Assembly: GCA_905339405.1 (NCBI GenBank)
Contig: CAJPGC010000042.1
Span: 1 to 51,640 of the forward strand
Reading direction: 5' to 3'
Source of the DNA: an uncultured bacterium
GTDB taxonomy: Bacteria > Desulfobacterota > GWC2-55-46
Length of the DNA: 51,640 nt
Position 1 is the first letter of the stretch, and each line of letters starts with the position of its first letter. The notes beneath the pieces were generated by a model. It made no database searches and was not told where the DNA came from. It was given only the letters and a program-made list of their open reading frames with translations. Made by a program: the position numbers and the translations under genes. Shown in pieces: positions 1 to 51,640 of this stretch.

Positions 1-63
1 ACAGCTCTCCTCATGCTCCTGTGCACGCTGGCCGTAAGGACAGCCGCTATTTTTGTATTGTAA
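1..63 (+). CDS. C-terminal end of a gene entering from the left (partial)
   Basis: The window opens in an open frame of 20 codons ending in TAA at 61-63. The visible residues are mostly hydrophobic (Leu, Ala, Ile, Val, Phe), as at the last membrane helix of a membrane protein. A hairpin follows 25 bases later. Too little is visible to name a family, and the frame could be chance. Confidence 0.3.
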   Translation, partial: TALLMLLCTLAVRTAAIFVL

Positions 64-88
64 CGGTATACTATAAAAAGTTATAAAA

Positions 89-108
89 CCCCGGAGGGCT
101 TTCCGGGG
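89..108. terminator. GC-rich hairpin, possible terminator
   Basis: CCCCGGA (89-95) pairs with TCCGGGG (102-108) around a 6-base loop. The flanks are A-rich on the plus strand, so the U tract would be on the minus-strand transcript. It may still help end the gene entering from the left. Confidence 0.4.
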
Positions 109-125
109 TAAAAAAGGCTCTGCCG

Positions 126-596
126 ATGCTCAACACATTCAGGTTCGTGCTCCTCCTCAGCGTCGTGGTCTGGGTCGGCGGCCTCATCTTTTTCACCTTC
201 TTCGTGGCCCCGAGCATCTTCAAGGTGCTTCCCAGGGAACTGGCCGGAGAGCTGGTGTCGAACATCTTCCCGAAGTACTGGGCATTAGGCTACGTGGCCG
301 GGGTCCTTTCGCTTGCGTCCCTCCTGGCCATCTCGTTCATAGAAAAGGCTTTTCCGGCGGCAAGGATACTGCTTCTGGCGTTCATGACGGCGCTTACCTT
401 CTACTCCGGCATGGTCATGGCGCCTGAAGCCAGGGCAGCACAGGTTGAACTGAAAACGGCGAAAGAACCGGCTAGGGTCCAGGAGCTCAAGAGCGAGTTC
501 CGTGCCGCCCATATGAAAAGCTACGCTGTCAACATCGCGGTCATAGTCTCCGGAGTCGTTTTCGTTTTTTTTACGGCCCGAAGCTCAAGGCTCTGA
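126..596 (+). CDS. DUF4149 family membrane protein
   Basis: A 156-residue protein with four predicted membrane helices (about residues 5-30, 53-72, 77-97, 130-150). The N-terminal pattern of a helix ending WVGG then FFTFFVAPSIF, and a conserved charged stretch before the last helix, match the DUF4149 (TMEM205-like) family, whose function is not known. It is followed after 33 bases by dodecin in the same direction. ATG at 126 is the first start after the hairpin; no strong ribosome binding site is seen. Confidence 0.75.
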   Translation: MLNTFRFVLLLSVVVWVGGLIFFTFFVAPSIFKVLPRELAGELVSNIFPKYWALGYVAGVLSLASLLAISFIEKAFPAARILLLAFMTALTFYSGMVMAPEARAAQVELKTAKEPARVQELKSEFRAAHMKSYAVNIAVIVSGVVFVFFTARSSRL

Positions 597-629
597 GGCG
601 CAAGTAAAAGAACGCTAAAGGGGGGTGTC

Positions 630-836
630 ATGGACAGGGTCTACAAAAAGATAGAGGTCGTTGGAATTTCTTCCGTTGGCTTTGACGACGCCGTAAGAAA
701 GGCCGTTGAAAAGGCCGCAGGCACTCTCCACAGCCTCGCGTGGTTCGAAGTGATGGAGCAGCACGGCCGCATAGAAAACGGCAAAGTGGCCGAGTTTCAG
801 GCTGTCGTGAAAATTGCCTTCAAGCTCGACCAGTAA
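630..836 (+). CDS. Dodecin family flavin-binding protein
   Basis: A 68-residue protein of typical dodecin length. The order MxxVYKKIEVVG, then SVGFDDAVRKAVEKA, then LxWFEVxEQxGxIENG and a C-terminal beta strand is the dodecin fold. Dodecins form hollow dodecamers that store or buffer riboflavin and FMN in the cytoplasm. The Trp in LAWFEV is the residue expected to stack on the isoalloxazine ring. The start has a good ribosome binding site (GGGGGG about 8 bases upstream). Confidence 0.9.
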   Translation: MDRVYKKIEVVGISSVGFDDAVRKAVEKAAGTLHSLAWFEVMEQHGRIENGKVAEFQAVVKIAFKLDQ

Positions 837-917
837 TTGTATTTTCCAGACCTTAAGTGTCAGGACTTCAGAAAAAATATCTAATTTTTAAATTTCAAGC
901 TCTCGCTGGATTCGCAG

Positions 918-2291
918 ATGCGCGGTAAAAACAACCTGGCGGCCTTTTTCAGTCCGTCGTCAATAGCTCTGGTAGGGGCTTCAGTGTCGCCCGGCAAGAT
1001 ATCCGGCGTCATACTGGAGAGCCTCATGAACTCGTTCTCCGGCGCGCTCTACCCGGTGAACCCGCGTTACGGCGAAGTCATGGGGCTCAAGTGCTATCCC
1101 TCGATAGAGGCAATTGGTTCTCCAATCGACCTCGCGGTATACGCGCTGGGGGCCGAAGCAATCCCCGGAGCCGTCCTCGAGGCCGGAAGAAATGTCAAGG
1201 GCGCGATAGTCGTGAGCGGCGGCTTCGCCGAGACAGGCCCAAAGGGGGCCGAGATTGAAAAAGCCCTGAAAGAGGCGGCACGCGCCGCCGGGGTGCGCGT
1301 CATCGGCCCGAACTGCATGGGCATCTACGATACTGTTTCGGGCCTCGATACCTTCTTCATACCCAAAGAGCGGGTCAGAAGGCCAGAAAGCGGCGGCCTC
1401 TCCATAATATCCCAGAGCGGCTCTTTCGCCGTGACCGCGATGGACGAGCTGGCCACCGACGGAATCGGGGTCGCCAGGGTTGTAAGCTACGGAAACAAAT
1501 CCGACGTGGACGAGGCCGACTGTCTGGACTTTCTCGCTGATGACCCGGAGACGAAGGCAATAGCCATATACATAGAGTCGATACAGGATGGCAGGCGCTT
1601 CGTTGAGGCGGCTTCGAGGTGTTCGGCGAGAAAGCCGGTAATGGCTGTGAAGGTCGGCAAGGGCGCGTCCGGAATATCGGCGGCCCGCTCGCACACCGGG
1701 GCCATTGCCGGACGTTACGAGATATACAAGGCGGCCTTCAGGAAGGCCGGAATAATAGAGCTCGACGGCTACGAGGACTTCCTCGTTGCCTGCAAGGCGT
1801 TGGGCCTGACGACCGGAGGGGCAGGCAAAAGGATCATGATAATTACCGACGGCGGCGGCATGGGCGTCAACATAGCCGACGCCTGCGAGGAGATGGGGCT
1901 TTCGGTCCCGGCGCTGCCCGAAGAGGTGAGCGATGAGCTCCGCTCCCTCTTCCCGGAATATTTCACAATAGGAAATCCTCTCGATCTTACCGGCAGCGCG
2001 ACAGACGAGTCGTTCGCGCTCGCCCTCAGCAAGACCATGTCCGGCGATTTTTACGACATGGTCATCGTGGCCGCCCTTTGGGGCCCTCCAGCTCTTACCG
2101 ACAACCTGCCCGGCATGCTCGCGCAAAAGCCGGGCTTCACCGAAAAGCCAATAATCGCCTGCACGCCCGGTGGGGCCTATTCGAGGGAAAGGATAAGGCT
2201 TTTTCACGAAGCTGGCCTTCCGGCTTTCTCTACGCCTGAGGCTGCGGTGCGCGCCGCCGCCGTACTCTCGAAGGCGGGGGTGAGACGCTGA
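918..2291 (+). CDS. Acyl-CoA synthetase (ADP-forming) alpha subunit
   Basis: A 457-residue protein with the alpha-subunit layout of ADP-forming acetate/acyl-CoA ligases. There is an N-terminal CoA-binding Rossmann domain (IALVGASVSPGK, near residue 16), a succinyl-CoA-synthetase-like middle, and the phosphohistidine loop in SARSHTGAIAG (about residue 258). The family interconverts acyl-CoA + ADP + Pi and acid + CoA + ATP. Its stop overlaps the start of the beta subunit by one base (TGATG), so the two are translationally coupled. Substrate cannot be told from sequence. No strong ribosome binding site precedes the ATG. Confidence 0.88.
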   Translation: MRGKNNLAAFFSPSSIALVGASVSPGKISGVILESLMNSFSGALYPVNPRYGEVMGLKCYPSIEAIGSPIDLAVYALGAEAIPGAVLEAGRNVKGAIVVSGGFAETGPKGAEIEKALKEAARAAGVRVIGPNCMGIYDTVSGLDTFFIPKERVRRPESGGLSIISQSGSFAVTAMDELATDGIGVARVVSYGNKSDVDEADCLDFLADDPETKAIAIYIESIQDGRRFVEAASRCSARKPVMAVKVGKGASGISAARSHTGAIAGRYEIYKAAFRKAGIIELDGYEDFLVACKALGLTTGGAGKRIMIITDGGGMGVNIADACEEMGLSVPALPEEVSDELRSLFPEYFTIGNPLDLTGSATDESFALALSKTMSGDFYDMVIVAALWGPPALTDNLPGMLAQKPGFTEKPIIACTPGGAYSRERIRLFHEAGLPAFSTPEAAVRAAAVLSKAGVRR

Positions 2292-2992
2292 TGGACGTGC
2301 GTTCGATGGAGAGGATAGTGAAGGAGACCTTGAGCCTCGGGAGGAAGGTGCTCGTCGAGCCCGAGGCAAAGGAGCTTTTGAGGCTCGCCTCTTTCCCTGT
2401 CCCGAAATCGAGGGTCGTAAAGGACGTCACGGCTGCGCTAGAGGCCGCAAGGGAGATAGGCTTCCCGGTAGCGTTGAAGCTCGTCTCCCCGGACATCATC
2501 CACAAGAGCGACGCCGGGGGCGTATTCCTCAACATCATGAACGAGAAGGAAATTGAGGAGAAGTGGTCGAGCGTTATCCTGGGCGTGGCCGATGACTACC
2601 CCACGGCCCTTATCGAGGGCTTCTTGGTAGAGGAGATGGCACCCAGGGGCGCCGAGGTCATAGTCGGCGCGATACGCGACGAGCAGTTCGGCCCTGCCGT
2701 GATGTTCGGCATAGGGGGCGTCACGGTAGAGATCATGAAGGACGTCTCTTTCAGGCTTGCGCCCATAACCAGGGAAGAGGCTTTCGAGATGATGGGAGAG
2801 GTAAAGGGGTTTCCCATCCTCACCGGCTACAGGGGGCAGACAATAAAGGACCTGGGCGCGATAGCTGACGCGCTCATCAAGCTCGGCGACATAATGGGCC
2901 GTGTCGACGGGTTGAAGGAGCTCGAGATAAACCCCCTCATCGTGCATGAAAGGGGCGCGGTCGTAGCTGACGCGAGGGCCGTTCTCGAATAG
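2291..2992 (+). CDS. Acyl-CoA synthetase (ADP-forming) beta subunit, ATP-grasp
   Basis: A 233-residue ATP-grasp subunit (ATP-grasp_5 type). The N-terminal helix region is followed by LKLVSPDIIHKSDAGGV, the nucleotide-binding strand ALIEGFLVEEMAPRGAEVIVG, and the metal-binding ELEINPLIV near the C terminus. It phosphorylates the alpha-subunit histidine using ATP, or makes ATP in the reverse direction. In many bacteria the two subunits are fused; here they are separate genes overlapping by one base. cobD begins at the next base with a GTG start, so the three genes look like one transcript. Confidence 0.88.
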   Translation: MDVRSMERIVKETLSLGRKVLVEPEAKELLRLASFPVPKSRVVKDVTAALEAAREIGFPVALKLVSPDIIHKSDAGGVFLNIMNEKEIEEKWSSVILGVADDYPTALIEGFLVEEMAPRGAEVIVGAIRDEQFGPAVMFGIGGVTVEIMKDVSFRLAPITREEAFEMMGEVKGFPILTGYRGQTIKDLGAIADALIKLGDIMGRVDGLKELEINPLIVHERGAVVADARAVLE

Positions 2993-4075
2993 GTGGCAAA
3001 GCCGAATGACATACACGGCGGGGACATCTGGCAGGCCTCACGCTCGAAAGGGACATCTCCCGAAGAGCTCCTTGACTTCAGCGCGTCCATAAACCCGCTC
3101 GGCTTTCCCGCGTCGGCCCGCAGGGCCCTTTCGAAAGCGGTAAAATCTATCTCCCCATATCCTGACCCTTCATCCGCCGGGCTGAAAGAGGCGGCAGCCG
3201 CCTTTCATTCCATAGGCATCGAAGAAGTGGTCCCGGCCAACGGCTCCAACGAGTTGATAAGCGTCATTCCGAGGCTCTTGAAGGACGGCCCCGCCATCAT
3301 CGTGGAGCCTGCGTTCAGCGAATACAAAAAAGCGCTTGGGCTCTCCGGGATAAGAGTAAAGAGCCACATACTGCGCGAAGTAGACGGCTTCAGGCTGAAC
3401 TCCGCGAAGCTAAAAAGGGCGATGGACGGCTGCAAGGCAATATACATTGCGAACCCCTCCAACCCCGCTGGCGTCCTGACGGATAAAAAAGACTTCCTCG
3501 ACGTAATTTCCCACGCAAGAAAAAAGGGCTGCCTGGTGGTAATCGACGAGGCCTTCGCGGATTTCACCGGCGTGAGCGTCATACCCGAGGCTGTAAAGGC
3601 GGGCAACGTCATCGTGCTGAGGTCGATGACGAAGTTCTACGCGATGGCGGGCCTTCGGCTCGGCTACGCGGTCGGGGCGAAAAAGCTCATGGAGCGGCTT
3701 CAGTCTTTTATCCCGGCCTGGTCTGTTAATACGCTCGCTTCCAGCGCCGGAGTTGCCGCCTTGAAAGACGGTGCGTTCAGGAAAAAGACCTTCGAGTGGT
3801 TCGAGGCGGAAAGGCGGTTCCTCTTCAGCGGGCTTGCCTCAATCGAGGGGCTTATTCCTTTTGAAAGCTCGGCCAATTACATAATGGTGAAGCTTGAAAG
3901 GGGCGTTGACGCCAGGGAGCTGAGGGCCGCCCTCTTTGAGAAGAAAGGCATGCTCATAAGAGAGCTTTCAGCCTTCCCGGGGCTCGGCCCGGAATTTTTC
4001 AGAGTGGCTGTGCTCGGCAGGGACGCCAATAAAAAGCTTATCTCGGCGTTGAGGGTTTTTTTGAGGCAGGGCTGA
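2993..4075 (+). CDS. cobD: L-threonine-O-3-phosphate decarboxylase CobD (aminotransferase class I/II)
   Basis: A 360-residue fold-type I PLP enzyme. The N-terminal HGGDIWQASR...LLDFSASINPLGFP is the CobD signature. The PLP lysine is K214 in SMTKFYAMAGLRLGY, and NPSNPAG and IDEAFADF are the other cofactor motifs. CobD makes (R)-1-aminopropan-2-ol phosphate for the cobalamin nucleotide loop. Histidinol-phosphate aminotransferase is the nearest relative, but the HGGD opening favours CobD. The start is GTG directly after the preceding stop. No other cobalamin gene is in the window. Confidence 0.82.
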   Translation: MAKPNDIHGGDIWQASRSKGTSPEELLDFSASINPLGFPASARRALSKAVKSISPYPDPSSAGLKEAAAAFHSIGIEEVVPANGSNELISVIPRLLKDGPAIIVEPAFSEYKKALGLSGIRVKSHILREVDGFRLNSAKLKRAMDGCKAIYIANPSNPAGVLTDKKDFLDVISHARKKGCLVVIDEAFADFTGVSVIPEAVKAGNVIVLRSMTKFYAMAGLRLGYAVGAKKLMERLQSFIPAWSVNTLASSAGVAALKDGAFRKKTFEWFEAERRFLFSGLASIEGLIPFESSANYIMVKLERGVDARELRAALFEKKGMLIRELSAFPGLGPEFFRVAVLGRDANKKLISALRVFLRQG

Positions 4076-4080
4076 TTACA

Positions 4081-4112
4081 GGTCATTGCGAGCACAGCGA
4101 AGCAATCTCGAG
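4081..4112. repeat. REP-like palindromic repeat fragment
   Basis: GTCATTGCGAGC followed by GCGAAGCAATCTC is the half-unit of a repeat family common in environmental bacterial genomes. A related form lies at 26467-26502. Flanking CAGGGCT and AGCCCTG can pair, so it may also form the hairpin ending the cobD transcript. Confidence 0.5.
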
Positions 4113-4178
4113 CCCTGTCTTTGTAATCGGAGCCGCTCTGCCGTTGAAGGCCCGTCAATAAGGGCGAAACCGAAGGTA

Positions 4179-4547
4179 CTAAAGGCTCACCCGGATGACG
4201 GTCTTCACGTTCCCGCGCACGTTGAAATCCCCTACTACCTCGAGCTTCCTCGGCAGGAGCGCTGCCTTGAGGTCGTCGAATATGAGGTTGGTGACGGCTT
4301 CGTGCGAGATGGCCCTGTCCCTGAACGCGTTGAGGTAGAGCTTCAGGGATTTGAGCTCAACGACTTTCTTGTCCGGGACGTAGTTTATCTTTATGGTCGC
4401 GAAGTCCGGGTAACCTGAACGGGGGCAAAGGCAGGTGAACTCCGGGAAGGATATCTCTATCGCGTAGTCCCTGTCCTGGCTGGGGTTGTCCCAGGGCTCC
4501 AGTTTCGCTTCGTCTATGGCTGCCGCGCCGTATTTTTTCTCTGTCAT
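4179..4547 (-). CDS. queF: NADPH-dependent 7-cyano-7-deazaguanine reductase QueF
   Basis: Type I (short) QueF, 122 residues from the chosen start. The catalytic motif [16 protein letters not shown] contains the nucleophile C41 and proton donor D48, and [14 protein letters not shown] is the family NADPH-binding motif. It reduces preQ0 to preQ1 in queuosine synthesis. The ATG at 4547 follows an AAGGAC-type ribosome binding site and gives the usual MTEKKYG start; an upstream ATG (4625) would add 26 unconserved residues. It is divergent from the DsrE gene. Confidence 0.93.
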
Positions 4548-4678
4548 TTTAAGGTCCTTCCTTTCTTCGTCAGGATATATTATCAGAGCCTCAAAGCCGC
4601 TGTAAAGCCCCATCCGGCTTGACACGGCCGCCCTCTCCGGAATAAAAAGGAAGGAGAGAGAATTGAAAGGAGAGAGCG

Positions 4679-5029
4679 ATGTCAGTCGTGACGATAGTTT
4701 TGCAGGACGCGCCCTATGGCAACGAGAAGGTCTGGAACGCCTTGAGGCTTTCGCAGGCGCTCGTGTCGGTGGGCTCGAAGGTGAGGATATTCCTATACGG
4801 CGACAGCGTGGCTGCGGCCAAGAAAGGACAAAACCCGCCGAAGGGCTATTATAACGTGGCCGAGATGCTCGCGGCCCTCATTGAAAAGGGCGTTGAGGTG
4901 AAGTCCTGCCTGACCTGCACGTCGGCCCGCGGACTTACCCAGGAAGACTTCATAGAGGGCGCGCTCGTCGGGAAGACGATAGACCTCGCCAGATGGGTAC
5001 ACGAGGGGGAAAAGGTGATGGTCTTCTAG
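4679..5029 (+). CDS. DsrE family protein
   Basis: A 116-residue single-domain protein with the DsrE/TusD-like fold: strand [28 protein letters not shown], then [11 protein letters not shown], then a cysteine-bearing [11 protein letters not shown] (near residue 77) where the active cysteine sits in the family. DsrE proteins relay persulfide sulfur or act as small accessory subunits. No dsr or tus genes are adjacent, so the partner is unknown. The start has a strong ribosome binding site (AAGGAGAG). A palindromic repeat begins right after the stop. Confidence 0.8.
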
Positions 5030-5155
5030 CAGGTTGCTGAAAAAAGTCCATCTGCATTGCCGTCTTCGGCGCTCGTCATTGCGGCGTACATTACTAAAGT
5101 ACGCCTCACTCCTCGCTCCTTGACTCCTCGCATTTGGACCTTTTTGAGCAACCTG
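5030..5155. repeat. 126-bp intergenic palindromic repeat
   Basis: The 21-base ends are inverted repeats with two mismatches (CAGGTTGCTGAAAAAAGTCC at the left; right arm 5135-5155). An inner perfect hairpin GGCGTAC (5083-5089) / GTACGCC (5099-5105) sits in the middle. It has no coding capacity, and fits a nonautonomous hairpin repeat or bidirectional terminator between dsrE and the tRNA genes. Confidence 0.6.
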
Positions 5156-5201
5156 TCGTCCCAGCGTTTTAACATCCTTACGGACCATGGCATATTCCCT
5201 C

Positions 5202-5230
5202 TTGACAATCCCTCCTTTTTTTTGTAATTT
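5202..5230 (+). promoter_or_regulatory. Sigma-70 promoter of the tRNA genes
   Basis: TTGACA (5202-5207), a 17-base spacer, then TAATTT (5225-5230). It lies 19 bases before the mature tRNA-Arg 5' end, as expected for a stable RNA promoter. Confidence 0.6.
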
Positions 5231-5248
5231 AATTTGATTCGGTTTTAA

Positions 5249-5324
5249 GCGCCTGTAGCTCAGTGGATAGAGCATCGGCCTCCGAAGCCGAGGGTCGGAG
5301 GTTCGAATCCTCTCAGGCGCGCCA
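5249..5324 (+). tRNA. tRNA-Arg (anticodon CCG)
   Basis: A complete 76-base cloverleaf: acceptor GCGCCTG / CAGGCGC, D arm GCTC...GAGC, anticodon stem TCGGC/GCCGA with loop CTCCGAA, T arm GGAGG TTCGAAT CCTCT, and encoded CCA. The anticodon CCG reads codon CGG. tRNA-Lys follows after 66 bases. Confidence 0.97.
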
Positions 5325-5390
5325 GTCTTCTGGTGTCCTGAAAGGACAGGGGCCTGCCTCAAAGGTCTTTTTTACAACGGAATAAGTCTT

Positions 5391-5466
<76 letters not shown>

Positions 5467-5474
5467 AGATAGAG

Positions 5475-5506
5475 AAGGGGTTACGGAGAAATCTGTAGCC
5501 CCTTTT
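5475..5506 (+). terminator. Intrinsic terminator after tRNA-Lys (family founder)
   Basis: AAGGGGTTACGGA and TCTGTAGCCCCTT pair with two G.U pairs around GAAA, followed by TTTT and then GCATTTCAGTGTC. The same hairpin plus GCATTTC tail recurs at 7525, 9076, 9896 and, diverged, at 12597 and 13480. Confidence 0.85.
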
Positions 5507-5627
5507 GCATTTCAGTGTCATGTATTGTCCGGTGTGAGACGGGTGGACTGTTAGGAGTGATGAGGATTCTGGCGATATGGCAGGGGGTTTAAAAAGTACT
5601 AAAAACCTTTCTTCGCGCAGCACCTAT

Positions 5628-6326
5628 TTAAAACGCCTGCATGACCCAGCCCACGCGCCCCACGATTAGACCGCCTTTTTCCGCTTCTGCCCTTGAAAGC
5701 ACGATATCTGGAAAGACCTTGTTTTCGGCACTCAAGATAATCGTTTCGTTGGGCCCCGTGAACACCCTTCTTATGACAGCCCCTTTGCCTGGGACGCGCA
5801 CAACGTATAAAGACCCTTCCTCTATTTCCTTGCTTTTGTAGTCCAGTCCGACGACCGATCCATTCGGGATTGTAGGCGCCATCTCGTTTGTTTCGACCTT
5901 CAGGCCTAATGGGGCCAGCCTTGTAAGGCGTGCTGGAAGGATCATGGTCTCGACAAGTACTTGAAGCCTTTTGTCCCCTGAAGACATGGCAAGTTGCAGC
6001 GGAAAAACATTTACGCTGGCGAGCTCTTCCGGCCCTTCTGGACGGGTAAGGGCCTGCGAAGCCAATGTACTCCAGGGCATCTCCTCCTCAGCGACCATGG
6101 GCGATGGAGTAATACCTAAAGGCTGGCTCCCTATTTTAAATTCAAAAGATATTCCTAAAGTGTCATGGATATGCTGCAGCCTTTTTTTGCCAACGGTCTT
6201 GTGCCCACCCAATATTGCGCCTAAATCTCCCGGTGTCCAACCTAATGTTTCGGCAAGTTGTTTTGGTGTGAGTTTATGAGATTGCATATATTCTTTTAGT
6301 TTTTCAACTACGAGAGAAGTATTCAA
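5628..6326 (-). CDS. Phage-type repressor: HTH plus degenerate S24 (LexA-like) domain
   Basis: A 232-residue protein. Residues about 5-55 form an XRE-type helix-turn-helix (LTPKQLAETLGWTPGDLGAILGG). Residues about 125-230 align with the S24/LexA-like peptidase domain. Where S24 enzymes have GDSMEPTI this protein has TNEMAPTI (Ser to Glu, E148), and the catalytic Lys position in AVIRRV is Arg (R186). Self-cleavage is therefore unlikely (inference), so the repressor may be non-inducible or use the domain only to dimerise. The start is TTG (6324-6326) behind AGGAAA. A divergent promoter with an embedded palindrome lies immediately upstream. Confidence 0.8.
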   Translation of the reverse strand: MNTSLVVEKLKEYMQSHKLTPKQLAETLGWTPGDLGAILGGHKTVGKKRLQHIHDTLGISFEFKIGSQPLGITPSPMVAEEEMPWSTLASQALTRPEGPEELASVNVFPLQLAMSSGDKRLQVLVETMILPARLTRLAPLGLKVETNEMAPTIPNGSVVGLDYKSKEIEEGSLYVVRVPGKGAVIRRVFTGPNETIILSAENKVFPDIVLSRAEAEKGGLIVGRVGWVMQAF

Positions 6327-6356
6327 CTGTTTTTCCTAAAATTGGTAAAAATTCTA

Positions 6357-6384
6357 TTGACAGTATCCAAAAAATGGATATAAT
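6357..6384 (+). promoter_or_regulatory. Strong promoter with embedded operator palindrome
   Basis: TTGACA (6357-6362), a 16-base spacer, then TATAAT (6379-6384): both consensus hexamers are perfect. Within it TATCCA (6364-6369), AAAAA, TGGATA (6375-6380) is a perfect 6-5-6 inverted repeat overlapping the -10 box. This is the position expected for an operator of the divergently encoded HTH repressor. Binding is inferred. Confidence 0.75.
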
Positions 6385-6390
6385 TCCCTC

Positions 6391-6605
6391 ATCACCTTGG
6401 GAGCGTGAGATGAAAAAATGGGCCATTTTAAACTGAAAAAACTTGGGCCGGACAGACTCACGCTCCCAAAAGCCAGTCTAGCCGTCCACCCAAGACGCAC
6501 GAAGCCCCTTGATGCTGTGAGAGGTATCCTGGGGCTCGTGTGTTCGTTATAGCATACACAATTAGTTCTATCAAGCCATGCCTTTGCGTGACCTTTTTAT
6601 GCTGA
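6391..6605 (+). ncRNA. Candidate structured RNA or leader from the operator-controlled promoter
   Basis: Transcription from the promoter should start near 6391. The first bases form a 13-bp perfect stem, TTGGGAGCGTGAG (6397-6409) with CTCACGCTCCCAA (6457-6469). Its loop holds an 8-codon frame (ATG 6410, TGA at the end) behind GGGAG. A second stem joins GCACGAAGCCCC (about 6489) and GGGGCTCGTG (about 6530). A weak hairpin followed by five T's lies near 6575-6598. No family was recognised and no large protein is encoded downstream before 6950. The end is approximate. Confidence 0.4.
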
Positions 6606-6670
6606 ATTTCGACCTCAACTGGAGCAATCTGACTTGCAGGCACTTGACATACGACGCTGGAAAAAAAGGA

Positions 6671-6811
6671 TTACGCAGAAAAAAATGTTTCATAAATAGC
6701 CTGTAGCAAGATATCGCAGAGGAGATAATCTTTTGTTATCAAGGGTTTCTTGAAAAACAAGTAAGTTGCGAGCATGGGGATTATCGCTATATAAATCAGA
6801 AGCGGCGTCAT
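6671..6811 (-). CDS. Possible 46-residue small membrane protein
   Basis: A short frame from ATG at 6811 to TAA at 6671. The N terminus is hydrophobic (LLIYIAIIPMLATYLFF, about residues 4-20) followed by KKP and a mixed tail, a layout like small single-helix membrane peptides including type I toxins. AGGA lies about 6 bases before the ATG. It points toward the structured RNA on the other strand. There is no homology evidence and the frame could be chance. Confidence 0.3.
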   Translation of the reverse strand: MTPLLIYIAIIPMLATYLFFKKPLITKDYLLCDILLQAIYETFFSA

Positions 6812-6949
6812 TCCGTCCTAAAGACCCCTGGCAAGTGGATATGCCAGAGAAGGATATTCTTTACAAGGGGCACTCGGGTGCACTATACGGGAGAGTGTCA
6901 AAAAGGAGTTCCTTAATAAAGAAGGCGAGGGTATAGAAAGGAGGTTCCC

Positions 6950-7009
6950 ATGAACGTACTTCTAGAAATCCTGACCATGCCACAACTGAGGAGTATATGC
7001 CGGATGTGA
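6950..7009 (+). CDS. Possible 19-codon leader peptide
   Basis: ATG at 6950 has the best ribosome binding site of this area (AAAGGAGG, about 5 bases upstream) but runs only 19 codons to TGA at 7007-7009. It overlaps the start of the next frame (6997) in another phase. This arrangement suggests translational coupling or a leader, or a frameshifted former start of the following gene. Confidence 0.35.
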   Translation: MNVLLEILTMPQLRSICRM

Positions 7010-7230
7010 AAGAGTTCAACTCCTGCCTTGATTATCTGGGCGTGGATGATCTGAGAAAGAGGGCTGTTCAGCTTGAAGCCGAGGCAGTAATCATGCGCCG
7101 GGAGATCAAAGAGAAGGACAATAGGATAAGGGAGCTGGAATCAAGGTGTGTCTACAAGGAAAACCTCCTGCTCGAACTTCGTATAGTGCTCATGGCGCTC
7201 TGTGATAGGGCTGGGGAGGGCAAGAAATAG
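6997..7230 (+). CDS. Small coiled-coil protein, unknown function
   Basis: A 77-residue protein whose middle (about residues 18-50) is a charged heptad-type coiled coil (LRKRAVQLEAEAVIMRR, then EIKEKDNRIRELESR). The N-terminal helix and a Leu-rich C terminus flank it. GAGGAG lies 4 bases before the ATG. It overlaps the end of a 19-codon frame with a stronger ribosome binding site. It lies in the segment between tRNA-Lys and its 3'-end copy, so it is probably cargo of an integrated element. The family was not recognised. Confidence 0.5.
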   Translation: MPDVKEFNSCLDYLGVDDLRKRAVQLEAEAVIMRREIKEKDNRIRELESRCVYKENLLLELRIVLMALCDRAGEGKK

Positions 7231-7483
7231 GTCAGGCCTTAAAAAGACGCCAGTAAGAGCTATTTTTCATTACGGCATATAAATGGATGCAGGGCTGAAT
7301 TTAAGCCCACATGGGTTGGCCAGGTCCTCGACTGCCGCTTATTGACTGGCAAAAGCCACTGTTCAGTTTTTGTCCAATAACAAGCAGTATAGGCGAACAA
7401 CCCTTAGAAGCCATACCCTTTAGCGGTTTCCACATCATAGCCAGAAAGAATACCAGGTTGGACCGCTCAGTACTAAACCCTTA

Positions 7484-7555
7484 TCAGCGGGTCGCAGGTT
7501 CGATCCCTGCGGTGCCCGAATATCAAGGGGTTACAGCATTGCTGTAACCCCTTTT
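7484..7555 (+). repeat. tRNA-Lys 3'-half copy plus terminator (att-like repeat 2)
   Basis: Bases 7484-7511 are identical to 5429-5456 of tRNA-Lys (anticodon-stem 3' strand through T arm). The acceptor end is altered to GGTGCCCGAATATC, then a perfect terminator stem AAGGGGTTACAGC / GCTGTAACCCCTT and TTGCATTTCAGTGTC follows as at the tRNA. Similarity continues to GGCGATATGG (7635-7644, matching 5571-5580). No 5' tRNA half is present, so it is not a functional tRNA. In the 7231-7696 gap I see nothing else convincing. Confidence 0.8.
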
Positions 7556-7696
7556 GCATTTCAGTGTCCATTTTTTGTCCTGTTGGTTTTTACGGGGTGG
7601 GGGCTGCAAGGGGGTACAGGTTTACGGGGTTCAGGGCGATATGGTAAGGTGGGCAGTTAAAATTCGAAGTATGAAGCCAAAACCCATGAAGGGCTA

Positions 7697-8263
7697 ATGA
7701 CATATAAGTATCAATTTTCCAGCATAAATAAAGACTTGATGGACGCTCACAAAGCAGAACGAACTTTTAGCTTGGGGATGCGTGCATTTTTTAGATGGCT
7801 CATAGCGATGTACGGGGCTGTAAGCGTTTCGCTTAGTCTTGTCGCATTGGACTTTAATAAGTCAATCTTGCAACAATCTCTGTCGTTAATTTTCGGACTC
7901 GTACTCCTATATTTTTTTGCTGTTAAACCAGTATTAAAGAGGTTTTCGATTAAGAGGAACAATGCGTCCAGTCAAGAAATTACATTAGTGTTCACTGATG
8001 ATTATTTAAGAATTCAAATCAGTGGCCTTGCTGAAATTACTCGACAATGGGATGAATTCAGTGGTTTTAATGAAAGCAATAAAGGAATCCTTTTTTACTT
8101 CACTGATGGAATTGTGAACTGGTTGCCTAATCGCGCCTTTTTTGATAATGCAGAGAGAACGAAGTTTATAGAATTTCTCCAGAGCCATCTCTTCAACCAA
8201 AAAAATGATATCAGCATGCTATTACTTGTCGTCACGCTGCTGAATTTCAACAAGTGCTGCTGA
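7697..8263 (+). CDS. YcxB-like membrane protein
   Basis: A 188-residue protein. Two membrane helices (about residues 28-52 and 58-76) precede a soluble domain with LVFTDDYLRIQISG, then ITRQWDEFSGFNESNKGILFYF and FIEFLQSHL. This is the layout of the YcxB family (two helices plus a PH-like beta domain), function unknown. Its base composition is clearly AT-richer than the genes before 5 kb and after 9.2 kb, so it is likely acquired. The last 20 or so residues diverge from the family, and the DNA there repeats CTGCTGAATT-CAACAAG, so the C terminus may be frameshifted. Confidence 0.6.
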   Translation: MTYKYQFSSINKDLMDAHKAERTFSLGMRAFFRWLIAMYGAVSVSLSLVALDFNKSILQQSLSLIFGLVLLYFFAVKPVLKRFSIKRNNASSQEITLVFTDDYLRIQISGLAEITRQWDEFSGFNESNKGILFYFTDGIVNWLPNRAFFDNAERTKFIEFLQSHLFNQKNDISMLLLVVTLLNFNKCC

Positions 8264-8408
8264 ATTCAACAAGCTTCTTCACATACCCCCTCTCATACGG
8301 CTCATCCCGTGTTGAAAATGTTGAAATGAACAGGACAATGAGATAGAACTAAGCAGTCGGCATTGAGGATTAGGTGTTTCTATATACGTCCTGAACGGAG
8401 TCGATTAA

Positions 8409-8732
8409 GTGAGTGTGCTGAAGTATATAACAAAATCCAGAGTAGGACTGTTTGCCGGACTATCCGGGTGGATATTATTATTTGTGATATTCTTCCAATT
8501 TGTAAGGGATTATACGGCTGCTATGGAAACGAGTGTTGAAAACCGTACACCCATTGACTGTAGTCAATGCTTCGGTTTAGGTTTCAATTACGGCATCTAT
8601 TTCTCCATAGCTCTTGTTCTAATTTCTTTAGGATTGGCTACATGGGGATCCAAACGAGATAGAAGGTTTTCACTTCTTACCTATTCGCTTCATATTGTCC
8701 TTACAATAACGCTGGTGATTTGGCTGTGGTGA
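8409..8732 (+). CDS. Small membrane protein, first of a paralogous pair
   Basis: A 107-residue protein with three predicted helices (about residues 12-32, 58-76, 88-106), starting at GTG. The motifs KSRVGLFAGLSGWILLF and LATWGSKRDRRFSLLTYSLH recur in the following protein as KSRVGFIFALPAWGLLF and LATWGLKKDKWFSILTFTVH, so the two arose by tandem duplication. The family was not recognised. Low GC marks it as accessory cargo between two terminator repeats. Confidence 0.6.
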   Translation: MSVLKYITKSRVGLFAGLSGWILLFVIFFQFVRDYTAAMETSVENRTPIDCSQCFGLGFNYGIYFSIALVLISLGLATWGSKRDRRFSLLTYSLHIVLTITLVIWLW

Positions 8733-9022
8733 AATTAAATAAGTCCAGAGTGGGATTCATCTTTGCTCTACCCGCATGGGGACTCCTGTTCCTTGCTTTC
8801 GAAATTGCTATTGGTTATCTGCCCACCGATGCTCCAGAAGCTTACGAAAAAGTGGCACGCTATATCGCACTCCATTTTTTCTTGCTTGTCTCGTCAGTCA
8901 TACTTTTTCTTTCTTCAATCGTTTTAGCAACATGGGGATTGAAGAAGGATAAATGGTTTTCAATCCTCACCTTTACCGTCCACGGCACAGTCGTATTTGT
9001 GTTGTTGTTTTTATTCTTCTGA
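8729..9022 (+). CDS. Small membrane protein, second of a paralogous pair
   Basis: A paralogue of the preceding gene, with three predicted helices. The chosen GTG (8729) overlaps the previous stop as GTGA and gives a start aligned with the paralogue; TTG at 8720 is possible. The acidic loop between helices 1 and 2 differs (PTDAPEAYEKVARY here; a Cys pair DCSQC in the first copy). The two probably act together, since they are translationally coupled. Function unknown. Confidence 0.6.
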   Translation: MKLNKSRVGFIFALPAWGLLFLAFEIAIGYLPTDAPEAYEKVARYIALHFFLLVSSVILFLSSIVLATWGLKKDKWFSILTFTVHGTVVFVLLFLFF

Positions 9023-9059
9023 TTTCTCCTCAGCCGGGGCACAGCCCACCATTTTTCAT

Positions 9060-9107
9060 GCGGTGCCCGAATATCAAGGGGTTACGGAGAAATCCGTAAC
9101 CCCTTTT
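9060..9107 (+). repeat. att-like repeat 3 with terminator
   Basis: Bases 9060-9085 are identical to 7509-7534 (altered tRNA end GCGGTGCCCGAATATC plus AAGGGGTTAC). The hairpin loop (GGAGAAATCC) instead resembles the copy after tRNA-Lys. The copy is thus a mosaic of repeats 1 and 2. Stem, TTTT and TTGCATTTC are conserved. Confidence 0.75.
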
Positions 9108-9194
9108 GCATTTCGTTGTCAGCGACAAAAACCGTGGGCAGACAGCATTTCAAGCTTCGATATATAATTGAAGGTAAAGTCCCGGGAGGCAGAT

Positions 9195-9860
9195 ATGCTC
9201 ACAGAGGTTTCGCGCTCGACGAAAAAGGCCGGTTTCTGGTCCGCGGTCTTCGCTGCGGTGTTCAGCATGACTTACGTCGTTGCGCAGATTGCGGAATGGC
9301 TGGGGCTGCTGGGTTCTAGCGGGGGCGCGGAGAGCGCCAGCACGGTTCTTGGGCTCGTGGTGCTGCTTACGCCGTCGTTGTTTCTGGGCTCTTCATTTCT
9401 CGTGCTTATCGTAAGCGTCCATCAATTGGCGCTTCCGGACAGAAAAGTCTGGAGCCAATCGGCAGTCGCGTTCGCAACCGCTTACGCGGTCTTGATAAGC
9501 CTCGTCTATTTTGTCCAGCTTACGCTAGTCGCGCCCCGGCTCGCCAGCGGCCGAACCGAGGGCATCGAGCCTTTTCTGTTCGCGCCTTTTGATTCGTTCC
9601 TGTATTCGGTGGATATACTCGGATACAGTTTCATGAGCGTGGCCTGCCTCTTTGCCGGCGCTGTGTTCACCGGCAAGGGGTTGGAGCGCATCGTGCGCCT
9701 GTTCCTGACGGCCAACGGTTTACTGCTTCCATTCATCGCGCTGCAGATATATTTTCATTGGATGATATGGTTTGCAGCGCTCTGGGCAATCACGTTCCCG
9801 GGGTCGGCATTGTCGCTTGCTCTCTTGTTCAGACGGGCAGGGATAAAAACATCCTCATAG
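9195..9860 (+). CDS. Multi-pass membrane protein, unknown function
   Basis: A 221-residue protein with six predicted helices and very few charged residues except in loops. The ATG at 9195 follows GGGAGG by 5 bases; an in-frame TTG at 9168 would add 9 residues. It is the only gene between terminator repeats 3 and 4. GC is high, unlike the AT-rich genes just before it. The family was not recognised. A paired-helix repeat and a conserved central Pro-rich loop (LVAPRLASGRTEG) are the visible landmarks. Confidence 0.65.
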   Translation: MLTEVSRSTKKAGFWSAVFAAVFSMTYVVAQIAEWLGLLGSSGGAESASTVLGLVVLLTPSLFLGSSFLVLIVSVHQLALPDRKVWSQSAVAFATAYAVLISLVYFVQLTLVAPRLASGRTEGIEPFLFAPFDSFLYSVDILGYSFMSVACLFAGAVFTGKGLERIVRLFLTANGLLLPFIALQIYFHWMIWFAALWAITFPGSALSLALLFRRAGIKTSS

Positions 9861-9895
9861 GTTGGAAATCTTCCTTGCCGGGTTTGTCAGGAATG

Positions 9896-9927
9896 AAGGG
9901 GTTACGGAGATGTCCGTAGCCCCTTTT
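9896..9927 (+). terminator. Terminator repeat 4
   Basis: AAGGGGTTACGGA / TCCGTAGCCCCTT with TTTT and GCATTCC following: the same family as the tRNA-Lys terminator. The rest of 9928-10154 holds a small hairpin TGGCG/CGCCA near 10095-10112 and an A+T stretch ahead of nfeD, with no gene visible. Confidence 0.8.
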
Positions 9928-10154
9928 GCATTCCAAGGGCCAATTGACCCAACGGCAGGGTAAAGGCGGCTTTACATCGAGCCGATATGTAGAGCAGGCC
10001 TGGGTGTCTGCAAAGGCAGTTATGAATGCGTGAAGCGGGCAATGGATTGAACTATTATAAGTTCCACGCCTGTGATACCATCTTGAGGTTCGTAGTGGCG
10101 GCCTTTCGCCATAAATAGGCAAAAACAAAGAAGACTTTCTGGGAGAATATACCG

Positions 10155-10607
10155 ATGGATATTCTGTCGATCGGCGTTTTGTCCAGCAGCATAATATGGG
10201 CTATCCTCGGCATCGTCCTTATCGCCGCCGAATTGGTGACGACGGCGTTTGTCCTGGTCTTTTTCGGGCTGGGGTCTCTTCTGACCGCGCTTTTGACATG
10301 GGCCGGCGTCACTACCGGTTTTACAAGCCAGCTGCTGGTCTTCGCGGTCTCGTCATTGGGCTTGCTTCTGATGTTGAGGACCTTCGCGAAAAAGCAGTTT
10401 TTCAGGAAGTCCGAAGTGTCGCAGGAGTTCATCGGCCAAAAAGTAATGGTCACAAAGGCTGTATCGCCCGATAGCGAGGGGACTGTCTCATACCGCGGGT
10501 CTGAATGGATAGCTTTCAGCGATTCAAGGGAAGTCATCCCGGCGGGCTCCATGGCGGAGATAACCGGCACTGAAGGCATAAGGGTCAAGATAAGAAAAAT
10601 TTCGTAA
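10155..10607 (+). CDS. NfeD family membrane protein
   Basis: A 150-residue short NfeD. Three N-terminal helices (about residues 12-75, with the GLGSLLTALL glycine pattern) precede an OB-fold C domain (FIGQKVMVTKAVSPDSEGTVSYRGSEWIAFSDS). NfeD proteins pair with stomatin-like SPFH proteins in membrane microdomains and may help their quality control. The stomatin gene follows 17 bases later, the standard pairing. Ribosome binding site GGGAGAA. The length fits the short class lacking the ClpP-like protease domain. Confidence 0.9.
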   Translation: MDILSIGVLSSSIIWAILGIVLIAAELVTTAFVLVFFGLGSLLTALLTWAGVTTGFTSQLLVFAVSSLGLLLMLRTFAKKQFFRKSEVSQEFIGQKVMVTKAVSPDSEGTVSYRGSEWIAFSDSREVIPAGSMAEITGTEGIRVKIRKIS

Positions 10608-10624
10608 CTCTCGGGGGGAAGTGG

Positions 10625-11551
10625 ATGGAATATGTTCTCATTGGTTTTGTTCTTGTTGTCGTCATCGTTATTTTCAAGGGCGTCAGGATAGTGCCGCAGC
10701 AAAGCGCGTACGTCATCGAGCGCCTCGGTAAATTTCACGCTACGCTGCACGCGGGCATCAGCTACATAATCCCGTTCGTCGACAGGGTCGCTTACCAGCA
10801 TAGCTTGAAGGAACAGGCCATCGATATCCCCGAACAGGTCTGCATCACCAAGGACAACGTCCAGGTGGGCGTCGACGGGGTCGTGTTCGTCCAGGTGATG
10901 GACCCGAAGATGGCCTCATACGGTATACATAACTACTTTTTCGCAATAACCCAGCTTGCCCAGACGACGATGCGAAGCGAGGTGGGCAAAATTGACCTCG
11001 ACAAGACCTTCGAGGAGCGGACGAGCATAAACGCCTCCATAGTCGGCTCTATCGACGAGGCTGCGAAATTATGGGGCGTCAAGGTGCTCCGTTACGAGAT
11101 AAAAAATATCGTGCCGCCCAAATCGGTCCTGATCGCTATGGAAAAGCAGATGCAGGCCGAAAGGGAGAAAAGGGCCATCGTCCTTGAGTCGGAAGGCACG
11201 AGGCTTTCCGCCATAAACGTCGCGGAAGGGCAGAAAAAGAAGGTCGAGCTGGAATCCGAGGCTTACAAGATAAAGCAGATAAACGAAGCTGAAGGGCAGG
11301 CCAGGGCCATTACCGAGATAGCGACAGCCACGGCGGAAGGTCTTAAAAAAGTAGCTGAAGCGATCACGGCTAACGGCGGGATGGAAGCCGTCCAGCTGCG
11401 TGTCGCGGAAAAAACGGTGGAACAGTTCGGGCATCTCGCCAAGGCGACGAATACGCTTATCCTGCCTTCCAACTTCGGGGACATGTCCTCGATTATCGCC
11501 ACGGCGATGAGCGTCGTGAAACATACGGAACCAAAGGGTAAGGCGCAATAA
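10625..11551 (+). CDS. SPFH/band 7 (stomatin-like, QmcA type) protein
   Basis: A 308-residue protein with one N-terminal membrane helix (residues 2-20), a band 7 domain opening IVPQQSAYVIERLGKFHATLHAGISYIIPF, and a long Glu/Lys/Ala coiled coil (about residues 175-245) with MEKQMQAEREKRAIVLESEG. The C terminus is amphipathic. It assembles ring-like membrane scaffolds that modulate protease and membrane organisation. It is in an operon with nfeD, with ribosome binding site GGGGGGAAG. The family assignment is firm; the cellular target is unknown. Confidence 0.92.
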   Translation: MEYVLIGFVLVVVIVIFKGVRIVPQQSAYVIERLGKFHATLHAGISYIIPFVDRVAYQHSLKEQAIDIPEQVCITKDNVQVGVDGVVFVQVMDPKMASYGIHNYFFAITQLAQTTMRSEVGKIDLDKTFEERTSINASIVGSIDEAAKLWGVKVLRYEIKNIVPPKSVLIAMEKQMQAEREKRAIVLESEGTRLSAINVAEGQKKKVELESEAYKIKQINEAEGQARAITEIATATAEGLKKVAEAITANGGMEAVQLRVAEKTVEQFGHLAKATNTLILPSNFGDMSSIIATAMSVVKHTEPKGKAQ

Positions 11552-11625
11552 AGCCGGCCGCTCAGTACGGCGCGGTTTAATTCTTCAAGTCTGGTCAGAC
11601 GAATCTTCGGAGGGAATATCAGGGC

Positions 11626-12543
11626 ATGGCTTCAGGGGTACAGGCTGTTAAAGTAGCGTTTTTCGTCAATCTAGGGATTTTCATAGTAAAGCTCGCCGCC
11701 GCGCTGGTGACACGCAGCGCGGGTATGCTCGCCGAAGCGGTCCATTCGTTCGCGGACACCGGCAACCAGGTATTGCTCCTGCTGGGCTACAAGCGCAGCC
11801 AGAAGACGGCCGACAAGGACCACCCGTTCGGCTACGGCAAGGAAGAGTACTTCTGGTCTTTCATAGTTGCCATACTGCTCTTCGCGCTCGGCGGCGTTTA
11901 TTCGGTGTACGAGGGCGTGCACAAGCTCCTGCACCCGGAAGAGCTCAAGCATCTGTACGTCAACTTCGCGATACTCGGGGTCGCCGTGGCGGCCGAGGGT
12001 TATTCATGGTGGATTGCCAGGCAGGCCATAGGCGGCAATTCAGTTTCTCAGATTTACGATGAACTTGTCGAATCGAAGGACGCCGGAAAAGTTGTCGTTT
12101 TCGTGGAGGACACCGGGGCGATGATAGGCCTGGGAGTGGCCCTCCTGGGCAACCTGCTGGCTTTCCTTACGCATAACCCGATGTACGACGCCATATCGTC
12201 CATCATAATAGGGCTCCTGCTGTTCGCTCTCACGTACTTCCTCGCGAACGAGATGCGAAAACTCATCATCGGCGAGAGGATAGACGGCAGGCAGCTTTCG
12301 ATTGCCGTGCGCATCATAGCGGAGCACCCGCACGTGAAGGCCGTCGGGCAGATTAAGTCGATGCAGCTGGGCTCGGGCGAGTGCATCATCGCGGCTTATA
12401 TCGACTTCGAGGACACGCTCAGGGACGCCGAGCTGGAGCGGACGATGAATTCCATACGTAACGATATACAGAGCAAGGTCCCTTCGGCAAAGCATGTCTA
12501 CCTTCAGTTATGCAACAACGGTTCCTGTGTTGAATTGGCCTGA
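11626..12543 (+). CDS. Cation diffusion facilitator family transporter
   Basis: A 305-residue CDF transporter: helices 1-2 with HSFADTGNQ (metal site in helix 2), the conserved KDHPFGYGKEEYFWSF loop, helix 5 with FVEDTGAMIGL, and a short cytoplasmic domain with ECIIAAYIDFED. It exports divalent metal (zinc, iron, cobalt or manganese) against protons. Substrate cannot be chosen: helix 5 has E-D rather than the usual His-Asp pair, which is unlike classic Zn exporters. Ribosome binding site CGGAGGG. It is followed by terminator repeat 5. Confidence 0.88.
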   Translation: MASGVQAVKVAFFVNLGIFIVKLAAALVTRSAGMLAEAVHSFADTGNQVLLLLGYKRSQKTADKDHPFGYGKEEYFWSFIVAILLFALGGVYSVYEGVHKLLHPEELKHLYVNFAILGVAVAAEGYSWWIARQAIGGNSVSQIYDELVESKDAGKVVVFVEDTGAMIGLGVALLGNLLAFLTHNPMYDAISSIIIGLLLFALTYFLANEMRKLIIGERIDGRQLSIAVRIIAEHPHVKAVGQIKSMQLGSGECIIAAYIDFEDTLRDAELERTMNSIRNDIQSKVPSAKHVYLQLCNNGSCVELA

Positions 12544-12596
12544 TTTACGGCTTATCTCATAACCGCGGCAGGCCGCGATACCAAATGAAAAATCGC

Positions 12597-12625
12597 GAGG
12601 GGTTACGGGTTTCCCGTAACCCCTC
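12597..12625 (+). terminator. Terminator repeat 5
   Basis: GAGGGGTTACGGG TTT CCCGTAACCCCTC is a perfect 13-bp stem, followed by GTTGTATTTCAGG. It is a diverged member of the GGGGTTAC family, with a weak U tract. Confidence 0.7.
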
Positions 12626-12713
12626 GTTGTATTTCAGGATTTGATGATGTTTAAGAAATTTAAAACAAAGTGATGAAAATGGTGCTAGAATTCACCGGAT
12701 GAGAAGTGGTATA

Positions 12714-12733
12714 CAGTTTTTCGCGAAAAACTG
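12714..12733. promoter_or_regulatory. Perfect 20-bp palindrome, candidate operator
   Basis: CAGTTTTTCGCGAAAAACTG reads the same on both strands with no loop, so it is better as a protein-binding site than a terminator. It lies 135 bases upstream of the small gene at 12868. The rest of the 12626-12867 gap is AT-rich without a supported gene. Confidence 0.45.
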
Positions 12734-12867
12734 GCTTGATTTGCTTGCGGTACCTAAAATCACTTAATAACGGGATGATATTCTGTATCCTTTTATGAGA
12801 GAAGTACGAAGCCTCGTGGGCGGTAAAAGAAAAAATTCGGAATGACGGAAAACAGCGGGAGGACGTC

Positions 12868-13056
12868 TTGGGAAAAAAGCATGTCGTCCGGCTTTCCGTG
12901 AGGAACATAAAAAAACTCAAGCTCACCATAACCGAGGCTTATCTGGTCCTGCCCGAGCGGACGGACGAAAAGGCGGAGATCCGGGCAAAATCCGAGTCCG
13001 GGCCGGTGATAGGGCTCATCTCCTACGAAGAGGCTCTTGATATTCTGATAGAATGA
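12868..13056 (+). CDS. Small hypothetical protein (62 residues)
   Basis: A basic N-terminal half (GKKHVVRLSVRNIKKLKL) is followed by an acidic helix. The TTG start lies 5 bases after GGGAGGA, and the frame's stop overlaps an in-frame start of the next gene (ATGA). The family was not recognised. Composition matches the surrounding core genes rather than the AT-rich cargo. Confidence 0.5.
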   Translation: MGKKHVVRLSVRNIKKLKLTITEAYLVLPERTDEKAEIRAKSESGPVIGLISYEEALDILIE

Positions 13057-13097
13057 CATACGAAGCAGGCACACAGACCACACGGGAGGACGCATTC

Positions 13098-13457
13098 ATG
13101 GAAGGAAAATGTACGCTTAAGACTCTGGGCCTTTCGGAGGACGAGCGCAGGCATATCGAGATATGCAAAAACGGCGTAAGCTTAAGGGTCGCCCTCGACT
13201 CAATCGGGCTGGCCACGGCCGAGCAGCTTTATTCGGCCCACGACGACGCGTCTTTCGAGTCCGGCACCCAGTCAAGGTTCCTGATGATAATGAACAGGCT
13301 CTGGGACGAAGAGGTGGAAAAGGGAGGGGTGGCGCTCAAGGCGAAGCTCAGCGGCATCTCCGAGGCCGAGTTCTTCAAAGAGGCCAGTACCGAAGAAGAG
13401 GTAAAAAGCGCGGTGCTCTCCCTGGTGGGGCTCAAAAGAAAGTTCGGCATAGCGTAG
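13098..13457 (+). CDS. Hypothetical helical protein
   Basis: A 119-residue soluble, mostly helical protein with a repeated style of charged helices (LSEDERRHIEICKNG, then EAEFFKEASTEEEVKSAVLSLVGLKRKFG). ATG at 13098 follows GGGAGGA by 7 bases and is preferred; ATG at 13053, overlapping the previous stop, would add 15 residues without a ribosome binding site. No cysteines suggest metal binding. The family was not recognised. Confidence 0.6.
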   Translation: MEGKCTLKTLGLSEDERRHIEICKNGVSLRVALDSIGLATAEQLYSAHDDASFESGTQSRFLMIMNRLWDEEVEKGGVALKAKLSGISEAEFFKEASTEEEVKSAVLSLVGLKRKFGIA

Positions 13458-13479
13458 CAGCTCAGCCAGGCTGGAATGT

Positions 13480-13520
13480 AAAGGGGGGGTTGCGGATTTT
13501 CCGCAACCCCCCCCTTTTTT
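13480..13520 (+). terminator. Strong intrinsic terminator, repeat 6
   Basis: AAAGGGGGGGTTGCGGA pairs with TCCGCAACCCCCCC, then CTTTTTT and GCATTTCAC. The tail keeps the GCATTTC signature of the family while the stem has changed. Confidence 0.85.
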
Positions 13521-13621
13521 GCATTTCACCCTTCAATGTATCAAATCTGAATGATATCTTTTAATGTTTGCTTATAAATTCAGTTGACCTTTAACTGAAG
13601 CGGCATTAAGATGCCGTTTAC

Positions 13622-14704
13622 ATGAAAAGTCAGAACATAAAATACCTTCCCGCGTTGGACCATCTGCGCGCTTTTGCTGCTTGCCTTATACTCGTTTATC
13701 ATGGGGTTCTTTTTCTAAATAATTTTTTTCTGACAGGAGAATGGGTATATACATATAATCCATTAGCCGCGCTTGTTATAGAAGGTCATACGGCGGTGGC
13801 GATGTTTATGGTCCTTAGCGGGTTTCTGTTTACTTTTGGTGCAGCGGAGAGCAGGGTAAATTACTTCGGATTCATCTGGAACAGGGTATTGCGCATATAT
13901 CCGCTGTTTTTGTTGATGATAGTCATCGGAGCGGCTTTATACCCGTCGCGGCTGAATCTCTTAGGTTTTCTGGAAACAGTCTTTTTTATGGCTAACCTGC
14001 CTGATGCGCTGGCATTGGGCCCGGTTACAGCCCTTTTCTGGTCAATTTCAGTCGAATTTCAATTTTATTTGATATTCCCTTTTCTCCTTTTTCTATTGCG
14101 AAGATACGGAGTACTCAGCCTTGTACTTATAATGGCAGCTGCTCTTTTTCTCCGGGCTGCAGCGGTTTATGCCGGCTACAATGTTTTGGATATCGCTTAT
14201 CTTTCAATGCTTGCCAGAATAGACCAGTTCCTATTAGGCATGATAGCTGCAAAAATTTTTTCAGTGGCAGACAGGTCCATCCTCAGCCGTTTTTTTTTCC
14301 CGTCAATTGCAGGTGTGCTGTCCATCTCTCTTCTGTTCAACAGGCTCGGAGGCTGGTTTGAGCTCGCGTCCTGGAGGGTCGTATGGCCTCTGGTGGAAGG
14401 GGCGGCATGGTCGGTTTTTCTTCTGTCGTATACGGCTCATGTGAGAAATAATACCAATATTATCGGACGAGCGCTTTCCAGGATAGGGGAAATCAGCTAT
14501 TCAGTCTATTTGATGCATTTCTCGGTCTGGTGGTATTTTTGCGTTGCAAACAAATGGTTCCTTGATCTTGGTGCAGGACCGCTAATAAATGCACTTGCAA
14601 ATTCCTTCCTGATAATATTGCCGGTTACTGTTGTCCTCTCTACTGCCGCATATATGTTGGTCGAAAAGCCATTCCTCTCATTGAGGATAAGATACCTGAG
14701 ATAA
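13622..14704 (+). CDS. Acyltransferase 3 (OafA/YrhL type) membrane protein
   Basis: A 360-residue acyltransferase 3 protein with ten or so helices. The family signature LPALDHLRAFAACLILVYHG holds the conserved catalytic-region Arg and His, and FWSISVEFQFYLIFP is the second signature. These enzymes acylate surface polysaccharides or lipids using acyl-CoA. The gene is AT-richer than both neighbours, has no clear ribosome binding site, and sits alone between two terminators, consistent with horizontal acquisition. The substrate is unknown. Confidence 0.88.
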   Translation: MKSQNIKYLPALDHLRAFAACLILVYHGVLFLNNFFLTGEWVYTYNPLAALVIEGHTAVAMFMVLSGFLFTFGAAESRVNYFGFIWNRVLRIYPLFLLMIVIGAALYPSRLNLLGFLETVFFMANLPDALALGPVTALFWSISVEFQFYLIFPFLLFLLRRYGVLSLVLIMAAALFLRAAAVYAGYNVLDIAYLSMLARIDQFLLGMIAAKIFSVADRSILSRFFFPSIAGVLSISLLFNRLGGWFELASWRVVWPLVEGAAWSVFLLSYTAHVRNNTNIIGRALSRIGEISYSVYLMHFSVWWYFCVANKWFLDLGAGPLINALANSFLIILPVTVVLSTAAYMLVEKPFLSLRIRYLR

Positions 14705-14748
14705 ATGACCGGACAGGCGGGTTATTAATTTTTATGCCCGGAAAAACC

Positions 14749-14790
14749 AAACGGTCCGCGAGAGTTTTCTCCCGGACCGTTTGATTTTTT
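14749..14790. terminator. Bidirectional terminator
   Basis: AAACGGTCCG (14749-14758) pairs with CGGACCGTTT (14773-14782), followed by GATTTTTT; the minus strand also ends in GGTTTTT. It serves the convergent genes at 13622 (+) and 14800 (-). Confidence 0.85.
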
Positions 14791-14799
14791 CAAGCATGC

Positions 14800-15354
14800 T
14801 TATTGTATCTTCGCGCTCACCTTGCTCACGATCAGCTCTTCGACTTTCGAGCCGGGTTTTTTTACGTAGGGCTGGTAGATATTCGCCATCTTCGTGCGGT
14901 ATTCGCTCCATGTGACTATGCCGGCCTCCCTCGCGTTCTCGAGGGCCGTGAGCTTGCCCTTGAGCTCGGCCTTTTTGTCTTCAGGCAGGCGCGCCGCCCT
15001 CGACACACCTATCTCAATTTGCATCTCGCGGAAGCCCTTCAACGCCTTCTGCACGCCGTAGGCCGTTATGGAAGCTGCCGCCAGCGGGAGGGCGAACGAA
15101 AGGAACTTGTACATCCCTGAGCTTACCACGTGCGTCCCGCCCTGTATGACGCCCCATTCAGCGAGCGTCCCTTTTATGGGAGAGGCCGTGAAGGTCGACA
15201 CGACCCACGCTCCGGCAAGTATGCCGGCCAGCGCGCTCACGCTCGGTATCTGGTTGAAGACCTGTCTGTTGAGGAAGTAGAGGAATTCCTTGAACTCGTT
15301 TTTTGCCTCTCTGGCGCCCTTGCTCGGCGCCTCAAAAGCGTCTATCTTTTCCAT
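14800..15354 (-). CDS. SHOCT-like membrane protein, paralogue A
   Basis: A 184-residue protein: acidic N terminus, two hydrophobic segments (about residues 38-56 and 80-103), and a C-terminal helix pair ending LTALENAREAGIVTWSEYRTKMANIYQPYVK, which resembles the SHOCT oligomerisation motif. It shares the core IPSVSALAGILAGAWVVSTFTASP with paralogue B upstream. The ATG at 15354 follows AAGGAGG; an upstream ATG (15369) overlaps that ribosome binding site. Function unknown. Confidence 0.7.
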   Translation of the reverse strand: MEKIDAFEAPSKGAREAKNEFKEFLYFLNRQVFNQIPSVSALAGILAGAWVVSTFTASPIKGTLAEWGVIQGGTHVVSSGMYKFLSFALPLAAASITAYGVQKALKGFREMQIEIGVSRAARLPEDKKAELKGKLTALENAREAGIVTWSEYRTKMANIYQPYVKKPGSKVEELIVSKVSAKIQ

Positions 15355-15389
15355 GAAAACCTCCTTCATGTTGATTATTTTCCGTTCCC

Positions 15390-15947
15390 TTAACTCGTGA
15401 GCTTTTTGACTATGAACTCCTCGACGCCCGAGGGGAGCTTGCCCATGTACCCCTGGTAGAGCGCCGCGAGCTTGGTGTCGTACTCGCCTGAAGTCAGGAG
15501 GCCCGAGTTTTTCGCTTCCTCCAGCAGGGCGAGCTTGGCGTTGAGTTCCGGGAGTTTTTCCGCGTCCAGCCTGGACGAGGCCGCCGCGTACTTCGCGAGC
15601 TGCCTTTTCCTGTAAGATTTAAATGCCTTTTGCACCGCGTAGACGGTTGCCGCCGCGCTGAAGAGGGTAAGGAAGACGGAAAAGAGCCTGTACGCCAGCG
15701 GGCTCGTGACTTCTCCAGTGGCGCCGCTGTCCAATATGCCGAACAGGGCCATCATGGAGCGTACCGGGGGCGTGGAGAACGTGGAGGAGACCCACGCGCC
15801 CATGAGTATGCCCGCAAGGGCGCTCATGCTCGGCACCTTGTTGAAAAAGTGCTTCGTCACGAAGCTCAAAAGCTCCCTGGATTCCCCCGAAAGCCGGGTC
15901 ACATCTGAGCTCAGCCTGGTCATTACGTCGGTAAGATGTCTTTCCAT
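15390..15947 (-). CDS. SHOCT-like membrane protein, paralogue B
   Basis: A 185-residue protein, colinear with paralogue A along its length: amphipathic N terminus, core VPSMSALAGILMGAWVSSTFSTPP, a second helix with AATVYAVQKAFKSYRK, and a C-terminal LLEEAKNSGLLTSGEYDTKLAALYQGYM resembling SHOCT. The pair are 35 bases apart, so they are coexpressed and may hetero-oligomerise (inference). No enzymatic motif is visible. The 15948-16163 gap contains a short hairpin GGGCGC/GCGCCC (16127-16142) and no gene. Confidence 0.7.
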   Translation of the reverse strand: MERHLTDVMTRLSSDVTRLSGESRELLSFVTKHFFNKVPSMSALAGILMGAWVSSTFSTPPVRSMMALFGILDSGATGEVTSPLAYRLFSVFLTLFSAAATVYAVQKAFKSYRKRQLAKYAAASSRLDAEKLPELNAKLALLEEAKNSGLLTSGEYDTKLAALYQGYMGKLPSGVEEFIVKKLTS

Positions 15948-16163
15948 CGAATCACCCGGAAATTGAAGTCCAACAAATCAAGGGGCCTTCTCGAGCTGCC
16001 CAGATGTTTTAATTACTCCCAGGCTGAAAAAAATGATGTGACTTGAGTTTTTTTGCCAAACAATTTGTTTGTGCGTGCCGTAAGTCACTTAAAACAGTTC
16101 AGAGTTGTTGCAAAATATCATTGTAAGGGCGCATTTGCGCCCTCCCCAACAAAAAGAGGCACG

Positions 16164-16811
16164 ATGTTTTCAAGGCGTGAAAAGCAATGCGACCGGGAAA
16201 GCTGCCTGGAGGCGGCCGCGAAGGCACAGGCCAGCGGACGTCTGAAGAAGGCGGTAGACCATTACATGAAGGCGCTCGAGGCAGACCCCGAGGACCTTCT
16301 GGTCCACGCCAAGATGGCCCCGCTGCTCGCGCGGATGAAAAAGTTCGAGGAGTCCTGGGACAGCTTCAGGATAGCGGCCTCGAGACACTTCGCTTCAGGC
16401 TTCAGCAACAAGGCGATAGGCATATACTCGCAGGCGGCAAGGTTCATGCCGAGAAACCCCGAGGTCTGGGAGGCCATGGCGCACGTCTACGTCCAGCAGG
16501 GCAGGAGGGCCGACGCCGTGGCTACCCTTTACAAGGGCCACGGCTTCTTCGCGCACGGGCCTGAGAGGGACAGGGCGGTGGCGATGCTCAGGAAGGCATT
16601 CGCGCTCGACCCCTGGAACTTCGCAGTGACAATAGAGCTCGCCAGGCTCGTCAAAAAACAGGACCCCGTCGAGGCCCTGGGGCTCCTGGAGGGCCTCTCA
16701 GAGAGGGCAGCCGGACGCGACTTGAGGAAAGTGCACTCGGCCATGTTCCGCACCGAGCCCAGTTTCACGATGGCCTGGAAGTGGCTTAAGACAGCCTGGT
16801 ACGAGGCTTAA
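16164..16811 (+). CDS. TPR-repeat protein
   Basis: A 215-residue soluble protein with about four tetratricopeptide units: AAKAQASGRLKKAVDHYMKALEADP, LARMKKFEESWDSFRIAASR, NKAIGIYSQAARFMPRNPEVWEAMAHVYVQQGR, and a Leu-rich tail. TPRs mediate protein-protein contacts. ATG at 16164 follows AAAGAGG and lies just after an intergenic hairpin; an in-frame earlier start at 16053 would read through that hairpin. There is no signal peptide, so it is likely cytoplasmic. The partner is unknown. Confidence 0.75.
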   Translation: MFSRREKQCDRESCLEAAAKAQASGRLKKAVDHYMKALEADPEDLLVHAKMAPLLARMKKFEESWDSFRIAASRHFASGFSNKAIGIYSQAARFMPRNPEVWEAMAHVYVQQGRRADAVATLYKGHGFFAHGPERDRAVAMLRKAFALDPWNFAVTIELARLVKKQDPVEALGLLEGLSERAAGRDLRKVHSAMFRTEPSFTMAWKWLKTAWYEA

Positions 16812-16885
16812 GCGGTCCAGCCTTTTTTCACGCAGCATTTAACCCTTCAGATTCACATCAGCCAAACCCCCGTTATACTCTATTA

Positions 16886-17977
16886 ATGAAAGCGATCTTC
16901 TGGGACAGGCAGTCAGGCTCCATGAAATACGGCCAGAGGCCGGAGCCGGATATAGCGTCCTCCGCCGACGTAAAGGCGAGGGTCCTGGCGACAGGCGTCT
17001 GCGGCACTGACAGGGAGCTTCTTTCAAGGAAGGGGTTCATCCCCCCTGAGAACAGCAACTTCATCGTAACAGGCCACGAGGTGCTTGCCCGTCTCGTGGA
17101 GACCGGTCCGGACGTCTACGGCCTTGCACCCGGAGATTTCGTGACGTTCACGATAAGAAGGGGCTGCGGCAAGTGCACATTGTGCGCTTCCGGCAGGAGC
17201 GATATGTGCGAGACAGGCGAGTACTCAGAGAGGGGGCTCGCCCTGGCGGACGGCTTCAACTCGGAATTCGTCGTCGACGACGCTGCCAACTGCGTAAAGC
17301 TGCCCGCAGAGGTCGAACGGCTCGGGGTGCTTTGCGAACCTCTCTCGACGGTCGAGAAGGCCCTCAGCGGGGCTGAGGAGGCGGCAAGGAGGCTGCCCCG
17401 TATTGACGGCGGACAATGGCTTCACGGGTCAAGATGCCTTGTAATGGGGGCTGGGCCGATGGGCCTGCTGGCATCGATGGCGCTCATTTTGCGCGGAGCC
17501 CAGCTCTGGTGCGTGGATATGCTCGATGAGAAGTCAATGCGCCCCGGGTGGCTCCGTTCGATAGGCGCAAGCTATATCGACGGCAGGAAGCTCAAGCCCG
17601 GAAAGCTTGCCGAGGTTGCCGGGGGCAAGTTCGCCCTCGTCTACCAGGCCGCTGGCGCGCCTCAGGCGTCAATCGAGCTTTTGCCAGCGCTCGCCCCTAA
17701 CGGCGTGTTCGTTTTTTTCGCCTCAGGCAGGGGTGCGATAAAAGCCGACGCTTCCCTCATCACAGGGATAATAGACGGCAACCAGACGCTCCTGGGCTCG
17801 GTAAGCTCCGGGCACAGCCACTTTGCAATGGCCGTCGATCGCCTTGCCCACGCCGAGCTCAAGTGGCCGGGACACGCAATGGGGCTTATGACAGGAGAGT
17901 ACGCGCCGGGGGACTTTAAAAAGGCGTACGCCGAAGAGCCGCTCAAAAACATAAAGAGCGTCATATATTGGGGATGA
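16886..17977 (+). CDS. Zinc-dependent dehydrogenase, glucose 1-dehydrogenase-like
   Basis: A 363-residue medium-chain dehydrogenase. The catalytic zinc region has CGTDRE (Cys) and GHE (His-Glu), the structural zinc site is CGKCTLCASGRSDMC, and the NAD(P) Rossmann motif is VMGAGPMGLLA. The opening and the RSDMCETGEYSERG stretch match archaeal-type glucose 1-dehydrogenases (GlcDH) more than alcohol dehydrogenases. It would oxidise an aldose with NAD(P)+. No sugar pathway neighbours support the substrate, which is therefore tentative. There is no clear ribosome binding site. Confidence 0.8.
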   Translation: MKAIFWDRQSGSMKYGQRPEPDIASSADVKARVLATGVCGTDRELLSRKGFIPPENSNFIVTGHEVLARLVETGPDVYGLAPGDFVTFTIRRGCGKCTLCASGRSDMCETGEYSERGLALADGFNSEFVVDDAANCVKLPAEVERLGVLCEPLSTVEKALSGAEEAARRLPRIDGGQWLHGSRCLVMGAGPMGLLASMALILRGAQLWCVDMLDEKSMRPGWLRSIGASYIDGRKLKPGKLAEVAGGKFALVYQAAGAPQASIELLPALAPNGVFVFFASGRGAIKADASLITGIIDGNQTLLGSVSSGHSHFAMAVDRLAHAELKWPGHAMGLMTGEYAPGDFKKAYAEEPLKNIKSVIYWG

Positions 17978-18034
17978 TGAGGAGCGGAAAAACCTTGAAA
18001 AGGGCCTTTTGTGCGGCTATCCTGTCTGGACACC

Positions 18035-18472
18035 ATGGAAGAGAGTCCGCGTACATATTTCCTCGTCAGGCCCGGCGGCCAGAAAAAGAACAAAGACCAG
18101 GCCTTCTGGATGACGGACAACGGCGAGTGCTGGGTAGACGTCGCCAGGAGCCGCTGGAAGGACAAGCACGCCTCCGACGAGGTGCTGGAGACCGTCATCG
18201 AGGAGCACTTCACCCTGCTCGACTGGAGGAAGACGCCGTACTACACGCCCGATGTTTCGTCGGGATGGCTTTCAAGGGAAGGCAGGTTCTACGGCTGCCC
18301 GACCTATTGCCATGACGTGCTCGCGTGGTGCGTGCTCGGGGTGAAGGTGCCGGAGCTCGAGCGGCTCGGATGGGTGCGCATATATTCCGAGAACTGGTAC
18401 GTCTGCCAGGCGAGGCTGTCGGCCGAGCAGAAAAACTGGCTTTCAATGAACGGGCACAAGGTAATAGACTGA
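18035..18472 (+). CDS. Hypothetical protein rich in Trp and Cys
   Basis: A 145-residue soluble protein with an unusually aromatic composition (about nine Trp) and Cys residues clustered in YGCPTYCHDVLAWC. No known domain was recognised. ATG at 18035 is chosen; GTG at 18011 in frame would add 8 residues. It follows the dehydrogenase by 57 bases in the same direction. No secretion signal is seen. Confidence 0.55.
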   Translation: MEESPRTYFLVRPGGQKKNKDQAFWMTDNGECWVDVARSRWKDKHASDEVLETVIEEHFTLLDWRKTPYYTPDVSSGWLSREGRFYGCPTYCHDVLAWCVLGVKVPELERLGWVRIYSENWYVCQARLSAEQKNWLSMNGHKVID

Positions 18473-18602
18473 AAACCCTCTGTTTTCCCTAGTTTTCCCA
18501 CAAGAGAACACTTCCTTAAAAAATCTGATATATTTCGGTTGCGGGCCTTTCTGAGGTTTCGGCAAGGCCGGCTGATTCCCATACCGTATCAAGGAGCAAG
18601 TC

Positions 18603-19466
18603 ATGGCCAGACTGCCGTCGCTTCTCGGAGAGCTTTCGGAGATGGAAGAGACCGCCGCGAGGATATACAGGAAGGGCGCCTCCGCGGTAAAGGACGACGC
18701 GGGGCTTGAGCGCCTCATGAAGGGGCTTGCCCTCGAGGAAGAGGAGCATATGAAGCTCCTTACGGATTATGGCGGCCGATTCAGCGAAACGGAGGCCCTT
18801 GCCGCCCTCGAACTCGACGAGGAGGCCGTCCGCAGGACAAAGGACTATCTGAGCATCGCCGAGAAGAGGATAGACGCCGGAAGGCTTACCAACGAAAACC
18901 TCATAGACTGCGTCGCAACGACCGAATCCTCCGAATGGAATCGCGAGTTCCTCAAGGTCATAGACGGGCTCAAGCATGACTCCAGGCTCTTCATTCCGGT
19001 TGCGGCGCGCATACAGCAGCACAAGAGGTCCGTTGAAAGGTTCCTGGGCTCCAGGAGCGGCTTCGAGAGGTTCCTCACGGGCATGAGGTCGCTGCCGTCG
19101 GTCTGGGAGGAAAAGCTCCTCGTCGTAGACGACGACAAGGCCGTGGCCGACGTAGTCACGGCTGTAATCGAGGACGAAGGCAGCGTAGAGACCGCCCGGA
19201 ACGGGGCTGAGGCGCTGGAGAAAATTGCTTCAGGCTATTACGCCGCCATAGTGAGTGATTTTTCGATGCCGAAGATGAACGGGGCGGAGCTCCTGAGCAA
19301 GGCTGAGGAAAGGTTCCCCGGGATAAAGGCGCGGTTTCTCTTTTTTACCTCTGACAAGGACAGGGTCGAGCATTTCAGGGGAAAGGGAGTAAAGGCGCTT
19401 TTGAAACCCTCGAACGCCTCGGACATCTCCGGCGAGGTAGCCTCGATTTTGAGGAGGCAGTGTTAG
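18603..19466 (+). CDS. Ferritin-like domain fused to a response-regulator receiver domain
   Basis: A 287-residue protein. Residues about 8-150 are four helices with ferritin/rubrerythrin-like ligands: E15/E16 in helix 1, E46xxH49 in helix 2, E108 or E111 in helix 3, and H140 in helix 4, where the usual Glu of ExxH is Ile137. Residues about 170-285 are a complete receiver: acidic D176-D178, phosphoacceptor D219 in IVSDFSMPKMNG, T249 and K268. There is no DNA-binding output. It may couple an iron or oxygen state to phosphosignalling (inference). Ribosome binding site AAGGAG; it stands alone, with no kinase beside it. Confidence 0.8.
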   Translation: MARLPSLLGELSEMEETAARIYRKGASAVKDDAGLERLMKGLALEEEEHMKLLTDYGGRFSETEALAALELDEEAVRRTKDYLSIAEKRIDAGRLTNENLIDCVATTESSEWNREFLKVIDGLKHDSRLFIPVAARIQQHKRSVERFLGSRSGFERFLTGMRSLPSVWEEKLLVVDDDKAVADVVTAVIEDEGSVETARNGAEALEKIASGYYAAIVSDFSMPKMNGAELLSKAEERFPGIKARFLFFTSDKDRVEHFRGKGVKALLKPSNASDISGEVASILRRQC

Positions 19467-19510
19467 AAACGAATGGAGCAATTTAAGGTTTCTGTTGCAG
19501 AATTTCTCAC

Positions 19511-19781
19511 GCGCTGCCGCGCTAAAGCGTTCTCGCTAAAATACCATGTAACGCGGCTGCCGCCGCTTTCTGTAACAGGGCTATCTCGCCCCATCCCTGG
19601 GGCTCGACCCTTCGGGCCTTCTCGCTCACGCTCGAAGTTCAATTTTTGCTATCCTGCAAAAATTGTCTACGCGCTTTCTTCCTCCCCAACCCGCGAACCT
19701 CGCCCCTGAGGTCGCTTCGCTCCCTGCTTCCCCGGCTTGGTTCGCCGCCGCCTCCGCGAGAAGCGCTCCGCCCTGTTACGG
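19511..19781. repeat. 271-bp dispersed repeat, copy 1
   Basis: Near-identical to 38786-39056 over the full 271 bases, and related in inverse orientation to the element at 32815-33127. It contains GTAACAGGGC near 19571 and GCCCTGTTAC near 19770 as inverted sub-ends. Frames that run through it are not conserved between copies, so it is noncoding. It fills the 19467-19845 gap. Confidence 0.85.
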
Positions 19782-19845
19782 GTATGGGTAGAGACAAAAA
19801 AAGCAAAAAATGTTTTCTCTTCTATGGAGAGGGGAAAGCCAGCTA

Positions 19846-20124
19846 TTACTTGAAAAGCTCCCTCAGCTTCTTCAGGGGGTCTTCAGTACTCTCTTCTTTC
19901 GTACCCTTCCCGAACTCGAAGAACTCGCAGAAGTTTGCCCTGTCCTTATCGACGACCCGCTCGGCTGAAGGCTCGGAGCACTGGTTGTATGCGCCCCTGT
20001 CGTGGAACCTGCAGTTGAGGCATACCTTCACGTCAGAGCCGCACTTCGGGCACGCATCCCCCCTGCCGGGCCTCTGGGCCGCGTCCAGCTCTTTTTTGCA
20101 ATGGAAGCAGTTTGCCATCTCCAT
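19846..20124 (-). CDS. Small zinc-ribbon protein
   Basis: A 92-residue protein. The N-terminal zinc ribbon has paired cysteines CFHCKKEL and CPKCGSD, followed by a second set CLNCRFHD and a lone Cys in QCSEP and NFCEFFEFG. The C terminus is charged and ends PLKKLRELFK. Two metal sites are likely. It lies 31 bases after nirF in the same direction, so it probably shares the heme d1 transcript, although no role there is known. It resembles uncharacterised proteins of Gram-negative anaerobes. Confidence 0.7.
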   Translation of the reverse strand: MEMANCFHCKKELDAAQRPGRGDACPKCGSDVKVCLNCRFHDRGAYNQCSEPSAERVVDKDRANFCEFFEFGKGTKEESTEDPLKKLRELFK

Positions 20125-20155
20125 ATCTTATCATCCCCGCCGGTCAAAATAAAGT

Positions 20156-21373
20156 TCAGAGCCCGAACTTGGACGCCCTGTCCGACGAGAAGATGCCCGA
20201 AGGCTTGTGCGCGGGGAACTCCTTGAGGAGCTTGTACGTGTCAGTGTCGTAGACGGCGACCTTGTCCTCTTCGCGGACTGATATGTATACTGCTTCGCCC
20301 TTGGGCGTAAACTGCGGGTCGAGGGCGCCCTTGCCTGCGTCTATCGATTTTTTGACGCTAAGCGTCTCCACGCTTATTACGTCGACAGTGCGCTCTTCGG
20401 CGCTCCCTGGCGCTCCCACGTTGTCGACCCATACCTCGCGGCCCCCGGGCCTTACAACGACGAAAAGGGGCGTGCCCGCAACCGGTATCGATTTGACGAC
20501 CGACCAGTTGTCCATGTCGTAGACTATTATCCTTTTTTCGCCGAATGCCGGGACAAAGGCCAACCCGTTGGCAACCCCCCATGACTCGAGGTGAGGGATA
20601 TGGTAGACAGAAACTTTCTCGTTTCCGGTTTTGATAGCAGGCCTTCTTTCGCGAACGTCGATTTTTTTCACGGCGTCCAGCTTCCACGTATCCAGGAGCC
20701 CCATCCAGTCCGAGTTCAGCAGTCCCACGAGGTAGTACCTGCCGTCAGGCGTTATGAACTGGTCGTATGGCGTGTCCCCGACTTCCTCGAATTTCTTTAT
20801 GACCGGGAAGCCCTCCTGCTTCATGTCGACTACCCAGACGGCATTGCCCTCCATGAGGCCGAATATCATGAGGTTGTCGGGCGTATCGAGCGGCCCGACC
20901 GTGCGCGACCTGAGTTTCGTTCCGTCGGGAAATTCTTTCATTACGGCCGGTATCTCCTTGACAATTTTGAGCGTGCCCGAATCGAGTATGGTAACTCCGC
21001 CGGGCTCGTAGTTGCAGACCATTATGTATTTGTTGTCCCTCGATATCGCGATGCCGATGGAGTTCTCCGCCGCTTTGGCTCGGGCCTCGACCTCCATGCC
21101 CAGGAGATCGACCTTGCTCACTACCCCGTCCCTTGCGATGACAAAGGCGTACCGGGCGTCCCGGGAGAAGACCATTGTCGCGTGCCTCAGGTTGCCGAGC
21201 CCTTCGACGCGGCCCAGCAGTTCGTGCTCTATTGAATCGAAGACGGCGACGCTCCCCTTTTCCCTTTCGACGACGACCATGAGGGAGGCCGTCCCATAGA
21301 CCTTTTTATCGGTGGCTTGGGAAGGGGAGGCCGCGAGGAGAAGAATGAAGAAAGCGGAAAGGAGTTGTTTCAT
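20156..21373 (-). CDS. nirF: Heme d1 biosynthesis protein NirF
   Basis: A 405-residue protein with an N-terminal signal peptide (MKQLLSAFFILLLAASPSQA) and an eight-bladed d1-type beta propeller lacking the cytochrome c domain. Characteristic segments are VEREKGSVAVFDSIEHELLG, NLRHATMVFSRDARYAFVIARDG and LESWGVANGLAFVPAFGEKR. NirF acts in the periplasm late in heme d1 synthesis. ATG at 21373 has GGAGG 5 bases upstream; an ATG 10 codons earlier would weaken the signal peptide. It follows nirJ closely. Confidence 0.92.
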   Translation of the reverse strand: MKQLLSAFFILLLAASPSQATDKKVYGTASLMVVVEREKGSVAVFDSIEHELLGRVEGLGNLRHATMVFSRDARYAFVIARDGVVSKVDLLGMEVEARAKAAENSIGIAISRDNKYIMVCNYEPGGVTILDSGTLKIVKEIPAVMKEFPDGTKLRSRTVGPLDTPDNLMIFGLMEGNAVWVVDMKQEGFPVIKKFEEVGDTPYDQFITPDGRYYLVGLLNSDWMGLLDTWKLDAVKKIDVRERRPAIKTGNEKVSVYHIPHLESWGVANGLAFVPAFGEKRIIVYDMDNWSVVKSIPVAGTPLFVVVRPGGREVWVDNVGAPGSAEERTVDVISVETLSVKKSIDAGKGALDPQFTPKGEAVYISVREEDKVAVYDTDTYKLLKEFPAHKPSGIFSSDRASKFGL

Positions 21374-21399
21374 CAGCGCCTCCAGTGGTGTTTTTCCGT

Positions 21400-22548
21400 T
21401 CATATGCCTATTTCCTTATCCGTGAGATAGCAGGCCGGGTCCTCGGCCCAGGGGTCTTGGGTCGCGAATTCGGCCCTCGCCCTGTAGCTTCCGGCGCAGA
21501 TCGAAAAATGCGAGCACCTGGAGCACCTGCCCTTGACGAGCCCTTGCCTGTTCCGGAGGGCCTTCAGGAGCGGCTCTCTCGGGTCTGACCAGATCTCGCC
21601 GAAGGGGCGCTCTTTTACGTTCCCGAAAGAGCGGGAAGCCCAGAACTGGTCCGGGTGGACCTCCCCGAGGTTGTCTATGTTCGCCAGGCTCACCCCTGAT
21701 GAATTGCCGCCTCTTCTTTCGAGGAGCGCGCGCACCTTTTGGGCCTTTACGGGGTCTATCTCCCTGAGCTTCAGGTAAAGGTATGCTCCGTCCGCGTCGT
21801 TGCCGCCTGTCACTATGTCCTTGTCCAGCCCCTTTTTAATGAAGATGGAAGCCCGGTCGAATATGTAATCGACAGCTACCCTCGTCTCGGCGTGGTCGAG
21901 GTCTTCGCCGGAGAAGGGCCCGCCCCTGCCCGAGTAGACGAGGTGGCTGAAATACCCCCTCTGGACGCCTTCGGATTCGAGAAGGCCGAACATGAAAGGA
22001 AGCTCGCCCGCGTTTTTTTTGCTCATGGTGAAGCGGATGCCCGTCAGGAGCCCGGCGTTTACGCAATGCCTTATCGCCGCAAGGGCCTTCTCGAAAGCCC
22101 CGTCCATGCCCCGGAGGCTGTCGTTGATCTTCCTGCCGCCGTCGATGCTCACGCCGACGTAGGAGACCCCCGCCTCTTTTATCCTTTTGGCTGTCTCACC
22201 ATCTATCGATACCCCGTTGGTCGAAAGGACGGCCCTGATGCCCTTTTCCCGGCTGCGCCTGATGAGCCCCAGGATGTCAGGCCTTGTCAACGGGTCGCCG
22301 CCCGAGAAGATTATGGCGGGTACCTTGAAATCCGACAGGCCGTCTATTATGTTGAAGGCCTCAATTGTAGTAAGCTCGCCGGGATAGCTCCTTGCCCCTG
22401 AGCTGTTGTAGCAGTGGACGCAGGCGAGAGAGCAGCTCCTCGTCAGGTTCCAGACGACGACAGGGCTGAGGCCACTTCTGTAGCGGGCCGCTTCGGTGGC
22501 GCTCCGGCCTTTCGCCGGTCCTTCAAGGAGCTTTGATACGCTCAGCAT
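21400..22548 (-). CDS. nirJ: Heme d1 biosynthesis radical SAM protein NirJ
   Basis: A 382-residue radical SAM enzyme. The cluster cysteines are C39, C43 and C46 in CSLACVHC, after the NirJ-typical lead YRSGLSPVVVWNLTRS. GGDPLTRPDI is the SAM-binding GGE-like motif. The C-terminal SPASM-like cysteines are in CSRCSHFSICAG, for an auxiliary cluster. NirJ removes the propionates of 12,18-didecarboxysiroheme to form the ketone groups of heme d1. It overlaps the diheme cytochrome by 26 bases at its start, which indicates coupling. Confidence 0.92.
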   Translation of the reverse strand: MLSVSKLLEGPAKGRSATEAARYRSGLSPVVVWNLTRSCSLACVHCYNSSGARSYPGELTTIEAFNIIDGLSDFKVPAIIFSGGDPLTRPDILGLIRRSREKGIRAVLSTNGVSIDGETAKRIKEAGVSYVGVSIDGGRKINDSLRGMDGAFEKALAAIRHCVNAGLLTGIRFTMSKKNAGELPFMFGLLESEGVQRGYFSHLVYSGRGGPFSGEDLDHAETRVAVDYIFDRASIFIKKGLDKDIVTGGNDADGAYLYLKLREIDPVKAQKVRALLERRGGNSSGVSLANIDNLGEVHPDQFWASRSFGNVKERPFGEIWSDPREPLLKALRNRQGLVKGRCSRCSHFSICAGSYRARAEFATQDPWAEDPACYLTDKEIGI

Positions 22549-23158
22549 CTGGCCTGTCTCCGGTTTTCTGCCTGTGCCTCATGTACGAGATTATCCCGTC
22601 TATCTCCTCTGGCGTCAGCTCGGCCAGGCCGCCCTTTCCCTTGAGGTAGCCTTTCATCGGCGTGCCCGGCCTGCCGTGCATTATCGTCCTTCGAAGCTCG
22701 GCGTCGGATATCGATTCGAGAAAGCCCGGGTCAAGAAGCGGCGGGCCCATTGCCCCTTCGCCTTCGTGACCGTGGCAGCCGCCGCAGAGGGCAAAGTGCC
22801 GCTCGCCCTGTTCAGTATATGATGGTTCGACGTCATGGGACGGGGCCTCCAGGGTCTTCCCTATCTGCCATGATTTTATGTGAGAGGCGACCTCCTCGAT
22901 GCCTTCGGCAGGGATGACATCCTTGAAAGAGGGGCAGCCCAGTATCTTTCTCCCGGCCTTGATTGACTTTGAGAAATAACCCTGCTCTACTGTTATGAGC
23001 AGCCCTTCTTTTCTGAGCGCGGGGGCTGTCAAACCTTCGCCGCCTTTGCCGTGGCACCCGGCGCAATGGACTTCAAAGAGCCTGGCCCAGCCTCCGAAAG
23101 ATGCCGCGGGCAGCAGCGTCAGCACGGTTATGATGATGAGCGGGATTCGCGCGTTCAC
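22523..23158 (-). CDS. Periplasmic diheme cytochrome c
   Basis: A 211-residue protein: signal peptide (residues 1-22) and two class I cytochrome c domains, with CAGCH at 32-36 and CGGCH at 125-129. Domain 1 carries GEGLTAPAL, domain 2 GEGAMGPPLLDP. Such cytochromes in nir loci (NirC-like) donate electrons to NirS or to heme d1 maturation; the diheme form here could do either. Start GTG at 23158 has no strong ribosome binding site. First gene of the minus-strand nir group. Confidence 0.85.
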   Translation of the reverse strand: MNARIPLIIITVLTLLPAASFGGWARLFEVHCAGCHGKGGEGLTAPALRKEGLLITVEQGYFSKSIKAGRKILGCPSFKDVIPAEGIEEVASHIKSWQIGKTLEAPSHDVEPSYTEQGERHFALCGGCHGHEGEGAMGPPLLDPGFLESISDAELRRTIMHGRPGTPMKGYLKGKGGLAELTPEEIDGIISYMRHRQKTGDRPDAERIKAP

Positions 23159-23298
23159 ATGGCAATGATAGCAGAAAGCTGAAGTTTTGGCGTTTCGCCG
23201 CTGTAACGCCAGACCATTCCAAAAAAAGCCAATCTAATCGTTTTCTTTCCTTTGAGCGCGGCTTTTGAGCGCATATCAAAGGGATGGCGGAGGGGGCC

Positions 23299-23763
23299 AT
23301 GCATGCATCGATCGACGGGCTTGACGCGCTTATCCTGAACCGGATACAGGGGGATTTTCCTGTATCCGAGGACCCATATGGCGATATCGGAAGCGCCCTC
23401 GGGGTTAGCGGGGAGGAGGTGCTCCTGAGGGTTAAGTCGCTCGTTGAAAGGGGGGTGGTGAGAAAGGTGGGCCCCTTTTTCGACGCCAGGAAGATGAAGT
23501 ACGTCTCGACCCTCTGCGCCCTTGAAGTGCCTGAAGAAAAGCTCGAGGAGGTCGCAGCAATGATAAGCGCGTACCCCCAGGTCACGCACAATTATTTGCG
23601 GGCCGGAAGCCCAAACCTCTGGTTCACCCTTATCGCCGAGTCGAGGGAGGCCGTCGCGAGGATAATCTCCGAGATAGAGAAAAAAGGAGGCGTCAAACCG
23701 GTGCGCGACCTCCCTGCGAAGAAGATGTTCAAGGTGAAGGTAGACCTGAAGGTGGGCGAATAA
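23299..23763 (+). CDS. Siroheme decarboxylase subunit (AhbA/NirD-L type)
   Basis: A 154-residue Lrp/AsnC-like protein: an N-terminal winged helix (LDALILNRIQGDFPVSEDPYGDIGSALGV), then the asparagine-linked ferredoxin-like domain with VRKVGPFFDARKMKYVSTLCALEVPEE. The subunits jointly decarboxylate siroheme to 12,18-didecarboxysiroheme. ATG at 23299 follows GGAGGGG; an upstream ATG (23284) is part of that ribosome binding region. It overlaps the next subunit by one base. Confidence 0.88.
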   Translation: MHASIDGLDALILNRIQGDFPVSEDPYGDIGSALGVSGEEVLLRVKSLVERGVVRKVGPFFDARKMKYVSTLCALEVPEEKLEEVAAMISAYPQVTHNYLRAGSPNLWFTLIAESREAVARIISEIEKKGGVKPVRDLPAKKMFKVKVDLKVGE

Positions 23764-24254
23764 TGGAAAAAAGGGACATCGAGCTTGTGCGCGCGCTGCA
23801 GAACGAAGAGATATTCCTGACGGAGCGCCCTTTTCACGAGGCGGCAAGCCTCCTCGGCTGGACAGTAAAAGAGGTGCTCGAGCGGGTAAGGGCCCTCAAG
23901 GAGGAGGGCGTCATAAGGAGGTTCGGGGCCGCGCTCACCCCGAGGAACGCCGGTTTCAAGTCAAACTCGATGATAGCGTGGGACGTGGTGGATACGAGGG
24001 CCGAAGAGGCGGGCTCCCTCATGTCCGAGCACCCCAGGGTCAGCCATTGCTACATAAGGCCGAGGTTCGAGGGCTTTCCCTTCAATATATATACTATGGT
24101 ACACGGAAGTTCACCTGTTGACCTTGCCAGGATAATTGACGAGCTCTCGGTCCTGGCGGTCTCCTCTTCTTACAGGGCCCTTCACTCCCTCAAGGAGTTC
24201 AAGAAGAGCTCGCCTGTCTATTACCCGAAAGCCCTCGAACCTGAAAATGCCTGA
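23763..24254 (+). CDS. Siroheme decarboxylase subunit (AhbB/NirG-H type)
   Basis: A 163-residue second subunit with the same fold. Markers are VIRRFGAALTPRNAGFKSNSMIAWDV and HPRVSHCYIRPRFEGFPFNIYTMVHG, where the conserved His and Arg residues of the decarboxylase active site fall. With the preceding subunit it forms a two-gene decarboxylase, whereas Pseudomonas uses four genes (nirD, L, G, H). Start and stop overlap with the neighbour (TAATG). The nirN-like gene follows after 10 bases. Confidence 0.88.
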   Translation: MEKRDIELVRALQNEEIFLTERPFHEAASLLGWTVKEVLERVRALKEEGVIRRFGAALTPRNAGFKSNSMIAWDVVDTRAEEAGSLMSEHPRVSHCYIRPRFEGFPFNIYTMVHGSSPVDLARIIDELSVLAVSSSYRALHSLKEFKKSSPVYYPKALEPENA

Positions 24255-24264
24255 GAGGGGCGTT

Positions 24265-25662
24265 ATGCGGCTATTCCTGACAATGCTGGCCTTTGCCATG
24301 CTGGGGGGGAGCGCGCTGGCCTCGGGCGCGGAGGTCTACGAAAAGCACTGCGCCTCTTGCCACCACAGGGAGAGGTGGGGGCTTACCGGCCCGCCGCTTC
24401 TGCCAGAGTATTTCGGGCCGAAAAAAGATGCGGATATAATTGCCGCGATAAGCGAAGGCATTCCGGCCACAAACATGCCCGCCTTCAAGGGTAAGCTCTC
24501 GCCGGATGAGCTCAGGGAAGTTGCCGCCTTTGTAAGGACGAAGACGGCCGTCCCCGTGTGGTCGGCCTTTGAGATGCTCTCGACGCGCAAGATGGCGGAT
24601 GCAGCCGGGCCTTCAAAAAAAGGCGGGTACGACATGGAGGAGTTCTTCATGGTCGTCGAAGGCGGCACAGGCAGGGTCCATTTCATGGACGGCAGGAGCT
24701 TCACCGTCCTCGACAGCGTAAAAGCGGGCGCGATACACGGCGGGCCTAAGTTCGACAATGAATTGAAGAACGCTTACATGGTCTCCAGGGACGGCTGGGT
24801 CGTGAAATACGACCTCGAGGCCCTCCGTGAAGCCGGGAGGATAAGGGCCGGGGTAAGCGCCAGGAATATCGCCATCTCTGCCGACGGCAGGCACATGGCG
24901 GTTGCTTCTCTTCTGCCCGAAGCCCTCGTCATCCTCGATACTGAGACCTTGAAGCCGGTTAGGAGCCTTTCGATGGGGGCGCTAAGCGCGGTCTATTCCC
25001 TGAAGGGGCGCGCCAGGTTCCTCGCGGCCTTCAAAGACAGGGCGGAGCTCGCGTTGATAAACCAGGATTTCGAAGCGTCGACGATTGAAATCGACCAGCC
25101 CTTGACCGATTTTTTCATTGAGCCGTCGGAAAGATACGTCATCGGCACCTCCAGGGAGGGCGGGCGCATAACGGTCGTCGACCTCGAGGAGGGAAGGGTG
25201 GTCAAGTCCCTCAAATCGAAGGTGAGGATGCCGCACCTGGCCTCGGCCGCGCTCTGGAGAGCGAACGGCTCAGTATACGCCGCCTTTCCCCACATAGGAG
25301 AAGCGGCAGTGAGCGTGATGGAGCTCTATTCATGGGAGATGAAAAAGACGGTCAAAACGAAGGGGCCGGGGTTTTTCGCCCGGGCCCACGAGTACGCGCC
25401 GCATATATGGGTAGATACTAACACCGATACGATCCAGCTCATCGACAAGAAGACTTTCGAGGTCGTGGGCGAAGTTACCCCGGAGCCCGGCAAGAAGGCG
25501 ATGCACATAGAGTTCACGAAGGAAGGCTCCTTCGCTCTCGTGAGCATATGGGAGGATGACGGGGCCGTCGTCGTATACGACAGCCGGAGCCTCAAGCCAG
25601 TCAAAAGCCTGCCGTTCAAAAAGCCTGTCGGCAAGTACAACGCCTTCAACAAGAAGTCCTGA
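24265..25662 (+). CDS. nirN: NirN-like cytochrome c/d1-propeller protein
   Basis: A 465-residue protein: signal peptide (1-20), cytochrome c domain with CASCH (29-33) and HxxM-type ligand region NMPAFKG, then an eight-bladed d1 propeller. NirN is a dihydro-heme d1 dehydrogenase that makes the final double bond and hands heme d1 to NirS. It differs from NirS here in lacking the HPGRG and SSH active-site segments. ATG at 24265 follows GAGGGG; earlier in-frame starts lie inside the previous gene. NirN is the best guess; a second NirS-like paralogue is the alternative. Confidence 0.78.
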   Translation: MRLFLTMLAFAMLGGSALASGAEVYEKHCASCHHRERWGLTGPPLLPEYFGPKKDADIIAAISEGIPATNMPAFKGKLSPDELREVAAFVRTKTAVPVWSAFEMLSTRKMADAAGPSKKGGYDMEEFFMVVEGGTGRVHFMDGRSFTVLDSVKAGAIHGGPKFDNELKNAYMVSRDGWVVKYDLEALREAGRIRAGVSARNIAISADGRHMAVASLLPEALVILDTETLKPVRSLSMGALSAVYSLKGRARFLAAFKDRAELALINQDFEASTIEIDQPLTDFFIEPSERYVIGTSREGGRITVVDLEEGRVVKSLKSKVRMPHLASAALWRANGSVYAAFPHIGEAAVSVMELYSWEMKKTVKTKGPGFFARAHEYAPHIWVDTNTDTIQLIDKKTFEVVGEVTPEPGKKAMHIEFTKEGSFALVSIWEDDGAVVVYDSRSLKPVKSLPFKKPVGKYNAFNKKS

Positions 25663-25972
25663 CCCGCTCCCATCAAACGTTATCTAACCATGCTCTAATC
25701 CTGATAATCGTAAGATTGTCTTGTATAAGGGACTTCGCTCGCGGCAAGAGGTTTCATGGCTGCAAAAACGGGTTTCAATAATAAAATGCCTCGAATTCCA
25801 AGAGAATTCCGATAAAAAACGCGGCATGACTGAAAAGTGTTTCAAAATGAAAAAAGTTTTTTTTCGATAGTTTGTAAAAGGCGCAAAAAACCCAGGAAAT
25901 TCCATGAAGAAGTCCCTGGCATGGAACTTGAATATTAAAAACGGTCATCAACGCTTTACTCAAGGAGGAGAG
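25663..25972 (+). other. Intergenic region before the His-rich repeat protein
   Basis: 310 AT-rich bases without a supported gene. TTCCATG (25900-25906) and CATGGAA (25920-25926) form an inverted repeat 47 bases upstream of the next ATG, and GAATTC occurs twice near 25794-25809. It may hold the promoter and a regulator site for the repeat protein, separating it from the nirN-like gene. Confidence 0.4.
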
Positions 25973-26464
25973 ATGAAAAGGATATTGGCAATTACGGCGG
26001 CAACTTTCGCGTGCGCGTTTTTCATAGGTTCAGGCCAGGCAGTCTCCGGCGAGCTTCTCGATTCAGGGAGGATTGTCGCCGCGATGGAAGACCAGTGGCA
26101 GGGGCACAATTACAGGAATACTCATACCCAGGAGAGCTATGTAGCCGCTCTTCAGGACAACCACAAGGGCTTCTACAGGAACATCCACACACAGGAGAGC
26201 TTCATCGCCGCCCTTCAGGACGGCCACAAGGGCCATTACAGGAACGTGCACAGCCAGGAGAGTTTTGTGGCGGCCCTCGGCGACCATTACACCGCCGAGA
26301 GGTACGCAGCGATAATGGACAGCAGCAGGTTTGCCGGGCTGCTTGCCGAGAAGCATGAAGAAGAGGCGGCGACCGCGGCTTACACGCCCGGCTGCGGCCA
26401 CAGGGACGTCGACTATCTCGCGCAGAACATAGTGCTCGCGCGTCTTACCGAGGCCTGCAAGTAA
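25973..26464 (+). CDS. Periplasmic His-rich tandem-repeat protein, unknown function
   Basis: A 163-residue protein with a signal peptide (about residues 1-23) and three 21-residue repeats at about 43-63, 64-84 and 85-105, of the form HKGxYRNxHTQESFxAALQD. Degenerate half-units flank them (SGRIVAAMEDQ before, ERYAAIMDSSRFAGLLAEKH after). Each repeat has two His, an Arg and a Tyr in fixed positions, suggesting ligand or heme/metal binding. The tail has two Cys (in PGCGHRD and EACK). It sits between nirN-like and nirS. Ribosome binding site AAGGAGGAG. No family was recognised. Confidence 0.75.
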   Translation: MKRILAITAATFACAFFIGSGQAVSGELLDSGRIVAAMEDQWQGHNYRNTHTQESYVAALQDNHKGFYRNIHTQESFIAALQDGHKGHYRNVHSQESFVAALGDHYTAERYAAIMDSSRFAGLLAEKHEEEAATAAYTPGCGHRDVDYLAQNIVLARLTEACK

Positions 26465-26520
26465 AAGTCATCGCGAGGAGCGCGTTACGCGACGAAGCAA
26501 TCTATCTTTTAAAAAAAGTG

Positions 26521-26547
26521 AAGGGGGCCTTTCGGCCCCCTTTTTTT
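26521..26547 (+). terminator. Intrinsic terminator
   Basis: AAGGGGGCC / GGCCCCCTT with TTTC loop and TTTTT. It ends the His-rich protein transcript; the minus side has a T-run 5 bases further and may help end nirS. A REP-like hairpin (26467-26502, GTCATCGCGAGGAGC...GCGACGAAGCAATC) precedes it. Confidence 0.88.
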
Positions 26548-26568
26548 GTGCTCTTTATGGAAAAGGCG

Positions 26569-28176
26569 TCAGTAGATGTCCATCATCGTATTGTAGACGT
26601 TGAACTTGCCGGTTGGGGTGGCAAGCTTTATCCTGTTCTTGACCTTTCTTGTCTTGTCGTCCAGGACGATTATCTCGCCCTCCCTGTCCCATACTGAAAC
26701 CCACACCTCGTCCCCTGCCTTGTTGTACTCCATGTGCACTATCTTGCCGTGGTCGGTGAGCTTGATGTCAACCGGCTTGGCGTCAAGGTCCTTCTTGTCG
26801 TAGACGGTTATCTTCTGTGCGACCTCCAGGTCTTTGCTGAGCGTATTGTCGACCCAGATGTTGTTGCTCACAGGATGGGTCTTTATGAAAAGGCCGTTGC
26901 CCGCAACCGGGAGCTTCCTTACGACCTTCCACGCGTACTGCTTGTGCTTTTCCGGGTCTGTGCCTATGACGGCTACCATCGGCTCGCCGAGATGCGGGGT
27001 GGCCCAGACAGGGCCGTACTTGGTGTCTACCCAGTTCGCCCCCCTGCCGGGGTGGGGCTTGTTGCCGGTTTCGATTAACGCCGCGAGCTTCCTGTCTACA
27101 GTGTCTATGGCGGCGACCCTGTTCCTCATGTTCGCCGCCACGAGGAAGTACCTCTTGGAAGCGTCCCAGCCGCCGTCGTGCAGGAACCTCTCGGCGTTTA
27201 TCTTCGTCTCGGTCACTGTCCCCAGGTCTGCCTTGCTGTAGTCTACCAGCAGGACTATGCCGGTCTCCTTTACGTTTATGACCCATTCAGGCGAGGTGTG
27301 GGACGACACGATGGAAGCGACCCTGGGCTCCGGGTGGAACTCGTTCGTGTCGTAGGTGTAGCCCCTCGTGGAAACCACCTTCATCGGCTCGAGCGTGTCC
27401 CCCTTCAGTATGACGTAATGCGGAGGCCAGTAGTTTCCCACGACCGCGTATCTGTCGGTGAAGTCCCCGAGCTTGCCCTTGTACTTGCTCGTATCAATGG
27501 AGCGCGCGTCTACGCCGGTCTTTATTTCTGCGACTATGTTCGGCGGGGAGGCCCATAGGTCTATCATCGTCGCCTTGCCGTCCCTGCCAATGGAGTACAT
27601 GTACCTGCCCGAGGCCGAAGGGCGGAGGATATGCACGGCGAAGCCGGTATTGAGGGTCGCCAGTATCTCCTTTGTATCTCCGTCAATTATGCTGACCTTG
27701 CCTACGTCCCTCTGTATGACCCCGAAGTAGTTCTGCCAGTTCCTCTTGGGCGGGCTCTTGGGCCTCTTGTCGACGGGGACAACGAGCTTCCACGATTCCT
27801 TTATCTGGTCCATGCCCCATTCGGGCGGCTGCGGAGGCTCAAGGTGCATATAGGCGGAGACGAGCTCTATCTCCTCTTTCGAGAGTATGTCCTTCCAGGG
27901 CGGCATGCCGCCGGGAGTGCCTTCGGTTATTATGGTGGCCATAGCCTCAAGGGGGATGGCGCGGGTCTTGGAGGGCTCGAGGCTCGGGCCAGTCGCCCCC
28001 TTTCTCAGGGTGCCGTGGCAGCCCGCGCAGCGGTCAAAGTAAATCTGCTTGGCCTTCATGAAGTCTTCGTCCCGCATCTTCCTGTCGTCGTCATCGTCGT
28101 CATCGTCGGCGAGTACAGGCGCGGCCAGCAGGATGAGAAAGAACAACGCCGCGAGCAAACCGAGCTTTCGAACCAT
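26569..28176 (-). CDS. nirS: Cytochrome cd1 nitrite reductase NirS
   Basis: A 535-residue enzyme reducing nitrite to NO in the periplasm. Signal peptide (1-23), then eight consecutive Asp (24-31), a cytochrome c domain with CAGCH (50-54), and the d1 propeller. The active-site histidines are visible in EFHPEPRVASIVSSHTSPEW and KPHPGRGANWV, with the conserved ends ERFLHDGG and TPTGKFNVYNTMMD. ATG at 28176 follows GGAGAA; upstream in-frame codons are promoter sequence. It diverges from the SCO/oxidase operon. The Asp tract after the signal peptide is not usual for NirS. Confidence 0.95.
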   Translation of the reverse strand: MVRKLGLLAALFFLILLAAPVLADDDDDDDDRKMRDEDFMKAKQIYFDRCAGCHGTLRKGATGPSLEPSKTRAIPLEAMATIITEGTPGGMPPWKDILSKEEIELVSAYMHLEPPQPPEWGMDQIKESWKLVVPVDKRPKSPPKRNWQNYFGVIQRDVGKVSIIDGDTKEILATLNTGFAVHILRPSASGRYMYSIGRDGKATMIDLWASPPNIVAEIKTGVDARSIDTSKYKGKLGDFTDRYAVVGNYWPPHYVILKGDTLEPMKVVSTRGYTYDTNEFHPEPRVASIVSSHTSPEWVINVKETGIVLLVDYSKADLGTVTETKINAERFLHDGGWDASKRYFLVAANMRNRVAAIDTVDRKLAALIETGNKPHPGRGANWVDTKYGPVWATPHLGEPMVAVIGTDPEKHKQYAWKVVRKLPVAGNGLFIKTHPVSNNIWVDNTLSKDLEVAQKITVYDKKDLDAKPVDIKLTDHGKIVHMEYNKAGDEVWVSVWDREGEIIVLDDKTRKVKNRIKLATPTGKFNVYNTMMDIY

Positions 28177-28388
28177 GGTCAGTTCTCCTTCCTTGAAAAT
28201 CGTCTGTCGCTTTTCAGGGATAAATGGTGGGCTCCGCCGGATACAAACCGGACTACTCTGGATATTATAGCGGACAGTCTTGATTTGTGCTTGGAGGCGG
28301 GCGTTTTTTTCTCGCCGGGGCCTCCCGGCGTTTCTTGACGAGGGCGCGTTACCTGATATATTTGAAGATGTACTTACCACGGGTGCCA
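28177..28388. promoter_or_regulatory. Divergent nirS / oxidase regulatory region
   Basis: 212 bases between two divergent starts. The plus strand has AT-rich TATTATAG near 28262. I found no intact TTGAT-N4-ATCAA (FNR/NNR-type) site. Joint control of nitrite reductase and the oxidase from here is inferred from arrangement. Confidence 0.35.
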
Positions 28389-29168
28389 ATGAAAAAGCGC
28401 CGTATCCAAAGCCTTCTCTGCGCCGTTTTCCTCATCTTTTCCATGACCCAGTTCGCTTACGGCGCACAGGCCCCCGGCCTGATCGAAAGGACCGGGGAGC
28501 AGGTGCCGCTTGGCGCCGAGTTCAGGGACGAGTCTGGCAAAAGCGTAACCCTCGGCCAGCTGCTTACAAAGCCGGCGGTGCTCTCCTTCGCCTACTTCGG
28601 CTGCGAGGACCAGTGCAACACGGTCCTTTCAAACCTCGCCCGCGCCCTCGGCAGGACAAAAGGGACTCCCGGAGAGGACTTCCTCGTCCTGACGGTCAGC
28701 TTCGACGGCCAAGACACCCCGGAGGACGCTGCCTACAAGAAAAAGAATTACACGCTTGCCTCAGGCAGGCAAATGGACGAGGGCGCGTGGCGGTTCCTGA
28801 CCGGCGGCAATGATTCGATTGAAGCCCTTACAGGGGCAGCAGGGTTTTCCTTCCGCAAGACCGAAAAAGGCTTCGACCATCCGGCAGCCTTAGCTGTGCT
28901 CTCTTCCGACGGCAGGATAATAAGGTACATCTACGGCAACTCATACCTTCCGGCAGACATCGAGATGGCCCTCCTCGAGGCCTCTGAAGGAAGGATAACG
29001 GCTTCAATCAAAAAGGCCATCCAGCTGTGCTTTAGCTCCGAGCCGGGCGGACGGGCTTATCTGGTATCCGTGCTCAGGGCGGCCGGTGTCGGCACGCTCG
29101 TATTCGCCGCAGTCTTCTTCATCTATGTCACGGCTTCCAACAGGCCGGGCAAAAAGGACCCGAGATAA
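28389..29168 (+). CDS. SCO1/SenC-type copper chaperone
   Basis: A 259-residue protein: signal-anchor helix (about 6-24), thioredoxin-like domain with copper ligands C72 and C76 (FGCEDQC) and H164 (GFDHPA), and a C-terminal membrane helix (about 233-252). SCO proteins metallate the CuA site of oxidase subunit II. It opens the oxidase operon and overlaps ctaD by one base. ATG at 28389 gives the signal helix; earlier in-frame codons lie in the nirS promoter region. A C-terminal membrane anchor is less common for SCO. Confidence 0.9.
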   Translation: MKKRRIQSLLCAVFLIFSMTQFAYGAQAPGLIERTGEQVPLGAEFRDESGKSVTLGQLLTKPAVLSFAYFGCEDQCNTVLSNLARALGRTKGTPGEDFLVLTVSFDGQDTPEDAAYKKKNYTLASGRQMDEGAWRFLTGGNDSIEALTGAAGFSFRKTEKGFDHPAALAVLSSDGRIIRYIYGNSYLPADIEMALLEASEGRITASIKKAIQLCFSSEPGGRAYLVSVLRAAGVGTLVFAAVFFIYVTASNRPGKKDPR

Positions 29169-30775
29169 TGGCGTTCGAAGGGACAGGAGAAGGCAGTTAC
29201 CTTTCTGCCGAGCCCGGAAAAGGGTGGCTTTCCTCGTGGCTCCTCACGACCGACCACAAGAGGATAGGCGTCTTGTACCTCTTGTCCATAATGTCGTTTT
29301 TCTCCGTCGGGGTCGTCTTCGGCTTCCTCATGAGGCTAGAGCTCATATCCCGCGGGCCGACCATAATGGAGGCCACTACCTACAATTCGTTCTTCACGCT
29401 ACACGGCGTCATAATGCTCTTTTTGTTCCTCATCCCGGTAGTCCCGAGCGTCTTCGGCAACTTCCTTTTGCCGATAATGATAGGCGCCAGGGACGTCGCC
29501 TTCCCGAGGCTCAACCTCCTGTCGTGGTACTTCTACATGGCAGGGGCGGCCCTGGCCATAACCACGCTGATAATAGGCCCGGCAGACACGGGCTGGACCT
29601 TTTACGCGCCGTACAGCTTAAGGACGCCTTCGAGCGCCTCTCTTGCGGTCTTCGCAGTTTTTGTGCTCGGCTTCTCGTCCATCTTGACCGGCATAAACTT
29701 CGTGACTACCGTCCACAGGCTCCGCGCTCCCGGCATGACATGGTTCCGGCTCCCGCTCTTCGTCTGGGCCACTTACGCAACTGCGTGGATACAGGTGATA
29801 GCGACCCCCATACTCGGCGTGAACCTCTTACTGGTAATGGCCGAGAGGCTCTTCGGCATCGGCGTATTCGACCCGGCCAAAGGCGGGGACCCGATACTCT
29901 ACCAGCACCTATTCTGGATATACTCTCATCCGGCGGTTTACATAATGGTGCTGCCCGCGATGGGTGCGATATCCGAGATAGTGCCGGTCTTCGCCAGGAA
30001 GGTCATCTTCGGGTACAAGGCCATAGCCTACTCGAGCATAGGCATCGCGGCCGTCGGCTCCCTCGTGTGGGGCCACCATATGTTCGTGAGCGGCTTCAGC
30101 TACACGGCGGCCGTTTATTTCTCGCTCTTCACCTTTTTCGTTGCCATCCCGAGCGCCATCAAGGTCTACAACTGGGTCGGGACCATGTACAAGGGGTCGA
30201 TCGTCATGGACACGCCTTTTTACTACGCGCTTGTCTTCATCTTCCTGTTCTCCATCGGCGGGCTTTCGGGCCTCATCCTCGGCGCGCTCTCGGTCAACGT
30301 CCACCTGCACGACACCTACTTCGTCGTGGCCCATTTCCATTACATAAAGTTCGGCGGGGCCGCCTTCGGCTTTTTCGCCGCCCTCCACTACTGGTTCCCG
30401 AAGATATCCGGGAGGATGTACAACAGGAAGGTCGCGAACTACTCGCTCCTTTTTCTCTTCATAGGCTTTAACACGCTCTTTTTCCCGATGTTCGTCCTGG
30501 GCTACGAAGGCATGCCGAGGAGGTACTTCGACTACCTGCCGCAGTACGCCGACTTACAGCATCTGTCCATCGTTGGCTCCTGGATACTCGTGGCCGCGCT
30601 CTTCACCATGATAGGCAACCTCGTCGCGGCAGCATTCAGGGGAAAGACCGCCCCCTCTAACCCCTGGGGGGCGATGACGCTCGAATGGCAGGTCGCCTCC
30701 CCGCCTCCGAAGGAGAACTTCGGGGAGATACCAGAGGTAAAGCGCGGCCCATATGATTTCAGGGAGGGGCCATGA
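29168..30775 (+). CDS. ctaD: Cytochrome c oxidase subunit I (A2 type)
   Basis: A 535-residue heme-copper oxidase core with twelve helices. Heme and CuB ligands are seen in FTLHGVIM, IYSHPAVYIMVLP (His-Tyr crosslink pair), GHHMFVSG and HDTYFVVAHFHYI. The motif YSHPAVY, with Tyr-Ser in place of the Glu of GHPEVY, marks an A2-type D-channel as in caa3 enzymes. It pumps protons while reducing oxygen. The end overlaps subunit III by 4 bases. Confidence 0.95.
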   Translation: MAFEGTGEGSYLSAEPGKGWLSSWLLTTDHKRIGVLYLLSIMSFFSVGVVFGFLMRLELISRGPTIMEATTYNSFFTLHGVIMLFLFLIPVVPSVFGNFLLPIMIGARDVAFPRLNLLSWYFYMAGAALAITTLIIGPADTGWTFYAPYSLRTPSSASLAVFAVFVLGFSSILTGINFVTTVHRLRAPGMTWFRLPLFVWATYATAWIQVIATPILGVNLLLVMAERLFGIGVFDPAKGGDPILYQHLFWIYSHPAVYIMVLPAMGAISEIVPVFARKVIFGYKAIAYSSIGIAAVGSLVWGHHMFVSGFSYTAAVYFSLFTFFVAIPSAIKVYNWVGTMYKGSIVMDTPFYYALVFIFLFSIGGLSGLILGALSVNVHLHDTYFVVAHFHYIKFGGAAFGFFAALHYWFPKISGRMYNRKVANYSLLFLFIGFNTLFFPMFVLGYEGMPRRYFDYLPQYADLQHLSIVGSWILVAALFTMIGNLVAAAFRGKTAPSNPWGAMTLEWQVASPPPKENFGEIPEVKRGPYDFREGP

Positions 30776-31383
30776 ACGGGACAACGGCTCATTCCCACAG
30801 GGACTACACCGGCTCGAAGATAGGGATGTGGCTATTCCTCTTCACCGAGTTCTTTCTCTTTTTCGGCCCGATACTCCTGTACTCGATATTCCGGTTCAGG
30901 TACCCTCAGGCCTTCATAGACGCCTCCCTCGCGCTTGATACAGGCGTCGGCGTTTTCAATACCGCTTTGCTCCTCACGAGCAGCCTTACCATGGCCCTCT
31001 CGATAACCGCCATGCAGAGGGGGAAAAAAGGGACGACGCTCGTCCTTATGGGAGCGACTGTGCTGGCCGGGGCCGTCTTTCTAGTGAACAAGTACTTCGA
31101 GTGGGGCGCGAAGATATCCCACGGGGTCTATCCGGGAGGGGAGGCGCTTGAAGGGGTGAAAGATGGCGGGGCCGTCTTCTACGGGCTCTATTTTTTCGCG
31201 ACGGGCCTCCACGGCATACACGTGCTCGCGGGGATGGTCATAATAACCGTTGCGGCGCTTCTGGTCCATGAGGGCAGGATAAACTCGAACGATTTCGTGA
31301 AGCTCGAGAACACCGGGCTTTACTGGCACCTTGTCGACGTCATCTGGATATACCTCTTCCCGATATTCTACCTTGTAAGGTGA
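30772..31383 (+). CDS. ctaE: Cytochrome c oxidase subunit III
   Basis: A 203-residue protein with five predicted helices, the short class of subunit III. KIGMWLFLFTEFFLFFGP, EWGAKISHGVYPG, and FFATGLHGIHVLAGM and FVKLENTGLYWHLVDVIWIYLFPIFYL are family motifs, including the conserved Glu and His. It stabilises subunit I and its proton uptake. It overlaps ctaD by 4 bases (ATGA) and lies directly before subunit IV. Confidence 0.93.
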   Translation: MNGTTAHSHRDYTGSKIGMWLFLFTEFFLFFGPILLYSIFRFRYPQAFIDASLALDTGVGVFNTALLLTSSLTMALSITAMQRGKKGTTLVLMGATVLAGAVFLVNKYFEWGAKISHGVYPGGEALEGVKDGGAVFYGLYFFATGLHGIHVLAGMVIITVAALLVHEGRINSNDFVKLENTGLYWHLVDVIWIYLFPIFYLVR

Positions 31384-31388
31384 GAGAG

Positions 31389-31682
31389 ATGGACGCGAAA
31401 GAGTCAAAACATCGCATTGTAGGCTACCCCGTCCTTTTCGGAGTATGGGCCGCGCTCCTGGGGCTTACCTGGCTCACGGTGGGCCTCTCGGGCACAGGGA
31501 TGGGAAGTTTCACCATACTCGCTCCTTTCCTCATAGCCTCTGTAAAGGCATTCCTGGTCGTGGATTACTTCATGCACCTCAAGTACGAATCGGGCTTTTT
31601 CAAGTACCTGCTACTCGTGGTGCTCGGGACTGTCGTCATCATCGCGTGGCTTGTATATCAGGACGTAGCCTACAGGATATAA
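31389..31682 (+). CDS. Cytochrome c oxidase subunit IV (caa3 type)
   Basis: A 97-residue protein with three hydrophobic helices (about residues 12-30, 38-60, 72-92) and the motif KAFLVVDYFMHLKYESGFFKY of prokaryotic subunit IV. It stabilises the oxidase assembly. ATG at 31389 follows AAGGTGAGAG; GTG at 31380 overlapping the previous stop would add three residues. Gene order I-III-IV-II is unlike the common II-I-III-IV. Confidence 0.85.
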   Translation: MDAKESKHRIVGYPVLFGVWAALLGLTWLTVGLSGTGMGSFTILAPFLIASVKAFLVVDYFMHLKYESGFFKYLLLVVLGTVVIIAWLVYQDVAYRI

Positions 31683-31705
31683 CGAAAGAGCAAAGGGAAT
31701 AGACC

Positions 31706-32656
31706 ATGTTCTCCGCCGCTACTCTTACAGGAAAGGAAGTAGACTCCGCCTTCTGGGTGATAACGGGCATCTGCGCCGTACTGTTCGTTCTCATCATCTT
31801 TTTCATGCTCTTTTTCTTATACAGGTACCGCCGGTCGAGAAGCCCTGTCCCGGGCGATATCGAGGGTAACGCCACGCTCGAGCTATCGTTCCTGGGTATA
31901 TCAATCGTCATCGTGCTCGCCATGTTCCTGTGGGGCTGGGATGGCTACAGGATGATAAGGGGGCAGGCCCCGGAAGGCTCGCTCGAGGTAAAGGCGACTG
32001 GGCAGATGTGGCTCTGGACCTTCGAGTATGGGCAGGGGCGCCAGTCGAACACCCTCATACTGCCCTACGGCAAGCCGGTCAGCATCCGCCTTTTTTCAAA
32101 CGACGTCATACACAGCTTATACGTGCCGGCCTTCAGGGTAAAGCAGGACGCCGTGCCAGGGTCGGAAAAAGACCTCTGGTTCACGCCCGACGAGACAGGG
32201 ACCTTTGACCTTTTTTGCGCAGAGTATTGCGGCACAGGCCATTCGGCGATGATAACGAAGGCGGTAGTCGTAGGGGAGGCTGACTTTAACGCGTGGCTTG
32301 CCGGGAAAAAAGAGATAACGCCCGCAGGGGCCGCTCCGGCGGCGGCCGCGAAAGGTGAAAAAACCGGCGCGGAAAAAGGCCGTGAGCTCTTCCAGTCAAA
32401 GGGGTGCAGCGCTTGTCATTCAACGGACGGCTCGAAGCTCATCGGGCCGTCGTTCAAGGGGCTCTTCGGGAAAAAGGAGACAGTGGTGACGGCTGGCAAG
32501 GAACGCGAGATTACCGTGGACGAGGCGTACATAATAAAATCAGAGCACGAGCCTGCCGCCGACGTTGTCGTTGGCTTCCAGCCGTTGATGCCTCCGTCCC
32601 CGATGAATGACGAGGAGATAAAGGCGGTAATCGAGTTCATGAAGACGCTGAAGTGA
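31706..32656 (+). CDS. ctaC: Cytochrome c oxidase subunit II with fused cytochrome c
   Basis: A 316-residue protein: two N-terminal helices (about residues 16-38 and 57-75), a cupredoxin CuA domain with ligands in DVIHSLYVP and FCAEYCGTGHSAM (Cys, Cys, His, Met), an Ala/Lys-rich linker, and a C-terminal heme c domain (GCSACHS, with a likely axial Met in QPLMPPSPMND). The fusion is diagnostic of caa3 oxidases, which take electrons from soluble cytochrome c. It is last in the operon rather than first. Confidence 0.94.
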   Translation: MFSAATLTGKEVDSAFWVITGICAVLFVLIIFFMLFFLYRYRRSRSPVPGDIEGNATLELSFLGISIVIVLAMFLWGWDGYRMIRGQAPEGSLEVKATGQMWLWTFEYGQGRQSNTLILPYGKPVSIRLFSNDVIHSLYVPAFRVKQDAVPGSEKDLWFTPDETGTFDLFCAEYCGTGHSAMITKAVVVGEADFNAWLAGKKEITPAGAAPAAAAKGEKTGAEKGRELFQSKGCSACHSTDGSKLIGPSFKGLFGKKETVVTAGKEREITVDEAYIIKSEHEPAADVVVGFQPLMPPSPMNDEEIKAVIEFMKTLK

Positions 32657-32814
32657 AGGAAGTGGTGGCTTCCCCCTTTTCTAAAGGGGGAATGAGGGGG
32701 ATTATTCAAGGAAAGTAACCTCCCCTGTCAATTTTGGCGGAATCGTGTGCATGATATGCCCTCTTCACTTGCGAGAGAGGAGATTTATTTATTTTGTTTT
32801 GTTTCTAACACATA

Positions 32815-33127
32815 CACCGTAACAGGGCGGAGCGTTTCTCGCGGAGGAAGGGCGAAACGCGACGGGGAAGCAGGGAGCGAAGCGACTTTGGGGGAGCGTT
32901 TCGCGGGCGGGGAGGCTGAAAGCGCGTGGAGCATGTTACAGAGAGCGGCGGTAGCCGCGTTACATGGTTTTTCGGTGAGAATACATTTGCGCGCCAGCGC
33001 GCACGCACATGTCATTCTGAGCGAAGCGAAGAAGCTCTGCGCTGGAGGTTAAAGGCCGGGATTTTTCGTCGCCTGCGGCTCCTCAGAATGACAGGTTTTT
33101 GTTTTCATGCTCCGCCCTGTTACGGTG
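32815..33127. repeat. 313-bp MITE-like element with 19-bp terminal inverted repeats
   Basis: Ends CACCGTAACAGGGCGGAGC (32815-32833) and GCTCCGCCCTGTTACGGTG (33109-33127) are perfect inverted repeats. The left two thirds are a diverged, inverted, internally deleted copy of the 271-bp repeat (19511 and 38786), including the CCATGTAACGCGGC segment. It has no coding capacity. With the riboswitch it fills most of the 32657-33525 gap. Confidence 0.75.
33010..33093. repeat. 84-bp REP-like inverted repeat nested in the element
   Basis: TGTCATTCTGAG (33010-33021) and CTCAGAATGACA (33082-33093) are perfect inverted ends, with GCGAAGCGAAGAAGC next to the left end as in the widespread CATTCTGAGCGAAGCGAAG repeats. 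It appears inserted into the larger element. Confidence 0.7.
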
Positions 33128-33191
33128 TCTGGGTCAAGACAAAGCTAAAGACTCCATCGCTTCTTGGAGTCCCTCCCTCCTACTTTCCCCC

Positions 33192-33220
33192 TTGACAAAT
33201 CCGGCGTAAAAGATTAGTAT
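33192..33220 (+). promoter_or_regulatory. Promoter of the serine/purine cluster
   Basis: TTGACA (33192-33197), a 17-base spacer, TAGTAT (33215-33220). Transcription would begin near 33227, just before the riboswitch aptamer. Confidence 0.7.
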
Positions 33221-33242
33221 AGGCGTCACAAAAAGAGCGTGC

Positions 33243-33370
33243 ATCTTCCGTAACTGACGGAATCAAGGTGGGTTACCACCGGGGAGCGGGGGATTATATA
33301 TGTCGACCGTCTGGGCTTGCGCATTCCTCTGACCGAGGAAGTGTGGCAAATCCAGGCGGTCTTTTTTTTG
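33243..33370 (+). promoter_or_regulatory. ZTP (pfl) riboswitch with overlapping intrinsic terminator
   Basis: The aptamer core has hairpin GGTGG-GTTA-CCACC (33267-33280) followed by GGGGAGCG, the ZTP hallmark, and a 3' domain CCGTCTGGGC (33307-33316) in place of the consensus CCGCCTGGGC. The pseudoknot partner is changed to match: GACGG (33256-33260) pairs with CCGTC (33307-33311). GACCGTCTGG (33305-33314) can instead pair with CCAGGCGGTC (33352-33361) ahead of eight T's. Ligand binding would thus block the terminator, giving an ON switch for aminotransferase-serA-hisZ-purA. Confidence 0.88.
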
Positions 33371-33525
33371 AAAGGGCAGGCGCAAGGAAAAAGGCAATAG
33401 AATCAGGTAGATAGCTGACGGAAGCGGCACTTTCTAAACACTCTGCCCCGCGGTTTTTTCACCTTCGCCCCGTTATCTTAGTTTTTAAAACAAAATGCTT
33501 TCATAAAACCGGAGGAGTCTTTGTC

Positions 33526-34671
33526 ATGAAAAAAAGATATCTTTTAGCACCTGGCCCAACGCCCGTACCCGAGTCGGCGCTCCTGGCAATGGCTCAGCCC
33601 ATAATGCATCACAGGACCCCGCAGTTCTCCGAGATATTCAGGGAGACGGCGGAGCTTCTTAAGTACGTCTTCCAGACGAAGCAGGACGTCCTCATGCTGG
33701 CCGCCTCAGGCACCGGCGCTATGGAAGGCTCCATCACCAACCTCTTCTCCCCCGGCGATGAAGTCCTCGTCGTAAACGGCGGCAAGTTCGGTGAGAGGTG
33801 GGGCAAGATATCCGAGGCATACGGCCTCAAGGCCCATTGGATAACCGTCGAGTGGGGCAAGGCTGTCGATCCGGCCGTCATAAAGAAGGCCCTCGACGAG
33901 AACCAGAACATAAAGGCTGTAATGGTGCAGGCTTCCGAGACCTCGACGACCGCGGCCCATCCCATAAAGGAGTTGGCCGCCATCACGAAGGACAGGAACT
34001 GCCTCCTCATAGTAGACGGCATAACCGGCGTAGGCGTCTTCGACCTTCCGATGGACGACTGGGGCATAGACGTAATGGTATCTGGCTCGCAGAAGGCCTT
34101 CATGCTTCCCCCGGGCCTCGCTTTCGTGGCCCTCTCCGAGAAGGCGTGGAAGTTCCAGGAGACCGCCAAGGTCCCCAGGTTCTACTTCGATTTCAAGAAG
34201 GAGAGGAAGAACCTCAAGGACAACACCTCTGCCTATACCCCGGCCGTCTCCCTCATAATCGGCCTCAGGCAGGCCCTCCTCATGATAAAGGAAGAAGGCC
34301 TGGAGAACACTTTCAAGAGGCACGACAGGCTGGCCCGCGCCACGAGGGCTGCTGCACAGGCGCTCGGCATGAAGCTTCTGGCCCCTGAGAGCCCGTCGAA
34401 CGCCGCGACCGGTATCTTCGTGCCCGAGGGCGTCGAAGGCGGCAAGCTCGTGAAGTACCTCCGCGACGAGATGGGTGTCACCATGGCCGGCGGCCAGGAC
34501 CACCTGAAGGGCAAGATAGTGAGGGTGGCGCACCTCGGCTACTTCGACACTTTCGACATAATAATAGCAATAGCCTCCCTTGAGATGGCCTTGAGCAAGT
34601 TCGGCCACAAGGTGGCTTTCGGAGCGGGAGTTGCCGCTGCCCAGCAAATTCTCTTAGAGGGATACAAATAA
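33526..34671 (+). CDS. Class V aminotransferase (alanine/serine-glyoxylate type), possible phosphoserine aminotransferase
   Basis: A 381-residue PLP enzyme with the family start YLLAPGPTPVPESALLAMAQPIMHHRT, LMLAASGTGAMEGSI, and PLP lysine K190 in VSGSQKAFMLPPGL. It overlaps serA by one base, so the likely role is the transamination of 3-phosphohydroxypyruvate to phosphoserine; relatives in other bacteria are annotated alanine-glyoxylate aminotransferases. The function is inferred from context. GGAGGAG precedes ATG 33526, 156 bases after the riboswitch terminator. Confidence 0.85.
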   Translation: MKKRYLLAPGPTPVPESALLAMAQPIMHHRTPQFSEIFRETAELLKYVFQTKQDVLMLAASGTGAMEGSITNLFSPGDEVLVVNGGKFGERWGKISEAYGLKAHWITVEWGKAVDPAVIKKALDENQNIKAVMVQASETSTTAAHPIKELAAITKDRNCLLIVDGITGVGVFDLPMDDWGIDVMVSGSQKAFMLPPGLAFVALSEKAWKFQETAKVPRFYFDFKKERKNLKDNTSAYTPAVSLIIGLRQALLMIKEEGLENTFKRHDRLARATRAAAQALGMKLLAPESPSNAATGIFVPEGVEGGKLVKYLRDEMGVTMAGGQDHLKGKIVRVAHLGYFDTFDIIIAIASLEMALSKFGHKVAFGAGVAAAQQILLEGYK

Positions 34672-36254
34672 TGAAGGTACTCATAGCTGACAGCATGTCT
34701 TCGAAGGCCGTCGAGATCCTGAAGGAGACCCCGGGGATCGACGTAGACGTGATAACCGGCCTCAAGCCCGATGAGCTCAAGGCCAAAATAAAGGACTACC
34801 ACGGCCTCGTCGTAAGGAGCGCCACCAAGGCTACCGCCGAGATAATCGAGGCGGCCGAGAACCTGAAGGTCATCGGCAGGGCAGGCACCGGAGTCGACAA
34901 CGTCGACACCGTGGCCGCAACTAAAAAAGGCATAGTCGTCATGAACACGCCCGGCGGCAACACCATAACGACCGCCGAGCACGCCGTTTCAATGATGATG
35001 GCCCTGGCGAGGAAGATACCTCAGGCGACCGCCTCCATGAGGCGCGGCGAGTGGGAGAAGAAAAAATACGAGGGCACCGAGATAACCGGCAAGACCCTCG
35101 GCATCCTCGGCGTGGGCAACATAGGCGCTGTCGTGGCCAGCCGCGCACTCGGGCTCCGCATGAACGTCATGGCCTACGACCCCTTCATATCAGAAGAGGC
35201 CGCTGACAAGATGGGCATAGCCCTCGTTACGATGGACGAGCTCTTCAAGAAGAGCGATTTCATATCCATCCACGTCCCCCTTACGGCCGAGACCAAGAAC
35301 ATCGTCAACGCCGAAGCTTTCAAGAAGATGAAAAAGGGCGTAAAGCTCATCAACTGCGCCAGGGGCGGCATCGTCAACGAAAAGGACCTCGCCGGCGCCA
35401 TAAAGGAGAAGATAGTCTCCGGCGCGGCCCTGGACGTCTTCGAGAAGGAGCCCGTTCCGGCTGACAACGCGCTCCTCCAGATGGAGGAGATAATATTCAC
35501 CCCGCATCTCGGGGCCTCGACTTTCGAGGCGCAGGAGTCTGTCGCCATCGCGATAGCCAACCAGATATCCGACTACCTCGTGAACGGCACCATAAGGAAC
35601 GCCGTGAACGTGCCTTCCATTCCCTCGGAGCTGCTCGTCGCCTTGAACCCGTACATCTCGCTCGGCGAGAAGCTCGGCAGCTTCCAGGGGCAGATATTGA
35701 AGGGCGGCATAGAAGAGGTCGCAATCGAGTACAGCGGAGACGTCGTGAACTACGACGTGGCGCCCATAACCATCGCCTGCCTCAAGGGCCTCCTGGACCA
35801 GCTCCTCGACATGTACGTCAACTTCGTCAACGCTCCGTTCGTCGCCAAGGAGAGGGGCATTAAGGTGGTCGAGGTCAAGAGCTCGAGGGCTACCGACTTT
35901 GCCAGCTCCATAACGATAAAGGTGAAGACGAAGGACGGGGAGAACGTCGTGGAAGGCGCCCTGTTCGGCAAGAAGGAGCCCAGGATAGTTAGGATAGACA
36001 AGTTCCTCCTGGACGCCGTGCCGGAGGGCAACCTCCTGCTGCTGCAGAACGAGGACAAGCCGGGCGTCATCGGCAACGTGGGCACGCTTCTGGCGGCCAA
36101 CAACGTGAACGTCGCCAGGCTCCATCTCGGCCGTTCGTCCGAAGGCGGCGAGGCCGTTTCCGTGTGGAGCGTCGATACCCCGGTTGCAAAGGGGCTCGTC
36201 GAGAAGCTCCTGAAGCTCCCCCACATGGTATCCGTGAACGTGATAGAGCTGTAA
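34671..36254 (+). CDS. serA: D-3-phosphoglycerate dehydrogenase
   Basis: A 527-residue long-form SerA: substrate-binding N terminus (VLIADSMSSKAVEIL), NAD domain with LGILGVGNIGAVVA, catalytic Arg in NCARGGIVNE, Glu in DVFEKEP and His in TPHLGAST, then the ASB domain and a C-terminal ACT domain (LLLQNEDKPGVIGNVGTLLA) for serine feedback. It commits 3-phosphoglycerate to serine, which feeds glycine and one-carbon folates. It starts inside the aminotransferase stop (TAATG). Confidence 0.96.
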   Translation: MKVLIADSMSSKAVEILKETPGIDVDVITGLKPDELKAKIKDYHGLVVRSATKATAEIIEAAENLKVIGRAGTGVDNVDTVAATKKGIVVMNTPGGNTITTAEHAVSMMMALARKIPQATASMRRGEWEKKKYEGTEITGKTLGILGVGNIGAVVASRALGLRMNVMAYDPFISEEAADKMGIALVTMDELFKKSDFISIHVPLTAETKNIVNAEAFKKMKKGVKLINCARGGIVNEKDLAGAIKEKIVSGAALDVFEKEPVPADNALLQMEEIIFTPHLGASTFEAQESVAIAIANQISDYLVNGTIRNAVNVPSIPSELLVALNPYISLGEKLGSFQGQILKGGIEEVAIEYSGDVVNYDVAPITIACLKGLLDQLLDMYVNFVNAPFVAKERGIKVVEVKSSRATDFASSITIKVKTKDGENVVEGALFGKKEPRIVRIDKFLLDAVPEGNLLLLQNEDKPGVIGNVGTLLAANNVNVARLHLGRSSEGGEAVSVWSVDTPVAKGLVEKLLKLPHMVSVNVIEL

Positions 36255-36329
36255 CAGGGGCCAAAAAGCGTCTCCGGCGGCTTCATCGGAGCCCTTGAAG
36301 ACCCGTAAAAAAAGAATAGACCAATCGGA

Positions 36330-36364
36330 CAAAGCCGTGTTATGTTACCGATAACACGGCTTTG
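36330..36364 (+). promoter_or_regulatory. Perfect 14-bp hairpin before hisZ
   Basis: CAAAGCCGTGTTAT (36330-36343) and ATAACACGGCTTTG (36351-36364) pair fully around GTTACCG, ending 7 bases before the hisZ start. There is no U run, so it is not a classic terminator; it could limit hisZ translation or be an mRNA processing site. Confidence 0.6.
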
Positions 36365-36371
36365 TCTTGGA

Positions 36372-37400
36372 ATGAGCATGGCATTACCTACGATATCACT
36401 GCCGCAAGGCGTACGCGACATACTCCCTGAGGAGGCCGCCAGGATAGGGGCCGCCGAAGCGGGAATACTCTCGGTATTCGAAAAGCACGGGTTCAGGAAG
36501 ATAGTGACCCCGCTCCTCGAGTACGTGGACGTGCTTTCCCTCGGCATGGGAGCCAACCTCAAGGACAGGGTCTTGAAGTTCATCGACCCCTCGACCGGCC
36601 GGGTCGTGGCCATCAGGCCCGACATCACCCCCCAGATAGCGAGAGTCGCGGCGACGAGGATGCGCGAACACGGGCTTCCGTTGAAGCTCTGCTATAACGA
36701 GAGCGTGCTGCGCTACCAGGAGCCCAGGGACGGCAAGAGCCGCGAGGTGCTTCAAATAGGGGCGGAGTACATATCCGAAAAGGCCTCGGCTGCCATAGAC
36801 GCCGAGATGATAATAATCTCCATAGAGGCCCTCGAGGCCATAGGCTTGAGGGATTTCAAGATCGACATCGGGGACGTCGGCTTTTTGCGCGCCGTCCTCG
36901 ACAAGCTCCCGGTCGACGGAGAATCGAGGGGCAGGATAAAAGACTCGATTGCCATAAAAGACACCTCCGGGCTCGAGGCCGCCCTCTCGGGCCTCAAGCT
37001 CCCCGGCAAGGACAGGCAGCTCCTTTTGAACCTTACGACCTTTTACGGCGAGGAAGAGGTCCTGGAGAAGGCGGCTTCGTTCTCGAAGGACGCCGAGAGC
37101 CTCTCGGCGCTCGAGTATTTGCGCGTTGTCGTGGACATAGTCGCTAAAAAGGGCTTCAAGGACCGCGTCACCATAGACCTGGGCGAGGTCCGGGGCTTTG
37201 ATTACTACACCGGCATCATATTCGAAGGGTTCGCTTCAGGGGTCGGCAAGCCCATTCTCTCCGGCGGCAGGTACGACACGCTTCTGGCCCGCTACGGCTT
37301 CCCGGCTGCCGCGACGGGCTTCGCCTTCGACGTGGAGAATATAATCTCCGGCCTCGAGCGCATGGACAAATCAAGGAAAGGGCAGGGAAGAGTACTTTAA
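36372..37400 (+). CDS. hisZ: ATP phosphoribosyltransferase regulatory subunit HisZ
   Basis: A 342-residue HisRS-like paralogue: LPQGVRDILPEEAARI opening, motif 2 region RPDITPQIARVAATRM, LCYNESVLRYQEP, and RGFDYYTGIIFEGF. It lacks the HisRS anticodon-binding domain, as expected of HisZ, which activates the short HisG. No hisG is in the window. ATG at 36372 is used because an earlier in-frame ATG (36342) lies inside a perfect hairpin. It abuts purA. Confidence 0.9.
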   Translation: MSMALPTISLPQGVRDILPEEAARIGAAEAGILSVFEKHGFRKIVTPLLEYVDVLSLGMGANLKDRVLKFIDPSTGRVVAIRPDITPQIARVAATRMREHGLPLKLCYNESVLRYQEPRDGKSREVLQIGAEYISEKASAAIDAEMIIISIEALEAIGLRDFKIDIGDVGFLRAVLDKLPVDGESRGRIKDSIAIKDTSGLEAALSGLKLPGKDRQLLLNLTTFYGEEEVLEKAASFSKDAESLSALEYLRVVVDIVAKKGFKDRVTIDLGEVRGFDYYTGIIFEGFASGVGKPILSGGRYDTLLARYGFPAAATGFAFDVENIISGLERMDKSRKGQGRVL

Positions 37401-38696
<1,296 letters not shown>

Positions 38697-38716
38697 AGGC
38701 TTTCATAGACCGATGA

Positions 38717-38752
38717 AACGGGCCCGGGAGAGATTCCGGGCCCGTTTTTTTT
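38717..38752 (+). terminator. Strong intrinsic terminator after purA
   Basis: AACGGGCCCGG / CCGGGCCCGTT around GAGAGATT, then eight T's in all (38745-38752). Confidence 0.92.
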
Positions 38753-38785
38753 GTGTGCGGGACAGGGGAAGGGCAAAGGGGGGGG

Positions 38786-39056
38786 GCGCTGCCGCGCAAA
38801 AAGGTTCTCGCAAAAATACCATGTAACGCGGCTCCCGCCGCTCTCTGTAACAGGGCTATCTCGCCCCATCCCTGGGACTCGACCCTTCGGGCCTTCTCGC
38901 TCACGCTCGAAGTTCAATTTTTGTTATCCTGCAAAAATTGTCTACGCGCTTTTTTCCTCCCCCACCCGCGAACCTCGCCCCTGAGGTCGCTTCGCTCCCA
39001 GCTTCCCCGGCTCGGTTCGCCTCTTCCTCCGCGAGAAGCGCTCCGCCCTGTTACGG
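38786..39056. repeat. 271-bp dispersed repeat, copy 2
   Basis: Same length and near-identical sequence to 19511-19781, in the same orientation, ending GCTCCGCCCTGTTACGGTG like the terminal repeats of the 32815 element. With terminators on each side it accounts for the gap 38697-39139. Long frames running through it are not genes. Confidence 0.85.
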
Positions 39057-39084
39057 TGTATCGTTTAAATACAGTAAAACAAAA

Positions 39085-39115
39085 AAAGGCAGGCCCCTTA
39101 AAGGGCCTGCCTTTT
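39085..39115 (-). terminator. Terminator of the TPR lipoprotein gene
   Basis: AAAGGCAGGCCC / GGGCCTGCCTTT; the minus strand continues with a T run (complement of 39081-39087). Confidence 0.85.
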
Positions 39116-39139
39116 CAAATCCTGCCGTTTTCCGGACGG

Positions 39140-39676
39140 TTACTTCTTCTTTGCCGTCTGTCCCTTGCCTTCGAGGGCCTGTATGTGCTCCTGTGCCTTC
39201 ATCCACCATTTGCTGTGCGGCTGGGAGAGGGAGGCGAACTTCTTCCAGTTCTCGATTGCGGCCTTCTTGTCGCCCTTGCTCTCGAGGGCGAGCGCCAGTC
39301 CGTAGTAGCCGTTTGCGAGGTTGGGGTTCGCTTCCACGGCCTTCTGCTGGTGCTCTATGGCCTTGCCGAGATCGCCCTTGTCAAAGTACGCGAAACCGAG
39401 GTTGTTGTGCGCTTCGGCGCTTTTCGGGTTGTATGTGAGTACCGCCTCATACTCCTTGATGGCGTCGTCGAGCTGGCCCTTGAGGGAGTACTGGACGCCC
39501 TTGTCGAAGTGCTCCTTCGCGGGGTCCTGGGCAGGGGCCTGGACAGTCGGCTGCTCCTTGGCCTTCTCCTCGCCCTTCGAGCAGCCGTAAGGGGCCGCGA
39601 GCATCAGGGCCGAAAAGGCGATTAGTGAAGCGGTCTTGAAAAGTCCTCTTCTTGAAAAAATACCCGAGGTAGACAT
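39140..39676 (-). CDS. TPR-repeat lipoprotein
   Basis: A 178-residue protein. The N terminus SRRGLFK precedes a hydrophobic stretch ending AAPYGC, a lipobox; the twin arginine may direct Tat export. A Gln/Pro/Ala-rich linker is followed by three TPR units (EHFDKGVQYSLKGQLDDAIKEY, AEAHNNLGFAYFDKGDLGKAIEHQ, ANGYYGLALALESKGDKKAAIENW). It likely acts as a periplasmic assembly or scaffolding protein; the partner is unknown. Confidence 0.8.
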   Translation of the reverse strand: MSTSGIFSRRGLFKTASLIAFSALMLAAPYGCSKGEEKAKEQPTVQAPAQDPAKEHFDKGVQYSLKGQLDDAIKEYEAVLTYNPKSAEAHNNLGFAYFDKGDLGKAIEHQQKAVEANPNLANGYYGLALALESKGDKKAAIENWKKFASLSQPHSKWWMKAQEHIQALEGKGQTAKKK

Positions 39677-39869
39677 ATTCCTCCTTATTGGCGGGACGCA
39701 TTTTCAGGATAGACTAACAAAAAAGGCATGAAAATGCAATCCCAAACAGGTCCGGCCGGACGCGAAAAAAAAGCTTTCATGCTTGCCGTTTTTTCGTGTT
39801 ATAAGTATGTTCATCCGAAGTTACTCTTCCCGAGCCTGCTTTAAAACCTGTGCCGCCTGACGGCGGATT

Positions 39870-40322
39870 ATGGGGGTGATGAGTCTGATGGGAAAAAATC
39901 TGACTGAACTTACCAGGGCCGAAAGGCTCGAGATGCAGATCCTCGGCAAGCTCACCCTCGAGAAGAGCGCGGGCCCGGGTGAGTCGTTCCTCTGCAATAC
40001 TCTCAATATCTCTACAAGCGGGGCCCTCGTCGAGACGGGCTCCATGATACCCATCGGCTCTTTCCTCAAGTACTCGGTGAGCTTCCCCGGCTTCAACAGG
40101 AACTTCGAGATAATCGGCGAAGTCGTAAGGGGCGAGCGAAAGACCGCGGCGAACAGAAGGGAGAAGCCTTCCCAGGGATCCCAGGACTCGGAGCCCCGCA
40201 AGCTCATCCGGTACGGGATCATGTTCCTGGACCTCAAGGAAGAGGACAGAAAGGCAATTGAAGGTTTTTTTATCCAGACCCGCCTTGACGGCTCCGGCAA
40301 CGCGGGCGCAAGCCTCTCGTAG
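39870..40322 (+). CDS. PilZ domain protein 1
   Basis: A 150-residue single PilZ domain. The NISTSGALVETG motif fits N/DxSxxG; the RxxxR part is not clear, so c-di-GMP binding is uncertain. A variable Lys/Arg/Ser insert (RKTAANRREKPSQGSQD) lies before the last strand RYGIMFLD. Starts at 39870, 39879 and 39888 are possible. It is 20 bases before PilZ gene 2. Confidence 0.75.
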   Translation: MGVMSLMGKNLTELTRAERLEMQILGKLTLEKSAGPGESFLCNTLNISTSGALVETGSMIPIGSFLKYSVSFPGFNRNFEIIGEVVRGERKTAANRREKPSQGSQDSEPRKLIRYGIMFLDLKEEDRKAIEGFFIQTRLDGSGNAGASLS

Positions 40323-40342
40323 ACTCTTTAAAGGAGAAACGA

Positions 40343-41008
40343 TTGTCCGCCGACAAGACCGCCTACATCCCTTTCCACCTTGCTACCGGTTCTGAAGTGC
40401 TCCTCGAGATAGAGGCCTTAAAGCTCCGCATAAAATGCGTCCTCGTTGGTTTCGAGACGGGCCAGTACATAATCATAAGGCTGTCCTCGAAGGACCTCAT
40501 CGGCAACTTCAGGAGCGAGCAGATAAAGAGCGGCCAGCTGCTCGTCAGGTACCTGTACCAGGGTGCCGTCTACGGGTTCAGGACCGAGGTGTTGAACGTC
40601 GTCGCCACGCCCGCGAAAATATTCTTCCTTTCATATCCGGTCAAGATAGAAGAGTACGTCACCCGTGACCGGGACAGGTTCGACTGCGCCCTCCCCGCAG
40701 GCACGATGGTCGACAACGAGATAATCGACATGGTCATAATCGACATCAGCAACGAGGGCTGCCAGTGCGTCATAAAGACGTCCCCGAGCAAGAGCATCCT
40801 TTACAGCCACATGCAGGTCAACAAGATGCTTGACATAAGGGTGCAGTTCCCGGGCAAGGAGGGCATGTACCGGCTCCCGGGCAGGGTAAGGAACTTGAGC
40901 AAGGGGCAGGACAGGATAACTCTCGGCGTCAAGTTCGAGGGGCTTGCCCCGGCCGCCTCCGAAAGGATAAAGGAATTCATATCCCTGGTCCAATCCGCGA
41001 GGAGATGA
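40343..41008 (+). CDS. PilZ domain protein 2 (YcgR-like, two domain)
   Basis: A 221-residue protein: N-terminal flagellar-brake-like beta domain (FHLATGSEVLLEIEALKLRI, about residues 10-95) and a C-terminal PilZ domain with RDRDR (RxxxR) and DISNEGC (DxSxxG), so c-di-GMP binding is well supported. YcgR-like proteins connect c-di-GMP to motility or surface processes. TTG start at 40343 after AAGGAGAA. A GC-rich hairpin follows (41013-41032). Confidence 0.85.
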   Translation: MSADKTAYIPFHLATGSEVLLEIEALKLRIKCVLVGFETGQYIIIRLSSKDLIGNFRSEQIKSGQLLVRYLYQGAVYGFRTEVLNVVATPAKIFFLSYPVKIEEYVTRDRDRFDCALPAGTMVDNEIIDMVIIDISNEGCQCVIKTSPSKSILYSHMQVNKMLDIRVQFPGKEGMYRLPGRVRNLSKGQDRITLGVKFEGLAPAASERIKEFISLVQSARR

Positions 41009-41012
41009 CGGG

Positions 41013-41032
41013 GCGCGGCGCAAGTGCCGCGC
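41013..41032 (+). terminator. GC-rich hairpin after the PilZ genes
   Basis: GCGCGGC (41013-41019) pairs with GCCGCGC (41026-41032); no U tract. Possible weak terminator. Confidence 0.35.
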
Positions 41033-41146
41033 TGACGGAAACACATTCCATGCCCAGGCGCTTGCGGCCTCCCACCAAGCACTCTTAGACGTTAAAAGCA
41101 GCGGCCCCCCCGGTTTCACAAATTCTCAACAGGATGACAACATCGT

Positions 41147-42103
41147 ATGCTGCCTAAAGGGAAGGCCCTCTTTCTTCTCACAATCGTAATCCTCGCCATT
41201 ACAACAGCATGCTCCCGTGAACCCGAACGCCCGTTGAGGGTCGGGACGAACGTCTGGCCCGGGTACGAACCGCTCTATCTCGCCAAAGACCTGTCATTCT
41301 ATAATGAAACGCAAGTGAAGCTGGTCGAGTACTCTTCGGCCACCGAGGTCATCCGGGCGTTCAGGGGTGGTGAGCTTGAAGCGGCTGCGGTCACGCTCGA
41401 CGAGGCGCTCTTGCTCGCCCAGGCCGACGGCGGCTTCAGGATTATCCTTGTTTGCGATTATTCAAACGGGGCGGACGCTCTCTTGTCGAAGCCTTCATTG
41501 AAGGATATAAAGTCTCTTAGGGGGCGCAGGGTTGGTGTCGAGACAGGCGCGCTGGGCGCGTACTTCCTCGCGAGGGCGCTCGATTCGGAGGGCCTTAAGG
41601 CCGATGATATCACGGTTGTGCCCCTTTCCGTAGACGAGCACGAGAGGGCCTTCAATGAGGAAGCCGTGGACGCCGTAGTCACCTTCGAGCCGGTGAGGAC
41701 AAGGCTTCTTGAAAAAGGCGCCTCTGTCCTGTTCGACAGCTCAAGGATTCCAGGAGAGATTGTCGACGTGCTCATCGTCAGAAATGATTACCTGTCAGGC
41801 AACCGTGAAAAGGCAGGCGCGCTTCTCAGGGACTGGTTCAGGGCGCTCGAGCACATTGAAAAAGAGCCTGATGACGCCTTCGCCAGGATGGATGCGAGGC
41901 TAAGGATGGGCGGTGAAAACCCCAAAGAGGCCTTTAAACTGCTCTGGCTGCCCTCAAGGCGGGAGAACATCGGGATACTGGGCGGAGAGCTGGAGAAGAC
42001 CGCCGAAAAACTGCTCAGCGTGATGTCGGAGAACCGCCTCATAGATAAGACCGTGGATGTAAGGGCCCTCATTGACAGCGGCCCGCTTAAGGGACTCGAA
42101 TGA
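41147..42103 (+). CDS. ABC-type substrate-binding lipoprotein (NMT1/SsuA-like)
   Basis: A 318-residue lipoprotein (lipobox TTAC at about 18-21) with type II periplasmic binding fold: PLRVGTNVWPGYEPLYLAKDLSFY, LRGRRVGVETGALGAYFLARAL, and AFNEEAVDAVVTFEPV. Relatives bind nitrate, sulfonates, taurine or thiamine precursors. No permease or ATPase is nearby; instead the histidine kinase gene overlaps its end by 4 bases, so it probably serves as the kinase's sensor subunit (inference). Confidence 0.85.
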   Translation: MLPKGKALFLLTIVILAITTACSREPERPLRVGTNVWPGYEPLYLAKDLSFYNETQVKLVEYSSATEVIRAFRGGELEAAAVTLDEALLLAQADGGFRIILVCDYSNGADALLSKPSLKDIKSLRGRRVGVETGALGAYFLARALDSEGLKADDITVVPLSVDEHERAFNEEAVDAVVTFEPVRTRLLEKGASVLFDSSRIPGEIVDVLIVRNDYLSGNREKAGALLRDWFRALEHIEKEPDDAFARMDARLRMGGENPKEAFKLLWLPSRRENIGILGGELEKTAEKLLSVMSENRLIDKTVDVRALIDSGPLKGLE

Positions 42104-44460
42104 GACAGCAGTTCTTTTTCCAGAAGGCGCCTCTTCGCTACATCGTGCCGTCCATGCTCGCGCTGTTCGCGGCCATGGCCTTCCTGTATTCTTTTTTAGT
42201 CTATGTGCCGCTCGCCGAGCGGGAGCTGGAGAAAAGCGAGCTCGCCGAGATATTCCAGGAGCTTTCCTACCTCCAGAGAAACTTCGAGCGTCAGTTCCGC
42301 AAAGGCCAATTCGAGGAAGTGCAGCAGGAGATGTCGGCCCTGGGCGCCAATCCCTCACATGAGTTCGCGTTCATCGTGGACGATAACGGCATCGTAATAG
42401 CCTCAACGCGGCTCGGGATGATCGGTAAAAGGGCGGTCGATGCCTACCCGGGAGTTCTCGGGAAAGAGCTCTCCGAGGTGAAAGAGCGGCTTGCGCCGTT
42501 GGTCGGCATATCCGAAAACGGACATGGCGCTACGGGTTACGCCCCGATAACCCTCGGTTCTTTCGAGCACGAACTCAGGCCTTCGAGGGTAGGCGTCTTC
42601 GTCATCGCCCACGACATGAGCGCGAAGAAGGCAGCCATGAGAATATACCTGGAGCGCCAGATACTGCTCCTCGTGCTGGCCCTCGGGCTCGTCGCTTTCG
42701 TGATATGGCTCATGCTCTCTGTCTGGCTTGCAAGGCCGATAATGCACCTGCGTCGCGCGGCCGAGAGGCTCGCTTCCGGCGACCTTACGGTCAGGACCGG
42801 CTTCTCCGGCGGCAACGAGGTCGCCGTAATCGGGCGGGCTTTCGACAGCATGGCCGAGAGCATGGAGCAGGCCCGTAACAAGGTGGAAGAGACGGGAGAG
42901 AAACTGAGAGAGGCGCAGGCATTGGCGTCCCTCGGAAGCTTCGAAATAAACGGGGAAGGCGAGACGGTCCTTTCCGCAGAGCTGTGCCGCATGCTCATGG
43001 TACCGGATGAGCTCTCCCGCTTGTCTGTGGACGCTTTTCTCGGGATGATGCACGGAGACGACCGGAGCAGGGTAAGGCTCTTCCTGGATCCGATGGAGGA
43101 GGAGCGGGGGAGCGCGTCGTTTGACTGCCGCGTCGTGAACGGCAGGGGGGAGACGAGGTCAATGAGCTGCATCGTGAAAACGTGCCCCGCCCGCACCGGG
43201 GCCGCCGTCCTTATAGGCACCATGCAGGACATAACCGAGAGGAAGGCCGGGGAGCAGGCATTGAGGGAGAGCGAGGAGAGGTTCAGGCTCATATTCGAGC
43301 AGAGCCAGGACGCGCAGCTGATATTCAGGCTGGGCGATTTCGACATCATCGACGCCAATTCGGCCGCAGAGGACCTCCTGTGCTGCAGCCTCGAGGAGAT
43401 AATAAGGGGCGGCCCCATGTTTTTCATGGGGGCCGAAGAGCTCGGCAGGCTCAAAGAGGAGGCAGGCTCGCTCGGTAAAGGCACGGCCCTGGCAAAGGAG
43501 ACCGTGGACATAAGAAAAAAGAGCGGGGAAGTGGTTACCGCTTCGCTTAGCGGACAGGTAATAAAGCTCGGAGCATTGGGGGACTCTTTCATATGCACGC
43601 TGCGCGACCAGACAGAAAGGCTGAGGCTCGAGATGGAGGCCAGGGTCAACCAGTCAAGGCTCATACAGGCCAACAAGATGACGTCCATCGGGACGCTCGC
43701 CTCGGGCGTTGCACACGAGATAAACAACCCGAACAACTTCATCATGTTCAACGCGGGGCTCATCTCGGAGGCCTGGAAAGACGCCTCGGCGCTGCTTGAC
43801 GAGCGCATGAGGGAGCGAGGGAGTTTTCCCGTGGGCGGCATGCCGTACGCCGAGATGCGGGCGCTTATGCCGGAGCTGCTCGCGGGGATGACCGAGGGGT
43901 CGAGGAGGATAAAAAGCATCGTCGAGATGCTAAAAGACTTCTCGCGCAATGACAGGGACGGCCTCGACGGCTCCGTCGACGTGAACAGGGCGGTCTCGGC
44001 GGCCTGCGCGCTCCTCGGCAACCAGATAGACAAGCATACCGACAACTTCGAGGCAAGCTGCGCCGAGGGGCTCCCGCCGGTCAAGGGGAGCATGCAGAGG
44101 ATAGAGCAGGTCGTCATAAACCTGCTCCTGAACGCGCTCCAGTCGCTGCCGGACAGGAAGAGCGGGGTCAAGGTCGCGACGTACATTGATTCCGTTTCAG
44201 GGACCGTCAACATAAAGGTCAGTGACGAGGGGGCCGGCATGAGCAAGGAGGTGCTCGAAAGGATAACAGAGCCTTTCTTTACGACCAAGCTCACCAGCGG
44301 CGGCACCGGCCTCGGCCTGTCGATATCTTATTCAATAGTCAAGGAGCACGGCGGCACGCTCGAGTTCTCTTCAGAGCCTGGCAAGGGCACTTCGGCTGTA
44401 ATAAAGCTGCCCGCGGCAGCGGCCGGTAATCACATCGGCCAGAAGCCCGCCCATTTCTAG
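42100..44460 (+). CDS. Membrane sensor histidine kinase with HAMP and two PAS domains
   Basis: A 786-residue protein: helix 1 (about 13-35), an extracytoplasmic domain (36-180) with FAFIVDDNGIVIAST, helix 2 (185-207), HAMP with the coiled helix (about 208-265), PAS-like domains (about 280-385 and 395-505), phosphoacceptor H539 in VAHEINNPNN, and HATPase motifs DEGAGMSKE and GGTGLGLS. Long HisKA coiled regions resemble NtrB/AtoS-class kinases. No response regulator is adjacent. Its start overlaps the binding-protein gene by 4 bases. Confidence 0.88.
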   Translation: MRQQFFFQKAPLRYIVPSMLALFAAMAFLYSFLVYVPLAERELEKSELAEIFQELSYLQRNFERQFRKGQFEEVQQEMSALGANPSHEFAFIVDDNGIVIASTRLGMIGKRAVDAYPGVLGKELSEVKERLAPLVGISENGHGATGYAPITLGSFEHELRPSRVGVFVIAHDMSAKKAAMRIYLERQILLLVLALGLVAFVIWLMLSVWLARPIMHLRRAAERLASGDLTVRTGFSGGNEVAVIGRAFDSMAESMEQARNKVEETGEKLREAQALASLGSFEINGEGETVLSAELCRMLMVPDELSRLSVDAFLGMMHGDDRSRVRLFLDPMEEERGSASFDCRVVNGRGETRSMSCIVKTCPARTGAAVLIGTMQDITERKAGEQALRESEERFRLIFEQSQDAQLIFRLGDFDIIDANSAAEDLLCCSLEEIIRGGPMFFMGAEELGRLKEEAGSLGKGTALAKETVDIRKKSGEVVTASLSGQVIKLGALGDSFICTLRDQTERLRLEMEARVNQSRLIQANKMTSIGTLASGVAHEINNPNNFIMFNAGLISEAWKDASALLDERMRERGSFPVGGMPYAEMRALMPELLAGMTEGSRRIKSIVEMLKDFSRNDRDGLDGSVDVNRAVSAACALLGNQIDKHTDNFEASCAEGLPPVKGSMQRIEQVVINLLLNALQSLPDRKSGVKVATYIDSVSGTVNIKVSDEGAGMSKEVLERITEPFFTTKLTSGGTGLGLSISYSIVKEHGGTLEFSSEPGKGTSAVIKLPAAAAGNHIGQKPAHF

Positions 44461-45308
44461 GCCGCTCTTCTAAACGACATCGCCTCCAGCCTCTTGACCC
44501 TCTCCTCTATCGGGGGGTGCGTCGAAAAAAGTTTCGAGAAAGAAGCCCCGCTCAACGGGTTCACAATGAAAAGGTGGGCCGTGGCAGTATTCGCCTTGCG
44601 AAGCGGTATGCGCCTGTTGTAGTACTCTAGTTTCCTCAAGGCGTTCGCGAGGCTCCCGGGGTCCGCGAGCGACGCCCCGCCCTGGTCTGCCCCGTACTCC
44701 CTCGAGCGGGAAACCGCGAGCTGTATGACGAGCGCGGCCAGAGGGGCAACTATCATCATCAAGAGTAGCGACAAGGGGTTTCCTCCCTGCCTGTCGTGCC
44801 TGCCTCCGCCGAAAAGCGAAGCGAAGTACGCCATGCGGGAAAGATACGTTATCGCGCCTGCTATCGTGGCGGCGACCGTCGATATCAGTATGTCCCTATG
44901 CCTTATGTGCGAAAGCTCGTGGGCCAGCACCCCTTCGAGCTCTTCGTTGTTGAGGAGCTTTAAAATCCCGCTCGTAGCCGCAACTGCCGCGTGCTCTGGG
45001 TTCCTGCCGGTTGCGAACGCGTTTGGCGTGTCCTGGTCTATTATGTAGACGGCGGGCATTGGAAGGTTGGCCCTCATGGCAAGAGAACTCAATATCCCGT
45101 GGAGCGCCGGAGCGTCTTCCGGCGTAACCCTCCTTGCCCCGTACATCTTAAGCACCACCTTGTCGCTCCACCAGTACGCGCCGAAGTTCAGCAGCCCGGC
45201 GAAAACGAGGGCCGCTATCGCGCCCTGCCTTCCCCCGAGAAGTTCGCCGAAAAAGACCAGCAAAGCAGTCAACGCCGCGAGAAGGACCGCGGTCTTCATA
45301 TAGTTCAT
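44457..45308 (-). CDS. htpX: M48 family zinc metalloprotease HtpX
   Basis: A 283-residue membrane protease: helices near residues 7-45, zinc site H130ExxH134 in VLAHELSHIRHRD, third ligand region in SREYGADQGGASL, and two further helices (about 142-160 and 178-200). It degrades misfolded membrane proteins. AAGGAGG precedes ATG 45308. Its stop overlaps the convergent kinase gene by 4 bases (CTAG). Confidence 0.93.
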   Translation of the reverse strand: MNYMKTAVLLAALTALLVFFGELLGGRQGAIAALVFAGLLNFGAYWWSDKVVLKMYGARRVTPEDAPALHGILSSLAMRANLPMPAVYIIDQDTPNAFATGRNPEHAAVAATSGILKLLNNEELEGVLAHELSHIRHRDILISTVAATIAGAITYLSRMAYFASLFGGGRHDRQGGNPLSLLLMMIVAPLAALVIQLAVSRSREYGADQGGASLADPGSLANALRKLEYYNRRIPLRKANTATAHLFIVNPLSGASFSKLFSTHPPIEERVKRLEAMSFRRAA

Positions 45309-45414
45309 CGCAGCCTCCTTGAGTAGGTTTGGCCGCAGGACAAGATTGTCCTGTTGTCTATTAACTGATTATAGCGTTAAAGGAGAGTTCAGATGGGCTT
45401 GCGGACTGGAGCTT

Positions 45415-46209
45415 TCAGCGCCCCATGAGGGCGGTTATGGCCTGTTTCACGTCGTTTATGGCTACGCCTGTTTCCATGCAGTAGCCCCTGGGGCGTTTGT
45501 TGACTATGGCGAATACCGGGAGAGGGTAGGCGTCCTGGAGGCCGCTGGCGAGGTCCCTTTCGCAGGCAACGGCGATGACGGCGTCCGGCCTCTCCTCGTA
45601 GACTTTTCTCCTGGCAACTGTGCCTCCCGTAGAGATGAAAAGGGAGACGCCGTACTTGTCGCTCAAGGCGAGGAGCTCTCCTATCTCGCACTTGCCGCAC
45701 CCGGCGCAGTTCCTCACGTTCCTTGTGACCTTTATCTTGCAGTTGTCGAACTGTATGCAGTGGGGCATTAGGAGGAGGAGCTTTTCGGCCCTGAACTTCC
45801 TGCCCATCATGCGCACCATCTCGTTGTTTATGGCGACGAAGGCCTGCTCCGTCTTTATTTTGGGTATCTTGAATATTGCACCGGCAACGCTCATGACAGG
45901 CAGGTAGAACTTCATTATGAGCCACCTGAGCCACGGCGAGTAGAAGGGGACCTTTCCCTTGACGGCGGCGTTAATTATGATTGCAGCGCTGAAAAAGAGG
46001 GCGGCCGAGATGGCGGTGACGACCGCGCCGAGTACATACGGCAGGGCTGGGTGGATGCTCCTCAGGCCAACGGTCGGGATGTACCAGAAGAAAAACCCGG
46101 CGAGAGAAATCACGATAGCGAGGGCCGCCAGGAGGGCTAAAATTAAACCCTTGCCCGGCCTGTAGGCGACGCTTTCAGGGCTGCCGTGCCATTTCTCGGA
46201 GTTAAACAA
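45415..46209 (-). CDS. DUF116 domain protein
   Basis: A 264-residue protein: two N-terminal helices (about 22-47 and 56-80), then a DUF116 domain with LLLLMPHCIQFDNCKIKV and cysteine cluster NCAGCGKCEIG, suggesting an iron-sulfur or metal site, and SLFISTGGTVARRKV. Function unknown; def, fmt and DUF116 are a recurrent operon trio. It starts inside the fmt end: TTG at 46209 follows GGGGGAAAGG, and TTG at 46227 is an alternative. Confidence 0.85.
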   Translation of the reverse strand: MFNSEKWHGSPESVAYRPGKGLILALLAALAIVISLAGFFFWYIPTVGLRSIHPALPYVLGAVVTAISAALFFSAAIIINAAVKGKVPFYSPWLRWLIMKFYLPVMSVAGAIFKIPKIKTEQAFVAINNEMVRMMGRKFRAEKLLLLMPHCIQFDNCKIKVTRNVRNCAGCGKCEIGELLALSDKYGVSLFISTGGTVARRKVYEERPDAVIAVACERDLASGLQDAYPLPVFAIVNKRPRGYCMETGVAINDVKQAITALMGR

Positions 46210-47140
46210 ACCTTTCCCCCTTCTCAATCCTGTAGCCTTTCACGAAATCGGCTGCGGCCATTCTTTTCTTGTTCTCCGGCTGGAGCTCCGTTATCTCGTA
46301 GGTCCCTGCGGCGCAGGCGACTTTTACGGTATCTTTCGCTTCCAGGACGGTGCCTGGCTCGGCCCCCTGCGTGTCATATTCGATTGCCCTGCCCTTGTGC
46401 ACCTTGAGAAGCCCTTTCCAGCTTGTGAAAGAGCCTGGCCAAGGATAAAAGCCGCGCACGTGGTCGGCTATCTTTCTGGCGTCGACAGCCCAGTTTATCC
46501 TGCCGTTTTCTTTTTTGAGGATGGGCGCGTACGTTGCGCCCTCCTCCTGCGGGACGGGACTGACGCCGCCTTCGAGGATGAGACCTATCGTCCTTGCCAG
46601 AAGACCGGCCCCTAAAAAGGAGAGCCTCTTCGAGAGCTCTTCCGCGGTCTCTTCGGGGTTTATGGGAGTCCTTTCGCAGAAATAGACCGGCCCGGTGTCC
46701 ATGCCCTCGTCCATCAGCATGGAGCAGGCGCCTGTTTCTTTTTCGCCGTTTATTATCGCCCAGTTTATGGGGGCAGCTCCCCTGTACTTCGGCAGGAGGG
46801 AAGCGTGCAGGTTTATGCAGCCCTTAGGAGGCATTGAGAGTATCGCCGCAGGGAGTATCTTGCCGTAGGCCACGACGGCTATGAGGTCGGGCTTCAACGC
46901 GCGCAAGTCCTCTATGAAGCCCCCTTCGCGCACCTTCGCAGGCTGCATGACGGGTATGCCGTTTTTTAACGCCAACTCCTTTACCGGGCAGCTCTGGCTC
47001 ACCTGTCCCCTTCCGGAGGGCTTGTCCGGCTGGGTCACGGCGGCCGCTATGTCATGGCCAGCTTTTATGAGGGCTTCGAGCGAGGGCACCGCGAACGCGG
47101 GAGTGCCCATGAATACTATCTTTGCGGCCTTGTGGGTCAT
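46202..47140 (-). CDS. fmt: Methionyl-tRNA formyltransferase
   Basis: A 312-residue Fmt: N-terminal fold KIVFMGTPAFAVPSLEALI, formyl-THF site with INLHASLLPKYRGAAPINWAI (catalytic Asn/His/Asp region), TGPVYF, and a C-terminal oligonucleotide-binding domain. It formylates initiator Met-tRNA using 10-formyl-THF. It overlaps the DUF116 gene and follows def after 46 bases. No strong ribosome binding site. Confidence 0.95.
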   Translation of the reverse strand: MTHKAAKIVFMGTPAFAVPSLEALIKAGHDIAAAVTQPDKPSGRGQVSQSCPVKELALKNGIPVMQPAKVREGGFIEDLRALKPDLIAVVAYGKILPAAILSMPPKGCINLHASLLPKYRGAAPINWAIINGEKETGACSMLMDEGMDTGPVYFCERTPINPEETAEELSKRLSFLGAGLLARTIGLILEGGVSPVPQEEGATYAPILKKENGRINWAVDARKIADHVRGFYPWPGSFTSWKGLLKVHKGRAIEYDTQGAEPGTVLEAKDTVKVACAAGTYEITELQPENKKRMAAADFVKGYRIEKGERFV

Positions 47141-47186
47141 TAATGAGAGCTCACGGGAAAGGTGTGAAGCGGCGCGACGCAGCCTG

Positions 47187-47726
47187 TCATATTGCCCGCT
47201 CCTCTGTTTCGAGGGACTTTTTGTATTTGCGCTTTACCAGCTCCCGTTTGAGCCTCGAGAGCCTGTCAATGAAAAGAATCCCGTTTAAGTGGTCTAACTC
47301 GTGCTGCAGGGCTATTGCCAGCAGGCCCTCTGCCTCAATCTCTATCTGTTTTCCGTCCCTGTCCAGCGCCTTTACCCTGACTTTTGCCGCACGCTCGACG
47401 TCGGCTGTCACGCCGGGCAGGCTTAAGCACCCCTCCTCGTAGATAGTCTCTCCTTCGGAGTAGACTATTTCCGGGTTTACGAGCGCCATCAGGTTCTTGC
47501 CTTTTTCGCGTTCTTTTTCGTCCTCGTCTGGTACGTCGAGCACCACGACCCGCCTGGGGTCGCGGACCTGCAAAGAGGCAAGGCCGATGCCCCTGGCGTA
47601 GTACATCGTCTCGACCATGTCGTCGATGAGCTTCCTTACGGAGTCGTCAACGGAGTCGACCTTCACTGCCTCGCTCTTGAGGAACGGGTCAGGGTATTTT
47701 ACTATCTCGAGTATCATGCGGGCCAC
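47187..47726 (-). CDS. def: Peptide deformylase
   Basis: A 179-residue type I deformylase with all three motifs: GIGLASLQ (Gln), EGCLSLPG (metal Cys) and LQHELDHLNG (HExxH metal site). It removes the formyl group from nascent chains. First gene of the def-fmt-DUF116 operon; the start at 47726 gives the expected MARMILEIVKYPDPFL. Confidence 0.96.
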   Translation of the reverse strand: MARMILEIVKYPDPFLKSEAVKVDSVDDSVRKLIDDMVETMYYARGIGLASLQVRDPRRVVVLDVPDEDEKEREKGKNLMALVNPEIVYSEGETIYEEGCLSLPGVTADVERAAKVRVKALDRDGKQIEIEAEGLLAIALQHELDHLNGILFIDRLSRLKRELVKRKYKKSLETEERAI

Positions 47727-47848
47727 CTTTTCCCGGCTTACACTTCTTTTTTAATTATACCTTAAAAGGCATGGCTCTTTTAAGCCCAAAAATACATGAT
47801 AATACAGCCTGAGGGTTGTTGTAAAGGCGCTTTGGAAAGGGGCAAAAG

Positions 47849-47878
47849 AAAGCCCGCGTTCGTGAAAACGCGGGCTTT
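47849..47878. terminator. Bidirectional hairpin terminator
   Basis: AAAGCCCGCGTT / AACGCGGGCTTT around CGTGAA; T runs on both sides are modest. It serves the minus-strand membrane gene at 47906. Confidence 0.75.
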
Positions 47879-47905
47879 TCCGGGGAGATACTCTCTTTTA
47901 AGGGG

Positions 47906-48532
47906 TTAAGCGGCCCTCCTGCCGCCATGTTCCCTTTCCTCTGCCGCGGCCGCGCCGATGGTGGTCTTCTCCTTGGAGCGTCCCGTGCGAGCGCCCAAGA
48001 CAGCGGCCAGAGCGCTAAGTACAAGGGCGAAGAAGCCCCAAAGCGAGGCGGTGGAAGCGGCATCGAGCGCGCTCTCGGCCATGCCGGGAGTTACGCCCTG
48101 TATTTCGCCAGCGATAATCGACGTGCTCCTGCCGATTACCCCTGCGAAAGAGCTGATAAGCCCGCCTGCTGCCGTCGTCATGAGGTAGAACGCCGTGAAC
48201 GTGAAGAGCGCCCAAACAACTACCCCGTGCAGAGTGGCTTTAGTCTTGTCGGTTATGCCGGAAAGCCTGCAGGCGACCCAGCCTCCCACGAACAGGGAAA
48301 CAAGGGTTATCGCGAGCATGTATATTCCGGCCCCTATGCCGATGGCCCCGAAGCCTTCCTGAGTCACCGGGCTTATGACGCCAAGCCCTATGCCCATTCC
48401 GAGAAGCATCCATGCTAACTGGTTGCCGAGCGCAACGAGCGTTCCGGCAAAAATGCCTCCCCAAGAGACACGGAAAAACCAGGGCTCATACCTGTACATG
48501 CCGGGTGAACCGGTCTCAGATACGTATGCCAT
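47906..48532 (-). CDS. Small-residue-rich membrane protein
   Basis: A 208-residue protein with about five helices rich in Gly, Ala and Ser (WGGIFAGTLVALGNQLAWMLLGMGIGLG, VSLFVGGWVACRLSG, FFALVLSALAAVLGARTGRS) and a basic/Glu tail. AGGAGG precedes ATG 48532. It resembles uncharacterised membrane proteins annotated as hypothetical in many Proteobacteria. It stands alone with its own terminator. Confidence 0.7.
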   Translation of the reverse strand: MAYVSETGSPGMYRYEPWFFRVSWGGIFAGTLVALGNQLAWMLLGMGIGLGVISPVTQEGFGAIGIGAGIYMLAITLVSLFVGGWVACRLSGITDKTKATLHGVVVWALFTFTAFYLMTTAAGGLISSFAGVIGRSTSIIAGEIQGVTPGMAESALDAASTASLWGFFALVLSALAAVLGARTGRSKEKTTIGAAAAEEREHGGRRAA

Positions 48533-48655
48533 AAGTTACCTCCTATTTCTACAAACCTGAAATTTAACAAGTACTTAGAGTACCTATTTTGAGTCTATAG
48601 CACTCTGTGGGGGGTGTCAATTTGGCTGGCTTGAATTTTCCGGGGCTGGCCGGGG

Positions 48656-51049
48656 TCACACGGTGGAAAGGGGGTCCATGTCCAGGGTGAGTGATACCCC
48701 TGAGGCTTTTTGCCTTTCGAAAACGGCCTTCAGGGCACCGGCAAGCGAATGAAGGCTCTTGAGCTCTGAGCCCTTCAGGAGCATCTGCCATCTGTGGCGG
48801 CCCCTCACCTTGGAGACGAGCGCTGGGGCAGGGCCGAGCGCCTGAATGTCCGTCCGAAAGCTCTTTGAAAGCTGCCCCAGGGCCTTTTTCAGGCTGTTTA
48901 TCGACTCTATCACCCGGCCTTCGTTCGTGCCGTCCACGCGCACTACGCACAGCCTCGTAAAAGGCGGGTAGCCGAGCTCTTCCCTGGCCTCTATCTCCCT
49001 TGAGAAAAATGAATCATAGTCGTGGGACAGGGCGGCGGAAAGACAGTAGTGGCCGGGGTTCAGGGTCTGGATGACGACCCTCCCGGCGTCAATGCCCCTG
49101 CCGGAGCGGCCCGCTGCCTGGGTTATGAGCTGGAACGTTCTTTCCGACGACCTGAAATCCGGGATGTTGAGCGAGGTGTCGCCCGAGATAACGCCCACGA
49201 GCGTCACGTTCGGGAAATGGTGGCCCTTGGAAACCATCTGCGTGCCTATGAGTATGTCAAGGCGGCCCTCGTCCATGTCCTCTATCGTGCGCCGGGCGGC
49301 CCCTTTAAGTGACGCCGTGTCCCTGTCGAGCCTTCCGACTCGCGCGCCTGGAAAAAGCCTTAAGACCTCTTCTTCAACGCGCTCCGTCCCGGAGCCCGGC
49401 GTTATGAGGTCGATTCCGGAGCAGGACGGGCACTCATGAGGCGCGGGCATGGTAAGGTCGCAGTAGTGGCATACGAGGCTTCTTGCGCCCTTGTGGAGCG
49501 TGAGAGATACCGAGCAGTTTAGGCAGGTGAAAGAGTGCCCGCAGTCCCGGCATATGAGGCAGCTTGAAAAGCCGCGCCTGTTGAGGAAAAGGACGGTCTG
49601 CCTTCCTGCCTCCAGCGTCTCGGCCATGAGGGATATGAGCCTCGGCGACAGGACGTCTTTACTGCCCTTCATGTCGAGTATCTCGACTTCCGGGAGGCCC
49701 CGGCTGTCTACCCTCTTGAGTATGTTGAGGGCCTTGAGCTTGCCTGTTTTAGCGTTCTGGAACGTTTCGATGGAAGGCGTTGCCGAGCCGAGCACGACCG
49801 TGATGCCGAGCTCTTTGCCCAGCACCAGCGCGGCGTCCCGCGCGTTGTAGCGCACGCCGTCCTCCTGCTTGTATGACGTCTCGTGCTCCTCGTCGACGAT
49901 TATGAGGCCCAGGTCTTTTACCGGAGAGAAAAGCGCGCTCCTGGCTCCGACGACTATGTCGGCTTCGCCGTTCAGCACCCGGCCCCACTCGTCCATGCGT
50001 TCGCCTTCGGACAGGCCGCTGTGGGCGAGGGCGACCCTGCCCGGGAAAAGGGTCTTGAGGTAAGCGGCAGGCCAGGGCGTCAACGCTATCTCAGGGGCGA
50101 GTATTATCGCCTTCCTGCCGAGCCTTACCGCTTCTTCCAGGATTTTAAGGTATACGAGCGTCTTCCCGCTGCCCGTTACCCCGTAAAGAAGAAATGGTGA
50201 GAATCCGCCATTTGAGAGGGCGCTCTTTATTTCCGCAATAGCCTTCGCCTGCTCTTCGTTGGGCGTGTGGCTGGCGTCCCTGGCTGTTATCTCCGAGATG
50301 GGGTCGCGCATGACCTGGCGCTCCTCGACGATGACGAGCCCTTTTTCAGCGAGCCTTGAGACGGCGTCTCTTGCCTCACCGAGCGCATCCGTCAGGCATG
50401 AAAGCGTGCTCTCTCCGTTGGCGAGAAGGTAGCTGTAGACCTTCTCTTGCGTCTTCGAGTTCTTGAAAACTGGGGAAGGCAAGCCAGGGATTGCAGAGAC
50501 GAACTTCGCGCTCTTTATCGTACCGCCGCCCCGGAGGTTCTCTTCCTCGATGAGGAGCCCTTTTTTCTTGAGCCCCGCAACCGTGCTGAAAACAGGCCTG
50601 TTCTTGAAGCGTTTCGAGAGGGACGCGAGAGTCGTGCCTTTTTTTGCGGCCTCGAAAAGCTCAAGGGCAAAGGGGTTTTCAATTACGGCGCCGGATTGTA
50701 CGGCCTTGAGTGTGCGGCTGCTTCGTATGTTTGCCGCTCCCGGGTGCGTAAGCGAGAGCACTTCCCCCAACGGCGCGAAGTAGTAGGTGGACACCCACTT
50801 GAGGAACTTAAGCCGCTTCTCGTCGAAAAGCGGCACGCTGTCGAGTATGTCGATGATGGGCTTTACAGCGGAGACGCCTTCAGGCGGCGATGAAGAAAGG
50901 CCAAGGATGTAGCCTGTTATGGTCCTTCTCCCGAAAGGGATGAGCACGCGCTTGCCGAGCCGGGCCTCGCCCCGGAGCTCTTCAGGCACGCTGTAGGTGA
51001 AAGCGTGCTCTATTGGCAACGCTATTGCTATCTCGGCGAATTCTTTCAT
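48656..51049 (-). CDS. priA: Primosomal replication protein N' (PriA helicase)
   Basis: A 797-residue helicase restarting collapsed replication forks. N-terminal DNA-binding domain, Walker A GVTGSGKT, DEEH box in IIVDEEHETSYKQ, eight Cys zinc-binding insert (SSCLICRDCGHSFTCLNCS and CHYCDLTMPAPHECPSC), and helicase motifs IGTQMVSKGHHFPNVTLV and QAAGRSGRG. ATG at 51049 is chosen; a TTG sits one codon upstream. No strong ribosome binding site. Confidence 0.95.
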   Translation of the reverse strand: MKEFAEIAIALPIEHAFTYSVPEELRGEARLGKRVLIPFGRRTITGYILGLSSSPPEGVSAVKPIIDILDSVPLFDEKRLKFLKWVSTYYFAPLGEVLSLTHPGAANIRSSRTLKAVQSGAVIENPFALELFEAAKKGTTLASLSKRFKNRPVFSTVAGLKKKGLLIEEENLRGGGTIKSAKFVSAIPGLPSPVFKNSKTQEKVYSYLLANGESTLSCLTDALGEARDAVSRLAEKGLVIVEERQVMRDPISEITARDASHTPNEEQAKAIAEIKSALSNGGFSPFLLYGVTGSGKTLVYLKILEEAVRLGRKAIILAPEIALTPWPAAYLKTLFPGRVALAHSGLSEGERMDEWGRVLNGEADIVVGARSALFSPVKDLGLIIVDEEHETSYKQEDGVRYNARDAALVLGKELGITVVLGSATPSIETFQNAKTGKLKALNILKRVDSRGLPEVEILDMKGSKDVLSPRLISLMAETLEAGRQTVLFLNRRGFSSCLICRDCGHSFTCLNCSVSLTLHKGARSLVCHYCDLTMPAPHECPSCSGIDLITPGSGTERVEEEVLRLFPGARVGRLDRDTASLKGAARRTIEDMDEGRLDILIGTQMVSKGHHFPNVTLVGVISGDTSLNIPDFRSSERTFQLITQAAGRSGRGIDAGRVVIQTLNPGHYCLSAALSHDYDSFFSREIEAREELGYPPFTRLCVVRVDGTNEGRVIESINSLKKALGQLSKSFRTDIQALGPAPALVSKVRGRHRWQMLLKGSELKSLHSLAGALKAVFERQKASGVSLTLDMDPLSTV

Positions 51050-51198
51050 CAAGGGATTATACTAAATCAAGGACAGGGAAGGCGAGGGGATAAAGGTGGC
51101 GAGGCGTCATGTCATTTTCTTCCCTTGCGGGAGAAAGCAGGGGGGAGGGGAAGCCAGTTTTTTCAGAGTAAGCAAACGCAATAGGCAAAAAAAGACGG

Positions 51199-51212
51199 GT
51201 GACGTAAGTCAC
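51199..51212. promoter_or_regulatory. CRP/FNR-family-like binding site
   Basis: GTGACGTAAGTCAC fits GTGA-N6-TCAC, the core of CRP-type sites (TGTGA-N6-TCACA, one outer base differs). It lies about 90 bases before the acyltransferase start. The regulator is not in the window. Confidence 0.45.
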
Positions 51213-51302
51213 AGGTTTTTTTCAGAAAAAGGTACATTAATATTATGTGTAATAGGCCAGGGACGCTATGCGAAGCAACCTCTCATGGATGAAGGGACCA
51301 CT

Positions 51303-51640
51303 ATGCAAATCATATTCAGCGCGCCCGCTCGCGAAAGAAAACCGTCTGAGTATAACGCCAGCCGCTTCAAGAAAGCAGATTCAGAAGATGATCTGAGGGA
51401 GATATACAAATTAAGGTACAAGGTATACTGCGAGGAAAAGGGTTTTGAGAAAGCGGAGGACCACCCGGGCGGCATAGAGACAGACGAGTTCGACGTGAGC
51501 TCCAGGCATTTTATGGTGACCGACAGGTCCAGGCGCGCAATAGCCACGGCCAGGCTCATCCTCCCCACTGAATTGGGGTTGCCCATACTGGCGAACTGCG
51601 AGATAGACAAAGACTTGACGCACCTGAAGGGTGCGCGCCT
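51303..51640 (+). CDS. PEP-CTERM/exosortase system-associated acyltransferase (partial, runs off the end)
   Basis: 112 codons are visible with no stop. DDLREIYKLRYKVYCEEKGF, then GGIETDEFDVSSRHFMV and ATARLILPTELGLPI, match the GNAT-like acyltransferase family linked to exosortase/PEP-CTERM systems, related to LuxI-type and N-acyl amino acid synthases. It implies a PEP-CTERM export system to the right. ATG 51303 follows AAGGG; ATG 51285 in frame is possible. Confidence 0.75.
   Translation, partial: MQIIFSAPARERKPSEYNASRFKKADSEDDLREIYKLRYKVYCEEKGFEKAEDHPGGIETDEFDVSSRHFMVTDRSRRAIATARLILPTELGLPILANCEIDKDLTHLKGAR

Follow-up and report, generated by a model that had tools for sequence, protein, structure and literature searches.

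The window analysed here, a stretch of 51,640 nucleotides of DNA from an uncultured bacterium, carries a leader RNA in front of a gene cluster that begins with serine biosynthesis, and this locus raises the question of whether the RNA is a ZTP riboswitch of the usual kind and what a ZTP signal would be doing at such genes. An earlier note, made from the letters alone, had named the RNA a ZTP riboswitch and had suggested a covariance-model search as a check. This search (cmscan) revealed a match to RF01750, the ZMP/ZTP riboswitch, of 61.4 bits (E=1.3e-7) over the full model (positions 1-86), which exceeds the Rfam gathering cut-off of 39 bits. It was one of three Rfam matches in the whole window, the other two being tRNAs. 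The conserved hairpin is composed of GGTGG (33267-33271), the loop GTTA (33272-33275) and CCACC (33276-33280), directly followed on the 3' side by GGGGAGCG (33281-33288), and the pseudoknot P4, in which GACGG (33256-33260) pairs with CCGTC (33307-33311), joins the P1/P2 domain to the 3' domain. In the riboswitch from Fusobacterium ulcerans, the ligand contacts U16, G17, G63, C69 and G71, and P4 includes A18 and U68 (PMC11419147). When the window RNA was aligned to this published numbering, the contacting bases corresponded to 33255 T, 33256 G, 33305 G, 33311 C and 33313 G, all of which are kept, and A18 and U68 mapped to 33257 and 33310, again with unchanged bases. Judged by its sequence, the RNA at 33240-33323 is thus a genuine and standard ZMP/ZTP riboswitch of ordinary architecture, as the earlier note had proposed.

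The same note had regarded GACGG/CCGTC as a joint departure from the consensus of both pseudoknot arms and hence as compensatory evidence. The pair is real, but it does not reflect a local compensatory event. The A-U form of P4 occurs in every RNA of the window's class that fits the core pattern; three class RNAs outside the strict core pattern nevertheless carry CCGTCTGGGC, and, in other families of the phylum, two RNAs have the G-C form. An exact-pattern search of species genomes yielded at least 120 stretches with the A-U aptamer form, most of them from Clostridia and others from Coriobacteria, and a different family of the phylum has this form upstream of fhs. As F. ulcerans carries A18/U68, the supposedly altered pair belongs to a ZMP binder of solved structure; given this and the occurrences elsewhere, the idea that the pair points to a variant ligand was rejected, and it represents ordinary class variation. 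The P1 stems, compared by eye, vary on both sides among the aminotransferase leaders (for example CCTTCG/CGAAGG and CTTCCG/CGGAAG).

Features of the riboswitch operon in the window, with the evidence for each
Feature	Position	Strand	Evidence
Sigma-70-like promoter TTGACA-17-TAGTAT	33192..33220	+	Scan, 10/12 matches, 0.4 expected in shuffles
ZMP/ZTP riboswitch aptamer (RF01750)	33240..33323	+	cmscan 61.4 bits, full model
5' arm of pseudoknot P4, GACGG	33256..33260	+	Sequence; A-U form in class members and F. ulcerans
Conserved hairpin GGTGG-GTTA-CCACC	33267..33280	+	Sequence and Rfam alignment
Aptamer 3' domain GTCGACCGTCTGGGC	33302..33316	+	Rfam alignment; contains pseudoknot 3' arm 33307-33311
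Intrinsic terminator re-using aptamer 3' domain	33305..33369	+	Arms 33305-33315 / 33351-33361, then T8
Class V aminotransferase (serine/alanine-glyoxylate type), probable phosphoserine aminotransferase	33526..34671	+	PDB 6pk1 serine-glyoxylate aminotransferase, E 9e-66
serA, 3-phosphoglycerate dehydrogenase	34671..36254	+	TIGR01327, 658 bits, cut-off 454
hisZ, ATP phosphoribosyltransferase regulatory subunit	36342..37400	+	TIGR00443, 310 bits, cut-off 272
purA, adenylosuccinate synthase	37401..38696	+	NF002223, 656 bits, cut-off 402

The predicted promoter ends about 20 nt upstream of the aptamer, and TTGAC is present within 100 nt upstream in 17 of the 20 leaders of the aminotransferase group. 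Just 5' of this promoter, at 33011-33033, lies a dispersed repeat, GTCATTCTGAGCGNAGCGAAGAA, of which the genome holds 20 exact copies, as against no copy of the reversed control sequence. Downstream, a 57-nt hairpin (33305-33361) with a predicted free energy of -34.1 kcal/mol (z -5.7, no shuffle equally good) is followed by eight T's at 33362-33369. The alternative pairing of 33305-33314 with 33352-33361 that had been claimed is therefore present, although the helix is really one pair longer (33305-33315 with 33351-33361). Because the 5' arm of the terminator is the 3' domain of the aptamer, the two structures are mutually exclusive, and the predicted minimum-energy fold of the full leader is the terminator form, as expected without ligand. 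A terminator of the ON type that shares sequence with the aptamer, as described in the earlier note, is thus supported by folding. Folding and promoter scanning gave no recognised function for the 156 nt that separate the terminator from the start codon; a second regulatory structure within 33370-33525 was considered and rejected, as the fold was weaker than that of shuffles (z +1.95) and no promoter was found there.

Among the relatives, a terminator overlapping the aptamer 3' domain was obtained for all 29 Rnf, all 33 Icd and all 19 aminotransferase leaders tested, when shuffled tails would be expected to give such an overlap in 5.7, 5.9 and 2.9 leaders, respectively. Three sucC leaders fell outside the distance limit of this test, and one of them has a hairpin further downstream. 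A simple CCAGACGG terminator pattern caught only a minority of leaders, and folding to each T-run recovered nearly all of them.

Protein-profile matches confirm the gene order aminotransferase-serA-hisZ-purA. Three of the four proteins exceed their model cut-offs, and no exact NCBIfam equivalog was found for the aminotransferase. No SerC above the cut-off was detected in the genome, and the sole match to the SerC model is this same aminotransferase (19.5 bits); since it is the only candidate found, it probably fills the phosphoserine (SerC) step. Gene order and its conservation suggest that hisZ and purA are on the transcript of aminotransferase-serA. A cytochrome c oxidase cluster (28287-32656, with CoxB at 31706-32656) is located directly upstream of the riboswitch operon. 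Taken with the ATP-citrate lyase genes at another locus, it points to an organism that uses oxygen and cleaves citrate.

With the pfl motif RF01750 as known from F. ulcerans and from pfl of Clostridium beijerinckii, the window RNA shares the full-model match, the ligand-contacting bases and a terminator that invades the 3' domain (ON switch), and with the F. ulcerans switch also the A-U pair of P4. The pfl RNAs described in 2010, in which terminators overlap the 3' region, mostly precede purH, fhs, pfl, glyA or folD (PMC2864571). The target operon of the window RNA differs, as its first gene is not a purine, formate or folate one-carbon gene; the aminotransferase is followed by serA, and purA comes only fourth. 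Serine biosynthesis as a target, which the earlier note had set apart from the usual ZTP genes, does depart from them; however, a precedent exists in Bacillus and Oceanobacillus, where a tandem ZTP/glycine switch precedes the gene that starts the conversion of 3-phosphoglycerate to serine (PMC9481103), so that serA is an already reported type of ZTP target. Both are ZTP ON switches on the 3-phosphoglycerate-to-serine pathway, but the window RNA has one ZTP aptamer and lacks a glycine aptamer, and its operon has the aminotransferase first and hisZ-purA downstream.

The genome itself contains three RF01750 matches in all. One of the other two (L033, on G000:C34) lies upstream of rnfC-rnfD-rnfG (RnfC matching TIGR01945 with 520 bits), and the other (L034, on G000:C35) precedes a monomeric NADP-isocitrate dehydrogenase gene (TIGR00178, 1343 bits) in the order icd-aclB-aclA. 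Of the two ATP-citrate-lyase-like subunits that follow icd, the first has the large subunit of citryl-CoA synthetase (6hxq) as its best solved relative, followed by ATP-citrate synthases. These two switches have the same aptamer core and terminator design as that of the serA cluster, but differ from it in that their targets are electron transport and ATP-citrate lyase and in that icd leaders of the class usually have a proximal TTGACA element. This genome also has purH and fhs, the latter divided between two contigs, and neither gene has a ZTP RNA that scores above the threshold. For 2-oxoglutarate:ferredoxin oxidoreductase, a search returned only partial matches below the cut-off.

RF01750 RNAs were detected in 50 of 147 related genomes and, in a sample of 395 genomes spread evenly over the phylum, in only 25, of which 14 belong to the window's class. 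Within the window's own family, 29 of 30 genomes have a match, and the first downstream genes are Rnf (25 genomes), Icd (22) and aminotransferase-serA (19), with a CPA2 antiporter (5), pyrophosphatase-pntA (2) and pntA (1) as rarer targets. In other families of the class, Icd/ACL was found in f3, f4, f7, f8 and f11, Rnf in f7 and f11, and sucC, pntA and kup in f11. As the genomes are incomplete, all of these are lower bounds. The comparison of serA-orthologue leaders that the earlier note had proposed showed the aptamer in 19 of the 24 family leaders long enough to judge, whereas it is absent from the remaining five (G009, G010, G013, G015 and G020) and from five f8/f11 leaders inspected. The serA switch therefore has the narrowest distribution of the three ZTP operons, being found only in the window's family, and since the Icd association spans six families, it looks like a later addition.

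The two pyrophosphatase-pntA matches and the one pntA match (L050, L056 and L220) might be taken for truncated or weak (E > 1e-5 in the Rfam search). This was rejected, as a long insert really separates the two halves of their aptamers; they score below the Rfam cut-off although neither the 3' domain nor the terminator is damaged, and model searches will miss members with such inserts. At five loci, L087 and L062 among them, a ZTP RNA stands before a gene for a CPA2-type cation:proton antiporter; the automatic call places the gene start only some 80-100 nt after the aptamer begins, and the gene probably starts further downstream.

Among 64 loci outside the lineage that carry the same A-U aptamer, mostly from Clostridia, the first genes included purE (19), pyruvate formate-lyase (13), fhs (9), PFL activase (4) and purH (3), and classical purine, formate or folate genes stood first in 48 of the 64, in line with the contrast to usual ZTP targets drawn in the earlier note. 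As the method finds classical genes where they are present, their absence as first genes in the class is real. Such an absence would be explained if the class RNA had kept the ZTP fold and now responded to a different metabolite, one linked to central carbon or reducing power, and the targets in the class (Icd/ACL, Rnf, SucC, PntA, pyrophosphatase, Kup and the CPA2 antiporter), set beside the classical genes behind the same RNA form elsewhere, fit this idea. Riboswitch variants with changed ligands, however, normally show changes in the pocket, and here every named ZMP pocket base is unchanged, the A-U pair is the one of a proven ZMP binder, and at L086, in a different family of the phylum, an RNA of this form stands before fhs. 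We consider a changed ligand improbable and regard the RNA as a probable ZTP sensor.

An aptamer that no longer switches, in a decayed or constitutive leader with a working terminator and expression arising from elsewhere, would be a different way of accounting for the locus. The serA leaders that lack the riboswitch indicate that it is dispensable, and 27 of 34 icd-acl leaders have a TTGACA element downstream of the aptamer and ahead of the start codon, which would fit such a state. This element was found in 4 of 30 Rnf leaders and in none of 20 aminotransferase leaders, so transcription of the latter must pass the switch, and each of the 19 aminotransferase leaders tested has kept both the aptamer core and the terminator overlap. 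Decay is thus very improbable, even more so than a changed ligand. In the icd-acl leaders concerned (for example L044, L049, L064, L065 and L090), TTGACA after the aptamer suggests a second, riboswitch-independent promoter. From this distribution, Icd/ACL would probably have a basal expression to which the switch adds, and the serA cluster would probably depend on its switch.

Our preferred reading, to which we assign a probability of roughly 0.88, is therefore a canonical ZTP ON switch that governs aminotransferase-serA-hisZ-purA as one of three ZTP operons in this genome. We infer ZTP as the ligand and a direction of control in the cell as follows. The upstream promoter would drive transcription of the leader and, without ligand, the downstream arm would capture the 3' half of the aptamer, forming the terminator and stopping transcription before the aminotransferase gene. 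When 10-formyl-tetrahydrofolate runs short, ZMP/ZTP would build up and, once bound, would stabilise the pseudoknot and keep the terminator from forming, so that the cluster would be expressed, leading to more serine and a greater one-carbon supply. Besides serine, the supply of fixed carbon and reducing power appears to be driven by the ZTP signal in this lineage, through the Rnf and the NADP-isocitrate dehydrogenase/ATP-citrate lyase operons. If carbon is fixed by a reverse TCA cycle, less fixed carbon would mean less serine and consequently a formyl-folate shortage, and the regulon would counter the shortage where it arises. Against this reading, it is odd for a formyl-folate alarm that the organism's own purH and fhs are without a ZTP RNA above threshold, and ZTP-induced Rnf and ATP-citrate lyase are without a published precedent that we could find. 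In a literature search that fell short of key subscription papers, no link of a ZTP riboswitch to Rnf, isocitrate or ATP-citrate lyase was found, and the only paper joining ZTP, riboswitch and citrate lyase concerned HeLa cells.

For the class as a whole, we lean towards the view that ZTP riboswitches have moved from purine and folate genes onto a conserved carbon-fixing and reducing-power set (NADP-isocitrate dehydrogenase with ATP-citrate lyase, Rnf, succinyl-CoA ligase and transhydrogenase, with serine synthesis in one family), so that ZTP may signal a shortage of biosynthetic carbon. The window RNA is itself one further ZTP riboswitch, and what is new, as far as could be checked, is the rewired regulon. 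These results also caution against naming a gene function from the riboswitch class alone. If ZTP truly controls Rnf and the citrate cleavage of the reverse TCA cycle in these organisms, its role as a metabolic signal would reach beyond that of an alarm for formyl-folate, and carbon fixation would be directly linked to a nucleotide intermediate.
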